Shown here piece by piece: positions 1 to 64,000 of a stretch of 64,000 nucleotides of DNA. Origin of the DNA: Mycoplasmatota bacterium (GTDB lineage: Bacteria; Bacillota_I; Bacilli_A; Izemoplasmatales; Hujiaoplasmataceae); the NCBI GenBank assembly GCA_016342455.1, contig JAEIOE010000002.1, positions 33,239-97,238 on the forward strand, given 5' to 3'. Both the position numbers and the translations under genes were made by a program. How positions within the stretch are numbered: position 1 is the stretch's first letter; each line of letters begins with the position of its first letter. Under the pieces are notes generated by a model that worked only from the letters and a program-made list of their open reading frames with translations, made no database searches and was not told where the DNA came from.

Positions 1-2
1 AA

Positions 3-347
3 GTTATTAAGTTTTTAGTGGCTGAGAATACTGAAAAACCTTTAGAGTATTTTGAAGTTTCTAACTACTCAAAAACATCTCCAAGAATTTCAATACAAAA
101 TCTTATTGAAAGTCAACTTGGAACTCAATCAACAGTACCAATAGACTGGGTTGAAACAGTTTATAGTGTAAGCAACAATGCGATTTTAGAACCTATATAT
201 TCATGGGATATATCAATCACTGTTTCTTCAATGCTTGAAAATGCGGCGTTAGGAAATAATATTGATGCAGAACTCATAGCTGCAAATCAATCAATAATCG
301 ATATTATAGAGGAACAAAACTTAGCAAATAATAATCCTAGAGGGTGA
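3..347 (+). CDS. C-terminal part of a protein open at the window's left edge, probably carbohydrate ABC transporter substrate-binding protein
   Basis: Frame is open from base 3 (no stop upstream of the reported GTG at 18), so the gene begins outside the window; immediately followed by two sugar ABC permeases. Confidence 0.55.
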   Translation, partial: VIKFLVAENTEKPLEYFEVSNYSKTSPRISIQNLIESQLGTQSTVPIDWVETVYSVSNNAILEPIYSWDISITVSSMLENAALGNNIDAELIAANQSIIDIIEEQNLANNNPRG

Positions 348-351
348 TGTA

Positions 352-1236
352 ATGAGAAAGAATGTTGATAACAAATCAGCATACCTTATGTTAATACCAA
401 CAATTGTATTACTGATTACTTTCGTATACATTCCTTTATCTATGGCTTTATTCAGAAGTTTCTTTGAATCAACGCCAGAAGGAACTCAATTTCTAGGATT
501 TCAAACTTTTATACAAACCATAACAAATGAATACTTTATGAAGAGTATTTGGACAGTTTTAAAACTATCAATAACTATTACTTTAACCCAATTAGTTATC
601 TCATTTTTATTCGCTAACGCATTGGTTAAAGTCAATAAAAAGTTAAGTGTGATTTCAAGAACGTTGATATACTTGCCTAACTTAATATCTGGAATAGTAG
701 TTGCGGTTATATTTACCTTATTAACAACTTTCAATGGGGGAATTATTAACTCCTTACTTGAAAGCATAGGCGGAAGTCCTATCGCTTTCAATAATGACTA
801 TTTCTGGTCACCATTAAGTATAATTATTCCAACAATCTGGATTGGATTTGGATATTTTTCTTTAGTAATGTATGCGGGAATTATTAATATCCCTAAAACA
901 TACTTTGAAGCAGCTGAAGTTGATGGAGCGAGTTTCCTTCAAAAGATGTTTTATATCACAATTCCTATGATGAAGAATTACTTCATCTTACTAGTAGTAA
1001 CGATGATTGTTGTAAATCTTCAGATGTTTGAAATACCGATGATCATGACAAATGGCCAGCCAGCTAACACTACACTGACACCAGTTCTGTATTTAATTCA
1101 TAGTAGATCCAATGGAAACATTAGTGACACTGAAATTACTACAGCTGCAATCTTAATTATGATTATTATCATTATCATCAACAGTAGTATTTTCTACCTC
1201 TTCAAGAATAAAAAGGGAAGGAAGTGGGAAATGTGA
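352..1236 (+). CDS. Carbohydrate ABC transporter permease, MalF/UgpA type
   Basis: 6-TM protein with EAAEVDGASFLQKMFYITIPMM (EAA loop) motif; overlaps next permease. Confidence 0.93.
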   Translation: MRKNVDNKSAYLMLIPTIVLLITFVYIPLSMALFRSFFESTPEGTQFLGFQTFIQTITNEYFMKSIWTVLKLSITITLTQLVISFLFANALVKVNKKLSVISRTLIYLPNLISGIVVAVIFTLLTTFNGGIINSLLESIGGSPIAFNNDYFWSPLSIIIPTIWIGFGYFSLVMYAGIINIPKTYFEAAEVDGASFLQKMFYITIPMMKNYFILLVVTMIVVNLQMFEIPMIMTNGQPANTTLTPVLYLIHSRSNGNISDTEITTAAILIMIIIIIINSSIFYLFKNKKGRKWEM

Positions 1237-2078
1237 AAAAGCGAAATAAGAAACTAATACTAGATTTACTTGTAGTTCTAGTTGTGTTTATGATCTTCTT
1301 GCCTATCCTTTTGATGATACCATCAATGTTCAAAGATAAATATGAGATTTTCTCATATCCATGGCATTTGTTCCCATCAAATTTTACAGTAGATAATTTT
1401 TCAAGACTGTTGTATTTAGAATACACATCACTTGCGATTAATTTCTTCCGTTCAATGTTCGTTACGATATTCGTAGCTTCAGTAGCTGTTGTATTAGCAC
1501 TGTCGATAAACATGATTGCTGGATTTGCATTCGCCAGACTAAGGTTTTTTGGAAAGAATGCGCTTTGGGTAATGGTCTTATTTACCATGTTTATTCCGGG
1601 GATTACCATATTGATAACTTCTGTCAAAGTAGTAACTGCATTAGGAATGCTTGATTCTATCTGGGTATTAATTATCCCGGGATTAGTTTCTGCCTATAAT
1701 ATTTTCTTTTTTAGACAGTTTTATCTAGGGTTTCCAAAGGAAATTGATGAGGCAGCTAAGATAGATGGAGCGACTAATTTCCAGCTGTTCAGACATATCT
1801 TCTTACCAATGTCAAAAACACCAATGGTAATTATTGGAGCGAGCATCTTTATGGGTTATTACAACTCATACTTATGGCCAACATTAACCATATCTCAAGA
1901 GAGAAAAGACTTGTTCCAAATTATGTATATTATCAGAATGTTATTTAATGATTCATCAACTATTGGTTATGGTAGTGTTCTAGCAGCTACATTTGTTAGT
2001 TTAGTACCACCATTATTGATTTTCATCATCGTACAAAAATATATAAGAGAGGGTATCGCTTTAGCCGGTATTAAATAG
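1224..2078 (+). CDS. Carbohydrate ABC transporter permease, MalG/UgpE type
   Basis: EAAKIDGATNFQLFRHIFLPMSKTP motif; MalG-like ending; overlaps upstream permease (GTG start in overlap). Confidence 0.93.
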   Translation: MGNVKKRNKKLILDLLVVLVVFMIFLPILLMIPSMFKDKYEIFSYPWHLFPSNFTVDNFSRLLYLEYTSLAINFFRSMFVTIFVASVAVVLALSINMIAGFAFARLRFFGKNALWVMVLFTMFIPGITILITSVKVVTALGMLDSIWVLIIPGLVSAYNIFFFRQFYLGFPKEIDEAAKIDGATNFQLFRHIFLPMSKTPMVIIGASIFMGYYNSYLWPTLTISQERKDLFQIMYIIRMLFNDSSTIGYGSVLAATFVSLVPPLLIFIIVQKYIREGIALAGIK

Positions 2079-2086
2079 GTAAATAA

Positions 2087-3160
2087 ATGGAAAACTATAT
2101 ATCAAATTTAAGTAATATTTTTATGGAAAAGAAATCCATTAGAAAGAGGCTGTCTAGTTATGATGTAACTGGGGGGAATGATGATCGTATCTATATCAAA
2201 CCTGGCGAATCAAGAGTAATAGCTGACATAGACGCAGCTGGAATCATCAATCATATATGGATGACACATATGAATGATGAGTTTAAAGAAGAAAAAGAAA
2301 GCCTAAGAAAAGTTATTATTGAAATATACTGGGACAATCATGATCATCCAAGTGTTCAAGTTCCTCTAGGTGATTTCTTTGGAATGGGACACGCGATGAC
2401 GAAGAACTTCGTTTCTGCACCATTACAAATGAGTCCAGAAGACGGTAGAGGACTTAATTCATGGTGGCCGATGCCATTCAAGAAAAATGCTAAGATAAAG
2501 ATAATCAATGACTGTGAGACAATGTTAATTTTGTATTATTACATTGATTATGAGATATATAAAGAAATACCTAATAATTTCCTCTATTTTCACGCTTTAT
2601 GGCATCGTGATTGTCCAACAGATGGAAAGAACCGCGAAGATTTTAAAACGCATCATGAGTGGTGTTTTGAAGGTCAAAACACAACAGGAGATGGCAATTA
2701 TATTGTCTTAGAAACTGAGGGTAAAGGGCATTACTGTGGTTGTCATATAGATATTCACAACTTCAGTGATAGTACTGAATGGGACTGGCCAGGAGAAGGT
2801 GACGATATGATCTTTATTGATGGAGAGTCATGGCCACCAAATATTCATGGGACCGGTACTGAGGATTATGTAAATATGGCATGGTGTCCTAGACAAGAAC
2901 ATCACGCTCCATATCATGGCTTGTTAATGGGTGGAGATGAAAATTGGAAAGGTAAAATAACATATTACCGCTATCATATCCAAGATCCAATTCCATTTAA
3001 AAAATCAATAAAAGTTACAATTGAACATGGACATAATAATCATCGTTCAGATGATATATCAACAACAGCTTATTGGTACCAAACACTAACCGAAAAGCCG
3101 TTTAAACCGATTTTAAAGGTAGAGAAAAGACTGCCTCTTAAAAAAATAATAAACAAATAA
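2087..3160 (+). CDS. GH172-family protein (DUF2961), no signal peptide
   Basis: YDVTGGNDDRIYIKPGESRVIADIDAAGIINHIWMT...PLGDFFGMGHA...GTGTEDYVNMAWCPRQEHHAPYHG characteristic of DUF2961. Confidence 0.88.
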   Translation: MENYISNLSNIFMEKKSIRKRLSSYDVTGGNDDRIYIKPGESRVIADIDAAGIINHIWMTHMNDEFKEEKESLRKVIIEIYWDNHDHPSVQVPLGDFFGMGHAMTKNFVSAPLQMSPEDGRGLNSWWPMPFKKNAKIKIINDCETMLILYYYIDYEIYKEIPNNFLYFHALWHRDCPTDGKNREDFKTHHEWCFEGQNTTGDGNYIVLETEGKGHYCGCHIDIHNFSDSTEWDWPGEGDDMIFIDGESWPPNIHGTGTEDYVNMAWCPRQEHHAPYHGLLMGGDENWKGKITYYRYHIQDPIPFKKSIKVTIEHGHNNHRSDDISTTAYWYQTLTEKPFKPILKVEKRLPLKKIINK

Positions 3161-3175
3161 GAGAAGGAGAAAGAA

Positions 3176-5179
3176 ATGAAAAAATTAGCAAAACTTTTTA
3201 TATTATTATCATTAGTAATGGTTTGCTCTATTAGTTTTGTCATTTTTGCTGAAACACGTGAAGGTGATGAATTAATTACCAATGGTGATTTTGATTTTCA
3301 AGCAGGAGAACTAGCTTTTCCTGACCCCGTATTTGGAGCTGAATATGGAAATGCAGCTGGATGGGGAACACTAGCGTGGGACTCAGCTGCACTAGCAATA
3401 GAAGATCCTGATGATGCAACAAATACTGTATTAAAATTGAGCTTGTATGATGATGCTAAAGCTTGGTCTAGTTTCTTTAGATTTATGACAATCAATGGGT
3501 CAACTACATATGATATTTCAATTGACTTTAAGATTGTAGGATCTACAGACAATATTGGTTTTAGATTTGCAGGTGCTCCTGCACTTGAAATAGTTTTCTT
3601 AGATCATGCATCAAAAACAGCTATCGCTGATAAAACTGATTGGTACAATGTTGAATTCCAATTTGATACAGCTGCTGGTTCATATGATTCAATAGCTTTA
3701 TGGTTTAATACATTAGGCTCAGTAGATAATTATGCACTTTTAGATAATATCTCGGTAAAAGAAGCAGGAACTGATATTGAATTAAATGTTGGTGGAGATT
3801 TTGAAGGATTTTTAGATTATGCACCTGGTTTAGATTTAACTGAAACAGTTAATAGTTATGGATTCTTTGGAACTAATGCACAAGTAGGCGGCGGTTTTGG
3901 TACAATAAATACTGGTGGATACATTGCCAAAGAAGTTGTACTAGCAACAGCTGATTATAGAACAGCTTTCGACTTTACAATTGCTGATGTAACTAATGGA
4001 ACAGCTTCAATTGAGTATTACAATGCAAGCGATGCAGTAGTAGCTTCAGAAGTAATTATGACAGCTGGTGTTATTGATTCAAGTAATGTAACTCTTGTAG
4101 GTTCTGATTATAGCTATAATTCAGATACACCATTAACAGAGACTTGTTCTTATGTAAAAATTAATTACACAGGAGATTCAAGTTTAGTAATTGATAACTT
4201 AAGTATTAAAGAATTACAAGAAATACCTGATAATCCATTTGACCCTAGTACTACTTACTATGAAGTAAGTCAATTATTAGTAAATGGAGACTTTGAAGCA
4301 TTTGACGCAGGACAAGTTTTCTCAGAAGAACAACTTGAAGGTGCTTGGGGTTCTATCTCATTAGATGGCCCAGCAATGATATCTTCAGTAAATGATTCTA
4401 AAGTGATGGACTTAGGCAAAACAGCTGGTAAAATGTATACTAGTGCGTTTGTTATTACACCACCTGAATTAATGGTTAATGATTTATTAAGATTAAGATA
4501 TGATTATAAATTAGATTTAGAATCTGATTTATCAACAATCGTTGTCGCTAACTCTGGTTTTGTTGGAGCTTCAAATGAGGACTATTATACAGTAGACCTT
4601 AAAACTATCCTTGATGGTAATGATACTGTAGGTAATGAATTACTTAACATGCCTGTATCAGTTACTGATAATGGAGATGGTTGGTTTACGGTAGAAATGG
4701 ATTTCCAAGTATCAACTGAATTCTTAATCAAATGTAATAGTATAAGATTCTTATTTACACCAACAAGTGATAATGATCACTTATACATAGATAATGTGGA
4801 ATTAATCGTTTTAGACGATGAAGAACCAACTAATTTAGCTACTGCTTTAGAAATAACAGAAGCTGACCAAGAGATAACAGAAGGCGAAGAAGTAACATTA
4901 AACGCAACTGTTACACCAGCTGACGCTGATAACAATAGCTTAACATGGGCTAGTTCAGATGAAGCAATCGCTACAATCGACGCATCTGGTAAAGTAACAG
5001 CTGTAGCAAAAGGTGCAGTAACAATTACTTGTAGCTTAGATGACGATTCTTTAACTGATACAATTATTGTAACTGTTCTAGAAGCACCAAGTGGTTTTGG
5101 AATAGGTGCTATCATAGCGTCTTGTGTAGTTGGATTTGCCGCTATAGTAGGAGTAGTAATATTCATTAAAAGGAGATAA
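3176..5179 (+). CDS. Exported surface protein with repeated carbohydrate-binding-module-like domains, a Big2 Ig-like domain and a C-terminal TM anchor
   Basis: Signal peptide MKKLAKLFILLSLVMVCSISFVIFA; repeated NGDFDF/GGDFEGF/NGDFEAF domain starts; Big2 motif (TWASSDEAIATIDASGKVTAVAKGAVTIT); terminal TM followed by KRR. Confidence 0.8.
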   Translation: MKKLAKLFILLSLVMVCSISFVIFAETREGDELITNGDFDFQAGELAFPDPVFGAEYGNAAGWGTLAWDSAALAIEDPDDATNTVLKLSLYDDAKAWSSFFRFMTINGSTTYDISIDFKIVGSTDNIGFRFAGAPALEIVFLDHASKTAIADKTDWYNVEFQFDTAAGSYDSIALWFNTLGSVDNYALLDNISVKEAGTDIELNVGGDFEGFLDYAPGLDLTETVNSYGFFGTNAQVGGGFGTINTGGYIAKEVVLATADYRTAFDFTIADVTNGTASIEYYNASDAVVASEVIMTAGVIDSSNVTLVGSDYSYNSDTPLTETCSYVKINYTGDSSLVIDNLSIKELQEIPDNPFDPSTTYYEVSQLLVNGDFEAFDAGQVFSEEQLEGAWGSISLDGPAMISSVNDSKVMDLGKTAGKMYTSAFVITPPELMVNDLLRLRYDYKLDLESDLSTIVVANSGFVGASNEDYYTVDLKTILDGNDTVGNELLNMPVSVTDNGDGWFTVEMDFQVSTEFLIKCNSIRFLFTPTSDNDHLYIDNVELIVLDDEEPTNLATALEITEADQEITEGEEVTLNATVTPADADNNSLTWASSDEAIATIDASGKVTAVAKGAVTITCSLDDDSLTDTIIVTVLEAPSGFGIGAIIASCVVGFAAIVGVVIFIKRR

Positions 5180-5186
5180 CTTTAAC

Positions 5187-6506
5187 ATGAAGAAGTTTTT
5201 AGTATCGTTATTATTAATTGTTATGTCATTTACAATACTTTCATGTGATGCAAGTAAATATGTTATACCAGATATCATTGGTATGGATATTAATGAAGCT
5301 AAGCTTTTAATCGCAGGGGAAGTTAAGACAGAAATTACATATGAATCTACAAACCAACATTTACCAGATTTGGTACTTGGTTTTCAAGATGGATTAGAGG
5401 TAAATGACAAGATGAATAAAAACAAAACACTTAATATAATAGTTGCACAAGCACCTGAAGGATCGTTTACACATTCAAATGAGATAGAGTATGTATATGA
5501 TTTAGGTTTCGTTACTGGTCCAGATTCTCAGAATTTTGATTTATTAAGAGAAACAGGAATCGGAAGTACAGACCTAGGGATACCGGTAACAATTGATGAT
5601 AAGATTGTATTCTTATATGGAGATACATTCAGCGGTACAGAAAACATGTCAGGCATATGGAATTCAAACGTTATGGTTGAATTCACAGATACAGATTTCA
5701 GTGATGGAATCACATTTTCTAGAGTAATAACAAATGATAGAGGTTTTGCGCTAGCTTTTGCGCAGGGCCTCCATCATAAATCAGAAACTGATGAGGAATC
5801 TCAAAGCCCATCTAGAGAAGTAACTAAAATACCTACTGGAGGTATTCAAGTAGGTGAAGATGTGTATTTCTTCTATATGTCAGTTAGATATTGGGGAAGT
5901 CATGGAGATTGGGGAGTAAGTTACAATCAAGTTGTTAAGTCAGACACGAGTTTGTCAAGTTTTTCTGAAGTCGATGGACTTAGATGGACCGAAGAACTTG
6001 CAGCTAACTTTGGTCAGATATTTCCTTTCGAAAATCCTGACCAACCAGACTATGTTTACTTTGTAAGTATACCTGGCGGACGATTTGGCGGAGTAGCTTT
6101 ATTTAGAGTCTTGAAAACAAATTTTGAGAACTTTCAGAGCTATGAATATTACTTAGGTAATGACAACTGGGTATCAGGTTCAAATGGTTTACAACAGTTT
6201 AAAGAGAATCCACATTTGATTATTAGTGCACCATGTGGAGAGTTAAGTATAATGTATAATAACTACTTAGATAAATGGATGATTGTCTACCTTAGAAATG
6301 GTGAGATAATCATGCAAACAGCTGAGAACTTAATCGCTGATTGGAGTCAACCGATAACTTTAGTTACCGGTAGCGACTTTAATGGATTGTATGGGGGCTT
6401 TATAAGTCCTGATATGATCACTGATGATGGTAAGAAGTTCTATATGCAAGTATCTAGATGGTTACCAATATACCAAACACAACTAGTAGAAGTTGTTTTA
6501 AAATAA
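5187..6506 (+). CDS. Lipoprotein with N-terminal PASTA-like region and DUF4185 (GH183-like, predicted endo-D-arabinofuranase) domain
   Basis: Lipobox-like LLIVMSFTILSC; PASTA-like VIPDIIGMDINEAKLLI; DUF4185 blocks STDLGIPVTIDDKIVFLYGDTFSG, FGQIFPFENPDQPDYVYFVSIPGGRFGGVALFRV, GELSIMYNNYLDKWMIVYL, SDFNGLYGGFISPDM. Confidence 0.85.
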   Translation: MKKFLVSLLLIVMSFTILSCDASKYVIPDIIGMDINEAKLLIAGEVKTEITYESTNQHLPDLVLGFQDGLEVNDKMNKNKTLNIIVAQAPEGSFTHSNEIEYVYDLGFVTGPDSQNFDLLRETGIGSTDLGIPVTIDDKIVFLYGDTFSGTENMSGIWNSNVMVEFTDTDFSDGITFSRVITNDRGFALAFAQGLHHKSETDEESQSPSREVTKIPTGGIQVGEDVYFFYMSVRYWGSHGDWGVSYNQVVKSDTSLSSFSEVDGLRWTEELAANFGQIFPFENPDQPDYVYFVSIPGGRFGGVALFRVLKTNFENFQSYEYYLGNDNWVSGSNGLQQFKENPHLIISAPCGELSIMYNNYLDKWMIVYLRNGEIIMQTAENLIADWSQPITLVTGSDFNGLYGGFISPDMITDDGKKFYMQVSRWLPIYQTQLVEVVLK

Positions 6507-6525
6507 GAGCGCTTCTTGCGCTCTT
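6505..6525 (+). promoter_or_regulatory. Perfect 8-bp stem hairpin between DUF4185 gene and fucI (AAGAGCGC-TTCTT-GCGCTCTT), possible weak terminator/processing site
   Basis: Direct inspection; not followed by a strong U tract. Confidence 0.5.
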
Positions 6526-6553
6526 AATTATTTAGAAGGGAGTATTTACTTAT

Positions 6554-8332
6554 ATGAATAGATTAGTAGGAGAATTACCTAAAGTAGGGATTCGACCAGT
6601 TATAGATGGAAGAATGAATGGTATTAGAGAGAGTTTAGAAGAACAAACAATGAATATGGCTTTAAAAGCTAAAGAAATTATTGAGACAATGAGACATGCT
6701 TCGGGTGAGCAAATTGAGTGTGTCATAGCTAAAACTACAATAGGTGGAGTGAGGGAATCGGCGGAATGCGATGCTTACTTCAAAAAGGAAAATGTAGAAG
6801 TGAGTCTTACCGTTACACCATGTTGGTGTTACGGAACAGAAACAATGGATACTGATTTATTAGTGCCCAAGGCAATTTGGGGTTTTAATGGAACGGAAAG
6901 ACCAGGTGCTGTTTATCTAGCAGCTGCTTCAGCTGCGCATGATCAACTCGGATACCCAGTCTTTACCATATATGGCAAAGATGTTCAGGACTCAGATGAT
7001 GAATCTGTACCTATTGATGTAATTAGTAAAATTAAATTATTTGTTAAGGCAGGAATTGCCTTAGCAACTATGAAGGGTAAGTCCTATCTAGCTATGGGAG
7101 GAACTTCAATGGGTATTGCAGGTTCTATAGTCGATAATAATTTCTTTTCTGACTACTTAGGTATGAGAAACGAGTTTGTCGACATGTCTGAGATGGAAAG
7201 AAGAATTGAACTTCAGATTTATGATCCAGAAGAATATAAAACCGCAATAGCTTGGGTAAAAGAAAACCTAAAAGAAGGTAAAGATTATAACTCAAAGATT
7301 TCAACAAGAGAAAAACTAGATAGAGATTGGGAATATGTTGTTAAGATGGTCTTAATCTTTAGAGACTTAATGATAGGAAATCCAAAACTTAAAGAATTAG
7401 GCTTTGGAGAAGAAGCGATGGGGCATAACGCTATCGCTGCTGGATTCCAAGGGCAAAGACAATGGACGGATTTTAGACCTAATGGAGATTTCCTAGAGAC
7501 AATCCTAAATTCATCATTTGATTGGAATGGTATTAGAGAAGCTTATATTGTCGCAACTGAAAACGATTCTTTAAATGGAGTGTCTATGTTATTTGGTCAC
7601 CTGTTAACAGGAACTGCACAAATCTTCTCTGATGTTAGAACTTATTGGTCAAAAGAAGCAGTGAAAAGAGTAACTGGACATACATTAACCGGAAAAGCAA
7701 AGAATGGCGTGATTCATTTAATCAATTCTGGGTCAACTACCTTAGACGGTACTGGACAACAAACTGATAATGAAGGAAACCCTTTGTTAAAGCATTACAA
7801 AGATATAACTAAGAATGACGTGAAAAAATGTATTGAAGCTACAGAGTTCTGTACAGCAAACCTTGATTATATGCGTGGTGGTGGATATTCATCTAAATTC
7901 CTTACTAAGGGAGCTATGCCAGTAACAATGTCGAGAATCAACATTGTGAAAGGCTTAGGTCCTGTTTTACAGATAGCTGAAGGCTATACTGTTGATTTAC
8001 CTGAAGAAGTATATAATACAATTGATTTAAGAACAGATCCAGCTTGGCCAACAACTTGGTTTGTGCCTACGCTTACTGGTGAAGGGGCATTCACAAGCGT
8101 TTATCAAGTGATGAATAACTGGGGAGCTAATCATGGAGCTATTAGTTATGGTCATATTGGAGATCAATTAATTACTTTAGCATCTATGACAAGAATACCA
8201 GTCGCGATGCATAACGTTGATAAAGAAAGAATCTTTCGCCCAAAAACTTGGGCTGCTTATGGAACAAGCGATTTAGAATCAGCCGATTTTAGAGCTTGTA
8301 AGACATATGGCCCATTATATAAAAAGGTGTAA
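6554..8332 (+). CDS. fucI: L-fucose/D-arabinose isomerase
   Basis: [74 protein letters not shown] are FucI signatures. Confidence 0.95.
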
Positions 8333-8334
8333 AT

Positions 8335-9969
8335 ATGAAATTAACAATCGGATTAGATTTCGGAACACTAAGTGTTAGAGCTGTTTTAGTAGACATTTCA
8401 AGTGGTGAAATAATTGCTTCAAGTGTATCTAAATATAGAAATGCTGTAATGGATAGTTATTTGGTTAATGGAATTAAATTACCTAATGACTATGCTTTAC
8501 AAAATGCCTTAGATTATATAGAGTCAATGGAAACAGTAATTAATAAAATAACTAGTAATAATACTATAAACAATAAAGACATTATAGGTATAGGTGTTGA
8601 TTTTACTGCATCAACTATCTTGCCTATGAAAGCTGATGGAACTCCATTATCTGCTCTATCGAAATATGAGAATAATCCCCATGCATACTCAAAACTTTGG
8701 AAACATCACAGCGCTGAAAAACAAGCTGTGAGAATATCTGAATTAGCTATTAAGAGTGAAGCGCCTTGGATTAAACGATATGGCAATAAGATATCAAGCG
8801 AATGGATGTTACCAAAGGTGCTAGAAATACTAGAAGAAGACCTAAAATTATTCAATGAAACAGATTATTTTGTTGAAGCAGGAGACTTTATTACTTACTA
8901 CTTAACGAAGTCTTTCAAAAGAAGTTCTTGCCAAGCCGGATATAAGGGTATATGGCATTCTAAGAGTGGATATCCAAAGGATGAGTATTTAGTTAAACTA
9001 AACAAAAAACTTAAGGATATCTACAATACTAAGCTCTCAGGCGATATATTACCAATAGGTAAGAAAAGCGGGAGATTAACTAGTGAACTAGCTAACAAGT
9101 ATGGATTGAAGCAAATTCCTGTTTCGGTAAGTGTTATTGATGCTCATGTAGCTGCACCTGCATGTCAAGCTGTAAACAGCGGAGACATGCTAATGATTAT
9201 TGGAACTTCATCATGTGATATTGTATTAAGCGAAAAAGAAGTAAATATACCTGGCATTCAAGGTGTTGTAAAAGATGGGGCTATTCCTAATCTATTTGCA
9301 TATGAATCAGGACAACCTGCAGTGGGGGATATCTTCTCTTGGTATATAGAAAATCATTTACCTAGTGGATACTATGCATATGCAAAAGGAAATAATCAAA
9401 ACATTTATCAGTACATGGAAGATAGAATCAAACTAATACCGAAGACTAAGCCTAGACTACTAGCATTAGACTGGTGGAATGGGAATAGATCTGTATTGGT
9501 TGATCCAGATTTAAGTGGGATTTTAGTTGGCTATAATCTTCAAACTACACCTGAAGATATTTATAGAGCGCTTATAGAAGCAACAGCTTTCGGTAAAAGA
9601 GTAACTATAGAAGCATATGAATCAAATGGTATAGAAGTAAAAAGGCTAATAGCTTGTGGTGGTTTAGCAACTAAAAATAAGTATTTATTGCAATGTTATG
9701 CAAATATACTTAAAAGACCTGTATTCTTTACAGAAGAAGAGTATGCACCTGCGCTTGGCGCAGCCATCTTTGGAGCTTTGGCTGCTAAAGACAATGGTGG
9801 ATATTCATCAATTGAGGTTGCCAGTAAATATATGTCTAAGTTAGTTGAAGAACCTATTCTACCTAACAAAGACTTCAATTATGATGAACTATTCAAAATG
9901 TATATAGAGCTACATGATTATTTCGGCAAGCATTCAAAATTAATGAAAAAACTTAAATTACTACAGTAA
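8335..9969 (+). CDS. FGGY-family carbohydrate kinase, ribulokinase (AraB)-like
   Basis: IGLDFGTLSVRAVLVDISSGE; LDWWNGNRSVLVDPDLSGILVGYNLQTTPEDIYRALIEATAFG; CGGLATKNKYLLQCYANIL. Confidence 0.9.
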   Translation: MKLTIGLDFGTLSVRAVLVDISSGEIIASSVSKYRNAVMDSYLVNGIKLPNDYALQNALDYIESMETVINKITSNNTINNKDIIGIGVDFTASTILPMKADGTPLSALSKYENNPHAYSKLWKHHSAEKQAVRISELAIKSEAPWIKRYGNKISSEWMLPKVLEILEEDLKLFNETDYFVEAGDFITYYLTKSFKRSSCQAGYKGIWHSKSGYPKDEYLVKLNKKLKDIYNTKLSGDILPIGKKSGRLTSELANKYGLKQIPVSVSVIDAHVAAPACQAVNSGDMLMIIGTSSCDIVLSEKEVNIPGIQGVVKDGAIPNLFAYESGQPAVGDIFSWYIENHLPSGYYAYAKGNNQNIYQYMEDRIKLIPKTKPRLLALDWWNGNRSVLVDPDLSGILVGYNLQTTPEDIYRALIEATAFGKRVTIEAYESNGIEVKRLIACGGLATKNKYLLQCYANILKRPVFFTEEEYAPALGAAIFGALAAKDNGGYSSIEVASKYMSKLVEEPILPNKDFNYDELFKMYIELHDYFGKHSKLMKKLKLLQ

Positions 9970-9976
9970 AAAATAC

Positions 9977-10006
9977 AGAAGACAGAATCCTCGGATTCTG
10001 TCTTCT
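9977..10006 (+). terminator. Intrinsic terminator-like hairpin after the kinase
   Basis: Perfect 14-bp inverted repeat AGAAGACAGAATCC-tc-GGATTCTGTCTTCT. Confidence 0.8.
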
Positions 10007-10035
10007 TATCGTTATATATACTCTTACTAAACTAT

Positions 10036-10445
10036 TTATTCGTTCTCAATCCAACTGGCATAAAGTGTAATATCTTCTGTGCCCATTAAATCAAATGTGT
10101 AAGCAATTAACTCAAGTTCTAAAGGTTCAGTTACAGCAGTATTGAATGCTTGAGTAATAGCTGTGAATCATGAACCATCATTACTATTAAATGTGATAGT
10201 GAATTGATCAGCTTTATATACATAATATGTTATTACAGTATGAGTTACTTCATCATTTGTTTAAGTTCAATTGCCTTTGTAGATATCAATTAAAGACATA
10301 ACTAGAGCGATAGATACCACACCAAAGACAACAATATCTTCGTTTTACAATACATCTTCAGAGGTGTAATATCCTAAAACTAGTTTAGTCTTTTTGTAAT
10401 TCTCGCCTTGTTTTTAGACAGATATGTCGCAAAGCTGACTTTATA
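10036..10445 (-). pseudogene. Decayed C-terminal fragment of an InlB-type (Listeria-Bacteroides repeat) surface protein
   Basis: Minus-strand translation reads ...DIYKGN*T*TNDEVTHTVITYYVYKADQFTITFNSNDGS*FTAITQAFNTAVTEP...AYTFDLMGTEDITLYASWIENE* with several in-frame stops; repeat core shortened; frame changes farther upstream. Confidence 0.65.
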
Positions 10446-10618
10446 TTCTCCAAATGTATTATATATGATACTTATATGATGATTTAAAAAAAATGTGTAG
10501 GGAATAGGCCATGGTTTTATATGCAGTTAGCATGTAATTAATTTAGACACATCTGTTCTGTTTTACAGTTGGTGGAAATTATATAATATTTATAGAAACA
10601 AAAATTTAAGGAGGAATT

Positions 10619-10726
10619 ATGAAGAAAGTTTTATTATTTGCAGTAATGATTTCACTGACTTTATTTTTTGTTGGGAGTATTGTTGTTAAAGCAGATACTT
10701 TTTTTGTAGTGCTTAAATTTTACTGA
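10619..10726 (+). pseudogene. 35-aa orphan signal-peptide ORF with good RBS, probably a 5' gene remnant
   Basis: aaggaggaatt-ATG; MKKVLLFAVMISLTLFFVGSIVVKADTFFVVLKFY*; below the ORF-track size limit. Confidence 0.45.
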
Positions 10727-10813
10727 AAACCTTATTTTACATCTCATTTTAGATTATATAGTGATATAATGTAATTTATATGTGATATATGTCAATCTTA
10801 CTTGGAGGATTTT

Positions 10814-13800
10814 ATGAAAAAATATAATATTTTAATCTTGTTGCTATTAAGCTTGTTTTTAGTAGGTTGTAATGATACTTCAACAGAAGATATAAATACT
10901 ACAGTAACCGCAGTAACTACATTAGAAATAGAAGAGGATAAAACCTATTTAGTTGACGTTGTGGATTTGACTAACGATTACTCTTTTAGTGCAACAAAGC
11001 TAAATATCTATGAGTATGGAATAGATCCTGATATCCCTTATGTTGATATAGAGGAGTTTATCGGTATCTTAGATGAAGGCTTAGTTGATCTGTCATTACA
11101 TGCTAGTGGAGATGTTTTATCTGTATCTTATGATATCTATTATTCGGAAACAGAATTCTTTACTGCTATTTTGGAGTTTAATGCAGAGGAGAATACAATA
11201 TATTACAATGATTTTAATTTTAGTTCCGGTATTGGAATTGATAATATTGAATATACTACTAATATTGAAACTGTAGATTTTATAGTTAATGATTTGGGTG
11301 ATACAGAAAAAACAATCGACTTAGATGACTATGATATGGAAATACTTCGCAGCGAAGATGAGTTTCACATATCATTCTATTTAACTAATCTATTATTATC
11401 TGGAGATATAATAAACTTGTATTTTAACGATGATGAAATCTACATTGTTGATGACCCTATGAAGTTGTTGTTAGAGTTAGAGGAGACTTCATTACCAACT
11501 GATGTAAATGAAACAAACCTAATCAAACATACTGCTAATTATTCAGCTTTATTGTTTGATAATTTCTATGGACTCAAAGAAGAATTTAACTATGATGATT
11601 TTGTTGCTGAATTTGCAAGTTTTGACATGTATTCAGCTTCTACAATAGCTGAGTTTGATGAGAATTTTACTGAGTTTATCTTTGATTTAGATGAAATACA
11701 TACTACAGTTGTTGATTACGGTTATAATAGAGATTCAGTAAATCTACCAGAATTACCAACTAATTCTCGATATATTAGGTTCATTACCACGCTACTCAAC
11801 TCTGGTTATTTTAACAAAGGCTATGATATTAGTTTTACAGAAGAGGCAGAATACTATTATTTAGATATAGTTGAATTTAATCTTGAAACAAAAGATAATT
11901 TAGCAAGCTTCCTTCAAGATTTAAATCCAAACAAAAAAATAATTGTTGATTTATCAACTTGTACTGGAGGTAATTTAATCTCTGTTGTTGAATTGCTAGC
12001 CTATGTAACAAACGACCCGCTTGACCTTAACTACATAAATCCAGCTACTGGTGAATCTTTCACAGAGTCACTTCAATCACTTGAGCCTAAAGCTCTAGAG
12101 AACGAGTTTCAGTTCTATACTTCCTACGCTACCTTTAGCGCAGCGAATCTATTAGTATCAATTGTTAAAGATAACGATTTAGCTATAGTTTTTGGCTCAA
12201 ACACAACTGGTGGAGCTTGTGCAGTTAACTATACAGTTCTACCAAACAATATGATTATTTCTTATTCTACAAATTTTTTATTAACGAATAGTTCATTTGA
12301 ATCTATAGAATTTGGAATAGAACCGGATATATCTGTTTCATCATATGATAGTTTCTATGAAGCTTATCTAGAAACAAATAGATACCTTGATACAAATGCT
12401 GATATAAGAGTGGTTAGTACAGGGACAACTGCAAAGAATATTAGTTTGGAACTGATAAAAGACAGAGTTCCATCTATAGTAAATATAAACGGATATGTTA
12501 TTAATATCTATAATAAAGATGAGACAGAAATTTTATATAGCGAAACGATAGTTAGTGGGGACGAATTTACATTCACTCACAGTTTTAATGATTACCAAGA
12601 CTTATTAATTATAAGAGTAAATTGTTTGTATCAAATAAACGGTGTGGATAGAGTAGAAGAGATTGGTTATAGAGTCGTAGATGATATGTCTAATTTCTTC
12701 ACAACCGATACAGTTACCGTTCCAATAGGAGCAATATACAACGCTAATAAATATGATAGATCAATTGATGATGAATATATCAAAATAGAGATAACTGAAG
12801 CAGCCGTCTATAGGATAGGTATCAGTGGGGATTTTGATGGAAGCCACAAAGTATATGATTTAGAAGGAAATGAAGTTGCTAGATCCAATTATTTTTCATT
12901 GGATGTGGGTACTTATATAGTTGAGATAAATCCTATTAGAGAAGAAGGAGATTACACGATTCTTATAGAGTCGGTATATGATGATGCTCCTTTTGGTCAA
13001 AATATTACATTGATTGAAGGGAATTCTAACACATCTACAGTAACTTATGACTATGACAGGGATGTTGAATGGATTAATCTCACGCTTCTAGAAGAAGCTG
13101 AAGTAACAATTTCAATGGATAATTTGACAAGAAACTATTTTATAGCTGATAAATATGGAGAAGATTATAATAGTCATACTGATTTTATCAGTCCCTATAA
13201 AACTAGAACATTTATTCTCCCTAAAGGGGAATATATGTTAGGGTTCCATTCTGCTAACTTTGTTCCACTAGGGTCAATTACGGTTACTTTTGATGTTGAT
13301 TATATGATAAATGATTTTTCAGGAGATATCTTTTTAAATGACACGAATTTTGGACAATTATTGATTGGCGAAAACATTATGACATTTGAAGGCTTTTGTG
13401 ACAGAGATATTTATGAACTTGTCCTTACTGAAATAACGGATTTAATGATTGATGGTGGTGGCGTTGTTTCGTCTTGTCTGATTGGCGAAGATGGGGACTG
13501 TGATTTTGCAAATCAGTTTTATAACTTGCAACCAGGAACGTACTACCTTATGTTTACTACCAATGGTGTTATTGAAGAGTCTGTAACTCAAGCTGCTGAA
13601 ATAATTTTATTACATGACGAATCAACTGAAAGCAATATGTTGCCAATTGAGTTGGATGAGGAATTTACTGTAATAATCGAGGTTGATGAAGATGTTGATT
13701 ATTATACCTTCACAATTGATGAATTAACCACGATTGAGATGATTCAGGAAAATGCTAGTACATCTTTTACTAGATTATATTTGGATGATGGTTTATGGAC

Positions 13801-14272
13801 TCAAGTCTGGGAGACAAGTTATGATGAAAAAACATTCCAACTAGCTCCAGGTGATTATATTCTAGCAATTGGCGAATTTGTAAGTGAGCTAAATGAAGTA
13901 GAAATATATACGGTAATACTAAATACTTATACTACAGTTGATTTAGACCCAAACTTAACGGGCTTAGCAGATGAAGTATATCGTACAGTTGATTTTACAA
14001 CTGAGGATCATATCCATTTGGTTGGGGAAATCGATTATATAGGAGATTGGGATATATATAGGATAGTTATTAATGAAGCTGGAACGTATTCAGTGTCTAG
14101 TTACACAGATAGTGATATGCAATTCTATATAATCCTTGAAACAGGTGAATGGGAAAGAGTAATGTATAATACAATGGAATTATCAGTTGGTGTACACTAT
14201 CTGTTAGTAAGACAAATGTATGACCAAGATACAATCAGTTATGAATTGTTTTTTGGTAAAAGAAATAATTAA
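10814..14272 (+). CDS. Large lipoprotein with S41 (C-terminal processing protease-like) peptidase domain and C-terminal PPC-like repeats
   Basis: Start at MKKYN after ggagg; lipobox LLLSLFLVGC; S41-like KKIIVDLSTCTGGNLISVVELLAYV...SNTTGGACAV...FGIEPDI; repeated beta-rich VDYYTFTID-type segments. Confidence 0.75.
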   Translation: MKKYNILILLLLSLFLVGCNDTSTEDINTTVTAVTTLEIEEDKTYLVDVVDLTNDYSFSATKLNIYEYGIDPDIPYVDIEEFIGILDEGLVDLSLHASGDVLSVSYDIYYSETEFFTAILEFNAEENTIYYNDFNFSSGIGIDNIEYTTNIETVDFIVNDLGDTEKTIDLDDYDMEILRSEDEFHISFYLTNLLLSGDIINLYFNDDEIYIVDDPMKLLLELEETSLPTDVNETNLIKHTANYSALLFDNFYGLKEEFNYDDFVAEFASFDMYSASTIAEFDENFTEFIFDLDEIHTTVVDYGYNRDSVNLPELPTNSRYIRFITTLLNSGYFNKGYDISFTEEAEYYYLDIVEFNLETKDNLASFLQDLNPNKKIIVDLSTCTGGNLISVVELLAYVTNDPLDLNYINPATGESFTESLQSLEPKALENEFQFYTSYATFSAANLLVSIVKDNDLAIVFGSNTTGGACAVNYTVLPNNMIISYSTNFLLTNSSFESIEFGIEPDISVSSYDSFYEAYLETNRYLDTNADIRVVSTGTTAKNISLELIKDRVPSIVNINGYVINIYNKDETEILYSETIVSGDEFTFTHSFNDYQDLLIIRVNCLYQINGVDRVEEIGYRVVDDMSNFFTTDTVTVPIGAIYNANKYDRSIDDEYIKIEITEAAVYRIGISGDFDGSHKVYDLEGNEVARSNYFSLDVGTYIVEINPIREEGDYTILIESVYDDAPFGQNITLIEGNSNTSTVTYDYDRDVEWINLTLLEEAEVTISMDNLTRNYFIADKYGEDYNSHTDFISPYKTRTFILPKGEYMLGFHSANFVPLGSITVTFDVDYMINDFSGDIFLNDTNFGQLLIGENIMTFEGFCDRDIYELVLTEITDLMIDGGGVVSSCLIGEDGDCDFANQFYNLQPGTYYLMFTTNGVIEESVTQAAEIILLHDESTESNMLPIELDEEFTVIIEVDEDVDYYTFTIDELTTIEMIQENASTSFTRLYLDDGLWTQVWETSYDEKTFQLAPGDYILAIGEFVSELNEVEIYTVILNTYTTVDLDPNLTGLADEVYRTVDFTTEDHIHLVGEIDYIGDWDIYRIVINEAGTYSVSSYTDSDMQFYIILETGEWERVMYNTMELSVGVHYLLVRQMYDQDTISYELFFGKRNN

Positions 14273-14406
14273 TATAGCAGACTACGTTTTTGATGCAATC
14301 ATTACTAATTTCAATGCAATGATAGCTGTAGGAAATCAAACTATTTCAATGATGAATCAGATAATACATATATCGAATTTGAAGTAAAATCAATATAGAT
14401 AAGAAT

Positions 14407-14448
14407 AAAAAAGCCTAAACTAGGATTAAACTTAGTTTAGGCTTTTTT
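14407..14448 (+). terminator. Intrinsic terminator (could act in both orientations)
   Basis: 16-bp arms AAAAAAGCCTAAACTA / TAGTTTAGGCTTTTTT with T tract. Confidence 0.85.
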
Positions 14449-14454
14449 GCACTG

Positions 14455-15844
14455 CTATGAAAAAGTGATACACATTGCCCCCTCTTGATGATAAAATAGA
14501 ATGAAGAAAGAGAAGGAAATAAAAAATGGCCAAAACGTACAGTTTAGACTTTAAATTAAAGTTAGTAAAGATGATTTTAAATGAACATATAAGCAAACAT
14601 GAAATAGAAAGAACTTTTAATGTATCAAGATAATCTTAAAGAGAGAGGGTACTTAAGTATGGAAGCGAGGGAGTAAGTGGTTTACTGCCGAAAAGAAAAG
14701 TAAAAGAAAAAATCTACATCGATTACGAAGAAGAAACAATAGAATCACTTAAGTAGGAAAATTTATTGTTAAAGATAGAAATTGAACGATTAAAAAAAGG
14801 CTATACAGAATCAGATGCAAAATATCTAAAAAAAACAAATTCTAGAATTTGAATATAATCTAATATATTAATTTAGAGCGAAATATTATATCAATGAATT
14901 ATGCGAATTCATTGATATAAACAGATGCGGATACTATCGATGGTTTAAAAGGTTGGGAACTAAAACCAAAGGTGAAAAGCAAAAGGAATCAGTTAAAATA
15001 AAAATTAAGAAATATCATGAATTATATCCAACAAAAGGATACAGAAATATAAGAAGAGAGATCATGAGAGAAGATGGATGGATAGTAAGTTTATATATGA
15101 TGTATCAATGTTTCAAAGAAATGTGAATAGCATCATAAGCAAGAAGAAAAGCCTATAGAAGGACAAAAGGAGTATCAGACAAATATCCGAATCTAATAAT
15201 TAATGATTGGTTCGTGACTAGACCGTTTGAAAAGGTGTGTAGTGATACTACAATGGTAGTATATCAAGGAAAGAAATACGATTGGAATTTCCATGTGGAT
15301 GTATACAATAATGAGATAGTAGGATGGGACATAGCAAACTATCAACATGGAAATGGCGTTATGAATCACCTAAGATCACTCGAAGATTTTCTTAGAATAA
15401 AAGAAGAAAGAGGATATCATAATAATATGACAATATTACATAGTGATCAAGGATTAGTATATGCATCAAAGAAGTTTGAAAAGACACATAAAGAGTACCG
15501 AATAAGAAGAAGTATGTCAAGAGCAGCTACACCAACAGACAATCCTGTTATAGAAGCATTGAATGGCCGGATCAAATCAGAACTAAAATATAACTTAAAA
15601 ATAAATGAGTATTCTGATATTAATACAGCGATTGAATTATATGTAAACGGCTTTAATCATTCAAGACCAGCATAGAGACTAGATTATTTATCGCCTGTAG
15701 AATATACAACATCAAAAGGCTTTAAATAATGAAACTCTATACAAATCTATAATCTATTATGATATAATAATTAAAACGAATTTAATAAGCATTGCTATTT
15801 TTATTGTCCCTAAAAAGGGGGCCATGTGTATCACTTTTTCATAG
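14455..15844 (+). mobile_element. Decayed IS3-family-type insertion sequence (about 1.39 kb)
   Basis: Terminal inverted repeats CTATGAAAAAGTGATACACATtGCCCCCTcTT (left) and CTATGAAAAAGTGATACACATgGCCCCCTtTT (reverse complement of right end) flank a degraded transposase; no convincing target duplication seen. Confidence 0.85.
14526..15729 (+). pseudogene. IS3-family (IS150-like) transposase, OrfA+OrfB, multiple stops and frame breaks
   Basis: OrfA-like MAKTYSLDFKLKLVKMILNEHISKHEIERTFNVSR then stops; rve-type block VCSDTTMVVYQGKKYDWNFHVDVYNNEIVGWDIA...ILHSDQGLVYASKKF...SMSRAATPTDNPVIEALNGRIKSEL...FNHSRPA*RLDYLSPVEY. Confidence 0.88.
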
Positions 15845-15853
15845 AAGAGCAAA

Positions 15854-15878
15854 AGCGACACATGTGCGCTGTTTTTTT
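15854..15878 (+). terminator. Terminator-like hairpin immediately right of the IS
   Basis: AGCG(A)CACATGTGCGCT stem followed by GTTTTTTT. Confidence 0.55.
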
Positions 15879-16036
15879 ATTAATTGCCAGAGTATAATAT
15901 ATATAGAGTAAAAAACATATATCTGTTACTATTCATTTTCTAAAGTTATGCATGCAACATTTAAATGATATTAATCATTAAATATAAGACATATATTATG
16001 ATTCAATAATCATATTGGTATATATGAAATGAGAAA

Positions 16037-16122
16037 GCATAGAATTAAAACTATGCGGTAATTGCGTATAATGATTATAAATACGCAATTACCTTGAAAT
16101 GTTTTACTGAATGTGATATTAT
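16037..16122 (+). promoter_or_regulatory. Promoter/operator region of the abiE operon: two adjacent inverted repeats plus sigma-A-like promoter
   Basis: IR-A GCATAG(16037-16042)/CTATGC(16051-16056); IR-B GGTAATTGCGTAT(16057-16069)/ATACGCAATTACC(16081-16093); -35 TTGAAA 16094-16099, 17-nt spacer, -10 TATTAT 16117-16122. Confidence 0.7.
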
Positions 16123-16138
16123 ACTTTTGGGTGATAAT

Positions 16139-16927
16139 ATGATGAATAAAGTATGTGAAGATTTAAAGGTTAAATATAATAATAAGAAAAGTATTAGTAG
16201 AGATGAATTGTATCAGTTCTTAGGAAAATACTATGAAAATATTTCTACGAGCTCTTTTTTGTGGATGGTTTATGATTTAAAAGAAATGGGACTAATAACT
16301 ATTGGCTCAAGTGAAATGTATATTCTTAATTTTAGTAAGCCTAAAATATATTTTAAAGTCAAACAAGCTGATATCACATTAGTTCAATTATTGAAGAAGT
16401 ATAATAGTAAAATTATTGATAATAAGTATTTTAATTTAGACCCATTTATTTCTGTTTGGGATACTCGTATAGTAAATAAATATATTAAACACACAATATC
16501 TAAAAATAGTATAATTGTAGAAGTAGATAAATACAGAATAGATGATGTGTTCAATTATATAAAAAAGAATTTTTCTAAAAAATATTATGTAACAAAGACA
16601 CGTCAATTGGATTCTGATCATATTATTTATGAATCAAATATTATCTATATTAAACAATTAGTAAAAAGAGCACCTATAAATAAAAAAATTACAGAAAAAG
16701 AATACTTTGTTACCGTTCCTAAAATAGAGAAAATTTTAGTTGATGTTGTTGTTGACAATGAAATATTTAATTTCTATGACGAAAGTACTTTGAAAGAGTT
16801 ATACAGAAATATCAATGACAAATATAATGTTAATTTAGTTACATTATTGTATTATGCAAAAAACAGAGGTGTAAAACAGCAGATGTTACAATTTCTAAGA
16901 GAGTCGTTAGGGGTGAATTTAAAGTGA
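16139..16927 (+). CDS. AbiEi-like antitoxin/transcriptional regulator (DUF6577-type)
   Basis: N-terminal winged-helix-like region, ...FVTVPKIEKILVDVVVDNEIFNFYDESTLKELYRN..., overlaps an AbiEii gene by 4 nt; start taken at MMNKVCED rather than 16094. Confidence 0.75.
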   Translation: MMNKVCEDLKVKYNNKKSISRDELYQFLGKYYENISTSSFLWMVYDLKEMGLITIGSSEMYILNFSKPKIYFKVKQADITLVQLLKKYNSKIIDNKYFNLDPFISVWDTRIVNKYIKHTISKNSIIVEVDKYRIDDVFNYIKKNFSKKYYVTKTRQLDSDHIIYESNIIYIKQLVKRAPINKKITEKEYFVTVPKIEKILVDVVVDNEIFNFYDESTLKELYRNINDKYNVNLVTLLYYAKNRGVKQQMLQFLRESLGVNLK

Positions 16928-18000
16928 TTAATGACATAAGTTTTAGTGCTGAATGGCTTAAGAAAATTAATGATAAATATAAAAGAGCTGACAAGAATAT
17001 TATAGAGAAAGAAATATATGCTTTGAAATTATTGGAGTTGATTGCAAAAACTGGATTTAAATTCATATTTAGAGGCGGAACTGCACTCTCACTTATGTTA
17101 CAAGAATTTACCCGTTTTTCTATTGATATTGATATTTGTACAGGTGAATCACATAAGAGACTAGAAGAAATCATAGAGATATTAAGAGCGAGTAAGTTTT
17201 TTAGTAAAATTACAAAATCTAAAGAAAAAAGTAAAGCAACTGCTGGAATTGATAAATTACATTATCAGTTTCACTATTTGTCTAAATTAACGGAAGAAGA
17301 TAATTTTGTTGTTTTAGATGTTGTGTTTGATAAAAACAGTTTTGAACATACTAAAAAAATTCCAATTAAGTATATGCTAATTAAAACAGAATCCCCTTAT
17401 ATAGAAGTAGTTGTGCCTACCTTGGAAGAGTTACTAATAGATAAGCTAACTGCTTTTGCTCCTGAGACAATTGGTATTACCTATAAATCAAAAAAATACA
17501 TAGAAATCATTAAACAAATGTACGATATAACGAAAGTAAGCGATAAAATCAAAGTGAATGAATTAAAGGTTTCAACGTATAAATTAAAAGCACAAAAGCA
17601 AGCAAAGTGGAGAAATTTAAATATTGATTATATAGAAACCTTAAAAGATTCAATCAAAACCGCTCTTAATATAATTTCAGATGGATATTTCTCAACTGAA
17701 AACAATGAAAAACTTAAAAATGCGATAGCTAGTTTTAGCGGATATATTCATACTACGGTTTATACGCTATCAGATGCATATGAATCCGCTATAAAAGTGC
17801 TGTATATTTCAACAATTCTTTTATTTGGTGGATTTGAAGTATTCAATAAGAAAATAACTAAGATATCTTTAAAAGATGTTGATATGTTAAGTAAGAATTT
17901 TTTAAATATAATAAATGTTCTAGCACAAGATAACATGACTTATTTACTAGAATCAGCAATTTCAGTTATTCAAAATGAACAGTTACTTATAAAACAGTAA
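16924..18000 (+). CDS. AbiEii/AbiGii-family nucleotidyltransferase toxin
   Basis: FIFRGGTALSLMLQEFTRFSIDIDICT (GG-T/S...DxD nucleotidyltransferase motif), EELLIDKLTAFAPETIG. Confidence 0.88.
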   Translation: MINDISFSAEWLKKINDKYKRADKNIIEKEIYALKLLELIAKTGFKFIFRGGTALSLMLQEFTRFSIDIDICTGESHKRLEEIIEILRASKFFSKITKSKEKSKATAGIDKLHYQFHYLSKLTEEDNFVVLDVVFDKNSFEHTKKIPIKYMLIKTESPYIEVVVPTLEELLIDKLTAFAPETIGITYKSKKYIEIIKQMYDITKVSDKIKVNELKVSTYKLKAQKQAKWRNLNIDYIETLKDSIKTALNIISDGYFSTENNEKLKNAIASFSGYIHTTVYTLSDAYESAIKVLYISTILLFGGFEVFNKKITKISLKDVDMLSKNFLNIINVLAQDNMTYLLESAISVIQNEQLLIKQ

Positions 18001-18058
18001 ATACGAAAAATACAAATAAATACGCATTTACTGAAAAAAAACATTTAGGAGGATTACG

Positions 18059-18859
18059 ATGAAAAAGAATTTAGGATATATAGTTATTGGTGCGATTTTC
18101 TTTGGCATATCAATGATTCCCAAATTGGATACTATAAATGGACTAAATATGGTTACTTGGACTGTTTTTGGACTTTGTGTAGCCAAAGTAACTATAGCTT
18201 ATGGGTTGTTTATTACAAACGAAAGAAAAAAATACGTTTATGAGCACTTTAATGAAGAATTTAGAGTCTCATTTGCTTACATTTTTAGAATAATTTTATC
18301 AAATAAGGAGTTTCTTTTAATTAAAGGAAGAAATAAGAAATATCAACCTGTAGGAGGAGTGTTCCAGTACAGTGAAAATACAATTGCATATTGGAAAAAG
18401 TTAGGTTTTACTAACGACGGCACTGGAGAATTGTATGACTTTAGAGGAACAGTAAAGGGAAAGAATGTTTTAAAGTTTCTTAAGAAAATAAAATCAGGAA
18501 AAAATAGAGAAAATACATGTTATAGGGAATTTGATGAAGAAATTGTCAAAAATATTAAAACGAATAAACAGCTATTTGATAAGGAAACTTTAAAATTTGA
18601 ATATTTAAAAACATCGTATTTATATGGAAGAGAACAATTTTACACCCAACCTAATAGAATGAATATATATATGGTATATAATGTTGACTTGTCTGAAAAT
18701 CAAGATATTGAATTATTGAATTTAGTTAAGACTTCATCTAAATTTGAAACATTTAAGAAGATTCAAATTAGCTGTCTAGGGATGGACATTGCAGTAAACA
18801 ATCATGAGCCTACAATTAATGAACATACAAAATATATATTATATGAGGAGGATATTTGA
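18059..18859 (+). CDS. CBASS effector: two TM helices plus SMODS-associated NUDIX domain (Cap16-like)
   Basis: Two N-terminal hydrophobic segments, then KYQPVGGVFQYS...NRENTCYREFDEEIV (SA-NUDIX-like); directly upstream of CD-NTase. Confidence 0.82.
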   Translation: MKKNLGYIVIGAIFFGISMIPKLDTINGLNMVTWTVFGLCVAKVTIAYGLFITNERKKYVYEHFNEEFRVSFAYIFRIILSNKEFLLIKGRNKKYQPVGGVFQYSENTIAYWKKLGFTNDGTGELYDFRGTVKGKNVLKFLKKIKSGKNRENTCYREFDEEIVKNIKTNKQLFDKETLKFEYLKTSYLYGREQFYTQPNRMNIYMVYNVDLSENQDIELLNLVKTSSKFETFKKIQISCLGMDIAVNNHEPTINEHTKYILYEEDI

Positions 18860-18860
18860 T

Positions 18861-19967
18861 ATGATATACAGAGAATTTTTAAGCAAGTATGGACAATTAG
18901 AGATTGATGAGTATTTGCACTTAATAGGTGATAAACTACAGATATCTAAGAATCAAAGAGAAAGCATACAAAAAAATTATGAGGCTTTAGTAGATTATAT
19001 AGAAAACAATAACAGTCTTACTAAAACATATGATAAAATTATTGCTTATGCTCAAGGATCTTATGCAATAGATACTGTAAATAAGCCACTTAGAAATGAT
19101 GAATTTGATATAGATATTATTGTGGAGTTTCCACTAAAAGTTGCTGTTCAAGGTCCTAAAGTATTTTATGATGAGTTATTAAATGTGTTTAGCGGTGAAA
19201 GTAGATACGCTGATATCGTCGAACCGAAAAATCGATGTGTAAGAATAAACTATAAGAGTTCTAATTATTATTTTGATATCTTACCGGTAGTACCTACTAA
19301 CCAGGAAGGCATTAAACATGCCCCTGATAAAAAATTAGAAAAATGGGTTAGAACAAGTCCGAAACGTTATAGAGATTGGTTTAACAAAAAAGCTGCAGCA
19401 TTACTTCTTGAGTATAGAGAACTAGAACCCCTTCAAACAGATGAATTGCCATTTCAAATGAAACCACCTTTAAAAAGAGCAGTTCAACTAGTAAAAAGAA
19501 GTCGTGATATTTTCTTTAAAGATGAAGAAAAATACTATACAAGCAGTATTATCATTACTACATTATTTGGAAAACATTATAATAGTGAGAAATCTCCTTT
19601 TTTATGTATAAAGAATGTTGTTAGTATTTTGAAACAAAAATATACAACCACATTTGAGTTAAAAAATCCAGTTGATAATAATGAGAGTTTTACGGAAAAA
19701 TGGGTAACAGATATTAAATATTATTCAAATTTTAAGTCGTTCATCGATTTTCTTTATAAAAAGATAAATGAAATTGAAAACTCTCAAGGGATTAACAATA
19801 AACTTTTATATCTATCTGAATTATTTGGAGATAGTACTGTAGATTCAGTGGTAAGTACATATTCAGAATGGAATAATCGAAAAAACTACTCAGTTGATAA
19901 TAAGGGAAAGTTAAGTACATCAAATAATATCAATACAGCAAAGAAAAACACATTCTATGGCGAATAA
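18861..19967 (+). CDS. CBASS CD-NTase (SMODS nucleotide cyclase)
   Basis: AYAQGSYAIDTVNKPLRNDEFDIDIIVEF (GS...DxD motif), YFDILPVVPTN; RBS gaggagg then ATG at 18861 (ORF track start at 18804 overlaps upstream gene). Confidence 0.9.
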   Translation: MIYREFLSKYGQLEIDEYLHLIGDKLQISKNQRESIQKNYEALVDYIENNNSLTKTYDKIIAYAQGSYAIDTVNKPLRNDEFDIDIIVEFPLKVAVQGPKVFYDELLNVFSGESRYADIVEPKNRCVRINYKSSNYYFDILPVVPTNQEGIKHAPDKKLEKWVRTSPKRYRDWFNKKAAALLLEYRELEPLQTDELPFQMKPPLKRAVQLVKRSRDIFFKDEEKYYTSSIIITTLFGKHYNSEKSPFLCIKNVVSILKQKYTTTFELKNPVDNNESFTEKWVTDIKYYSNFKSFIDFLYKKINEIENSQGINNKLLYLSELFGDSTVDSVVSTYSEWNNRKNYSVDNKGKLSTSNNINTAKKNTFYGE

Positions 19968-20385
19968 GTATTTTAAATCATTTAAAAACCCATATATAAA
20001 TATTATAAGAGTTAAAAAAGACCTAGAAAAGAATTTTCTTGATTTTAAGATTGATAATAATTACAAGGAAATTTCAATAATTTGTAATTTAACACCAACA
20101 GATTTGTCAAAAACATATAAAGTTAAAATTAATTTTGATGGTAAGACAAGACCTAAAGTATATGTTTTAGAGCCAGAATTAAAAAGTTTAATAAATAAAA
20201 CTTATGAAGTTCATATGTTTAGGGATTATTCTTTATGTTTATACTATAAAAAGAATTACGAGTTCAACGCGGATAAAGATGTATTCTCAAATACTATAGT
20301 ACCTTGGACAAGTTTATGGTTGTACTATTTTGAATTGTGGCAATATACAGGAAAATGGTTAGGGGGAGGTATTCATCCCATTTAG
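19957..20385 (+). CDS. CBASS E2-like protein (short type II CBASS)
   Basis: YEVHMFRDYSLCLYYKKNYEFNADKDVFSNTIVPWTSLWLYYFELWQYTGKWLGGGIHP: E2-like block with candidate catalytic Cys in LCLYY; overlaps CD-NTase stop. Confidence 0.82.
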   Translation: MANKYFKSFKNPYINIIRVKKDLEKNFLDFKIDNNYKEISIICNLTPTDLSKTYKVKINFDGKTRPKVYVLEPELKSLINKTYEVHMFRDYSLCLYYKKNYEFNADKDVFSNTIVPWTSLWLYYFELWQYTGKWLGGGIHPI

Positions 20386-20473
20386 ATATTAATTTTTTAG
20401 ATAGATCCTATTTTTTTCTTAAATTTTTCTTATATTTTTGTAACTATTTAATCAAAATAGATATATAAAATAA

Positions 20474-20614
20474 GACAAGAATGGTACATTGATACAATAT
20501 ATCACAAGTGATATAAGTAATGCAGAGAACGTGGAGTTATCCTTGTTTGAGGGAGAACATGAGAATAATTGTGTTAACACAGAATATTCAGAAATCAGGA
20601 AGGAAACATCATGA
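20474..20614 (+). pseudogene. Short ORF remnant (possible TTG start at 20489) overlapping the next start codon by ATGA
   Basis: KNGTLIQYITSDISNAENVELSLFEGEHENNCVNTEYSEIRKETS*; TGA at 20612-20614 overlaps ATG at 20611. Confidence 0.5.
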
Positions 20615-21612
20615 GCAAAGAAAGTATAATAGTGAATTTTTTCGAAGAAATAAGAATAAAGCATGATCCAAGTAACTTTGGTAATATAAAAGTAAGAAAC
20701 TCATATCATAATAAAATGGAGTCTAAATGGTCTAAGTGTTTCAGTAATAGAGAATGTGAGTATAATCATAGTACTAAAGATGTATTACATATAATATCAT
20801 CAGTGTTTGATAATGAGATTGAAACCAATAATAGATATAAAGAATCCTTTGGATCAGCAATCACAGCACAAGGAAATGAATATAAAAGAATAACAAGATT
20901 TCACTCATCTTCATTATGTTCATACCTTCATTTTTATAAAGTAAGTGCTGAAAATCCTCTTAGTATAAATATGAATGGCACAATATTTAAATTTACAAAA
21001 GTATTTTTTGAAGTAAAAAACTACTGCCTTGGAAAAAGCACAGCTTCAATGGATGTTGTACTTGTATCGCCTGAGAGTAATAGTATTCTATTTCTTGAAT
21101 CTAAATTCGGTGAATATCTTAACAGCGGAAGTACGTATGTTTCAAAAGAATATGAAGAAAAGTACTTAAAATATTTTGGTGACTGCAATTCACAGATAAG
21201 CGAAAACATTGTTATAAAAAAAGCAATGGTGAAGAGTGTAGAAAAGATTAAATTAGAAAAGAAAGACAGATATAAACTATATACTGGCGGAATCAAGCAA
21301 ATGATTTCTCATTTCATTTCTATAGATAATTTCTTAAAAAGAAATGTATTTGAAGAAACGAAAGAGAGATTAAGTAAGTATTTAAACGAAGACAGTGGTA
21401 TTTATCTTGGTGAAATACTATTTGATTTTGGGCAATTTTCCACAGCTGATAGAAGCCTAGAAAACTATAGGAATGAATATAAGTCATTAGTTAAAATCCT
21501 AGAACATCATAATAAGGATATACATTTTTTAAGCAAAATACTTACATATCAAGAGGATCTGATATTTTGCGAACCATTAAGTAAAACTATTAAGGAGTTC
21601 TATAAGTATTAA
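20611..21612 (+). CDS. Putative PD-(D/E)XK nuclease, restriction-endonuclease-like (PGN_0703-type)
   Basis: FGSAITAQGNEYKRITRFHSSSLCSYLHFY; ASMDVVLVSPESNSILFLESKFGEY gives D...ExK arrangement. Confidence 0.6.
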   Translation: MSKESIIVNFFEEIRIKHDPSNFGNIKVRNSYHNKMESKWSKCFSNRECEYNHSTKDVLHIISSVFDNEIETNNRYKESFGSAITAQGNEYKRITRFHSSSLCSYLHFYKVSAENPLSINMNGTIFKFTKVFFEVKNYCLGKSTASMDVVLVSPESNSILFLESKFGEYLNSGSTYVSKEYEEKYLKYFGDCNSQISENIVIKKAMVKSVEKIKLEKKDRYKLYTGGIKQMISHFISIDNFLKRNVFEETKERLSKYLNEDSGIYLGEILFDFGQFSTADRSLENYRNEYKSLVKILEHHNKDIHFLSKILTYQEDLIFCEPLSKTIKEFYKY

Positions 21613-21684
21613 TTAATTATATATGTTGCTAATTAATTAAGGTTAAATGTCAAAGATTGAGTATAAGATAAAAACAACAGTATA

Positions 21685-21719
21685 AGAGAAAAAAGTCTAA
21701 AGATTAGACTTTTTTCTCT
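21685..21719. terminator. Bidirectional terminator between convergent genes
   Basis: Perfect 16-bp stem AGAGAAAAAAGTCTAA-aga-TTAGACTTTTTTCTCT. Confidence 0.88.
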
Positions 21720-21764
21720 ACTAAATTATATTTATACATTATATATGTTTTTTCAATATTAGAT

Positions 21765-23105
21765 TCATTTATTATTATTGCTTTCTAAAGATTCTTCAAG
21801 AGTATCAATTCTCTCAATTAGATATTTTAGTAATGTCTTAATGAAGCTCACACTCATACCTGTATTTTCACGCATTGATAAAAAGCCAGTATTAGTATCT
21901 AAATGTGGTCTGTTCTCAGGAATGCCTTTCCCTTTCCTAATAATTCTTTCCACAACATCAGGATAGTCCTCGTTAAAGAATTTTGCTAATTCGTATTCTG
22001 TCTCAAACTTTGGTTTAACTCTATAACCAACAATTTCATGTGTAAAATTATCAAATTTTGTTATTGGTTCTATCATTCCAGCTACTGAGTATAGTTCGGA
22101 AGATGTTTCTTTTCTATCAATCACTTTATCAATAAATAGCCAATTTCTTTTTTTATATTCCTCATAGATGTTAGATATCTTTATAATCTCTTCTATATCA
22201 CCTACTCTTCTAAGTGTATTAGCATATATGGAATAACCGTTAGTGGTTAAAAGAGTTTTAGCTGAATTAACTTTGTCTATAAAGAGTATATTGTTCTTAT
22301 CGAAATAATTGACTAATTGATCTGTAAGAATGATTTTTTCTTTAACTAGAAAACTGTGCATCTTAGTAAATAATTGATTTGTGTCGCTGTATGTATTTAA
22401 CTTTAATTTAATATACAGATTTTCTAAAGACTCTGCGATATATTGATTTATATCTTTGCTGTATCTCAATATTAACATTACATAAATCAAAGTATTAAAA
22501 TGTTCTTTTGTTTTCTCTTCCATGTAACTAGCTATTTCAATAATCAACTTCAACTCGTCAAGACTGTAATGTCTTAATTTAATTTTATCGAACTCCTTAT
22601 CAAGATGAATCCAATCTTTCTTATATAAATTTTCAATGATTGTTTTTGCTATTTTTGTCTCATAAACACTTATTATTCCATCAACAATAATATAGCCTTC
22701 ATTATTAATATCAAACAATCTTCTTGAAAAACAGAAGGGTATATATTGTTTGTAATCACAAATCATTACAGAATCTAAAAAAGTATTCCCTTTTTCGTCT
22801 TGATTATTAAGATCTATGTTTTTAAGAAATGATTCCATTAATTCTATGTCATCAAGTTCCAAAGCAATTTCATATTTAGTTTTAAACTTTTTTTTTGTTT
22901 TTTTACCAGAAAGTAATTCGTCAGTTGTTACACCAAAAATATTAGCTAACTTAGGAAATGTTAAAGTGTCTGGTAAACCCATACCACTTTCCCATTTGCT
23001 AATAGCTTTATCAGTAATATTTAGCATTTCGCCTAACTGTAATTGAGTTAGTTTTTTTTCTTCTCTCAAATTTTTAATAAACAAACCAATTTCATTATCG
23101 TTCAT
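21765..23105 (-). CDS. XRE-family HTH regulator with long uncharacterized C-terminal domain
   Basis: IGLFIKNLREEKKLTQLQLGEMLNITDKAISKWESGMGLPDTLTFPKLANIFGVTTDELLSG. Confidence 0.88.
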   Translation of the reverse strand: MNDNEIGLFIKNLREEKKLTQLQLGEMLNITDKAISKWESGMGLPDTLTFPKLANIFGVTTDELLSGKKTKKKFKTKYEIALELDDIELMESFLKNIDLNNQDEKGNTFLDSVMICDYKQYIPFCFSRRLFDINNEGYIIVDGIISVYETKIAKTIIENLYKKDWIHLDKEFDKIKLRHYSLDELKLIIEIASYMEEKTKEHFNTLIYVMLILRYSKDINQYIAESLENLYIKLKLNTYSDTNQLFTKMHSFLVKEKIILTDQLVNYFDKNNILFIDKVNSAKTLLTTNGYSIYANTLRRVGDIEEIIKISNIYEEYKKRNWLFIDKVIDRKETSSELYSVAGMIEPITKFDNFTHEIVGYRVKPKFETEYELAKFFNEDYPDVVERIIRKGKGIPENRPHLDTNTGFLSMRENTGMSVSFIKTLLKYLIERIDTLEESLESNNNK

Positions 23106-23456
23106 TCAAATCACCTCTATAATTCACATTTTAGTACTTTTATTCAAAAATATCTACCTACTTTTGTTTTATTTATAGTTTTCTTATATATTACAATAAA
23201 TATATTCAAGAATATATATCTACTTAACGTAGATAACAGATTGTGTTTTTATATAATTAGTAACTTTATTTGTAAAATAATAAAAAACTTCTTGGTATAT
23301 TCAGATTTTAGTTTTGAATGTCAAGAATAGTGATAATGAGATATTTACATAAAGAAAACAAAACGAAAAATCATCACACGAATTTGACGTTTTTGCATAT
23401 TTATAACAAATGAAATCATTTACATAAAATTATATTGAGAAAAACATTATAAACAC

Positions 23457-23506
23457 TTGAAATATTAGTTGAAATATGAAATAATATTAATGTTCGTATT
23501 ACGAAC
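23457..23506 (+). promoter_or_regulatory. Putative promoter with overlapping palindromic operator ahead of the polysaccharide cluster
   Basis: -35 TTGAAA 23457-23462, 17-nt spacer, -10 AATAAT 23480-23485, palindrome GTTCGTA-T-TACGAAC at 23492-23506 near predicted +1. Confidence 0.5.
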
Positions 23507-23536
23507 AAACAAGTATTTCTTAGAAGGTGATTAAAC

Positions 23537-23719
23537 ATGCTGCGAAAATACCATTTATATTTAGACAAAGAAACAAAACAAATGGAAATACATGAAGACA
23601 AATGTAAAGAAAAAGATAAACGGTTACTTGATGGTAAAATCGTTCTTAAAAATGATTTAGGATCTGCTAGTAACAAACAAGAAGTATATAAGAAATTTAG
23701 AAATGTTTTTCTTTTATAA
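23537..23719 (+). CDS. Small charged protein of unknown function, 60 aa
   Basis: RBS agaaggtg before ATG; sits between promoter and cluster regulator. Confidence 0.45.
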   Translation: MLRKYHLYLDKETKQMEIHEDKCKEKDKRLLDGKIVLKNDLGSASNKQEVYKKFRNVFLL

Positions 23720-23775
23720 GTAATAAACTTACCAGATTGTTGTGAATAGAATATATTATTATAGGAGTATCGTAA

Positions 23776-24396
23776 ATGCCATTAAATAATCCATTTTTAA
23801 AAGCAACCCCATTATATAAAGAATATGCAATATTAGAATTACTATCTAAGGATTCTAATATAACTCAAAGAGCCATAGCGAAACAACTAGACTCTTCTTT
23901 ATCTATGATTAACCAATATTTAGAAGAATATGAAATAAAAAAACTATTAAAACGAGAATATATTACATCTAAACAAGTAGCTTATAAAATAACTAAAATT
24001 GGTATTACAAGACTAAGAGAATTAAATATTATTTATCTTGAAACTATTAGAAGTATATATTTAGATGCAAAAAAAGACGTTATGCATTTATTGAAACAGA
24101 TTATTAAACCGGAGATGAAGAATATTATAATGTATGGAGCTGGAGAAGTGGCTGAATTAACACTTATGGCTATACTTGAAGAACAAGAGCTTCCTTTTAA
24201 TATTGTAGCTATAATAGATGACGATGCAGACAAACAAAATAATTCTATCTTAACTGTACCAATTATTTCAAGAGAATCATTATCCGATTTTGAATATGAT
24301 GCAATATTAATATCAAGTTATTCACATAAAGAGGAGATAAACAAAAAATTAGTAAATACAAAAATTTTAGAAAAAAATATAATAGAATATTTTTAG
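23776..24396 (+). CDS. Winged-HTH regulator fused to nucleotide-binding Rossmann-like domain
   Basis: HTH ITQRAIAKQLDSSLSMINQYLEEYEIKKLLKRE; Rossmann-like MKNIIMYGAGEVAELTLMAILEEQELPFNIVAIIDDD. Confidence 0.7.
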   Translation: MPLNNPFLKATPLYKEYAILELLSKDSNITQRAIAKQLDSSLSMINQYLEEYEIKKLLKREYITSKQVAYKITKIGITRLRELNIIYLETIRSIYLDAKKDVMHLLKQIIKPEMKNIIMYGAGEVAELTLMAILEEQELPFNIVAIIDDDADKQNNSILTVPIISRESLSDFEYDAILISSYSHKEEINKKLVNTKILEKNIIEYF

Positions 24397-24408
24397 TAGG
24401 AGAGAATA

Positions 24409-25605
24409 ATGAAGAAAATACCATTTTCACCACCAGATATCAGTCAAAAAGAGATAGATTATGTTGTAGATACTCTTAAAAGTGGATGGATAACAACTGG
24501 ACCTAAAACCAAATTATTAGAAAAAAAACTATCTTTGTATTGCAATACAAGTAAAACTGTATGTCTTAACAGTGCAACATCTGCACTCGAATTAACTCTA
24601 AGGATATTGGGTATAGGCCCAGGCGATGAAGTTATAACTTCTGCTTATACTTATACTGCTAGTGTATCTGTAATTGAGCATGTAGGTGCTAAAATAGTTC
24701 TGGTTGATATACAAAACGAGCATCATGAAATGGATTATGAAAAACTAGAAGACGCAATTACAGATAAAACTAAAGCAATTATTCCTGTAGATTTAGGAGG
24801 TGTAATGTGTGATTACAATAGGATATTTGATATTGTAAAAAGAAAAAAAAGTCTATTCTTAGCTAAAAATGAAATTCAAAAAGCATTTGGAAAAGTAATT
24901 GTTCTAGCGGATGCAGCACATTCTCTTGGAGCTTCATATAATGGATTTAAAAGTGGTGAAGTGGCTGACTTTACTTGTTTTTCATTTCATGCTGTTAAAA
25001 ACTTAACAACCGCAGAAGGTGGAGCGGTTACGTGGAAAAATATTAATGGAATAGATAACGATTATATTTATAGAGAATTTCAATTACTATCACTACATGG
25101 TCAAAGCAAAGATGCACTATCTAAATCGGAAATTGGTTCTTGGGAATATGATATTATATATCCTGGCTACAAGGCGAATATGACAGACATTCAAGCAGCT
25201 TTAGGGTTAGCTCAACTTGAAAGATATGAAGAAATGATTGAAAGAAGAAAACAAATTATTAACATATATAATGAATCACTAGATGGTTTAGGTGTTAAAT
25301 ATCTTAACCATAGTTATTCAAGTGGGCATCTATATATACTTAGAATTGATAATATAAATTCTAATCAAAGAGATAGCATTATTAAAAAACTTGCAAAAAA
25401 AGGAATTTCAACTAATGTTCATTATAAACCTATTCCAATGATGACTGCTTACAAAAATCTTGGATTTAAAATTAATGACTATCCTAACACATATAAATAT
25501 TTTGAAAATGAAATTACTTTACCTCTTTATAGTATATTACCTTTAGAAGATGCAAAATATCTAATTTCTGAAGTTGTAAATCTTATTAGAGGTTTATATG
25601 TATAG
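24409..25605 (+). CDS. DegT/DnrJ/EryC1/StrS-family sugar aminotransferase
   Basis: IPFSPPDISQKEIDYVVDTLKSGWITTGPKTKLLE, DAAHSLGASYNG, SFHAVKNLTTAEGGAV. Confidence 0.93.
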   Translation: MKKIPFSPPDISQKEIDYVVDTLKSGWITTGPKTKLLEKKLSLYCNTSKTVCLNSATSALELTLRILGIGPGDEVITSAYTYTASVSVIEHVGAKIVLVDIQNEHHEMDYEKLEDAITDKTKAIIPVDLGGVMCDYNRIFDIVKRKKSLFLAKNEIQKAFGKVIVLADAAHSLGASYNGFKSGEVADFTCFSFHAVKNLTTAEGGAVTWKNINGIDNDYIYREFQLLSLHGQSKDALSKSEIGSWEYDIIYPGYKANMTDIQAALGLAQLERYEEMIERRKQIINIYNESLDGLGVKYLNHSYSSGHLYILRIDNINSNQRDSIIKKLAKKGISTNVHYKPIPMMTAYKNLGFKINDYPNTYKYFENEITLPLYSILPLEDAKYLISEVVNLIRGLYV

Positions 25606-26194
25606 AAAATTTATAAAAAGAATCTTAGATTTGCTGATATCGTTATTTATCCTGCCGTTTTTTATTCTAATATTGATATTATTCTCTCTAATAATTTATA
25701 TTGATGATAAAGGTCCGATATTTTATAATTCTAGTAGATTGGGTAAAAATGGAAAGGTTTTTAAAATGTACAAATTACGATCTATGAAAGTACATGCTCC
25801 GGATATAAGGAATAAAGATGGGTCGACTTACAATTCTAAAGATGATCCGAGATTGACAAAAATTGGTAAGTTTATACGTAAAACAAGTATAGATGAGATT
25901 CCACAAGTATTAAATATCATAATAGGTAATATGAGTTTTGTAGGACCAAGACCTGATTTGCCTGAGCATAAAAATTTATATGATGGTAATGAAAATAGAA
26001 AATTAGAAATAAAACCTGGTGTGACAGGGTATAATCAAGCCTATTATAGAAATACTATTGAATGGAAAAAAAGAATAAAAAATGATATTTATTATATAGA
26101 TAATATCTCTTTTATATTTGATGTTAAAATTGTTTTAAAAACGATAAAAGTAATACTTCTCAGAAAGAATGTATATATAGACAAGGAAGAATAA
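25598..26194 (+). CDS. Undecaprenyl-phosphate sugar phosphotransferase (PglC/WcaJ-type)
   Basis: KRILDLLISLFILPFF, FKMYKLRSM, KIGKFIRKTSIDEIPQVLNIIIGNMSFVGPRPDLPEH. Confidence 0.93.
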   Translation: MYRKFIKRILDLLISLFILPFFILILILFSLIIYIDDKGPIFYNSSRLGKNGKVFKMYKLRSMKVHAPDIRNKDGSTYNSKDDPRLTKIGKFIRKTSIDEIPQVLNIIIGNMSFVGPRPDLPEHKNLYDGNENRKLEIKPGVTGYNQAYYRNTIEWKKRIKNDIYYIDNISFIFDVKIVLKTIKVILLRKNVYIDKEE

Positions 26195-26197
26195 AAA

Positions 26198-26917
26198 ATG
26201 GAGAATAAATTCGAAATATCTAAGAATTATTGGGATGAAGAATTACTAAAAATATCTTGCTGTAGAATTACTATAAAAGGAGATTTAGATTTAAAGGATA
26301 TTAAAGAGATATCTCAAGATATAATAAAATATGATTTTATTACTGTAGTGAATAAAAAACTAACAATTCAAAATTCAGTTATATTATCTACTATAATCGG
26401 GATATATTTAGCGGATGTAAATATAAAATACGAATGTAAAAATCCTACAAGCAACAAAAAAATCCTCGATTATAAAAAAATTGTTTTATCTAAAGATTCC
26501 AATTTAATAAGTCAAGTAAAAAGTATTTCAAATTTTGAAGATTCGCGGTTTATTAATGATTACAGATTAAATGCTTTAGGCGGTATCAAAGTGTATGATA
26601 AGTGGATTGACACTGCTGTGAATGATGACAGAAAGTTTGCTATCTATCTAAATGATAATAATGAAGTTGAAGGGTACATATTGTTTAAAGAAAATATTAA
26701 CTCTATAATTATTGAACTTATAAACGTGAGTCATAGTATACAAAATAGAGGTATAGGGAAAAAACTTATCAACTATTTATATTATATTGCAGAAAAAGAT
26801 AATAAATCAGTTATTGTTGGAACACAATTGACTAATAAAATCGCAAATAATTTTTACAGGAAAATGGGATTTATACAAACGGATGTAAGTTACATATATC
26901 ATAAATGGAATATTTAG
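26198..26917 (+). CDS. GNAT-family N-acetyltransferase (sugar-amine type)
   Basis: SIQNRGIGKKLINYLYYIAEKDNKSVIVGTQLTNKIANNFYRKMGFIQ. Confidence 0.75.
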   Translation: MENKFEISKNYWDEELLKISCCRITIKGDLDLKDIKEISQDIIKYDFITVVNKKLTIQNSVILSTIIGIYLADVNIKYECKNPTSNKKILDYKKIVLSKDSNLISQVKSISNFEDSRFINDYRLNALGGIKVYDKWIDTAVNDDRKFAIYLNDNNEVEGYILFKENINSIIIELINVSHSIQNRGIGKKLINYLYYIAEKDNKSVIVGTQLTNKIANNFYRKMGFIQTDVSYIYHKWNI

Positions 26918-26927
26918 GAGAATCATT

Positions 26928-28151
26928 ATGAATATAATATATTTATCGACCTCTTTTCCAAAACCAGATAAGGGAGAAACCATATATACTGATTTGGCTC
27001 ATGAATTAAAAAAAAGAGGACACAGTGTAATAGTTGTGGTTGCAGATCAAAAAAAGAATTTGAAAACGAATTCTTTTGAAGAAGAAAACGGAATACGTGT
27101 TTTAAGAATTGCTTGTATGAATTTTTATGATGTAAACAAAATAAAAAAAGCGATTTCATTTATGTTTATGCCTAAATACATAAAAAAAGGTATAAAAAAA
27201 TATTTAAAAGGCTATGAGTTTGATTTTGTTTTACATGAGTCACCACCAGTTTCGAATTTTTCAATTGTAAGATGGATTAAGAAAACTTTTAACTGCCTTA
27301 ATTTTTTGATGTTAAAAGACATTTTTCCTCAAAATGCTGTTGATCTACAATTGTTTTCAAAAAGATCGATATTTTACCACTATTATAGATATTTGGAAGT
27401 TAAGATGTATAGACTATCTGATAAGATTGGTGTAATGTCTAAAGGTAATTTGGAATATATTCTAAAACACAATAAAATAGATCAGTTATCCAAAAAAACC
27501 AGTGTGTTTCCTAACACAATAAGAGTCAATCCAAGTGTATCAACAAACAAAGAATTCTGTAGGAAAAGTCAGAATATACCCGAAGATTCTCTAGTTCTTG
27601 TTTTCGGTGGCAATATGGGATTACCTCAATATATTGAGTTGCTAATTTATGCGTTAGAATATTTTAGAGATAATGAAAAGGTTTATTTTATATTAATTGG
27701 TAGGGGAACAGAAAGAACCAAAATTAAAGATTTAATTGAAAATAAGAGTATAAGCAATATTAAATTATTGCAAAATCTATCTCGAAGTGATTATGAAAAC
27801 TATGTTTTAATTTCCGATTTAGGTATCATAACACTAAATCCAAAATTTACAATACCAAATTACCCATCCCGAATTTTGTCATATTTTAGGCATTCATTAC
27901 CAGTCTTGGCAGCTACAGATATTAATACTGACATTAAAGAATTGATTATAGATAATGATTTAGGATATTGGGTACATTCAGCACACAAAAAAGAATTTGT
28001 CAAACAAATTGAAAAACTTATTTATGATAAAAGCGGTTTAAAAGAAAAAGGTATGAATGCTAACAGATATTTAAAAGAAAAATTTAGTGTTAGTATATCT
28101 GTTGATTTTTTAGAAAAATACTATTTAGAAAGAGCTGATAAAAATGTTTAA
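26928..28151 (+). CDS. wbuB: Glycosyltransferase family 4, WbuB (L-FucNAc transferase)-like
   Basis: MNIIYLSTSFPKPDKGETIYTDLAHELKKRGHSVIVV...DIFPQNAVDL...FGGNMGLPQYIELLIYAL; adjacent to fnlABC-type genes. Confidence 0.7.
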   Translation: MNIIYLSTSFPKPDKGETIYTDLAHELKKRGHSVIVVVADQKKNLKTNSFEEENGIRVLRIACMNFYDVNKIKKAISFMFMPKYIKKGIKKYLKGYEFDFVLHESPPVSNFSIVRWIKKTFNCLNFLMLKDIFPQNAVDLQLFSKRSIFYHYYRYLEVKMYRLSDKIGVMSKGNLEYILKHNKIDQLSKKTSVFPNTIRVNPSVSTNKEFCRKSQNIPEDSLVLVFGGNMGLPQYIELLIYALEYFRDNEKVYFILIGRGTERTKIKDLIENKSISNIKLLQNLSRSDYENYVLISDLGIITLNPKFTIPNYPSRILSYFRHSLPVLAATDINTDIKELIIDNDLGYWVHSAHKKEFVKQIEKLIYDKSGLKEKGMNANRYLKEKFSVSISVDFLEKYYLERADKNV

Positions 28152-29160
28152 AAACAAAACTTTATTAATTACAGGCGGTACTGGTTCTTTTGGAAATGCA
28201 GTAATGAAAAGATTTCTAAATACGGAAATAAAAGAAATTAGAATTTTTTCAAGAGACGAAAAAAAACAAGATGATATGAGAAAATTATATAATAATGATA
28301 AATTAAAGTTTTATATAGGTGATGTTCGAGATATTTCATCATTGAAAAACGTCATGTATGGTGTAGATTTTATATTTCATGCTGCCGCACTAAAGCAAGT
28401 CCCCTCTTGTGAGTTTTTCCCATTGCAGGCAGTGAAAACTAACGTTCTAGGAACAGATAATGTTCTAACTGCAGCGATTGACGCCGGCGTGAAGAAGGTT
28501 ATATGTTTATCTACAGATAAAGCAGCTTATCCAATCAATGCAATGGGGATATCGAAAGCTATGATGGAAAAAGTTTTTGTTGCTAAAGCAAAGACAGTAG
28601 ACCCAAATAGAACATTAATTTGTGGTACAAGATATGGAAATGTTATGGCATCAAGAGGCTCAGTTATTCCTTTATTTGTTAGTCAACTTAAAGAGGGAAA
28701 ACCGCTTACTGTTACGAATCCGGAAATGACAAGGTTTCTAATGAGCTTAGAAGAGGCGGTAGAACTTGTTTTGTTTGCATTTCAAAATGCGGAAGCAGGA
28801 GATATCATGGTTCAAAAAGCACCAGCTTCAACAATAGGGGATTTAGCACAAGCGTTAAAAGAACTATTTGATGTTGATAATGAAATAAAAATAATAGGGA
28901 CTAGACATGGTGAAAAAGTATATGAGACTTTATTAACTAAAGAAGAATATCTTGTAGCTAAAGACATGGGGGGATTCTATAGAGTTCCTGCAGATAAAAG
29001 AGACTTAAATTATGATAAATATTTTGTCGAGGGAGATAAAGAACTATCAACTGATGGGGAGTACAATTCTCATAATACAAAAAGATTGTCTGTTGAAGAA
29101 ATTAAAGAAAAATTACTTGAACTAGATTATGTAAGAAAAGAATTAGAAAGTTGGAAGTAA
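28144..29160 (+). CDS. fnlA: UDP-GlcNAc 4,6-dehydratase/5-epimerase (CapE/FnlA/WbjB)
   Basis: LLITGGTGSFGNAVMKRFL, HAAALKQVPSCEFFPLQAVKTNVLGTDNVL, TRYGNVMASRGSVIPLF. Confidence 0.88.
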   Translation: MFKNKTLLITGGTGSFGNAVMKRFLNTEIKEIRIFSRDEKKQDDMRKLYNNDKLKFYIGDVRDISSLKNVMYGVDFIFHAAALKQVPSCEFFPLQAVKTNVLGTDNVLTAAIDAGVKKVICLSTDKAAYPINAMGISKAMMEKVFVAKAKTVDPNRTLICGTRYGNVMASRGSVIPLFVSQLKEGKPLTVTNPEMTRFLMSLEEAVELVLFAFQNAEAGDIMVQKAPASTIGDLAQALKELFDVDNEIKIIGTRHGEKVYETLLTKEEYLVAKDMGGFYRVPADKRDLNYDKYFVEGDKELSTDGEYNSHNTKRLSVEEIKEKLLELDYVRKELESWK

Positions 29161-29161
29161 T

Positions 29162-30274
29162 ATGAATATATTAGTTACAGGAGCAAAAGGGTTTATTGGT
29201 AAAAACGTAATTGCTGAATTTAGTAAATTAGATAATTATTTCTTGTTTGAATATGATTTAGAAAATAATATTGATGAGTTACAAAAATTTATAAATGATT
29301 CTGATTTTATTATTCACCTTGCGGGAGTAAATAGACCTAAAGATTCAAAAGAGTTCTTAGAAGGAAATCTTGGGTTTACAGATCAAGTAATTGAATGTGT
29401 TAAGAATACGGAAAGGAATATACCAGTTCTTATGACATCAAGTATTCAAGCAACTAAGAATAATGATTATGGAAAAAGTAAGAAGGCTGCTGAAGACGCA
29501 TTGCTTGCTTTTAATAAAGAAACAGGCAACAAAATCTTTGTATACAGATTACCCAATGTATTTGGTAAATGGTGTAAGCCTAATTATAATTCTGCAGTAG
29601 CTACATTTTGTTATAATATTACGCATAACTTACCTATTCAAGTCAATAACCCTGGTTATTTATTACCATTAGTATATATAGATGACATATTAGAAGAAAT
29701 TAGTAATGCAATTAATAATGAATCTAATCTTAAAGAGGATGGTTTCTGTTATGTTCCAGTAACAAATCAAATTAGACTTCAAGATTTAGCGGATATGTTA
29801 TATAGATTTAAAGAGAATAGAAATGATAAAATGGTTCCTTTAATGAGTAATGATTTAGAAAAGAAGATGTATTCAACTTTTATTAGCTATTACGATCCAA
29901 AGGAATTTTCATATGAATTAAAGATGAATGTTGACCATAGGGGTTCTTTTACAGAATTCTTAAAAACTGTAGATTATGGTCAAGTTTCAGTAAATATATC
30001 AAAACCAGGTATAACTAAGGGTAATCATTGGCATCATACAAAAAATGAAAAGTTTCTAGTTGTATACGGACAAGCATCGATTAAATTTAGAAAAATTGAT
30101 GAAGAAAAAGTATACGAGTATATAACAGCAGGAGATAAACTTGAAGTTGTAGATATTCCACCAGGATATACACATAATATAACAACAATTAGTGAAACTG
30201 ATTCAGTAACTATTATGTGGGCTAATGAGTTGTTTGATAAAGATAATCCTGATACATTTTATTTGGAGGTATAA
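29162..30274 (+). CDS. fnlB: CapF/FnlB/WbjC bifunctional reductase with C-terminal cupin
   Basis: MNILVTGAKGFIGKNV; cupin VDHRGSFTEFLKTVDYGQVSVNISKPGITKGNHWHHTKNEKFLVVYGQASIKFR. Confidence 0.92.
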   Translation: MNILVTGAKGFIGKNVIAEFSKLDNYFLFEYDLENNIDELQKFINDSDFIIHLAGVNRPKDSKEFLEGNLGFTDQVIECVKNTERNIPVLMTSSIQATKNNDYGKSKKAAEDALLAFNKETGNKIFVYRLPNVFGKWCKPNYNSAVATFCYNITHNLPIQVNNPGYLLPLVYIDDILEEISNAINNESNLKEDGFCYVPVTNQIRLQDLADMLYRFKENRNDKMVPLMSNDLEKKMYSTFISYYDPKEFSYELKMNVDHRGSFTEFLKTVDYGQVSVNISKPGITKGNHWHHTKNEKFLVVYGQASIKFRKIDEEKVYEYITAGDKLEVVDIPPGYTHNITTISETDSVTIMWANELFDKDNPDTFYLEV

Positions 30275-30276
30275 TT

Positions 30277-31407
30277 ATGAAAAAACTAAAGGTAATGACA
30301 GTTGTTGGAACTAGACCTGAAATTATTAGATTGTCAGCTGTTATTAATAAATTAGAAAACACAGAAGCAATAGAACATATTTTAGTTCACACAGGACAAA
30401 ACTACGATTATGAATTAAATGAGGTTTTCTTTAAAGACTTTAATTTAAGAAAGCCTGATTATTTCTTAGATGCCGCTAAGGGAAAACCAATGGAAACAAT
30501 TGGAAATATTTTAATTAAGATTGACCCAATATTAGAAAAAGAAAAACCAGAAGCTTTTCTTATATTAGGAGATACAAATAGTTGCCTTTGTGCAATCGCG
30601 GCAAAAAGAAGACATATTCCTATCTTCCATATGGAAGCAGGAAATAGATGTTTTGATGAAAGAGTACCTGAAGAGACAAACAGAAAAATTGTCGATCATA
30701 TTTCAGATATTAATATGCCATATAGCGATATAGCAAGAGAATATTTATTAAGAGAAGGGATCGCACCTGATAGAATAATTAAAACAGGTAGTCCTATGTA
30801 TGAAGTATTAATGTCTAAAATGGAGGAAATAAAGAGCTCAAATATTTTAGAAGATTTAAATTTAGAAAAGGAAGGATATTTTGTAGTTTCAGCCCATAGA
30901 GAAGAAAACATAAATTCTGATAGAAACTTTGATAATCTTGTAGAAACTCTTAATCTAATAGCGGATACTTACAAAAAGCCAATTATTTTTAGTACGCATC
31001 CAAGAACTATGAATAAGATTAAAGAAAAGAATATCCAATTCAATTCCTTAATTGGGAATATAAAGCCTTTAGGATTTGTAGATTATATAAATCTCCAAAT
31101 GAATGCGATGTGTATATTAAGTGATAGCGGAACAATCAGTGAGGAAACATCAATATTAAAACTGAAATCGCTAAATATAAGACAATCTCATGAGAGACCA
31201 GAAGCAATGGAAGAAGGAACGGTTATGATGGTAGGGTTACATAAAGATAGAGTAATGCAAGCTTTAAGTATTGAATTATCAAATAAAATAAAATGCGAGA
31301 AGATAGTAGATGATTATTCTTCAAAAAATGTTTCTTTAAATGTGATTAAAGTGATTTTATCGTATGTTGATTATGTAGGATATAAGTCTTATAATAAGAT
31401 TTTATAA
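30277..31407 (+). CDS. fnlC: UDP-HexNAc 2-epimerase, CapG/FnlC/WbjD type
   Basis: VMTVVGTRPEIIRLSAVI, HTGQNYDYELNEVFF, GDTNSCLCAIAAKRRHIPIFHMEAGNRCFDERVPEETNRKIVDHISD. Confidence 0.9.
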   Translation: MKKLKVMTVVGTRPEIIRLSAVINKLENTEAIEHILVHTGQNYDYELNEVFFKDFNLRKPDYFLDAAKGKPMETIGNILIKIDPILEKEKPEAFLILGDTNSCLCAIAAKRRHIPIFHMEAGNRCFDERVPEETNRKIVDHISDINMPYSDIAREYLLREGIAPDRIIKTGSPMYEVLMSKMEEIKSSNILEDLNLEKEGYFVVSAHREENINSDRNFDNLVETLNLIADTYKKPIIFSTHPRTMNKIKEKNIQFNSLIGNIKPLGFVDYINLQMNAMCILSDSGTISEETSILKLKSLNIRQSHERPEAMEEGTVMMVGLHKDRVMQALSIELSNKIKCEKIVDDYSSKNVSLNVIKVILSYVDYVGYKSYNKIL

Positions 31408-31537
31408 TTTACTTTTTAGTATTAGAAAAATATCAAATTTATAAGATGATAATTGATATTAAACCCTTAGTTTTAAATTTAAGTAATCACTACAAAAAAG
31501 TAGCTATGTTTAGCGACTAAATAAAAAGGAGATTTTA

Positions 31538-32962
31538 ATGAAAGAGTTGTATATTTCTGACGAATGTTTTACATTTAATAACGAAAAGTTTACAATAAGT
31601 GATTTTTATACCTCTGAATATTTTACTTACTGTAATCAAAATTCTCAAAGATTTAAAACAGACATAATTGTAGGTAATGAAGTTTTTAATTTATTAACTC
31701 AAAATTATTTAGCTATTGAGCATTTTATTATTAAAAAAAAAATTAAAAGAGTATACATTCAGAATACAACAATATATTATTATTCAATAATACACGATAT
31801 TTCCGAAAAACTAGGGATACTATTATCTGTTGAGAAAAAAAATAATTTTAAGTTAAAATCAGCACCTAGATATATAGTTTCTAAAATGTATATTTTTATT
31901 TCATTCATATATTTGATTTTTCGTATGATTATCCTCATTCCTTATAAAAAAAAGAAAGTAAATTACAACTCGCCCTTTTCGATTATTAGAACTCCAGCAG
32001 CAAAATCTAAAATGAGCTTTTTAGAACACGTAGATGTATATTATGAAGATTGGACATCGGTAAATAATATATATTCTACTATTAAAAGAGTTGTTAGATT
32101 AAAATTATTAATTAAATGTGTTTTTCAATGTTCTAACAATCTTAAAGCGTATAAAATGTTTGTATCAGAGACTCACGGACCGAAGTGTTCTTTACTTCTT
32201 AATAAGCATTATTCAAAAAGGATATTGCATACGCTGATTTACAACCAAATCTCAAAAATATCTTTCGACTTGTATAGAGGAGAAGATTTTTACACTGGGA
32301 ACTGCTTAGACAGATTTAGTTTTATTGAATCTATAAATGCTAAGAAGAATATGTGTAAAATTATTTGCATACCTCATGGTATGGAATATGGATACAAATT
32401 CCCAAAAGGTTACGCATGTGATTTGCATTATTGTACGACAGAATATTCTTGTAATGAACTAAATAAATTGTATGGAACTAAAAAATTTATTTATGATAGT
32501 TATACAGCGGAAAAAATGTTAAGAAAAAGCAATATTCTGTTTTACAATAAAACTGATTGGAAACCTAAGATAGTATTTTTTACCGAACCGAGAGATGTTT
32601 ATGTAAACCTCGAAATTATACAATATCTACTTGATTTAGATATATTCAAAAAGAATCAGTTGTATATAAAGTTACATCCCAAAGATAGGGAGATACATTA
32701 TTCTAAATTTAAGAATCGACTAAATTTTCTAGATTCTTTTGAAGAGGCTATAGGTAATAACATATGTTTGTCAAGAAAATCCACTATTTTGGTTGAAGCA
32801 TTGTATAATAACTCAAAATCTATAGCAATAATAATTAATCAAAAAGATAAAGCTACTTTGGCAACCTTTCCATCTTTACAAGATGGAAGAATATTTAAAA
32901 TTTTTTCTATTCAAAATTTAAGAAAAAAATTAGATGAAATAATTAAACAAGGAGAGTGTTAA
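31538..32962 (+). CDS. Putative GT-B-type glycosyltransferase (sialyl-/poly-sialyltransferase-like motifs)
   Basis: LYIKLHPKDREIHYSKF (HP-like motif) and ICLSRKSTILVEALYNNSKSIAI (S/T...E motif); location in glycan cluster. Weak similarity judged by eye. Confidence 0.35.
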   Translation: MKELYISDECFTFNNEKFTISDFYTSEYFTYCNQNSQRFKTDIIVGNEVFNLLTQNYLAIEHFIIKKKIKRVYIQNTTIYYYSIIHDISEKLGILLSVEKKNNFKLKSAPRYIVSKMYIFISFIYLIFRMIILIPYKKKKVNYNSPFSIIRTPAAKSKMSFLEHVDVYYEDWTSVNNIYSTIKRVVRLKLLIKCVFQCSNNLKAYKMFVSETHGPKCSLLLNKHYSKRILHTLIYNQISKISFDLYRGEDFYTGNCLDRFSFIESINAKKNMCKIICIPHGMEYGYKFPKGYACDLHYCTTEYSCNELNKLYGTKKFIYDSYTAEKMLRKSNILFYNKTDWKPKIVFFTEPRDVYVNLEIIQYLLDLDIFKKNQLYIKLHPKDREIHYSKFKNRLNFLDSFEEAIGNNICLSRKSTILVEALYNNSKSIAIIINQKDKATLATFPSLQDGRIFKIFSIQNLRKKLDEIIKQGEC

Positions 32963-32963
32963 T

Positions 32964-33914
32964 ATGTCTTTATATTTAGTGACAGGAGCAGCAGGGTTTA
33001 TTGGTTCGGCAGTAGCTAAGAAATTAATTAGCGATGGAAACAAGGTAGTAACTATAGATAATTTGTCTACAGGTTACAAAGATAACATACCTAAGGGGTG
33101 TAAATTTATTTTTGGTAATGATTTTGATGTTGAAACAATTAATTCATTAAATGAATATAGATTTGATTGTATAATTCATATCGCAGGTCAAAGTTCAGGA
33201 GAAATTAGTTTCGAAAATCCAGTTTATGATTTAAATACTAATACAAAATCCACTTTAATGCTTCTAAAATATGCTCAAGAAACAGGGTGTAAACGATTTA
33301 TCTATGCAAGCACTATGTCTGTATATGGAGATCAAAAAAACGAAATGGTTAGTGAACTTGAGTCCCCTAATCCGAAATCATTTTATGCTGTAGGGAAGTT
33401 AGCAAGTGAAAATTATATGAGTATATATAGTTCATTAGGTATCCAGTGTACTGCATTAAGATTATTCAATGTATATGGTGTTGGGCAAAACTTAGGAAAT
33501 ATGAAACAAGGTATGGTTAGTATTTTTCTTAAAATGGCTTTAAGCGAGAGAAGTATTTTAATAAAAGGCAGTAAAGATAGATTTAGGGATTTTGTATATA
33601 TTGATGATGTAGTAGATGCATTTTACAGAGTTTCAGATATTCCATTAGATAATAAATTTAGAATATATAATGTATCTAGTGGAATAAAACACACAATAGA
33701 GTCTTTAATTACTGAAATATCAAAAAATATAGATTACGATTTACGTATTAAGTATGGTTTGGGAACACCCGGAGATCAATTTGGAATCTATGGAGAAAGT
33801 AGAAAAATTTGTAATGAATTGAATTGGGTCCCTAAAACAAGATTTTCAGATGGTATTAGTATGATGGTTTCTTGGGCAAAACAAAAAGTTGAATCTGAGA
33901 AATTGATAAAGTGA
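32964..33914 (+). CDS. NAD-dependent epimerase/dehydratase (GalE-like SDR)
   Basis: YLVTGAAGFIGSAVAKKLISDG, YASTMSVYGD, YAVGKLASENY. Confidence 0.88.
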   Translation: MSLYLVTGAAGFIGSAVAKKLISDGNKVVTIDNLSTGYKDNIPKGCKFIFGNDFDVETINSLNEYRFDCIIHIAGQSSGEISFENPVYDLNTNTKSTLMLLKYAQETGCKRFIYASTMSVYGDQKNEMVSELESPNPKSFYAVGKLASENYMSIYSSLGIQCTALRLFNVYGVGQNLGNMKQGMVSIFLKMALSERSILIKGSKDRFRDFVYIDDVVDAFYRVSDIPLDNKFRIYNVSSGIKHTIESLITEISKNIDYDLRIKYGLGTPGDQFGIYGESRKICNELNWVPKTRFSDGISMMVSWAKQKVESEKLIK

Positions 33915-33991
33915 TTAATGGAGTTTATAAAGTAATGATAAATATTTGATTTATTATTATTTTAACCCATATTTTATAGAAGAGGTTGTTT

Positions 33992-35185
33992 ATGAAAGTG
34001 TTACATATATGTTTGACTGGTGTAGGTATGATTGATAATTGGTTATATCAAGAGAATTTATTAACTAAATATCATGCGAAGTTAGGTTATGAAGTATCTA
34101 TAATTACAACTAACTTATCTAGAGACAAACAAGGAAATGTGTTTAATGACGAAAGATCAGAATACATAAATAGTGATAATTGTAAAATTTTTAGGTTGAA
34201 GTTAAAAAATGGTTGTAGATATTCATCCAAGTTTAGAAAATTCGAGAACATATTACCAATTATATTATCAATAAGGCCTGATATTATATTTGTTCATAAC
34301 ATACAGTTTTTAGATATTTTTGTTATACTAAAATACCTCAGAGTCATTGAAAAAGCAGGTGAATCAAAACCAAAATTATTTATCGATAGTCATACAGATT
34401 TTGTCAACAGTGGTAACACATTTCTTTCTAAATATATTCTGCATAAAATTGTATGGAGATATGTATCAAAAAAACTAATAAAACATGTAGATAAATTTTA
34501 TGGCGTTTTACCTGCGAGAACTTTATTCTTAAATGAAATATATAAAATACCTACATCAAAAACAGAAACTCTATATATGGGTGTAGATGATGAATTGGTT
34601 ATTGAAGCAAAACAAAATTTTGTGCGAGAAATTGTTAGAAATGAGATTGGAGTTTCAAAAGAGGAATTTCTTATAATAACAGGGGGAAAAATTGATAAAA
34701 ACAAAAAACAAGTTTTAGTTCTTATGGAAGCAGTAAATAAAATGGAGAAATTTGATGGGAAATTAGTAGTTTTTGGGTCGATTTCAAGTGAATTAAAAAA
34801 TGATTTTGCTTCACATTTATCAGATAGAATTATATTCGTTGGATGGTTAGATTCAACTAAAATTTATAAATATTTTCATTCTGTTGATTTAGCTATTTTT
34901 CCTGGATTACATTCAGTCTACTGGGAGCAAGTTGTGGGGATGGGTGTGCCATCCATATTTAAATTTATTCCTGGATTTACTCATGTTGATTTAGGTGGAA
35001 ACTGTAAGTTCATATATAATGATACACTTGAAGAAATTTCGAGTTTAGTTGAAAAAGTTATAAATGAGGAAGAGTTATATTTAAAAATGAAAATAATTGC
35101 AGAACGAAAAGGAATAATAACGTTTTCTTATAAACAAATAGCGCTTAGAAGTTTAGGTGTAAAAATACCTTTAAAGGAGATTTAA
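33992..35185 (+). CDS. Glycosyltransferase
   Basis: ILHICLTGVGMIDNWLYQENLLTKYHAKLGYEVSIITT; C-terminal GT-B FPGLHSVYWEQVVGMGVPSIF. Confidence 0.75.
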   Translation: MKVLHICLTGVGMIDNWLYQENLLTKYHAKLGYEVSIITTNLSRDKQGNVFNDERSEYINSDNCKIFRLKLKNGCRYSSKFRKFENILPIILSIRPDIIFVHNIQFLDIFVILKYLRVIEKAGESKPKLFIDSHTDFVNSGNTFLSKYILHKIVWRYVSKKLIKHVDKFYGVLPARTLFLNEIYKIPTSKTETLYMGVDDELVIEAKQNFVREIVRNEIGVSKEEFLIITGGKIDKNKKQVLVLMEAVNKMEKFDGKLVVFGSISSELKNDFASHLSDRIIFVGWLDSTKIYKYFHSVDLAIFPGLHSVYWEQVVGMGVPSIFKFIPGFTHVDLGGNCKFIYNDTLEEISSLVEKVINEEELYLKMKIIAERKGIITFSYKQIALRSLGVKIPLKEI

Positions 35186-35192
35186 AACATAT

Positions 35193-36368
35193 ATGAAGAA
35201 AATAGCATTGCTTGTTCCAACATTTTATTATGGAGGGAGCAAAAGAAGTGTCTCAAATATTGCGAATTTATTATCTAAAAAAAATGATGTTATTGTAGTA
35301 CAATTTGATTCTTCACAAAATGTATATTCATGTAGTTCAAAAATTGTTAACATGAATATACCAGCAAGTAAATTTCTATTCATGAAAATAGTAAATAGAT
35401 TTAGAAGAATAATTCGATATAGGAAAATCTTGAGAAACTATTCTGTTGATTTAAGTATAAGTTTTATGGATGGGGCTAATGCCGTTAATTTTTTTGCACC
35501 CAAGAAGTGTAAGAAAGTGATTTCATGTAGAGGTTATGGTGATCTCCTGAGGTTAGAGAAAAAGTACTCGCTTATGTTAACACGGGTTGATGGTATTCTG
35601 TTTAATTCGAAAGAAATGCACAGTTACTATGATTTGAGACATCCAGATTTAGCATATAAAACATTTTCTTTGAACAATGTATTTAATGAAAGAGATTATA
35701 TTAAACAATGTAATCACACAGTAGAACAAGAATTTATTGATTTTGCAGATAAACATAGAATTATAGTTTGTTTAGGAAGGTTAGGAAATGAAAAGGGACA
35801 TGTTCATTTAATGAAATCATTTGAAATTTTACGAAAAAAGTTAGATGTGAGGTTAGTTATCATTGGTGATGGAATTGAAAGGCATAATATTGAAAAAATG
35901 ATTAAACAGAGTTCCTTTAAAAATGATATTTTACTTATGGGTTATCGTAAAAATCCATACAAGTATTTGAAATATTGTGATGTTGGGGTCTTGACATCTC
36001 AAAATGAAGGATTTCCTAATGTTATAATTGAACTTTTAGGTAATAAAATCCCTGTTGTTAGTGTTGACTGCATGACTGGTCCGTACGAAATATTACATGG
36101 CGAAAGAAAAAACAGAGAAAAAGTGAAAGAACTTTTTATTGCGAATTATGGTATATTAACTCCGGAGTTTACATTTCCTTGTAGATTAAATATTGATGAT
36201 ATAGACAGAGAGCACATAGTTTTCTCAGAGGCAATTGAAATTTTGTTAACTAATGACTCTATTATGGGAAGATATAAAGATTTATCTTATAAGAGATTCA
36301 AAGATTTTAGTTTTGATGTTCAACAAGCAGAATACAACAAATTCGTACAAAGAATAGTAGGTGATTGA
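35193..36368 (+). CDS. Glycosyltransferase family 4
   Basis: [58 protein letters not shown]. Confidence 0.9.
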
Positions 36369-36931
36369 AAGTGAAGATAGTAAAAGTAATTTCATACATT
36401 GTTTATAGATGTTTTGCTAAACACTTACCCACTTCTTTTTCAAGAATAGGTTTTATTAGCAAGAAATTGAGATATATTTCAGCAAAGGGATTTCTTGATA
36501 GTTGTGGTGAAAATGTTAACATTGAAAAAGGCGCAAATTTCTCTAGAAGAATAGATATCGGAGATAATTCAGGTATAGGAGTAAGAGCGACAATAACTGG
36601 AAAAACAATTATAGGTAAGAATGTATTAATGGGGCCGGAATGCATAATTTATACTAGAAATCACAATTACATGAATTCTGAAATTTTAATTAGAGAACAG
36701 AAGAAGTCAGTTGAGAAACCTGTAATTATTGGAGATGATGTGTGGATAGGTGGTAGAGTAATAATTCTGCCAGGAGTACATATTGGTGTAGGTGCTGTTA
36801 TTGGTGCGGGGGCTGTCGTATCAAAAGATGTTCCTTCATACGCTGTAGTTGCGGGTAATCCCGCAAAGGTAATTAAATACAGGAAATGTGTTAAAACCGA
36901 CTCTTCTGAGGTTATAGATGAAAAAATCTAG
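36365..36931 (+). CDS. Left-handed beta-helix acyltransferase (WcaF/LacA type)
   Basis: Hexapeptide repeats; [48 protein letters not shown]. Confidence 0.92.
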
Positions 36932-38252
36932 AGATAATCAGATTTTTCAATTTTGCAAACTTGAATTGGTTATCTCCACAATAATTGCATTACTCGTATA
37001 TGCTGGAATTAAATATTCTATTTTCATGTATTTTGCTTTTTTTCTTCTCCTTGTATCCATATTGTCTTCTAAAGGAAATAAATACATATTATATGTTTTG
37101 TTTGTGTTCCCATTTTCTGCGATATTCAAGATATCTATTTTTGGTTCTATTTCAATCTTAAACATTATTATAATAGTAGTTTTACTTAAGCAATTATTTA
37201 GCTATTTAAATGGAAAAATTAGTATCGATAAAGCAGAATTGTTTCTGTGGGTAATTGTTAGTATTTACATAAGTTTATCTAGCTTTGGAATGATTATTGA
37301 CGCGATGCAAACAGTAGGATATTTCATATTTATATTATTATTTTTAAACTCAAATAATAAAGTAAAGTTTTCTGTTTCTGCATCCAGCATGATTCTATTT
37401 TTTATATTTGGTCTTGTGCTATCTTCAATCATGGCAATAACCAAAGGGATATATCCGGAATTGTCATCTTTGTTAGTCTATGAAATAACATATTTTGGTG
37501 ATAATGATGTTGTAAGATTTTCAGGGTTGTTTTTGAGTTCTAATTATTATTCGATGGTTATTACAATGGCGGTAGCTTTTTTATTAGTTCTATATGATAC
37601 TAAAGTACTAAATAAAACATTTTTTATTGTGTTACCACTGTTGATTTACTTTGGCTTTCTTACTGGAAGCAAGTCATTTCTAGTTAGTGTTTTAGTTATA
37701 TTTTTTGTATATCTATTTTGGGTATTTTTTTCAAACATAAGAAAAGGTTTTAAGACCATTACTATATTGCTTATTATTTTATTATTATTTTTGAGTTTTG
37801 CAGACTTAACCTCAATTAATGATGTATTGCAAAGATATTTGTATGATTTTCAAAATTCATTCGATCTTTCTGATTTTACGTCAGGAAGAATTTCCATTTC
37901 TCTAGTATATTTAAAATACATATTTTCGGATTTAACCGTTTTTCTTTTCGGAACTGGATTTAATTCTGGCCCCTTGAATGATGTTGCTTCTCACAATTAT
38001 ATATTGGAGGTTTTTTATCATTTAGGTTTTATGGGGAGTCTTATATATTTTTTATTGGTAATTAGATTAATAACAAAAAATATGGAAAAGAAGAATTTTA
38101 ATCTCCTTTTAATCATTCCATTAGCGGTATTTATTTTAAGGTCTTTTGCAATAAATTTATTTTTTCGAGATAGTCTATATTTTTATATAATACTTATTTC
38201 TTCTGTTTTTTACTTGCCAAGAAATGTAGAGGTTCAAAGTAGAATTCATTGA
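36918..38252 (+). CDS. wzy: Wzy-like O-antigen/capsule polymerase
   Basis: Polytopic; [30 protein letters not shown] typical of Wzy/O-antigen ligase loops. Confidence 0.75.
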
Positions 38253-38262
38253 GTATAAATCC

Positions 38263-39807
38263 ATGGAGGGAAAAATGACAAGAACAAAAAAAATGATTTG
38301 GAACTCTGTTTCATCTGGTATTCAAGTAATCTTTTCAATTGTTGTTGGATTAGTAATACCAAGATTAATAATAGGGTATTATGGTTCTGAATTAAATGGG
38401 TTAACTGTATCGATTAAGCAGTTTGTTGCTTACTTAGCTTACCTTGAAGCAGGATTGGGAGCAAGTTTCATATATTCATTGTTTAAACCTCTATCTAAAA
38501 ACGATAAAAGTGAGATTAATGAAATTGTATCTCAAGCTAGGAGATCATATGTTAGGACAAGTATTTATTACCTTATAGGGGTTGCAATACTTTCATCAAT
38601 ATATCCGTTTATTATTAATTCTGATGAAATATCATATATATTCGCATTTATATTAGTATTTTCAATTGGGGTTGCTGGAGTTTTTGAGTTACAGACTTTG
38701 TCAAAGTACAAAGTTATATTAGTTGCAGATCAAAAAGTATATATAATCAGTTTTACATCATTAATTACTTTAGTTTTTAATTTAATTTTTACAATTATTC
38801 TTGTAAAAATACATGCGAGTATTATTTTTGTAATGCTAATCCCGCTAATATCTCTATTTGTTAGAGTGATTATACTGAATTTGTATGTAAAGAAGCATTA
38901 CTCCTATATTAATTACAAAGGTAAATCTATAAAAAAAGCTTCTAAAAAACGTTTTGATGCAATGCTAATGGAAGTGAGTAAATCAATCAATCTTACTTTG
39001 CCAGTAATAGTTATTACGATTTTTGGCTCGCTGTCCACAATCAGTGTTTATTCAATTTACGCAATTATTTTTTCTGGTCTTAAGAAAATACTCCATGTTA
39101 TTACAAGTGGGGTAGTATCTACTTTTGGAAATATTATTGCGAAGGAAGAAACTGAAATACTAAAGAAAACAATAAGTGAATATAGTACTATTCTATTTTT
39201 TACAATTTCTTTCTTATATTCTTGTGCATTAATACTAATCATACCTTTTTTAACTATATATCTTTCTGGAATTCCAGACTCGTCAATATATATAAATTTA
39301 GTCTATGGAATACTTTTTGTAGCATGGGGATTATCACACAATGCCAGACTTTCATATACATCTTTAATTGAGGGAGCTGGGTTGTATAAAGAGTCAAGAA
39401 AAGCGAATATATTCCAAATTATTTTTATAACAATATTTTTGTTGGCATTTGTGCCGACTTACGGAATAACAGGTGCTTTAATAGTTTTAATTGTCGGAGC
39501 GACAATTAAAACAGTATGGCTCATAGGCGTTGTTAGAAAATATGTAATTAAATTATCAATTTTTTCAATTTTTAGTTTAGTTATGAGAAGTATACTGGTT
39601 ATTTTTATTTCTTATATACCATTTATTTTTTGGTTCAAGTTAAATCCGCAAAATGTAATAGAGTTTGTTTTTGATGCTGTAATAGTAGGACTTTGGGTTC
39701 TAGTTATTTCTATGTTAAATCTTTTGTTATTCGATAGAAAAAACTTGAAAGCGATAATTAGTAGATTTTATAATTTAGTATATAAGAAAAAGGAAAGAAA
39801 ATGTTGA
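38263..39807 (+). CDS. wzx: Wzx-type oligosaccharide flippase
   Basis: Polytopic; MIWNSVSSGIQVIFSIVVGLVIPRLIIGYYGSELNGLTVSIKQFVAYLAYLEAGLG. Confidence 0.85.
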   Translation: MEGKMTRTKKMIWNSVSSGIQVIFSIVVGLVIPRLIIGYYGSELNGLTVSIKQFVAYLAYLEAGLGASFIYSLFKPLSKNDKSEINEIVSQARRSYVRTSIYYLIGVAILSSIYPFIINSDEISYIFAFILVFSIGVAGVFELQTLSKYKVILVADQKVYIISFTSLITLVFNLIFTIILVKIHASIIFVMLIPLISLFVRVIILNLYVKKHYSYINYKGKSIKKASKKRFDAMLMEVSKSINLTLPVIVITIFGSLSTISVYSIYAIIFSGLKKILHVITSGVVSTFGNIIAKEETEILKKTISEYSTILFFTISFLYSCALILIIPFLTIYLSGIPDSSIYINLVYGILFVAWGLSHNARLSYTSLIEGAGLYKESRKANIFQIIFITIFLLAFVPTYGITGALIVLIVGATIKTVWLIGVVRKYVIKLSIFSIFSLVMRSILVIFISYIPFIFWFKLNPQNVIEFVFDAVIVGLWVLVISMLNLLLFDRKNLKAIISRFYNLVYKKKERKC

Positions 39808-39838
39808 GATTATTATCACAAATGAAAGGTGGAAAAAA

Positions 39839-41125
39839 ATGAAAATTGCACTAATTGGATTAGGGTACGTAGGCATGCCTATTGCTGTTTCTTTTGCTGA
39901 AAAAGGACAGAAAGTTATTGGTTTTGATATTAATAAAGAAAAAGTGGAGTTATATAAGGCCGGGGTAGATACAACTCAGGAAATAGGAAATGAAAGATTG
40001 AGCAAAGTCAAAAACATTGTTTTTACTTCCGATGAGAAAGACTTAAATGATTGTACTTTTTACATTGTTGCTGTTCCTACACCAGTTACAGTTGATAAAA
40101 TACCGGATTTATCTCCAGTTATTGGAGCGACTGAAATAGTTGCTAGGCACCTAAAAAAGGACGACTATGTTGTTTTTGAGTCAACAGTCTATCCTGGTGC
40201 AACTGAAGAAATATGTGTTCCATTACTAGAAAAAATATCGGGATTGAGATTTAAGCGCGATTTTAAAGTCGGATATTCTCCAGAAAGAATTAACCCCGGA
40301 GATAAAGAGCACAGGTTAGAAACAATTGTTAAGATTGTATCAGGGTGTGATGCTATTAGTCTAGATAAAATCGCATCAGTATATGAATTAGTAATAGAAG
40401 CTGGAGTTTATAGAGCTTCATCAATTAAGGTAGCAGAAGCAGCAAAAGTAATAGAAAATACTCAAAGAGATATCAATATAGCTTTCATGAACGAATTAAG
40501 TATTATTTTTGATATGATGAATATTGATACAATGGAAGTTTTAGAAGCTGCTGGCACTAAATGGAATTTTTTAAAATTTAGACCAGGACTTGTAGGAGGA
40601 CACTGTATCGGGGTTGATCCATATTATTTAACTTATAAAGCTCAGTCGTTAGGATATCATCCCCAAATGATTTTAGCTGGCAGAAAACTAAATGATGATA
40701 TGGGCAAATTAATTGCTATAAATACTATAAAACAGATGATAAAGTCGGGGATAAAAGTATTAGGGTCTAAGGTATTAGTTATGGGATTGACATTCAAGGA
40801 GAACTGTCCAGATTTACGAAACTCAAAAGTAATTGACATTGTAAGAGAATTACAAGATTATGGGGTTGAAGTAGTTATTTCAGATCCAATTGCTAATTTA
40901 ACAGAGGCAAAACATGTATATGATATTGATTTAGTAAAACTGAATGAACTAAAACAAAATGATGCAATTATCATAGCGGTGGCACATGAAGAATTCTTAA
41001 AATTAGAAGTTAATGATTTTAATAGATTCTTTAAGAGCGACTTAAAGATAAAGAATATAATAGATGTGAAATCTATTCTTAAACTTTCTGATTTTAGTGA
41101 TATATTTAAAATATGGAGGTTATGA
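39839..41125 (+). CDS. Nucleotide-sugar dehydrogenase (WbpA/TviB type, likely UDP-HexNAc 6-dehydrogenase)
   Basis: KIALIGLGYVGMPIAVSFAEKGQKVIGFDIN, ESTVYPGATEEICVPLLE, GLVGGHCIGVDPYYLTYKAQSLGYHP. Confidence 0.92.
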   Translation: MKIALIGLGYVGMPIAVSFAEKGQKVIGFDINKEKVELYKAGVDTTQEIGNERLSKVKNIVFTSDEKDLNDCTFYIVAVPTPVTVDKIPDLSPVIGATEIVARHLKKDDYVVFESTVYPGATEEICVPLLEKISGLRFKRDFKVGYSPERINPGDKEHRLETIVKIVSGCDAISLDKIASVYELVIEAGVYRASSIKVAEAAKVIENTQRDINIAFMNELSIIFDMMNIDTMEVLEAAGTKWNFLKFRPGLVGGHCIGVDPYYLTYKAQSLGYHPQMILAGRKLNDDMGKLIAINTIKQMIKSGIKVLGSKVLVMGLTFKENCPDLRNSKVIDIVRELQDYGVEVVISDPIANLTEAKHVYDIDLVKLNELKQNDAIIIAVAHEEFLKLEVNDFNRFFKSDLKIKNIIDVKSILKLSDFSDIFKIWRL

Positions 41126-41127
41126 TG

Positions 41128-42096
41128 AAATATATTTTTAGTGAGGAAACCACTTTTTTGGTTACTGGATGTGCAGGGTTTATTGGTTCTAATCTATCTG
41201 AGTACATACTTTCCATAGGATATAAAGTAATAGGGCTAGACAATTTTTCTACTGGTAAAAAAGAAAACATGAACAATTTTATTGATAATCAAAATTTTAA
41301 GTTTATTAAAGGAGATATTAGAGATAAGAATACTTGTGAAACTGCAGTAACTGGTGTTGACTATGTTTTACACCAAGCTGCATTAGGTAGTATTCCAAGA
41401 TCAATTAACAATCCTTACGAGTCGAATGATTCAAATGTTAATGGTTTTTTAAATCTAATAATTGCTTCAAAAAATTGTGGAGTAAAAAGATTTGTCTTTG
41501 CATCGAGTTCTTCAGTTTATGGTGATCATCCGAAATTGCCTAAAGTTGAAGGTGTAGAGGGCAAGATTTTATCTCCATATGCTTTGACAAAGAAAATAGA
41601 TGAAGAATATGGTCGTTTATTTTATGAGATATATGGTTTGCCAACAATTGGTTTAAGATATTTCAATGTATTTGGTAAACGACAAGATCCAAATTCTGTA
41701 TATGCAGCAGTAATTCCAAAATTTATTAAGGCTCTTCTAGATAAGAGAAGGCCAACAATTTTTGGGGATGGTTTTTTTTCTAGAGACTTCACTTATATTC
41801 AAAATGTTATAGATGCGAATTTGCTATCTTGTCTTTCCACTAATGATAGTTTTGGTGAAGTTTTCAATATTGCTTGTGGTGATAGGGTTAGCATTATTGA
41901 TCTATATAATTCTATTGCTAAAGAACTTAAGTCAGAGATCGAGCCGCTTTATAGTGGTGTAAGAAAAGGAGATGTGCCTCATAGCAACGCAAATATTTCT
42001 AAAGCAAAAAAAATGTTGGAATATAACCCCAGATACTCATTTGAAGAGGGATTAAAAATAACCATTAAATGGTACAAAGTTTTTTTGGGCGAATAA
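41128..42096 (+). CDS. UDP-HexNAc 4-epimerase-like SDR (WbpP/TviC type)
   Basis: FLVTGCAGFIGSNLSEYIL, HQAALGSIPRSINNPYESNDSNVNGFLN, FASSSSVYGDHPKLPK. Start taken near MMKYIFSEETTF within the ORF. Confidence 0.88.
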   Translation, partial: KYIFSEETTFLVTGCAGFIGSNLSEYILSIGYKVIGLDNFSTGKKENMNNFIDNQNFKFIKGDIRDKNTCETAVTGVDYVLHQAALGSIPRSINNPYESNDSNVNGFLNLIIASKNCGVKRFVFASSSSVYGDHPKLPKVEGVEGKILSPYALTKKIDEEYGRLFYEIYGLPTIGLRYFNVFGKRQDPNSVYAAVIPKFIKALLDKRRPTIFGDGFFSRDFTYIQNVIDANLLSCLSTNDSFGEVFNIACGDRVSIIDLYNSIAKELKSEIEPLYSGVRKGDVPHSNANISKAKKMLEYNPRYSFEEGLKITIKWYKVFLGE

Positions 42097-42205
42097 AATA
42101 GTATTTTTAGTAAGAATATCGTAAAAAAACTTTATTTAAATTTAAAAATTATATTGATGAATGACATAGTTTATGGTTTATAAATTCACAAAAGATAAGG
42201 AGATA

Positions 42206-42958
42206 ATGAATATGGCAAAAATGAAAATAATAGGTATTATTCCCGCTAGATTTAAATCTAGCAGATTTGAAGGAAAACCCTTAGCTAATATATTAGGGAA
42301 ACCAATGATATGGTGGGTCTATAATCAGGCAATAAAAGTAGAATTATTTAGTGAAGTTTATGTTGCAACAGAAGATGATAGAATACTTGAAGCATGTAAT
42401 AATTTAAATATAAAGTGTTTAATGACTTCAGATTTACATAAAACTGGAACTGATAGAATAGGTGAAGTTGCAAGAAAAGTTGCGGCTGATATCTACGTTA
42501 ATATTCAAGGAGATGAACCTTTAATTGAACCTGAAACTATAAAAAAGGCAATAGAACCATTTTTAACTAATGAAAGCCTTCAGGTTTCAAATCTAATGAC
42601 GAAGATTAAAGATCCTGTAGAATTAAATAATTTTACTGTACCAAAAGTTATTACTAATAAGGATAATATTGGAATTTTCTTGACTCGCAGCCCGGCACCT
42701 TATCCAAAAGGTTCTATAGATTTTAACTATTATAAACAAGTTTGTGTTTATGGTTTTAAACCAGAAGCTTTAGAATACTTCTGTAATTCAGAACGCGGAA
42801 AAATTGAAACTATTGAAGATATAGAAATTTTAAGGTTTATAGAAAATGGTTATAAAGTTCAATTTATTGAAGTTGATTCAGAAACAGTTGCTGTTGATAC
42901 GCCTAAGGACCTAGAAAAAGTTATTGAAATAGTGTCAAATAAAAAAGGTCTCCAATAA
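42206..42958 (+). CDS. kdsB: CMP-Kdo synthetase-like cytidylyltransferase
   Basis: MKIIGIIPARFKSSRFEGKPLANILGKPMIWWVYNQA, TGTDRIGEVARKVAADIYVNIQGDEPLIEP; start at ATG 42206 after aaggag. Confidence 0.88.
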   Translation: MNMAKMKIIGIIPARFKSSRFEGKPLANILGKPMIWWVYNQAIKVELFSEVYVATEDDRILEACNNLNIKCLMTSDLHKTGTDRIGEVARKVAADIYVNIQGDEPLIEPETIKKAIEPFLTNESLQVSNLMTKIKDPVELNNFTVPKVITNKDNIGIFLTRSPAPYPKGSIDFNYYKQVCVYGFKPEALEYFCNSERGKIETIEDIEILRFIENGYKVQFIEVDSETVAVDTPKDLEKVIEIVSNKKGLQ

Positions 42959-43968
42959 TGTCTAAAATTGTTACTTTTGGAGAAGTTATGTTGAGGTTGT
43001 CTACTGACAATTATAGAAAAATACAGCAAAGTGATATATTTAGAGCAAGCTATGCTGGGAGCGAATTAAATGTAGCTGTGTCTTTAGCTAATTTTGGTGA
43101 ACAAACATATTTTGTGACAAAATTGCCTAAAAATATTCTAGGAGATACAGTTATATCAGTATTGAATAGGTTTAATGTAAACTCTAAATTTATTAAATAT
43201 GATAACAATAGATTAGGTACGTATTATGTTGAAAGAGGAGCATCTCAGAGACCTACAAAAGTGATTTATGACAGAAAGTTTTCTTCAATAGCATTAGCGA
43301 AGAGTTTAGATTTCAATTGGGAACAAATTTTTAAAGGTGCTGATTGGTTTCATTTTTCTGGAATAACACCTGCTTTATCAGATGAGTTAACTGAAATCTG
43401 TTTTCAAGCTTGTGTAAAAGCAAAGGAAATGGGAGTGAAAATTAGTTGTGATTTAAATTATCGTAGTAAATTGTGGTCAAAGGATAAGGCGTCAGAAGTT
43501 ATGAAAAGATTTATGCCATATATAAATATCTTGATTGCTAACGAAGAAGATGCAAAAGTAATATTTAATTATGAATATAGTGATCAATCTAGTATAGATA
43601 TGAAATCATATGAATATATTATTAGAGAAGTCTTTAACCGCAATAGTTTTGATAAAGTTTTTTTTACACTTAGAGAAAGCTTGAACTCAACAATTAATGG
43701 GTGGTCATCAATTTCTTGTGATAAACAAGGTATATCACGATCAAAAAAGTATGATATATATATTGTAGATAGATTAGGTGGAGGAGATTCTTTTGCAGCA
43801 GGTATTATTTATAGTGAGTTAAAATCATATTGTACAAAAGATCAATTAGAGTTTGCTACTGCAGCATCATGTCTAAAACATACGATAAATGATGATTTCA
43901 ACCTATCTAGTGTAGAAGATGTCAAAAATCTACTGGAATCAGATGGAAATGCTAGAATAAAAAGATAA
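42958..43968 (+). CDS. PfkB-family sugar kinase, 2-keto-3-deoxygluconate kinase-like
   Basis: VTFGEVMLRLSTDNYRKIQQSDIFRASYAGSELNVAVSLANFGE; DRLGGGDSFAAGIIY. Confidence 0.9.
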   Translation: MSKIVTFGEVMLRLSTDNYRKIQQSDIFRASYAGSELNVAVSLANFGEQTYFVTKLPKNILGDTVISVLNRFNVNSKFIKYDNNRLGTYYVERGASQRPTKVIYDRKFSSIALAKSLDFNWEQIFKGADWFHFSGITPALSDELTEICFQACVKAKEMGVKISCDLNYRSKLWSKDKASEVMKRFMPYINILIANEEDAKVIFNYEYSDQSSIDMKSYEYIIREVFNRNSFDKVFFTLRESLNSTINGWSSISCDKQGISRSKKYDIYIVDRLGGGDSFAAGIIYSELKSYCTKDQLEFATAASCLKHTINDDFNLSSVEDVKNLLESDGNARIKR

Positions 43969-43983
43969 AATGTGAGGTGAATT

Positions 43984-45579
43984 ATGAGTAAAGTAAGAGT
44001 ATTGGATTGTACCCTTAGAGATGGGGGATATATTAATGAATGGAATTTCGGGTTAGAAAATGTCAAAAAGGTAGTGAAGTCTCTTAATGATGCAAGAATA
44101 GAAATAATTGAAATTGGGTTTCTTTCGAATAGAATAGAAAAAAACGATGAATTATCAAAATTCGTAAATATTTTAGACATTAGTGATATTTTAAATCGAG
44201 AAGATAATAATTCTATACATGTATGTATGATTAACTTTGGTGAATATAATCTGGAAGATCTTCCTGAAGCAAAAAGTAACTTGATAGATGGAATTAGAGT
44301 GGCTTTTCATAAAAAAGATATGTATGAAGCAATTGAGTTATGTAAAGGTATTAAAGAAAAAGGTTATAAAATATTTATGCAACCAATGGTTGCAGCAAAT
44401 TATAGTGATTTAGAGTATCTTAAATTAATAGAACTATCAAATGAAGTTAAACCATATGCTTTTTATGTGGTTGATAGTTTTGGAGTTATGAAGGAAAATG
44501 ATGTAATAAAATATTTCTTTATGGCAGATTATAACTTAGATAAAGAGATATATGTAGGGTTTCATTCACATAACAACCTTCAACTGTCATATGCTAATGC
44601 AATAGCTCTTTTAAAAGTTAATACTCAAAGAGAATTAATAATTGATTCAAGTATTCATGGCATGGGTCGAGGCGCAGGAAATCTTAATACAGAATTGTTT
44701 GTTGAATACTTAAACGATTTGCATAACAGAGATTACAATGTTAAACCATTACTTGAAGTAATAGATACAATAATTAAACCCATTTATCATGAAAAAAAAT
44801 GGGGATATTCATTGCCTCATTACTTGTCTGCAGTAAACAACTGTCACCCAAATTATGCAAGTTATCTTGATGACAGAAATACTTTAACAATTCAAGACAT
44901 ATCTTTAATACTTGGCGATTTAGATCCTGTAAAGAAAAATAATTTTGATAGAGAATATATTCGTTCAAAGTATATAACATATCTAGAAAAGAGTTCAGCG
45001 AAAAGAAACGATATTGAAAAATTAAAACTGATATTTAAAAATAAAACAATTCTAATTTTAGCGCCAGGAAAATCAATATTATATTCCGAAAATATAATTA
45101 AAAATTATATAAACGAAAATGTTATTACAATAGCAGTAAATTTTGTGCCGAATAATATTAACTGTGATTATGTTTTCTTTAGTAACAAAAAAAGATTTGA
45201 CCATTTTACATTAAATAAAGGTACTAAGATTATTGCTACATCTAACATAGAAAATGGTGAAAAAACAGATTATTTAGTAGATTATCATTATCTTTTGAAT
45301 ACGGTTTCTGCTGTAGAAGATAATTCTGGGTTAATGTTGTTAAAACTATTATTTGAAATTGGTGTGAATAACGTATTTTTGGCTGGTTTTGATGGCTATT
45401 CATATCAAGAACATTTTGAACAGAACTATGTAAGCAAGAAAATGTCATTTGTTCAATCCGAGGATAGAATTAATAGAATTAATCTTGGTATGAATTTCTT
45501 AATTAATGAATATGCAAAAAAAATAGACATTACAATGATTACAGAGCCAAAACATATTCATATCTATTACAAAAAATAA
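43984..45579 (+). CDS. HMGL/DRE-TIM-type aldolase fused to DUF115/MptE-like C-terminal domain
   Basis: RVLDCTLRDGGYINEWNFGLENVKKVV; IHGMGRGAGNLNTELFVEYL; C-terminal KTILILAPGKSI...VNFVPNNINCDYVFFSNKKRF...NNVFLAGFDGYSY. Confidence 0.8.
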   Translation: MSKVRVLDCTLRDGGYINEWNFGLENVKKVVKSLNDARIEIIEIGFLSNRIEKNDELSKFVNILDISDILNREDNNSIHVCMINFGEYNLEDLPEAKSNLIDGIRVAFHKKDMYEAIELCKGIKEKGYKIFMQPMVAANYSDLEYLKLIELSNEVKPYAFYVVDSFGVMKENDVIKYFFMADYNLDKEIYVGFHSHNNLQLSYANAIALLKVNTQRELIIDSSIHGMGRGAGNLNTELFVEYLNDLHNRDYNVKPLLEVIDTIIKPIYHEKKWGYSLPHYLSAVNNCHPNYASYLDDRNTLTIQDISLILGDLDPVKKNNFDREYIRSKYITYLEKSSAKRNDIEKLKLIFKNKTILILAPGKSILYSENIIKNYINENVITIAVNFVPNNINCDYVFFSNKKRFDHFTLNKGTKIIATSNIENGEKTDYLVDYHYLLNTVSAVEDNSGLMLLKLLFEIGVNNVFLAGFDGYSYQEHFEQNYVSKKMSFVQSEDRINRINLGMNFLINEYAKKIDITMITEPKHIHIYYKK

Positions 45580-45678
45580 AAATTTTTATATAATATATAA
45601 TCACTTCATTGAATATGGTAAGAACTATTACTATATATTTTGATGTGGTTTTTGTTAAAGAGTTATTTGGGTGGAATT

Positions 45679-47523
45679 ATGCAATATAATGACATTAAAT
45701 CAAAACTAATTAAATCAGCTAGCAAACAAAGCATCCCAGTTTTATGTGAGTTCGAACTCACATCTAATTGTAATTTTAGTTGTCCTATGTGTTATGTATG
45801 TAATGAAGACAATTCATTATCTACAAAGCAATGGATTTCAATATTTGATGAAGCAATTAAAAATGGAATGTTATTTGCCAATATGACTGGCGGAGAAATA
45901 TTTGTAAGAAAAGACTTTAATGTGTTATACGAATACCTTTTTGATAAAGGTATTAAAATAACACTTTTTTCTAATGGCAGTATTATTCCAAAGGAGACAC
46001 TAGAATTATTATCAAAGAAGAAGCCACATTACATAGCTATTACTCTATATGGATATGACTCTCAATCATATGAATCTTTCACTAAATCTAAGAACTCATA
46101 TGAGAATGTTATTAGTAATATACAACAACTAAAAGAAAGTAATATAAATACACTTATCAGAACAATACCTATCAAGAATATCTATGATAATCTTGATAAG
46201 ATGATTCACTTAGCTAAATCATTAGATATGAATTTATATTACTTATCATATGTAACTAAAACTAATCTGAAAAACTTGCGAAACGAGAGATTAAATGCTA
46301 AAGAATTAATTGATTTTGAAAAGAAAATTAATCAAGCATTTAATTATAAAGATAAAACAAATGACTTTGAAGATGACTATAAAAGCTGCTCCGCTTTAAG
46401 AGCAACTTGTTTTATTAATCATAAAGGTTATATGCAACCATGTGCACTTGGATATAACTTATCCAAAAGCATCATCGAAAATGACTTCTTAGAGACTTTC
46501 AAAAAATTAGGTATAAGATTTCGTGAACTAGAAGAAACACACCCTTGTAGAGGCTGTGAGTTCTTAAATAACTGTTCTACCTGTGTTGCTAGAAGATTAA
46601 ACGAAGAAGGAAATGCTAAGTGTTCTAAATACTTAAAAGAAGTATCTATAACAAGGTCTAACCTTAAATACTTAAATATTGCTGGTATAATCATTGGATT
46701 AGACTATCAATACAATGAATACTTCGAAAATAACATTGAGAAGTATTTAATAGATGATTTGCCTGAAACTTCATATAACATAAGGACTCATTTAGTAGAT
46801 ACTATTGAATTACCAAAAGAAGAACCAGATTCTACTTACAGTACAAGGCTTATCTATGGTAATGGAACAAAAACATCTATCTATGCATTAGATGAAGAAG
46901 ATAATGTCATGCAACTATATAAGCGAAGTGTTGATTTAAAAAGAACTGATATCTATTTAAATAAAAATCTAGAACAAAACTTCGCTGAAAAAGAATATGT
47001 CTTCTCAGGTATTGCTTTTCTAGATATAGCAGCCTTTAATGGAATGGTTCCACTACATGGTGCTGGTATTATCTGCAACAATGAAGCTATTATCTTTTCA
47101 GCTCCATCTAAAGTAGGTAAAACCACACACACGAAATACTGGTTAGAAGCATTCCAAGATATTCAAGTATATAATGAAGATAAGCCTGTTTTATATAAAA
47201 AAGATAATGTACTAGTAACATCAGGTACACCTTGGTCTGGAAAATCTACACTAAATATGAATATAACCATTCCTCTTCATTCTATCGTTTTCCTTGAACA
47301 AGGAAAAACGAATGAATTAAGAGCTTTATCTAAAAAAGAAAAAATGACCTATTTAATGAGAAATATTCTAAGACCAAGAGAAGAAGAACTATGGCAAAGA
47401 ATGTTTCCAACAATAGATACTTTGTTAAAAGATACACCAATGTATCTAGCATCAGTGACTAATGATTTAAATTCTGCTAAAATAATAAGAGATAAACTAT
47501 TAGGAGGAAATCATGAAAATTAA
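45679..47523 (+). CDS. Radical SAM/SPASM-like protein fused to HPr-kinase-like P-loop domain
   Basis: LTSNCNFSCPMCYVC (CxxxCxxC), CRGCEFLNNCSTCVARRL auxiliary cysteines, then FLDIAAFNGMVPLHGAGIICNNEAIIFSAPSKVGKTTHTKYWLE...NEDKPVLYKK...GTPWSGKS; start inferred from alignment with paralog at 50698. Confidence 0.88.
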   Translation: MQYNDIKSKLIKSASKQSIPVLCEFELTSNCNFSCPMCYVCNEDNSLSTKQWISIFDEAIKNGMLFANMTGGEIFVRKDFNVLYEYLFDKGIKITLFSNGSIIPKETLELLSKKKPHYIAITLYGYDSQSYESFTKSKNSYENVISNIQQLKESNINTLIRTIPIKNIYDNLDKMIHLAKSLDMNLYYLSYVTKTNLKNLRNERLNAKELIDFEKKINQAFNYKDKTNDFEDDYKSCSALRATCFINHKGYMQPCALGYNLSKSIIENDFLETFKKLGIRFRELEETHPCRGCEFLNNCSTCVARRLNEEGNAKCSKYLKEVSITRSNLKYLNIAGIIIGLDYQYNEYFENNIEKYLIDDLPETSYNIRTHLVDTIELPKEEPDSTYSTRLIYGNGTKTSIYALDEEDNVMQLYKRSVDLKRTDIYLNKNLEQNFAEKEYVFSGIAFLDIAAFNGMVPLHGAGIICNNEAIIFSAPSKVGKTTHTKYWLEAFQDIQVYNEDKPVLYKKDNVLVTSGTPWSGKSTLNMNITIPLHSIVFLEQGKTNELRALSKKEKMTYLMRNILRPREEELWQRMFPTIDTLLKDTPMYLASVTNDLNSAKIIRDKLLGGNHEN

Positions 47524-47776
47524 ATCAAACTATGTATTAAGAGAAATAGGAGACCAATTTGTAGTAGTTCCTATTGGAGAAGAAGCAATTAAGTTTAATG
47601 GAATTATTACACTTAATAATTCCGGTAAGTTTTTATTTAAACAACTTCAAGAAGACAAACAAATTACTGATTTAGTTGAAGCTATTTTAGATAAGTATGA
47701 AGTTTCTGAAGCAAAGGCTTCAAAAGACGTTCAAAACTTCATAAACATCTTAAAGGAGAATGATTTACTTGAATAG
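47513..47776 (+). CDS. PqqD-family (RiPP recognition element-like) protein
   Basis: VLREIGDQFVVVPIGEEAIKFNGIITLNNSGKFLFKQLQEDKQITDLVEAILDKYEV. Confidence 0.88.
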   Translation: MKIKSNYVLREIGDQFVVVPIGEEAIKFNGIITLNNSGKFLFKQLQEDKQITDLVEAILDKYEVSEAKASKDVQNFINILKENDLLE

Positions 47777-48203
47777 GTCAATAAAGGTTTCTATTCAAGA
47801 TTTACTACCAACTATTAATAATGGTTTAAACAATAATCAATTAGTTGAATTAAAAGTATTTGGCACTAGTATGAAACCATTTCTTAAGGACCAGGAATCA
47901 ACAGTTATTTTAAAAAAGTACAGTGGTACTCTTAAAAAGTATCATATATATTTTTATCACATAGGTGATAAATATATATTGCATAGATTTTTAAAAACAA
48001 AGAATAATAAGAACTATTTTAGAGGAGATGCTCTTAATGGTTATGAATTAGTTAGAAACGAAGATGTTTTAGCTGAAGTAGTTGCATATAAAGAGGTTTC
48101 GAATAACAAAAATCTATATAGTTTTATTAATATGTTTACATTGAGATGTTATTTAATGTACAAAGGAATGAAAAATTTAGTGAAAAGAATTATAAGGGGA
48201 TAA
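47760..48203 (+). CDS. S24/S26 (signal-peptidase-like) family protein
   Basis: VELKVFGTSMKPFLKDQESTVILKKYSGTLKKYHIYFYHIGDKYILHRFLK...YFRGDAL; overlaps pqqD-like stop. Confidence 0.8.
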   Translation: MIYLNRSIKVSIQDLLPTINNGLNNNQLVELKVFGTSMKPFLKDQESTVILKKYSGTLKKYHIYFYHIGDKYILHRFLKTKNNKNYFRGDALNGYELVRNEDVLAEVVAYKEVSNNKNLYSFINMFTLRCYLMYKGMKNLVKRIIRG

Positions 48204-48204
48204 T

Positions 48205-49380
48205 ATGGATAAAACTATTCAACAATTATTAGATATACTTAAAAATACATATTTCTTTAAAGAAATAAAATTTTCTGTATCTAATCCTGAAAAACTATAT
48301 CTAATGGCTAAAGAGAATGGTATATCTGGTACGATTTATCAAACGATTAAAGATAAAATTAAGAATGAAGAAATACTTGCTAAGTTTAAAAAGGACTACT
48401 ATTTCTATATAGCTGATGATACTAAAAAGACAGAACTTGCTAAGAAGATAACTGATGAATTTAATCGCTTAGAGATTAATCATATCTATTTAAAGGGTAT
48501 GAGTATAAAACATCTTTATAATCATAGCTATATGCGTTCTAAGGGAGATATAGATGTTTTAGTAAAAGAATCAGATTTTGAAAAGGCAAGTATGGCATTT
48601 AAAAACTTAGCTATGCAATTAGAAGGTTTTGGTCCTGTTCACGATGCATATCATTATGGTGATATGGAAATAGAATTACATAGAAGAGTAAGAGAAGAAG
48701 ATAAATTTCTAGAATTCGATTTATTAGACGATATGTTTCAATATGAGTATATGGTTGATGGACATATCATATACGTCGATCCAGAGATAGAGCTTATCTA
48801 TTTGCTTTATCATATAAAGAAGCATTTCTATTCTACTGGAGTAGGACTAAGATCGATTATAGATATACCAATTTATCTTTATCAATTAAATATGGAGATT
48901 AATAAAACAAGATTAAAAGAGTTATTAATTCAAACTGGCATTTTAGATTTCTTTGAAAACTTAGTTCTTATCTGTGATAAATGTTTTAATCTGGATTTGT
49001 CTGAAAAGTTCAATATAACAAAAGAACTTGATGAAGATTTATATAATGTTTTTCTAGAATACGTTATAAGATCTGGTGTTCACGGATTAGGTATTGATTT
49101 TAATGCTTTCACAAATAGATTTGCTAGTCTTAAAAAGAAGAATACAACTAGATTTAAGTCACTGTTTAGAATGGTGTTTCCTAAATATATTACCATTAAG
49201 TATAAGTACCCTAAATTATTAAAGTATAAGGTGTTTTTACCAATTGGGTGGTTATTTAGAGGGTTTAGTGTCTTGTTTAAACAACCAAAAAGGATTAAAG
49301 CTTATTTTAAACAAATAAAAACTGTGGACAAAGAAGAAGTTCTTAAAGTATCTGATTTATTTAACAAAATGGGATTATAA
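48205..49380 (+). CDS. NTP_transf_5-type nucleotidyltransferase
   Basis: INHIYLKGMSIKHLYNHSYMRSKGDIDVLVKESDF, ELIYLLYHIKKHFYSTGVGLRSIIDI. Confidence 0.8.
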   Translation: MDKTIQQLLDILKNTYFFKEIKFSVSNPEKLYLMAKENGISGTIYQTIKDKIKNEEILAKFKKDYYFYIADDTKKTELAKKITDEFNRLEINHIYLKGMSIKHLYNHSYMRSKGDIDVLVKESDFEKASMAFKNLAMQLEGFGPVHDAYHYGDMEIELHRRVREEDKFLEFDLLDDMFQYEYMVDGHIIYVDPEIELIYLLYHIKKHFYSTGVGLRSIIDIPIYLYQLNMEINKTRLKELLIQTGILDFFENLVLICDKCFNLDLSEKFNITKELDEDLYNVFLEYVIRSGVHGLGIDFNAFTNRFASLKKKNTTRFKSLFRMVFPKYITIKYKYPKLLKYKVFLPIGWLFRGFSVLFKQPKRIKAYFKQIKTVDKEEVLKVSDLFNKMGL

Positions 49381-49384
49381 AAAG

Positions 49385-49411
49385 ATGGCTAGTTCAAATT
49401 GAACTAGCCAT
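49385..49411. terminator. Bidirectional terminator-like hairpin between convergent genes
   Basis: ATGGCTAGTTCAA-a-TTGAACTAGCCAT perfect 13-bp arms. Confidence 0.75.
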
Positions 49412-49431
49412 TAGTTATTGTATTGAATTAT

Positions 49432-50544
49432 CTATTCTTTATAGAAGAACATATAACCTATTACTGATGTATCGTCTTTCTTAATAACAAAGCTTAATAC
49501 AAAAAAATCTTCTGTAATAAACTTATCAGCGATAAACTCTGATTCAATCGTTAATATGTATCCATTCATTTCATAGAGTACTGTATCTTCCGCTGCACCA
49601 TTTACTGAATATAGTGAACCCCCAAACAATTCTAATTGGAAGTAAATATCTTCTGTTCCATCCGTATGAATTCCAGTGCTTGATATGATGTAAGGATTTG
49701 TCTTATCGGTTACAGTAATGATAACTTCTGTCTTATTTGGACCTATTATAACGAATAAACTGTTTTCTCCTAATTCAAGTGTTGTAATGTAATCTGAATT
49801 TAGAGTTAAATATTGGTCACTATTGATTAAAATATCATTTAAATCAATTACTTCACTATCACTATTAAGAATAATAGTATTTGAAGTAAGATTAAGTGTA
49901 CATAGGATAATATCTTGTACAGAGTTAATAGAATATTGTACATTAACAGGATCTGTATCTTTTAGATTACTCTCATAATATACAGGTTCTGAGAAATCAG
50001 AAGAGCCTATTGGAAATACTGCCTGTACTTTAACAGATAGATATCCAGTTCCATAACCACCTACATTATGTGATGTACCATCAACTGCTGTGCCGTAACC
50101 ATTTACAACAACATAATATGATTCAGCTCCATCGATTGCATCCCAAGTGAGGATATTGTCAGTTAATGTTAAATTGAATTCTACATTATGATCAAAACTT
50201 AGGGTAAATGATAACATTTCAGAAGAAACTGAATTAAAATAATTATCCGCTATAGCAACCACAGTAACTTCAAATGTACCTTCTGAAGTTAAGGTATATT
50301 CAGTATTGCTTGTTGTAAAGACATTACCATTAATATGTATGTCGTATTCAGTAGCATTTTCTACTGAATCCCAACTAATAATGTTATTGTTATGAATTAA
50401 GTTACTAGGGGCTTCTAAAGTAGCCATAGTAGTAGTAACTGTTGTGATTACTTCAGTTGTATTAGTTGTACAACTAACAAGCATAGAACTAGTTAAACAT
50501 ATCATTAATATGTATTTTATTATTTTTGTCATTAACGTCACCAA
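49432..50544 (-). CDS. Lipoprotein with Ig/FN3-like and X2-like domains (paralog of 57198 and 58333 genes)
   Basis: Lipobox LTSSMLVSC; Thr-rich linker; shared C-terminal block PYIISSTGIHTDGTEDIYFQLELFGGSLYSVNGAAEDTVLYEMNGYILTIESEFIADKF. Confidence 0.75.
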   Translation of the reverse strand: MVTLMTKIIKYILMICLTSSMLVSCTTNTTEVITTVTTTMATLEAPSNLIHNNNIISWDSVENATEYDIHINGNVFTTSNTEYTLTSEGTFEVTVVAIADNYFNSVSSEMLSFTLSFDHNVEFNLTLTDNILTWDAIDGAESYYVVVNGYGTAVDGTSHNVGGYGTGYLSVKVQAVFPIGSSDFSEPVYYESNLKDTDPVNVQYSINSVQDIILCTLNLTSNTIILNSDSEVIDLNDILINSDQYLTLNSDYITTLELGENSLFVIIGPNKTEVIITVTDKTNPYIISSTGIHTDGTEDIYFQLELFGGSLYSVNGAAEDTVLYEMNGYILTIESEFIADKFITEDFFVLSFVIKKDDTSVIGYMFFYKE

Positions 50545-50697
50545 ACTTTCATTACTATTTTAACATAACAGAAACCAAAAAGAATAACTTATTCATCATA
50601 TTTGCTTGAATTATCGTATTGAATATGAGTAAATAGAAGTGTTGATATTATATTGATGTAACAATTAACTAATAGATTAAAGTATGATGGGGGTTTC

Positions 50698-51660
50698 ATG
50701 GCGAATTATTCAATAATTAAAGATCGTTTACTAAAAAGTGCATATAAAAGTAAAACACCTATTGTAGGTGAATTTGAACTTACCAGTCATTGTAATTTTG
50801 ACTGTGCTATGTGTTATGCAAAGTCAAATGATGAATACTTAAGTAAAAGCCAATGGATTAATATATTTGATCAAGCATACGCAAATGGTATGTTATTTGC
50901 TTTATTAACAGGGGGTGAGATTTTCACACGCCCTGATTTTATTGAATTATATGAGTATTTATATGACTTAGGTGTAAAAATCACCTTATATACTAATGGG
51001 TCAATATTACCAACAGCTATACTTAATACCTTAGTTAAAAGACCTCCAGAGTTAATTGCTATTACGTTATATGGTTTTGATTCAGCGTCATATAAATCAT
51101 TCACTAAAAATGATGCTTTTTCTAATGTCTCAAAAAATATTGATTCATATAAAAAGAATAATCTAAATCTAATATTAAGGACAATACCGCTTCCTGATAT
51201 TTATATAAATTTAGAAAAGATAATTAATTTTGCTAAAGATAAGAAAGTATTTTTAAGCTATTTCCTTTATGTTAGTAAATCAAGTGAAGATATGAAAAGG
51301 TTAAATACAACTGAATTAATAGATTTTAAACAAAGAATAGACAAGGCATTTCCTCTTAAAGAAAATGAATCAACTAGTCAACATTGTGGAGCTTTTAGAA
51401 ATGCATTCTTTATTAATCATAAAGGATATATGCAAGGATGTGCAATGATGCCTATACCAACTGAAAAAGTAGAAGACAACTTCATTGAGGTATTTAATAT
51501 CTTAGGTGCTGAATGGAGAAAGCATCTAAAAAAATCACCTTGTAAAGATTGCTCAATAAATAAAAGTTGTTTTACGTGTTTAGCAAGAAGATATTTAGAA
51601 GGTGATATGTATGGGTGTTCAGAATACTTAAAAGAATTTGCAAGGAGTGTATCTAAATGA
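50698..51660 (+). CDS. Radical SAM/SPASM-like protein (stand-alone paralog of 45679 N-terminus)
   Basis: LTSHCNFDCAMCYAKS; CKDCSINKSCFTCLARRYLEGDMYGCSEYLKE; colinear with 45679 protein. Confidence 0.9.
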   Translation: MANYSIIKDRLLKSAYKSKTPIVGEFELTSHCNFDCAMCYAKSNDEYLSKSQWINIFDQAYANGMLFALLTGGEIFTRPDFIELYEYLYDLGVKITLYTNGSILPTAILNTLVKRPPELIAITLYGFDSASYKSFTKNDAFSNVSKNIDSYKKNNLNLILRTIPLPDIYINLEKIINFAKDKKVFLSYFLYVSKSSEDMKRLNTTELIDFKQRIDKAFPLKENESTSQHCGAFRNAFFINHKGYMQGCAMMPIPTEKVEDNFIEVFNILGAEWRKHLKKSPCKDCSINKSCFTCLARRYLEGDMYGCSEYLKEFARSVSK

Positions 51661-52523
51661 TAGTACCTCTAAGGATTGGCAATATTGATGTATTGTTTAC
51701 ACATCAATATATCGATTATTTTAAGAATGAATTAGAAAAATATAGAATAGATCAATTAAATAGTAATTACCATGAAATCAAGGTAGAAGTGAAATCAAAC
51801 ATAGAAGATGTTTATAGTGTTGATAGCTTTGATTATAAAAACAAGAAAAGAATTATTTTAGAAGATAAAACATATATTGTTACTTATTATCCAGACAAAA
51901 CAATCAAGCATAGGATTTCTTATTCTAAAGCATATAAAGAAATAGTTATTACTTTAAATAATAACCTTGCTAATAGATTGCCAGAGTACGAATATGTATT
52001 AACCGGAATGATGTTCTTTGAGGTAGCTCTTCATAATGGTTATTTACCAATTCATGCTTCTGCTTTAGCAATAAATAATAAGTCGATACTTTTATCAGGC
52101 CCATCTGGTTCAGGTAAATCTACTCAAACCAAATATTTTATAGATACTTATATAAATAGTGTTATTATAAACGAAGACAAACCTTTAATCTTCGAAGAAA
52201 ACAATGAGTTATTTGTTTGTGGTACACCTTGGTCAGGAAAGAATGTTCAGAATAACAATATAAAAGTGAAGTTAGGGACAATTCTATTCCTAGAAAAGTC
52301 AAATGTATTTAAGTTAGAGAACCTGAATTATAAAGAAAAGTTGAAAGAAGTAATGAGAAATATCCATAGACCAGGAGATGAATATAATATCAATCAAATG
52401 GTATCTTTGGTAGAAAAGATAATAAGTAAAGCAACTATATATAAATATGCTTGTACTAACAATAAAACTTCTAGTTTATCACTAGGAGATATTTTGGAGG
52501 AATTAAATGAAAATCAAGAATGA
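51657..52523 (+). CDS. HPr-kinase-like P-loop protein (stand-alone paralog of 45679 C-terminus)
   Basis: LPIHASALAINNKSILLSGPSGSGKSTQTKYFIDTYINSVIINEDKPLIF...GTPWSGKN; ATGA overlap with rSAM gene. Confidence 0.87.
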   Translation: MIVPLRIGNIDVLFTHQYIDYFKNELEKYRIDQLNSNYHEIKVEVKSNIEDVYSVDSFDYKNKKRIILEDKTYIVTYYPDKTIKHRISYSKAYKEIVITLNNNLANRLPEYEYVLTGMMFFEVALHNGYLPIHASALAINNKSILLSGPSGSGKSTQTKYFIDTYINSVIINEDKPLIFEENNELFVCGTPWSGKNVQNNNIKVKLGTILFLEKSNVFKLENLNYKEKLKEVMRNIHRPGDEYNINQMVSLVEKIISKATIYKYACTNNKTSSLSLGDILEELNENQE

Positions 52524-52776
52524 ATATGTAATAAAAACTATTGGAGATGAGATAATAGTTGTGCCTATTAAAGATGAAGCTGTAAAGTTCAATGGTATTA
52601 TCTCTCTAAATAAGACTGGTGCATATATATTTGAATTATTACAAAAAGAGAACCTAACTAAAAAGGAACTTTTTTCCAAAATGTTGAAAAAGTTCGATAT
52701 CGATGAGAAGACTTTAGAGATAGATGTTGCCAAATTTATAGAAAAAATTAATAAGCATGACTTATTGCAGGATTAG
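52507..52776 (+). CDS. PqqD-family protein (paralog of 47513)
   Basis: MKIKNEYVIKTIGDEIIVVPIKDEAVKFNGIISLNKTGAYIFELLQKENLTKKELF. Confidence 0.88.
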   Translation: MKIKNEYVIKTIGDEIIVVPIKDEAVKFNGIISLNKTGAYIFELLQKENLTKKELFSKMLKKFDIDEKTLEIDVAKFIEKINKHDLLQD

Positions 52777-53057
52777 ACATTGACTTTATAAGTGATTATT
52801 GATGTATAATATTTTGCTAATAACACCTAAAAATGCTCTAAATAACATTTTTTTTTATTAAACATACATATTTTTATCTAAGCCATTGAGCGAGATAATA
52901 AAATATGATAAAATTTTTAAGAATGATGTACTTTATTATCGTCATATATTGTTGTTTTTGTGAATCAAGAATTATAATTCTTTTCAAGTTTTTGTTATAG
53001 TGTTTAAAATTTGAGAATAATTTAGTTTATACAAAATAAAAATACATAGGAGGATTT

Positions 53058-53180
53058 ATGGAACAAAGAGAGAAGTATGAAGCTCCAGAAATTGAATTTG
53101 TTGAATTTGAGTTAGAAGACTCAATCGCAGCAAGTGGGGATTTTGGATCTGACACCATGTGTGGTGGGGAGATGTGGTAA
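53058..53180 (+). CDS. 40-aa candidate RiPP precursor peptide (not in ORF track)
   Basis: RBS taggagga then ATG; MEQREKYEAPEIEFVEFELEDSIAASGDFGSDTMCGGEMW*; acidic leader-like segment and Gly/Cys-containing tail, about 280 nt downstream of rSAM/HprK/PqqD cassette. Confidence 0.65.
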   Translation: MEQREKYEAPEIEFVEFELEDSIAASGDFGSDTMCGGEMW

Positions 53181-53182
53181 TT

Positions 53183-56137
53183 ATGAGAAAAAAAATTGCG
53201 ATATTGAGTTTTTTTGTTTTGTTATTCACATTTTTTGGTGCGGTAACTGTAAAGGCGGACTCACCTGTAAATACAAGTTTCAATTTTACTATTGAAACTA
53301 AGGTAGGTACTGCAGATGCTGTAGTATCTGATTTGGGGTTAAAAGAGTATGGTTCTTCAGTAACAATTGATGCTGGAACCTATAACCCAAGTTATGAATT
53401 TGCTTTTTATATTGTTAATGGTAAAGTTGAAGCTAGTTTACCTGAAAGTCACGATTTTTTAATAACAAGTGATTTAGAGATAACAGCTTTATATAAACCT
53501 GATGCAACTTTTGCTGTAGCATTTATGGATTCTAACCAGGAGATGTTAGATGTTCAATTTGTAAGCAGTGGAGGAAGTGCTCTTGCTCCAGACCCTAATG
53601 GGATGGTAAAACCTGGATATGTTTTAAATGAAGTAACTCCATGGAGTGGTAGTTATACCGGTGTTACTCAGGATACTGTTTGTTGGGTACAATATGTTTC
53701 AGCAGTACCTGGTTCAATTGAATTGACAGTGACTAATGGATCTGCTGATCAAGCAACATATGATTTTAATGAAGTAGCTACTTTAACTGCTAGTGGAACA
53801 GGTAACTTCCAATTTTGGATGAATCAAGGTATGATAGTTAGTCAAAATCCTACTTATTCATTTACAGTTGTTGAAGCAGGTTCTTATATAGCAATTTATG
53901 ATGAGACAGAAGCTTCACCAGATCCTACATCATTATTTGTTAGTTTAGTACAGTATTCAGGCTATGTTACTGACTATAGAACGTTTGTTGGTCAATTTGT
54001 TGTTCCAGCAGGTGAAGATTTAGTTGAATATGGGTATTTGGTATCTGATTATCCAGGTGGTATTACTTTCCAAACACCTGATGTTCAAAAAATGAGAGCT
54101 AATAAATACAATCCTGAAACAAATGAGTTTGTAGGGAGTTTTTCAGATGCAACTTATTCTGAAAAAACTATTAGAGCTTATGTAGTAACTACTGATGGAG
54201 TAGATGAAGCAGTAACATATTCTGACGCACCTTTTGTTAGAGATTTAATTATATCTGAGATTATTGAAGAAGGCGGAAATAAGGCCGTAGAAATTTACAA
54301 CGGTACAGGGCACTCAGTTGATTTAACACCTTATACTGTCGAATTGTATGCGAACGCCAATTTAACTCCTGGTAGTACAGAGGATTTAACTGGAATATTA
54401 AAACATAACGAAGTTTATGTTATATATAATAGTGCATCAGCTGCAGAAATAATTGCTGCAGGAGATTTAGCTGACAATGGTATAGCCAACTTTAATGGAA
54501 ATGACTCTGTCGTACTTAAAAAAAGTGGAGCTATTATTGATAATGTTGGTCAAATCGGTGATGATGGTTACTTCTGTAACGATGCAACACTTGTAAGAAA
54601 ATCAAGTGTAGTAGCAGGAGATTCAGTTGCTGATGATGTATTTGATAGAACTATTGAATGGGATGTGTACCCACAGAATACATATTCATATTTAGGCTTT
54701 CATATTATGAGAGAAGTTAACCCACCAGTTTCAATAACATTATCTGGAGCAGCTACAGTAGTAGTTGGTGGGACAACACAATTAAGTGTTACTACAGATC
54801 CAGTTGATGCGAATAATGATATTATTTGGTATAGTAGTGATGAAGCAGTTGTTACAGTTGACCAATCTGGAATAGTAACTGGCGTAGCTCAAGGAACTGC
54901 AACAGTTTATGCTTATTCTTTATTTAATCACGACGTGTTAGACTCACACTCAATAGAAGTGCCAGCACCAGCTACATATACTGTTACATATGAAGAAAAT
55001 GGCGGATCATTAGTATCTGATGAATCTGGAATTAGTTCTGGGTCAACTGCAACTGAACCAGCTGATCCTACAAGGACTGGTTATAAATTTAATGGTTGGT
55101 ATACTGATGATGTTTCTTTTAATAACTTATATGATTTTGAAACTTCAGTTGTGAGTAATACTGACTTGTTTGCTCAATGGCTTGAAGAGTTTACAGTTAC
55201 TTTTGATACAGATAGTGGGACATCAGTTGATGCACAAACAGTTGCTGATACTGAGAAAGCCACACTACCTGATCCGGAACCAACAAAAGCTGATCATACA
55301 TTTAATGGATGGTATGTAGATAGTTTCTTTGATGTTTTATTTGATTTTGATAATGAACCAATAACAGGAGATACTACAATATATGCTGAATTCTTAGAAA
55401 ATTTCACCGTAACTTTTGATTCTAACGGTGGTTCAGCAGTATCACCTGAAGAAGTCGGAAATGGATTGACAGCGAATGAACCTGCTGATCCTACGAAAGC
55501 AGATAAAGAATTTGGAGGATGGTATAGTGATCTAGGGTTAACTACAGAATTTGTATTTACTACAGAGATTACTGTAGACATTACTTTGTATGCAAAATGG
55601 AATGAGCCAGCTGCAGGTAGTGAATTAATGATATATGAAGTATATGGTGGAGGCGGGAATAGCGGCTCATACTATAAAAATGATTATATAGTATTGTATA
55701 ACTCTTCTGGTAGTGCAATTGATTTAACTGGATATTCTGTTCAATATGCAAGTAGTTCAGGAACTTCATGGTCAGTAACCACTTTAAGTGGATCAATTGG
55801 TGCAGGAGAATATTATTTAATTCAAGAAAATGCAGGAAGTGGTGGTACAGCTGATTTGCCTACTCCTGATGCTATTGGTTCAATATCTATGGCAGGTACC
55901 GGAGGGAAAGTAGCGTTAGTTAGTTCAACTACACCACTTTCAGGTTCGGATCCATCAGGGGATGCTAGTGTTATTGATTTTGTAGGTTATGGTTCTGCCA
56001 ATGCTTATGAAGGAACTGGTTCAACACCGGCGCCGTCTAATACAAAATCAGTACAAAGAACTTCATTTATTGATACTAATGATAATTCAGCTGATTTTGC
56101 AGCTGTAACTCCAGACTTAAGTTACTTATCGGAGTAA
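53183..56137 (+). CDS. Exported multidomain surface protein (lamin-tail domains, Big2, InlB repeats); N-terminal part of a frame-disrupted nuclease
   Basis: Signal peptide MRKKIAILSFFVLLFTFFGAVTVKA; LTD-like LIISEIIEEGGNKAVEIYNGTGHSVDLTPYTV and LMIYEVYGGGGNSGSYYKNDYIVLYNSSGSAIDLTGYSV; Big2 VTVDQSGIVTGVAQGTATV; three InlB-type repeats. Confidence 0.85.
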   Translation: MRKKIAILSFFVLLFTFFGAVTVKADSPVNTSFNFTIETKVGTADAVVSDLGLKEYGSSVTIDAGTYNPSYEFAFYIVNGKVEASLPESHDFLITSDLEITALYKPDATFAVAFMDSNQEMLDVQFVSSGGSALAPDPNGMVKPGYVLNEVTPWSGSYTGVTQDTVCWVQYVSAVPGSIELTVTNGSADQATYDFNEVATLTASGTGNFQFWMNQGMIVSQNPTYSFTVVEAGSYIAIYDETEASPDPTSLFVSLVQYSGYVTDYRTFVGQFVVPAGEDLVEYGYLVSDYPGGITFQTPDVQKMRANKYNPETNEFVGSFSDATYSEKTIRAYVVTTDGVDEAVTYSDAPFVRDLIISEIIEEGGNKAVEIYNGTGHSVDLTPYTVELYANANLTPGSTEDLTGILKHNEVYVIYNSASAAEIIAAGDLADNGIANFNGNDSVVLKKSGAIIDNVGQIGDDGYFCNDATLVRKSSVVAGDSVADDVFDRTIEWDVYPQNTYSYLGFHIMREVNPPVSITLSGAATVVVGGTTQLSVTTDPVDANNDIIWYSSDEAVVTVDQSGIVTGVAQGTATVYAYSLFNHDVLDSHSIEVPAPATYTVTYEENGGSLVSDESGISSGSTATEPADPTRTGYKFNGWYTDDVSFNNLYDFETSVVSNTDLFAQWLEEFTVTFDTDSGTSVDAQTVADTEKATLPDPEPTKADHTFNGWYVDSFFDVLFDFDNEPITGDTTIYAEFLENFTVTFDSNGGSAVSPEEVGNGLTANEPADPTKADKEFGGWYSDLGLTTEFVFTTEITVDITLYAKWNEPAAGSELMIYEVYGGGGNSGSYYKNDYIVLYNSSGSAIDLTGYSVQYASSSGTSWSVTTLSGSIGAGEYYLIQENAGSGGTADLPTPDAIGSISMAGTGGKVALVSSTTPLSGSDPSGDASVIDFVGYGSANAYEGTGSTPAPSNTKSVQRTSFIDTNDNSADFAAVTPDLSYLSE

Positions 56138-57048
56138 CACCCCCTGTAGATGAAACAGAACCAGAAATAACATTGCTAGATGAAGTCTATGCATATACTA
56201 TAGGGGATACTACAAACATAGGCTGTACAGCAATAGATAATATTGATGGTTCAGTAGTGTGTAGTTTTTCTGGAACAGTTGATACAAGTGTTGTAGGTAG
56301 TTATGATGTTACATTTACAGCCTCTGATACAGCTGGTAATGTAGCTACTTTAGAAGTTACATATACTGTTAGTGAGGAAATCGATCCCCTTACAATGGAC
56401 TTAGAAGCATATTATGATGATGCTGAAGGGCTGACAAGCACAGCGTTACTATTGGCTCTGAGAATCATAGTCAACGATGGTTTCAACGGTGTTAGTTATG
56501 ACGATGCTAGATATATACTAGATGAAACAGATGCTGACCCTGATGTGCCTGGAAACGTTATACTTGTGTATTCAAGATTGTCAGTTTCTGGAGTTTGGGA
56601 TTATGGAGCAACTTGGAATAGAGAACATGTATGGCCTCAGTCACTATTAGGGACCTCTGCTGGAGGAACTAATATTGCTTCAGACTTGCATAATTTGATG
56701 GCTGCTGATCCAGATTTCAATTCTTCAAGAGGTAACAAGTATTTTGATAACGCAACAACTACAGTAGCTTATGAACCTCCTGATGAGGTTAAAGGCGATG
56801 TAGCTAGAATATTATTTTACATGATTGTTATGTATGATTATCTAAATCTTGTAGACGAATTGCCAGTAGTATATGAAATGGCACTTTTGGCAACTTTACT
56901 TGAATGGCATGAAATGGATCCTGTAGATGATTGGGAAGAAAATAGAAATGATGTAATTTTTTCATATCAAGATAACAGAAACCCATTTATAGACTATCCA
57001 CATTTTGTAGAAATGATTTTTGGAGATCATAGTTATTATGATGAATAA
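56131..57048 (+). CDS. Ig-like plus endonuclease-I-family domain; probable C-terminal part of the preceding ORF in the -1 frame
   Basis: DNIDGSVVCSFSGTVDTSVVGSYDVTFTASDTAGN; endonuclease I TWNREHVWPQSLLG...SDLHNLMAADPDFNSSRGNKYFD; frame open through GVTPPVDETEPEITLLDE upstream of the TTG at 56173. Confidence 0.8.
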   Translation, partial: GVTPPVDETEPEITLLDEVYAYTIGDTTNIGCTAIDNIDGSVVCSFSGTVDTSVVGSYDVTFTASDTAGNVATLEVTYTVSEEIDPLTMDLEAYYDDAEGLTSTALLLALRIIVNDGFNGVSYDDARYILDETDADPDVPGNVILVYSRLSVSGVWDYGATWNREHVWPQSLLGTSAGGTNIASDLHNLMAADPDFNSSRGNKYFDNATTTVAYEPPDEVKGDVARILFYMIVMYDYLNLVDELPVVYEMALLATLLEWHEMDPVDDWEENRNDVIFSYQDNRNPFIDYPHFVEMIFGDHSYYDE

Positions 57049-57062
57049 TAGATAATATTATT

Positions 57063-57098
57063 AAGGCAGCTTCCCTCAAAGGATGCTGTCTTTTAATT
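57063..57098 (+). terminator. Imperfect terminator hairpin after nuclease gene
   Basis: AAGGCAGCTTCC...GGATGCTGTCTTTT followed by T-rich run. Confidence 0.45.
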
Positions 57099-57197
57099 TT
57101 TTAGTTTATAATACGGAAAATGTTTTTCTAATATTGAAAATATGTTATACTTTTATATAGAAATGAGCATGAAAAATCTTTAAAAGGGTGTGAAAAC

Positions 57198-58268
57198 ATG
57201 AGGAAATATTTAGTAATAATAATCAGTTTAGCTTTGACTTTTGTGTTAGTAGGATGTACTGAAGAAACTACTGTACTTAAACTGGAAACCCCAAGTAACC
57301 TTGAATACAATGGAGTTTTAGAATGGGATAATGTTGAAGGGGCTGTGAGTTACGATTTATATTTAAACGAAGAACTTGAAACAGTAAATGAAAATATGTT
57401 TGTCTTTGATGAAGAAGGTACTTATTCTGTATATATAATTGCAAAAGCATCAGGTTATCTAGATTCAGATCCTTCAGCTACTATTAATGTAGAAATTGAT
57501 TATGAAGCAATAGTAGATTTTAATATATCTGTTGAGGATAATGTTTTGTCTTGGAATGATATTATAGATGCTGCTAGTTACATTATTCTTGTTAATGGTA
57601 CTGAATATGAAATTGATGCAAACACTTATAGTTTAATCAATTTAGTAGATGGGGTTAATTCAATTACTATTCAAGCTGTTTATCCAATTGGGGTCTCTAA
57701 TGTTAGTGATATATTTTATGTTGCTTCTAACTTAATTGAGACAGGAACAATTGATTTTCAATATAGCAAGAATTCAGTAATAGATATTATTATCTGGGAA
57801 GACTTGTCTAAACAAGATTTATACTTGCTTGATATTGATGAAGAATTTATTGATTTAAATAGCTATATTTCTTTAGATAATGAGCACATTGAAATTAAGT
57901 CATCTGCCCTTGTAGACTTAGGTGTGGGTGTATTTAGATTTTATTTAGTTCAAGGAACTAATAAAACACTTTTACAAATAGACATAAATGATAAAGTGAA
58001 ACCATATATTATTAGTAGTACTAATATAGCCACTTCGGGAGAAGAGGATATATATTTACAATTTGAGTTGTTTGATGGTGAAATATACTCTATTAATGGA
58101 ACAAGAGAAGATACAGTACAATATCAGTTGAATGAAAATATTCTTATGATTGAAAAGGAATTTATTTCTTCCAAGTTTGAAAGTAATACATTCTTCATTT
58201 TAAGTTATGTTATAAATATAGATGATTCATCTGTTATTGGTTACTTAAACTTCAATCAAGTTTCATAA
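57198..58268 (+). CDS. Lipoprotein, paralog of 49432 gene
   Basis: Lipobox ALTFVLVGC; KPYIISSTNIATSGEEDIYLQFELFDGEIYSINGTREDTVQYQLNENILMIEKEFISSKF. Confidence 0.78.
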   Translation: MRKYLVIIISLALTFVLVGCTEETTVLKLETPSNLEYNGVLEWDNVEGAVSYDLYLNEELETVNENMFVFDEEGTYSVYIIAKASGYLDSDPSATINVEIDYEAIVDFNISVEDNVLSWNDIIDAASYIILVNGTEYEIDANTYSLINLVDGVNSITIQAVYPIGVSNVSDIFYVASNLIETGTIDFQYSKNSVIDIIIWEDLSKQDLYLLDIDEEFIDLNSYISLDNEHIEIKSSALVDLGVGVFRFYLVQGTNKTLLQIDINDKVKPYIISSTNIATSGEEDIYLQFELFDGEIYSINGTREDTVQYQLNENILMIEKEFISSKFESNTFFILSYVINIDDSSVIGYLNFNQVS

Positions 58269-58332
58269 CTAACCCTTATTTTGTTGAACTAATTTGGTAT
58301 GATCACGCAAACATTCCTGCATAGGAGGAATA

Positions 58333-59277
58333 ATGAAAAAAGTATATATTCTACTGTTACTGTTATTTCTAGTTGGATGTGACAATGCAAGTACTGAATC
58401 TACAAGCACAACTTCAACAACTACAGAAGGAGAAACTTTAGAACAACCATACACAATTATCACAGCTGAACTGTGCGATCCATTAATCACCACTCCCGAA
58501 CTTACAAAGAGCAGTAGTTTTATCTATTCTACTGAGATATGTGGGGCTATTTCTTATGAGTTCACTGTTACAGATATCTCTGAAGAGATATGGACTAGTG
58601 AAACAGATGGCTTTTATCAAATTGTATTTTTTGAGACTTCTAATATGTTAGAACTAAGTAAACTACCTAATAATCGAACTTATAGTATTGTTGTAAAGGT
58701 AACAACGGAAGATGATGTAACTTATGAGAGTAGTGCATTTACAATCGAACAATACTCTACAGTAAACACCATTGAAGTAGATTACAACTTAAACAATGGC
58801 TTCGGTTTATATTTAGAGGATTTATCCGGAGTCGAAGTGTTCTATTATCGTAATTTAATCTCTGTTTTTGAAAACTTCTATAACACTTTAGCTGTACCAA
58901 TGTTGAAACATGTGTTCTTTAGTGGAGCGACAAACGATATGGAAGTTCAAGCATATACAGCTGAAGGAATTTATATAATCAATATAAATCTTCTAGAGAT
59001 AACAAAGCCATATATTATCTCAGATAATGAAGTCGACTTTGTTGGAAATGATTTGGCATTTATCTTTGATTTTTGTCAAGGGGAATTAGTAGATATTAAT
59101 GGTTCTTTATTATCTACTAGTGATTACACACTTACAGACAATATTTTAGTTATAGAAGCTGAGTTTATTCAAAATATATTTGATGAAGAACCTGAAAGAG
59201 ATACTGTGATATTAGCCTACCAGCTTAGAAATGATACGGATATTGTAATTGGATACTTGTTTATTAACAGGACATAA
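58333..59277 (+). CDS. Lipoprotein sharing the C-terminal domain with 49432/57198 proteins
   Basis: Lipobox LLLLFLVGC; KPYIISDNEVDFVGNDLAFIFDFCQGELVDINGSLLSTSDYTLTDNILVIEAEFIQNIF...VIGYLFINRT. Confidence 0.75.
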   Translation: MKKVYILLLLLFLVGCDNASTESTSTTSTTTEGETLEQPYTIITAELCDPLITTPELTKSSSFIYSTEICGAISYEFTVTDISEEIWTSETDGFYQIVFFETSNMLELSKLPNNRTYSIVVKVTTEDDVTYESSAFTIEQYSTVNTIEVDYNLNNGFGLYLEDLSGVEVFYYRNLISVFENFYNTLAVPMLKHVFFSGATNDMEVQAYTAEGIYIININLLEITKPYIISDNEVDFVGNDLAFIFDFCQGELVDINGSLLSTSDYTLTDNILVIEAEFIQNIFDEEPERDTVILAYQLRNDTDIVIGYLFINRT

Positions 59278-59284
59278 TATAGAC

Positions 59285-59312
59285 AAAAAGCGATTAAAAA
59301 ATCGCTTTTTTT
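59285..59312 (+). terminator. Intrinsic terminator
   Basis: AAAAAGCGATT-aaaa-AATCGCTTTTTTT. Confidence 0.85.
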
Positions 59313-59543
59313 AATGTTTTATATCAAAAACAAATAGTATATTTTTTCAATGAGTTAGTTTTTAAGAAGGTAAAAAACAAATGCCAATAAATAGAGATAG
59401 GAAATAAAATTATACTTAGAGTCTGTAATCACTTTTTTAAGTAATGTGATATAATATCAGTATAAATTTTTGATGAAAGTAATTCAAATTAATTGAGTTT
59501 ATCTTATACGACAAAAGATAATAGAACAAGGAGAGAAAAACAT

Positions 59544-62219
59544 ATGATTAAATTATTAAAAAAACAATGGTTTGTAGGATTATCCATTATAGCAACAATG
59601 ATAATGGTGTTTTTTATTAACTTTTGGATTATGTCACTAGAATTATCGTGGCTCTATACAAGTGATAATTTACTATCTATATCTCTTAACCAATACAATA
59701 ATGGCTTTAATTATATTTTTGCTTTTATTTTAATGGTATTTTTCTATGTTACTATTCTTCCTATATTATTTTCAGGACTTATTATTCTTAGAAAGAAAAG
59801 CAAAGGATTGTTAATACAAGCCTTTGTTTTATTAGCTTTTGTAATTTCTCTGATTGTTTTTCAATCTCTAACTAGTTATTTACCTTTATTAGCTTCGATA
59901 CTAATCATTGTAAATATCGTTTTATTGCTTTGTGTATTTACTTTGATTATTCTTAGAATAAAGCAAAGCAAGAATGTAACAAAGCCTAAAACCAAAGAAG
60001 TAAAAACGGTTCATTCACATAACACTAATATTCCGCTGACTACATATTTTATCAATATCATTGCCTATGCTATCTTAATCACAACATTCTTTATCCCAAT
60101 ATATACTTGGGTCAAACCAGGACCAGATTACGATGCGATAATGATTAATGTATTATTCTCAGGAGATTCCTCTGTTATTAACTTAATATACTTCTTAGTG
60201 AATATAACAGTATTTATCGTTATTTCATTATATTTAGTAGAAATAATGTCCAGTTATATTTTTGATAAAGATAAATTTATCAGTCAATCAAAGAAATTTA
60301 TTAAGTCTGTTTTTATCATCACATCGCTATTTTTCTTAGTTGGGCTTGTGGTAGATATATCTTATGCTATTTTATATGAAGAAACCATTACTTCAATCTC
60401 ATATATCCCTATGGCACTTATGTTTATTGTAGTTTTTTATAATGCTTTATTAATGGGGAAATACAAAACAATCAATCAAGTAATCGTAAAAGAGAAGAAA
60501 AAGAAGTTTTATCACTTTGAACCATTACTATATGTATTCTTGTTGACAGCTATTACTGTTTTAATGAATTTTTTAGCTATTATCAAATTTGATATTGTAT
60601 CTGGTGGTTATTCTCATTTTGTCAATCTAACAGGATTTGATATTTTAAGAGATTATGCAAGTTTAGAGGAAGGTTACCGTATCGCCGCTTATCTATTAGT
60701 TGTGATGTTTATCACTGTTGGGTTCTGTTTAGTGGTATCTATTACTAGTTACCTATCGAAATCAAAACGATTTTATTCAATAGTTAAAGTCTCAACTATT
60801 GTAAATGTATTCTTTGTATTTATCGTAGGTATATCAGGTTACTATTTCCAAATTGCAAGAGATATAAACAAAGCGATTGTTATAGATATGGCTGACTTTT
60901 ATGGTGTTACTATAACAAACACATCAGCCTTAAGTTATACAGTAGCTACAGATGCTATTTATGGTCTTATCGCTTCTATCGTAATATTAATAATAATGTT
61001 TATGAGAAAAGCCTTTGATAGAGAAGAAATGTCTTTGCTTGAAACAGCTGCTATAGATAATTCTAATGCAACTGTTTCAAAAGAAATAGAAGAAGAAACT
61101 ATTCAAGACTTTGATCCTTGTTATTCATTTACTGAACTAGATTTAAAAACAGAAATATATAATAAAGACTTATTGGAAAGAAAGAAACTTATTGTAAAGG
61201 AACCTACTTTACATGCATTAGTTCAATTTGTTGTCGATTATGCTAAAAATTCAAGACTACATCTTTCATATACACCAGAAGATATCGCAACTTTCGTTGC
61301 GGGACTTGGAGCTTCTAAGTTATCCATTCTTCAAGGGATGTCAGGAACAGGTAAAACAAGTTTACCTAAGATATTCTCAGAAGCTATCTATGGGAACTGT
61401 GACATCATTGAAGTGGAATCATCTTGGAAGGATAAGAATGAGTTATTAGGCTATTACAATGAGTTTTCAAAGATATATACTCCTAAGAAATTTACCTTAG
61501 CACTATATAAAGCAAGACTGAATAAAGAGATATTTACCTTTATTCTTTTAGATGAGATGAACTTATCTAGAATTGAATATTATTTCTCTGATTTTTTTTC
61601 ATTGATGGAAAGTGAAGAAAATCAAAGAGAACTTAAATTGGTTAATATCAATTTGTCTCGAAAAGAAGAAGATAAAGATATTGACTATTTATGTCTAGAA
61701 AACGGACACACACTAAGAATCCCAGAAAATGTTTGGTTTATCGGTACAGCCAATCGTGACGAATCTACTTTTGTTATATCTGATAAAGTATATGACCGTG
61801 CTCATACAATGAATTTTACGAAACGTGCACCGAAGGTAAGAAACTATTCAGATCCAATTGAAAAGCAGTACTATGATTATAAGATTATGAATGATTTATT
61901 TAACAACGCAAAACAAAACAAAAGTTTTGATGCTGAACAAAGTGAATTAATAAAAAGTGTTGAAGAATTGCTTGCTCCTTATAATATTTCATTTGGAAAT
62001 CGTATATTAGGTCAAATTGAAGATTTTGTTACGATATACAAAGGCTGTTTTATTAATGAAGATGTAGAAAGTGAAGCGGTTGAAAAGATCTTATTAAGTA
62101 AGGTAGTATCTAAACTTGAAGTAAAAACGATTGAAGATAAAGAAAAACTTGAAGTACAATTTAGAAAACTGAATTTACTAGCATGTGCAGAATTCATAAA
62201 ACATCTTGATGAAGATTAG
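59544..62219 (+). CDS. Polytopic membrane protein (about 12 TM) fused to McrB-like AAA+ ATPase
   Basis: Start at MIKLLKKQW after aaggag; many hydrophobic helices, then LQGMSGTGKTSLPKIFSEAI (Walker A), FTFILLDEMNLSRIEYYFSDFFSLME (Walker B), VWFIGTANRDESTFVISDKVYDRAHTMNF. Confidence 0.88.
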   Translation: MIKLLKKQWFVGLSIIATMIMVFFINFWIMSLELSWLYTSDNLLSISLNQYNNGFNYIFAFILMVFFYVTILPILFSGLIILRKKSKGLLIQAFVLLAFVISLIVFQSLTSYLPLLASILIIVNIVLLLCVFTLIILRIKQSKNVTKPKTKEVKTVHSHNTNIPLTTYFINIIAYAILITTFFIPIYTWVKPGPDYDAIMINVLFSGDSSVINLIYFLVNITVFIVISLYLVEIMSSYIFDKDKFISQSKKFIKSVFIITSLFFLVGLVVDISYAILYEETITSISYIPMALMFIVVFYNALLMGKYKTINQVIVKEKKKKFYHFEPLLYVFLLTAITVLMNFLAIIKFDIVSGGYSHFVNLTGFDILRDYASLEEGYRIAAYLLVVMFITVGFCLVVSITSYLSKSKRFYSIVKVSTIVNVFFVFIVGISGYYFQIARDINKAIVIDMADFYGVTITNTSALSYTVATDAIYGLIASIVILIIMFMRKAFDREEMSLLETAAIDNSNATVSKEIEEETIQDFDPCYSFTELDLKTEIYNKDLLERKKLIVKEPTLHALVQFVVDYAKNSRLHLSYTPEDIATFVAGLGASKLSILQGMSGTGKTSLPKIFSEAIYGNCDIIEVESSWKDKNELLGYYNEFSKIYTPKKFTLALYKARLNKEIFTFILLDEMNLSRIEYYFSDFFSLMESEENQRELKLVNINLSRKEEDKDIDYLCLENGHTLRIPENVWFIGTANRDESTFVISDKVYDRAHTMNFTKRAPKVRNYSDPIEKQYYDYKIMNDLFNNAKQNKSFDAEQSELIKSVEELLAPYNISFGNRILGQIEDFVTIYKGCFINEDVESEAVEKILLSKVVSKLEVKTIEDKEKLEVQFRKLNLLACAEFIKHLDED

Positions 62220-62220
62220 T

Positions 62221-63774
62221 ATGACAAAGAAAACAAATGATTTTCAGTTAAAGGAATACATACGTTTATCTTCACTCTTAAAAGGCATTAAAAGCTTTGT
62301 TAAAAAACATCAACACATATCGTACATTGAGTTTGATTATTATGTAGTACATGATATGATTTTATTTTCAGTTGAACCAAATTTCGATTTTGAAATTTTA
62401 GAATATACCTTAAATCAAATAAAAAAATCATCTCCTGCTATCAAAAGGATATTTAAGAAACCAATAATATTCTTAAAAGATACAGAAGATGTTTTGCCAG
62501 TTGAAAACACAAGAGTTATCAACCAAAACACGATATTACACTTACAAAATCACGCTCAGAATATAGCGAATATCACAAAAGACGGAATAAAACCAAGAAA
62601 ACTACTAACAAGAATTTATGAAGATGAATACGGTATTTATGAAAATATTATTTTCTGTAATTATATTGATGAAGTATTATCTATCATTAAGAAAAACAGA
62701 AAAATATTAAACAGTATCTTCTATGCCTCTAATATCATGAGATTCAATATATTAGAGAAAGGGAATCACTTAAATTATTTCTTAGCTTTAGGAAAGTTAC
62801 ATACTGGATATATTAGAGATTTTAACCAGTATTATAACTTATCTAAAGATCTATTGAATGAGTTATCCTTGATGAATAGAACCATTCAATCTAGACTATA
62901 TAGACCAGTCTACAAAAAGAACTTGAAAGCAAAGAAGAAATTACGTCTTAAAAAAACAAATATCTTTTTAAAACAAAAAGATTATCGTATGGTATATAAA
63001 ACATATAAGTTCTTATTAAAAAATCAAGCTGTAGAAAAAGAACCGGTAGAAGCCTTTGATTTTGACCAATTAAAAAAAGAATACTTAATGTATGTAAGAA
63101 TACTTACTATATTTTCTGTGGAACACTTTAATTTTAAGATTGAGTCTGATGCCAAAATGAATTTAATAACGCTAAATAGCGATTTTAAATTCATGGACTG
63201 GAAACTAAAAATTTTGAATAACAAAAAAGAGGAATTATTATTAGAATTCAAAAAGGATAAGACATATAGAATCTTATTGATTAGTAATATTGATAAAGAA
63301 AACACCTTAGAAGTATACAAAAAGGATCAAAGGCTTGATGAGATAATTGTCGTAAATCATTTTGATGAAGATTACTTAAAGAGTGATGATGTTTTTATTA
63401 GTATAGAAGATATAGAATCTTTTAGAAGAATCCAACAAATCATTCTAAGAGGAATGATTTATTCCGATACCAAAAGAGTAGTTTGTCCTTTCTGTGGTGG
63501 TAAACTGATAAAGAGTCAATACAACGATGATTACCAATGTAATGATTGTTTGATTGAAATAAAAGAAGGCTTTTGTATTGAAACCAATAAATCATATTTT
63601 TATACTTTAAGTAAACAGGTAATTGATCAAAATACGTATAGCGCTGATATCATTGATGATGAAAAATGGTTTTACAGCAAGCAAATAGAATCTTCAATGT
63701 ACTTTAGGAACATTACCAAGATTAATGAGGATGGGGATATTCTATGCCCGCATTGCAATAAAGTAAAAAAATGA
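62221..63774 (+). CDS. DUF2357/McrC-like partner protein with C-terminal zinc-ribbon cysteine pairs
   Basis: Adjacent to McrB-like gene; RKLLTRIYEDEYGIYENIIFCNYIDEVLSII...FYASNIMRFNILEKGNHLNYFLALGKLHTGYIRDF; VCPFCGG...YQCNDC and terminal CPHC. Confidence 0.65.
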   Translation: MTKKTNDFQLKEYIRLSSLLKGIKSFVKKHQHISYIEFDYYVVHDMILFSVEPNFDFEILEYTLNQIKKSSPAIKRIFKKPIIFLKDTEDVLPVENTRVINQNTILHLQNHAQNIANITKDGIKPRKLLTRIYEDEYGIYENIIFCNYIDEVLSIIKKNRKILNSIFYASNIMRFNILEKGNHLNYFLALGKLHTGYIRDFNQYYNLSKDLLNELSLMNRTIQSRLYRPVYKKNLKAKKKLRLKKTNIFLKQKDYRMVYKTYKFLLKNQAVEKEPVEAFDFDQLKKEYLMYVRILTIFSVEHFNFKIESDAKMNLITLNSDFKFMDWKLKILNNKKEELLLEFKKDKTYRILLISNIDKENTLEVYKKDQRLDEIIVVNHFDEDYLKSDDVFISIEDIESFRRIQQIILRGMIYSDTKRVVCPFCGGKLIKSQYNDDYQCNDCLIEIKEGFCIETNKSYFYTLSKQVIDQNTYSADIIDDEKWFYSKQIESSMYFRNITKINEDGDILCPHCNKVKK

Positions 63775-63781
63775 TAATTAA

Positions 63782-63816
63782 AATAGGCAATATCCAAATT
63801 TCGGATATTGCCTATT
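63782..63816 (+). terminator. Intrinsic terminator
   Basis: 14-bp arms AATAGGCAATATCC/GGATATTGCCTATT followed by T-rich tract. Confidence 0.85.
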
Positions 63817-63949
63817 ATTTTTTTGCATAAGATTTAAATCTTTTATCTGTGTTTTCTCTTTAATGCTAGAATCCAATAGATAAACATTCCAATAGTATAT
63901 GTGTATTGGATAACAAATTGGATTCTTAACTTTTGCAGTTCAAATATAA

Positions 63950-63995
63950 ATAAAGCACGCTTAATGGCCTGAAACGGACAAAGAGCGTGCTTTAT
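63950..63995. terminator. Hairpin with 11-bp arms, probably terminator of a gene lying beyond the window (strand unknown)
   Basis: ATAAAGCACGC...GCGTGCTTTAT with 24-nt loop. Confidence 0.45.
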
Positions 63996-64000
63996 TATAT

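Follow-up and report, generated by a model that had tools for sequence, protein, structure and literature searches.

Positions 3-9969 of the window, the 64,000-nucleotide stretch of a Mycoplasmatota genome analysed here, carry eight open reading frames that all lie on the plus strand, colinear and tightly packed (Table 1), with spacings of -13, 8, 15, 7, 47 and 2 bp among the seven complete genes. The frame at the edge is the end of a gene for the SBP of an ABC importer, which in its entirety spans L002:17210-18586 (window -1029..347) and has orthologues in related loci. Counting the start of this gene and an AraC-type regulator gene, both located just upstream of the window edge, the operon comprises nine genes. 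Behind its last gene lies a perfect palindrome that looks like the operon end; one inverted repeat of this kind was found where 0.1 were expected, and its T-run sits on the minus-strand side. Because the identical gene order is seen again in other genomes, the colinearity is not due to chance, and with all ORF positions confirmed, the colinear gene arrangement described in the original prediction stands.

Table 1. Genes and features of the operon in window coordinates
Feature	Position	Strand	Evidence or remark
AraC-type regulator gene	-2067..-1207		Upstream of the SBP gene
SBP lipoprotein of ABC importer, C-terminal 114 aa	3..347	+	SBP_bac_8 82.5 bits
ABC permease 1, MalF/UgpA type	352..1236	+	PF00528 58 bits, UgpA-like 102 bits
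ABC permease 2, MalG/UgpE type	1224..2078	+	PF00528 46 bits, UgpE-like 125 bits
Cytoplasmic GH172 (DUF2961), predicted exo-alpha-D-arabinofuranosidase	2087..3160	+	Pfam 280 bits
Secreted surface protein, C-terminal membrane anchor	3176..5179	+	Big_2 55 bits
GH183 (DUF4185) lipoprotein, predicted endo-D-arabinanase	5187..6506	+	Pfam 217 bits
FucI-family isomerase, predicted D-arabinose to D-ribulose	6554..8332	+	PRK10991 1032 bits, cut-off 775
AraB-type FGGY kinase, predicted D-ribulose to D-ribulose-5-phosphate	8335..9969	+	PRK04123 643 bits, cut-off 428
Terminator-like inverted repeat, perfect 13-bp palindrome	9977-10006	.	8 bp past kinase stop

A predicted route from D-arabinan to D-ribulose-5-phosphate

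How might these genes act together? We consider it highly probable that they form an AraC-regulated operon with which this relative of the wall-less mollicutes cleaves D-arabinan, takes up the fragments and catabolises them. We envision that the GH183 surface lipoprotein, whose catalytic residues are conserved, cleaves D-arabinofuranan outside the cell, that the fragments are captured by the membrane-anchored CBM-like protein and the SBP, and that the oligosaccharides are taken up by the ABC importer. The latter would probably draw its energy from an MsmX-type ATPase whose gene lies outside the operon: the locus holds the SBP and two permeases and no ABC ATPase gene, and an ABC ATPase gene adjoins one sister operon (L059). 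In the cytoplasm, GH172 would free D-arabinose from alpha-linked ends, as its active-site residues suggest, FucI would turn this sugar into D-ribulose, from which the AraB-type kinase would produce D-ribulose-5-phosphate for the pentose phosphate pathway. At the level of sequence this core path, as originally proposed, is well supported. Calling the locus complete was correct only in part, for GH183, ABC importer, GH172, isomerase and kinase are present, whereas the transporter ATPase is missing from the locus and a GH116 exo-beta-D-arabinofuranosidase (PF04685) from the whole genome.

Predicted extracellular cleavage and capture

The lipoprotein has a lipobox at C20 and a PASTA-like N-terminal region. 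Its residues D129, D146, E352 and R299 correspond to D33, D51, E243 and R198 of EndoMA1 (8hhv; E=1.4e-23, 87 bits, a distant relationship only), and they are invariant in a six-member alignment; the catalytic D129, D146 and E352 fall on positions that were mutated in published work, in agreement with the assignment of this DUF4185 protein to GH183. With no GH116 in the genome, beta-capped mycobacterial arabinan termini may stay uncut, which speaks for a genuine D-arabinan operon directed not at the mycobacterial-type wall but at some other glycan of D-arabinofuranose. The GH183 enzymes characterised in the two published studies consulted act on mycobacterial-type D-arabinan (PMC10115798, PMC10509167), and we consider another target the unlikely, albeit serious, case. 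Since it involves the same pathway with a different source, it is a sub-case of the D-arabinan explanation, and our confidences in the two overlap.

The anchored surface protein is built from CBM-like beta-sandwich modules, a Big_2 domain and a TM helix, and was aligned across eight members. It had been described as CBM-rich: Pfam finds no CBM in it, but one predicted domain (pTM 0.83; pLDDT of the structure models 82) folds like CBM22, CBM16 and CBM4, and its Foldseek matches also include EndoMA1. Judged from these models, a role in glycan capture is predicted. When whole models were searched with Foldseek, the matches were large beta proteins of many domains (TM 0.1-0.2), and we set these aside as generic beta-sandwich likeness.

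The GH172 active site

Alignment of the window GH172 to BACUNI_00161 (4kq7), alphaFFase1 (7v1v) and DgGH172c (8ah3) places its acid/base E237 and nucleophile E259 on residues mutated in published work, namely E270/E291 of alphaFFase1 (PMC8605356) and E233/E254 of DgGH172c (PMC10115798). Neither glutamate is missing, and the membership of the DUF2961 protein in GH172 is thereby upheld. The protein groups with alphaFFase1 and DgGH172c, not with ExoMA1, and scores 260 bits against alphaFFase1 of Bifidobacterium dentium, the founding member of the family, which acts on alpha-D-fructofuranosides too and whose reported substrates include difructose anhydride (PMC8605356). The locus might accordingly serve alpha-D-fructofuranosides or difructose anhydrides, with GH172 acting like the B. 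dentium enzyme. This is very improbable, because the +1-subsite difructose residues E85 and K147 of alphaFFase1 are both missing from the aligned window protein, Cys267 takes the position of the BACUNI_00161 Cys reported to clash with fructofuranose (Fruf), and fructose has no need of GH183, FucI and a ribulokinase. With Cys267 present and the E85/K147 subsite missing, the alignment favours an alpha-D-arabinofuranosidase over a difructose enzyme.

Isomerase, kinase and the missing sugar-phosphate routes

The best PDB match of the FucI protein is a D-arabinose isomerase (3a9r, 929 bits), and that of the kinase a ribulokinase (3qdk, 548 bits). D-arabinose is a FucI substrate (PMC6894278), and D-ribulose is phosphorylated by AraB (PMC12307932). 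FucI nevertheless takes its name from L-fucose, and a FucU/RbsD-type mutarotase also occurs in the sister locus G081; alternatively, then, FucI might produce L-fuculose, the FGGY kinase L-fuculose-1-phosphate, and an aldolase encoded elsewhere might split the product. We give this even less credence than the fructofuranoside reading. A class-II aldolase (PF00596; FucA/AraD/RhaD) was found neither in the 97.8%-complete genome, by a search positive in 12 of 14 controls, nor in the G081 and L043 genomes, where this FucI/kinase module is also present. With the ribulokinase model the kinase reaches 643 bits, and only 33 bits against the fuculokinase model (cut-off 471), and the replacement of the module by API and ribokinase described below is not accounted for by fuculose. 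No fuculokinase was found in the genome, whose two further FGGY kinases are glycerol kinases (GlpK), so that the absence of fuculokinase and fuculose aldolase first claimed for the window extends beyond it. Least credible of all is an L-arabinan/L-arabinose locus, suggested by the AraB family of the kinase, since AraD (class-II aldolase fold) is missing genome-wide, the isomerase is FucI and not AraA, and published work places GH172 and GH183 as D-arabinofuranose families. The L-fucose, L-arabinose and fructan readings were thus rejected on the aldolase, kinase and active-site tests. That neither an L-fucose nor an L-arabinose phosphate route was found in the genome supports the predicted FucI and AraB-type kinase steps from D-arabinose to D-ribulose-5-phosphate, as had been proposed.

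Two endings behind a common core

A scan of genome contigs returned only seven loci. Across nine related genomes/loci, the transporter/GH172/surface-protein/GH183 core is common to all; it is followed by FucI and the AraB-type kinase in four, and by a KpsF/GutQ-type arabinose-5-phosphate isomerase (API) and a ribokinase-like kinase in the other five, with the latter pair fused into a single protein in one operon. Over these whole genomes, FucI (four genomes) and API (five genomes) are mutually exclusive. In the API operons the last two steps would be reversed: the ribokinase-like kinase would first convert D-arabinose to D-arabinose-5-phosphate (A5P), and the isomerase would then form D-ribulose-5-phosphate. 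The conversion of D-arabinose to ribulose-5-phosphate is the only one that fits both modules, which independently identifies D-arabinose as the substrate and lets us predict catabolism by way of A5P. It is probable that the D-arabinan operons of this lineage have two interchangeable endings, FucI with a D-ribulokinase or a catabolic A5P route.

The putative APIs of the sister operons score 119-215 bits with TIGR00393, and their nearest PDB match is 5uqi (190 bits). Taking Lys59, His88, Glu111 and His193 to be the key residues of E. coli KdsD, the equivalent Lys, His and His are present in all five and the Glu in three of five. The kinases linked to API have lost the Asn of the ribokinase 'GSxNxD' motif; this was not retained as a mark of specificity, since human ribokinase also lacks it. 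The API and kinase pair also occurs outside D-arabinan operons: the L042 genome has a further locus, L072, with the pair and without GH183. In favour of the D-arabinan reading, a second Haloplasma locus combines FucI and the AraB-type kinase with two GH172 proteins, one of the ExoMA1 type (442 bits) and one like that of the window.

Discussion

The overall design is already published for Microbacterium arabinogalactanolyticum (2023; EndoMA1/2, ExoMA1 and ExoMA2; PMC10509167) and Dysgonomonas gadei (PUL42 with DgGH172a-c, DgGH4185a/b and an abundant fucose isomerase; PMC10115798); the window operon adds another member, combining secreted GH183, ABC importer, cytoplasmic GH172, isomerase and kinase. 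M. arabinogalactanolyticum belongs to the Actinobacteria and has four DUF4185 genes, whereas the mollicute-related host has one GH183, with a PASTA-like N-terminus in place and no C-terminal CBM, a GH172 of the DgGH172c/alphaFFase1 group, no GH116 and a conserved anchored CBM-like surface protein. The D. gadei system is a Bacteroidota PUL; here, a Gram-positive-type ABC importer is paired with cytoplasmic GH172. E. coli, as summarised in PMC12307932, uses D-arabinose via the L-fucose locus and DarK, and there, as predicted here, a D-ribulokinase stands beside fucose-pathway genes; compared with that summary, the present kinase is AraB-type, further fucose genes are missing and the pathway would be coupled to polysaccharide cleavage.

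The closest likeness to the API operons is the Rbl locus of Citrobacter rodentium, a pentose catabolic operon with a D-ribulose transporter, RblK and KpsF-like RblI, the last being dispensable for growth on D-ribulose (PMC12307932); the sister-operon isomerase, by comparison, stands in for FucI and partners a ribokinase-like kinase. Beyond RblI, the literature searched, in which subscription journals are thinly covered, yielded no catabolic A5P isomerase/ribokinase pathway, and the A5P route for D-arabinose is apparently undescribed.

D-arabinan is typical of cell walls of the mycobacterial type, and organisms that degrade it supply enzymes for studying such walls. With this operon, a lineage related to mollicutes would join the D-arabinan users, and the operon offers a compact orthologous set of GH183, GH172 and binding proteins that is open to testing. 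A5P isomerases have been studied mainly for LPS and capsule synthesis; the swapped endings, by which sequence alone points to the sugar handled, predict a catabolic role for them. If true, A5P isomerases would gain a job in bacteria without LPS, and whole metabolic modules would have been swapped repeatedly behind a fixed polysaccharide-degrading core.

Operon organization and setting

The operon encodes, in order, the C-terminus of a substrate-binding protein (SBP), two permeases, a DUF2961 (GH172) protein, a secreted anchored protein, a DUF4185 (GH183) lipoprotein, FucI and an AraB-type kinase; its intergenic gaps range from -13 to 47 bp. The window covers positions 33239-97238 of contig C35 in the host MAG, G000. 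The remainder of the SBP lipoprotein and an AraC-type regulator are encoded upstream of the window, preceded by apparent IS3-element genes, and a perfect 13-bp palindrome lies 3' of the kinase stop codon. In the host MAG (G000; 2.43 Mb, 97.8% complete, any gene absence carrying a risk of about 2%), DUF2961 occurs as a single copy and DUF4185 as one full-form copy, with two distant relatives on another contig. The first of these retains a 'GDTF' motif, the pair is accompanied by its own ABC transporter, and several further genomes of the family encode relatives, often as pairs; these proteins perhaps form a separate GH183-like subfamily.

Coordinates of the operon and of features observed around it and in related loci
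Location	Strand	Feature
Window 3-9969	+	Predicted D-arabinan utilization operon
Window 10802-14272		1156-aa lipoprotein carrying an S41 peptidase domain, 3' of the operon
Window 16094-18000		DUF6577 protein, then AbiEii nucleotidyltransferase; type IV toxin-antitoxin-like pair
Window 18059-19967		SMODS nucleotidyltransferase adjoining SMODS-associated NUDIX protein; CBASS-like defence pair
L002 (upstream of window) 212-3369 and 10086-12201		Putative corrinoid protein and UroD-like methyltransferase genes; maltose-type ABC transporter and alpha-amylase-like enzyme between them (all by eye)
L030 (G000 contig C17) 8596-12487	-	Two tandem distant DUF4185 relatives with inserted F5/8-type C domain
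L037 (G081) 1109-1534		FucU/RbsD-type mutarotase, immediately 3' of operon kinase
L043 11356-13545		729-aa DUF6259 protein, possible glycoside hydrolase, between GH183 and kinase
L072 (L042 genome) 8068-9581		Second A5P isomerase and ribokinase-like pair, without GH183; adjoins glycosyltransferase and GH63/trehalase-like protein

Predicted glycosidases and surface protein

Neither predicted glycosidase lacks the catalytic residues whose possible loss had been raised against the prediction. D129, D146, E352 and R299 of the window GH183 are invariant in a six-member alignment and align with D33, D51, E243 and R198 of EndoMA1, of which the first three are essential (PMC10509167). E237 and E259 of the window GH172 align with E270/E291 of alphaFFase1 and E233/E254 of DgGH172c, which mutation has shown to be needed (PMC8605356, PMC10115798). 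In the alignment, this protein has no counterparts of alphaFFase1 E85 and K147, which are required for difructose and dispensable for pNP-alpha-D-Araf (PMC8605356). Its Cys267 directly follows the Trp equivalent to W298, as in all eight window-type GH172 proteins examined; judging by the numbering offset, it may be equivalent to Cys304 of BACUNI_00161, a protein whose Cys appears to clash with fructofuranose (PMC8605356).

The anchored protein had been described as CBM-rich. Pfam finds only Big_2, but the predicted structure (built from an eight-member alignment) comprises a series of beta-sandwiches, the Big_2 domain and a helix at the C-terminus. When its best-conserved domain is modelled on its own (pTM 0.83), it matches structures of CBM22, CBM16 and CBM4 as well as the two EndoMA1 entries (TM 0.50-0.53, query length). 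From these models, glycan capture may reasonably be inferred.

Predicted fate of the sugar

The top PDB match of the window FucI is a D-arabinose isomerase, and D-arabinose is a substrate of fucose isomerases (PMC6894278). The kinase belongs to the ribulokinase family, its predicted substrate being D-ribulose; D-ribulose phosphorylation has been shown for an AraB (PMC12307932). An L-fucose route, which the original prediction proposed to recognize by a nearby fuculokinase or aldolase outside the window, is very unlikely: genome-wide, G000 encodes no class-II aldolase of PF00596 (covering FucA, RhaD and AraD; the same search was positive in 12 of 14 control genomes), and its remaining two FGGY kinases are glycerol kinases. 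FucI therefore cannot feed a known fuculose-1-phosphate route, nor, without PF00596, can the kinase feed an L-ribulose-5-phosphate route. What remains as product is D-ribulose-5-phosphate (Ru5P), which requires no aldolase of this kind.

Discussion

The design of the window locus is already known, since a cluster of the same design, plus GH116, has been published for Microbacterium (PMC10509167), and D. gadei is reported to have a D-arabinan PUL in which fucose isomerase is abundant (PMC10115798). Unlike the Microbacterium cluster, G000 is without GH116 genome-wide; a conserved surface protein is present. The host lineage is not named in either paper; close GH183 occurs in 4 of 90 genomes of its order, and a strong DUF4185-family match in 5 of 392 genomes sampled from the phylum.

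The operon is shared with Candidatus Izemoplasmatales, Acholeplasma-like and Haloplasma MAGs. Across nine loci, a small and mutually related set, a full or partial core (AraC, SBP, permeases, GH172, anchored protein, GH183) is followed either by FucI and the AraB-type kinase (window, G081, L043 and Haloplasma L044, where two other genes separate them) or by a single-domain KpsF/GutQ-type isomerase, predicted to act on arabinose-5-phosphate (A5P), and a ribokinase-like kinase (G065, G016, L042 and G273). The GH172/GH183 operon of G433 encodes a 534-aa protein with PfkB (3-302) and SIS (376-498) domains, by its sequence a natural kinase-isomerase fusion. Genome-wide among the nine, FucI occurs exactly in G000, G081, G450 and the L043 genome, and KpsF-type isomerases (at least 119 bits) exactly in the five genomes without FucI; KdsD Glu111 is absent from two of these five isomerases. 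The two states require three changes on a concatenated tree in which G065 (A5P isomerase) and L043 (FucI) are sisters (89% support) and several deep nodes are weak.

Linkage extends to ExoMA1-type GH172, ExoMA1 being a characterised exo-alpha-D-arabinofuranosidase (PMC10509167). Such a protein is included in the L042 GH183 operon. In a second Haloplasma FucI locus (L073), which has no GH183, FucI and the same kinase share a single block with one such protein (442 bits to 8ic8) and a window-type GH172. The DUF6259 protein of L043 might take over the role of the absent exo-beta enzyme.

No description of the A5P-isomerase/ribokinase ending for D-arabinan was found in the literature searched; the nearest published case is the KpsF-like, dispensable RblI of the Citrobacter rodentium D-ribulose operon (PMC12307932). 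Sequence does not define the specificity of either module's kinase; with the substrates as predicted, the conversion fitting both FucI plus D-ribulokinase and kinase plus A5P isomerase would be that of D-arabinose to Ru5P. Because it fits both modules, the sugar would be identified independently of the GH families.
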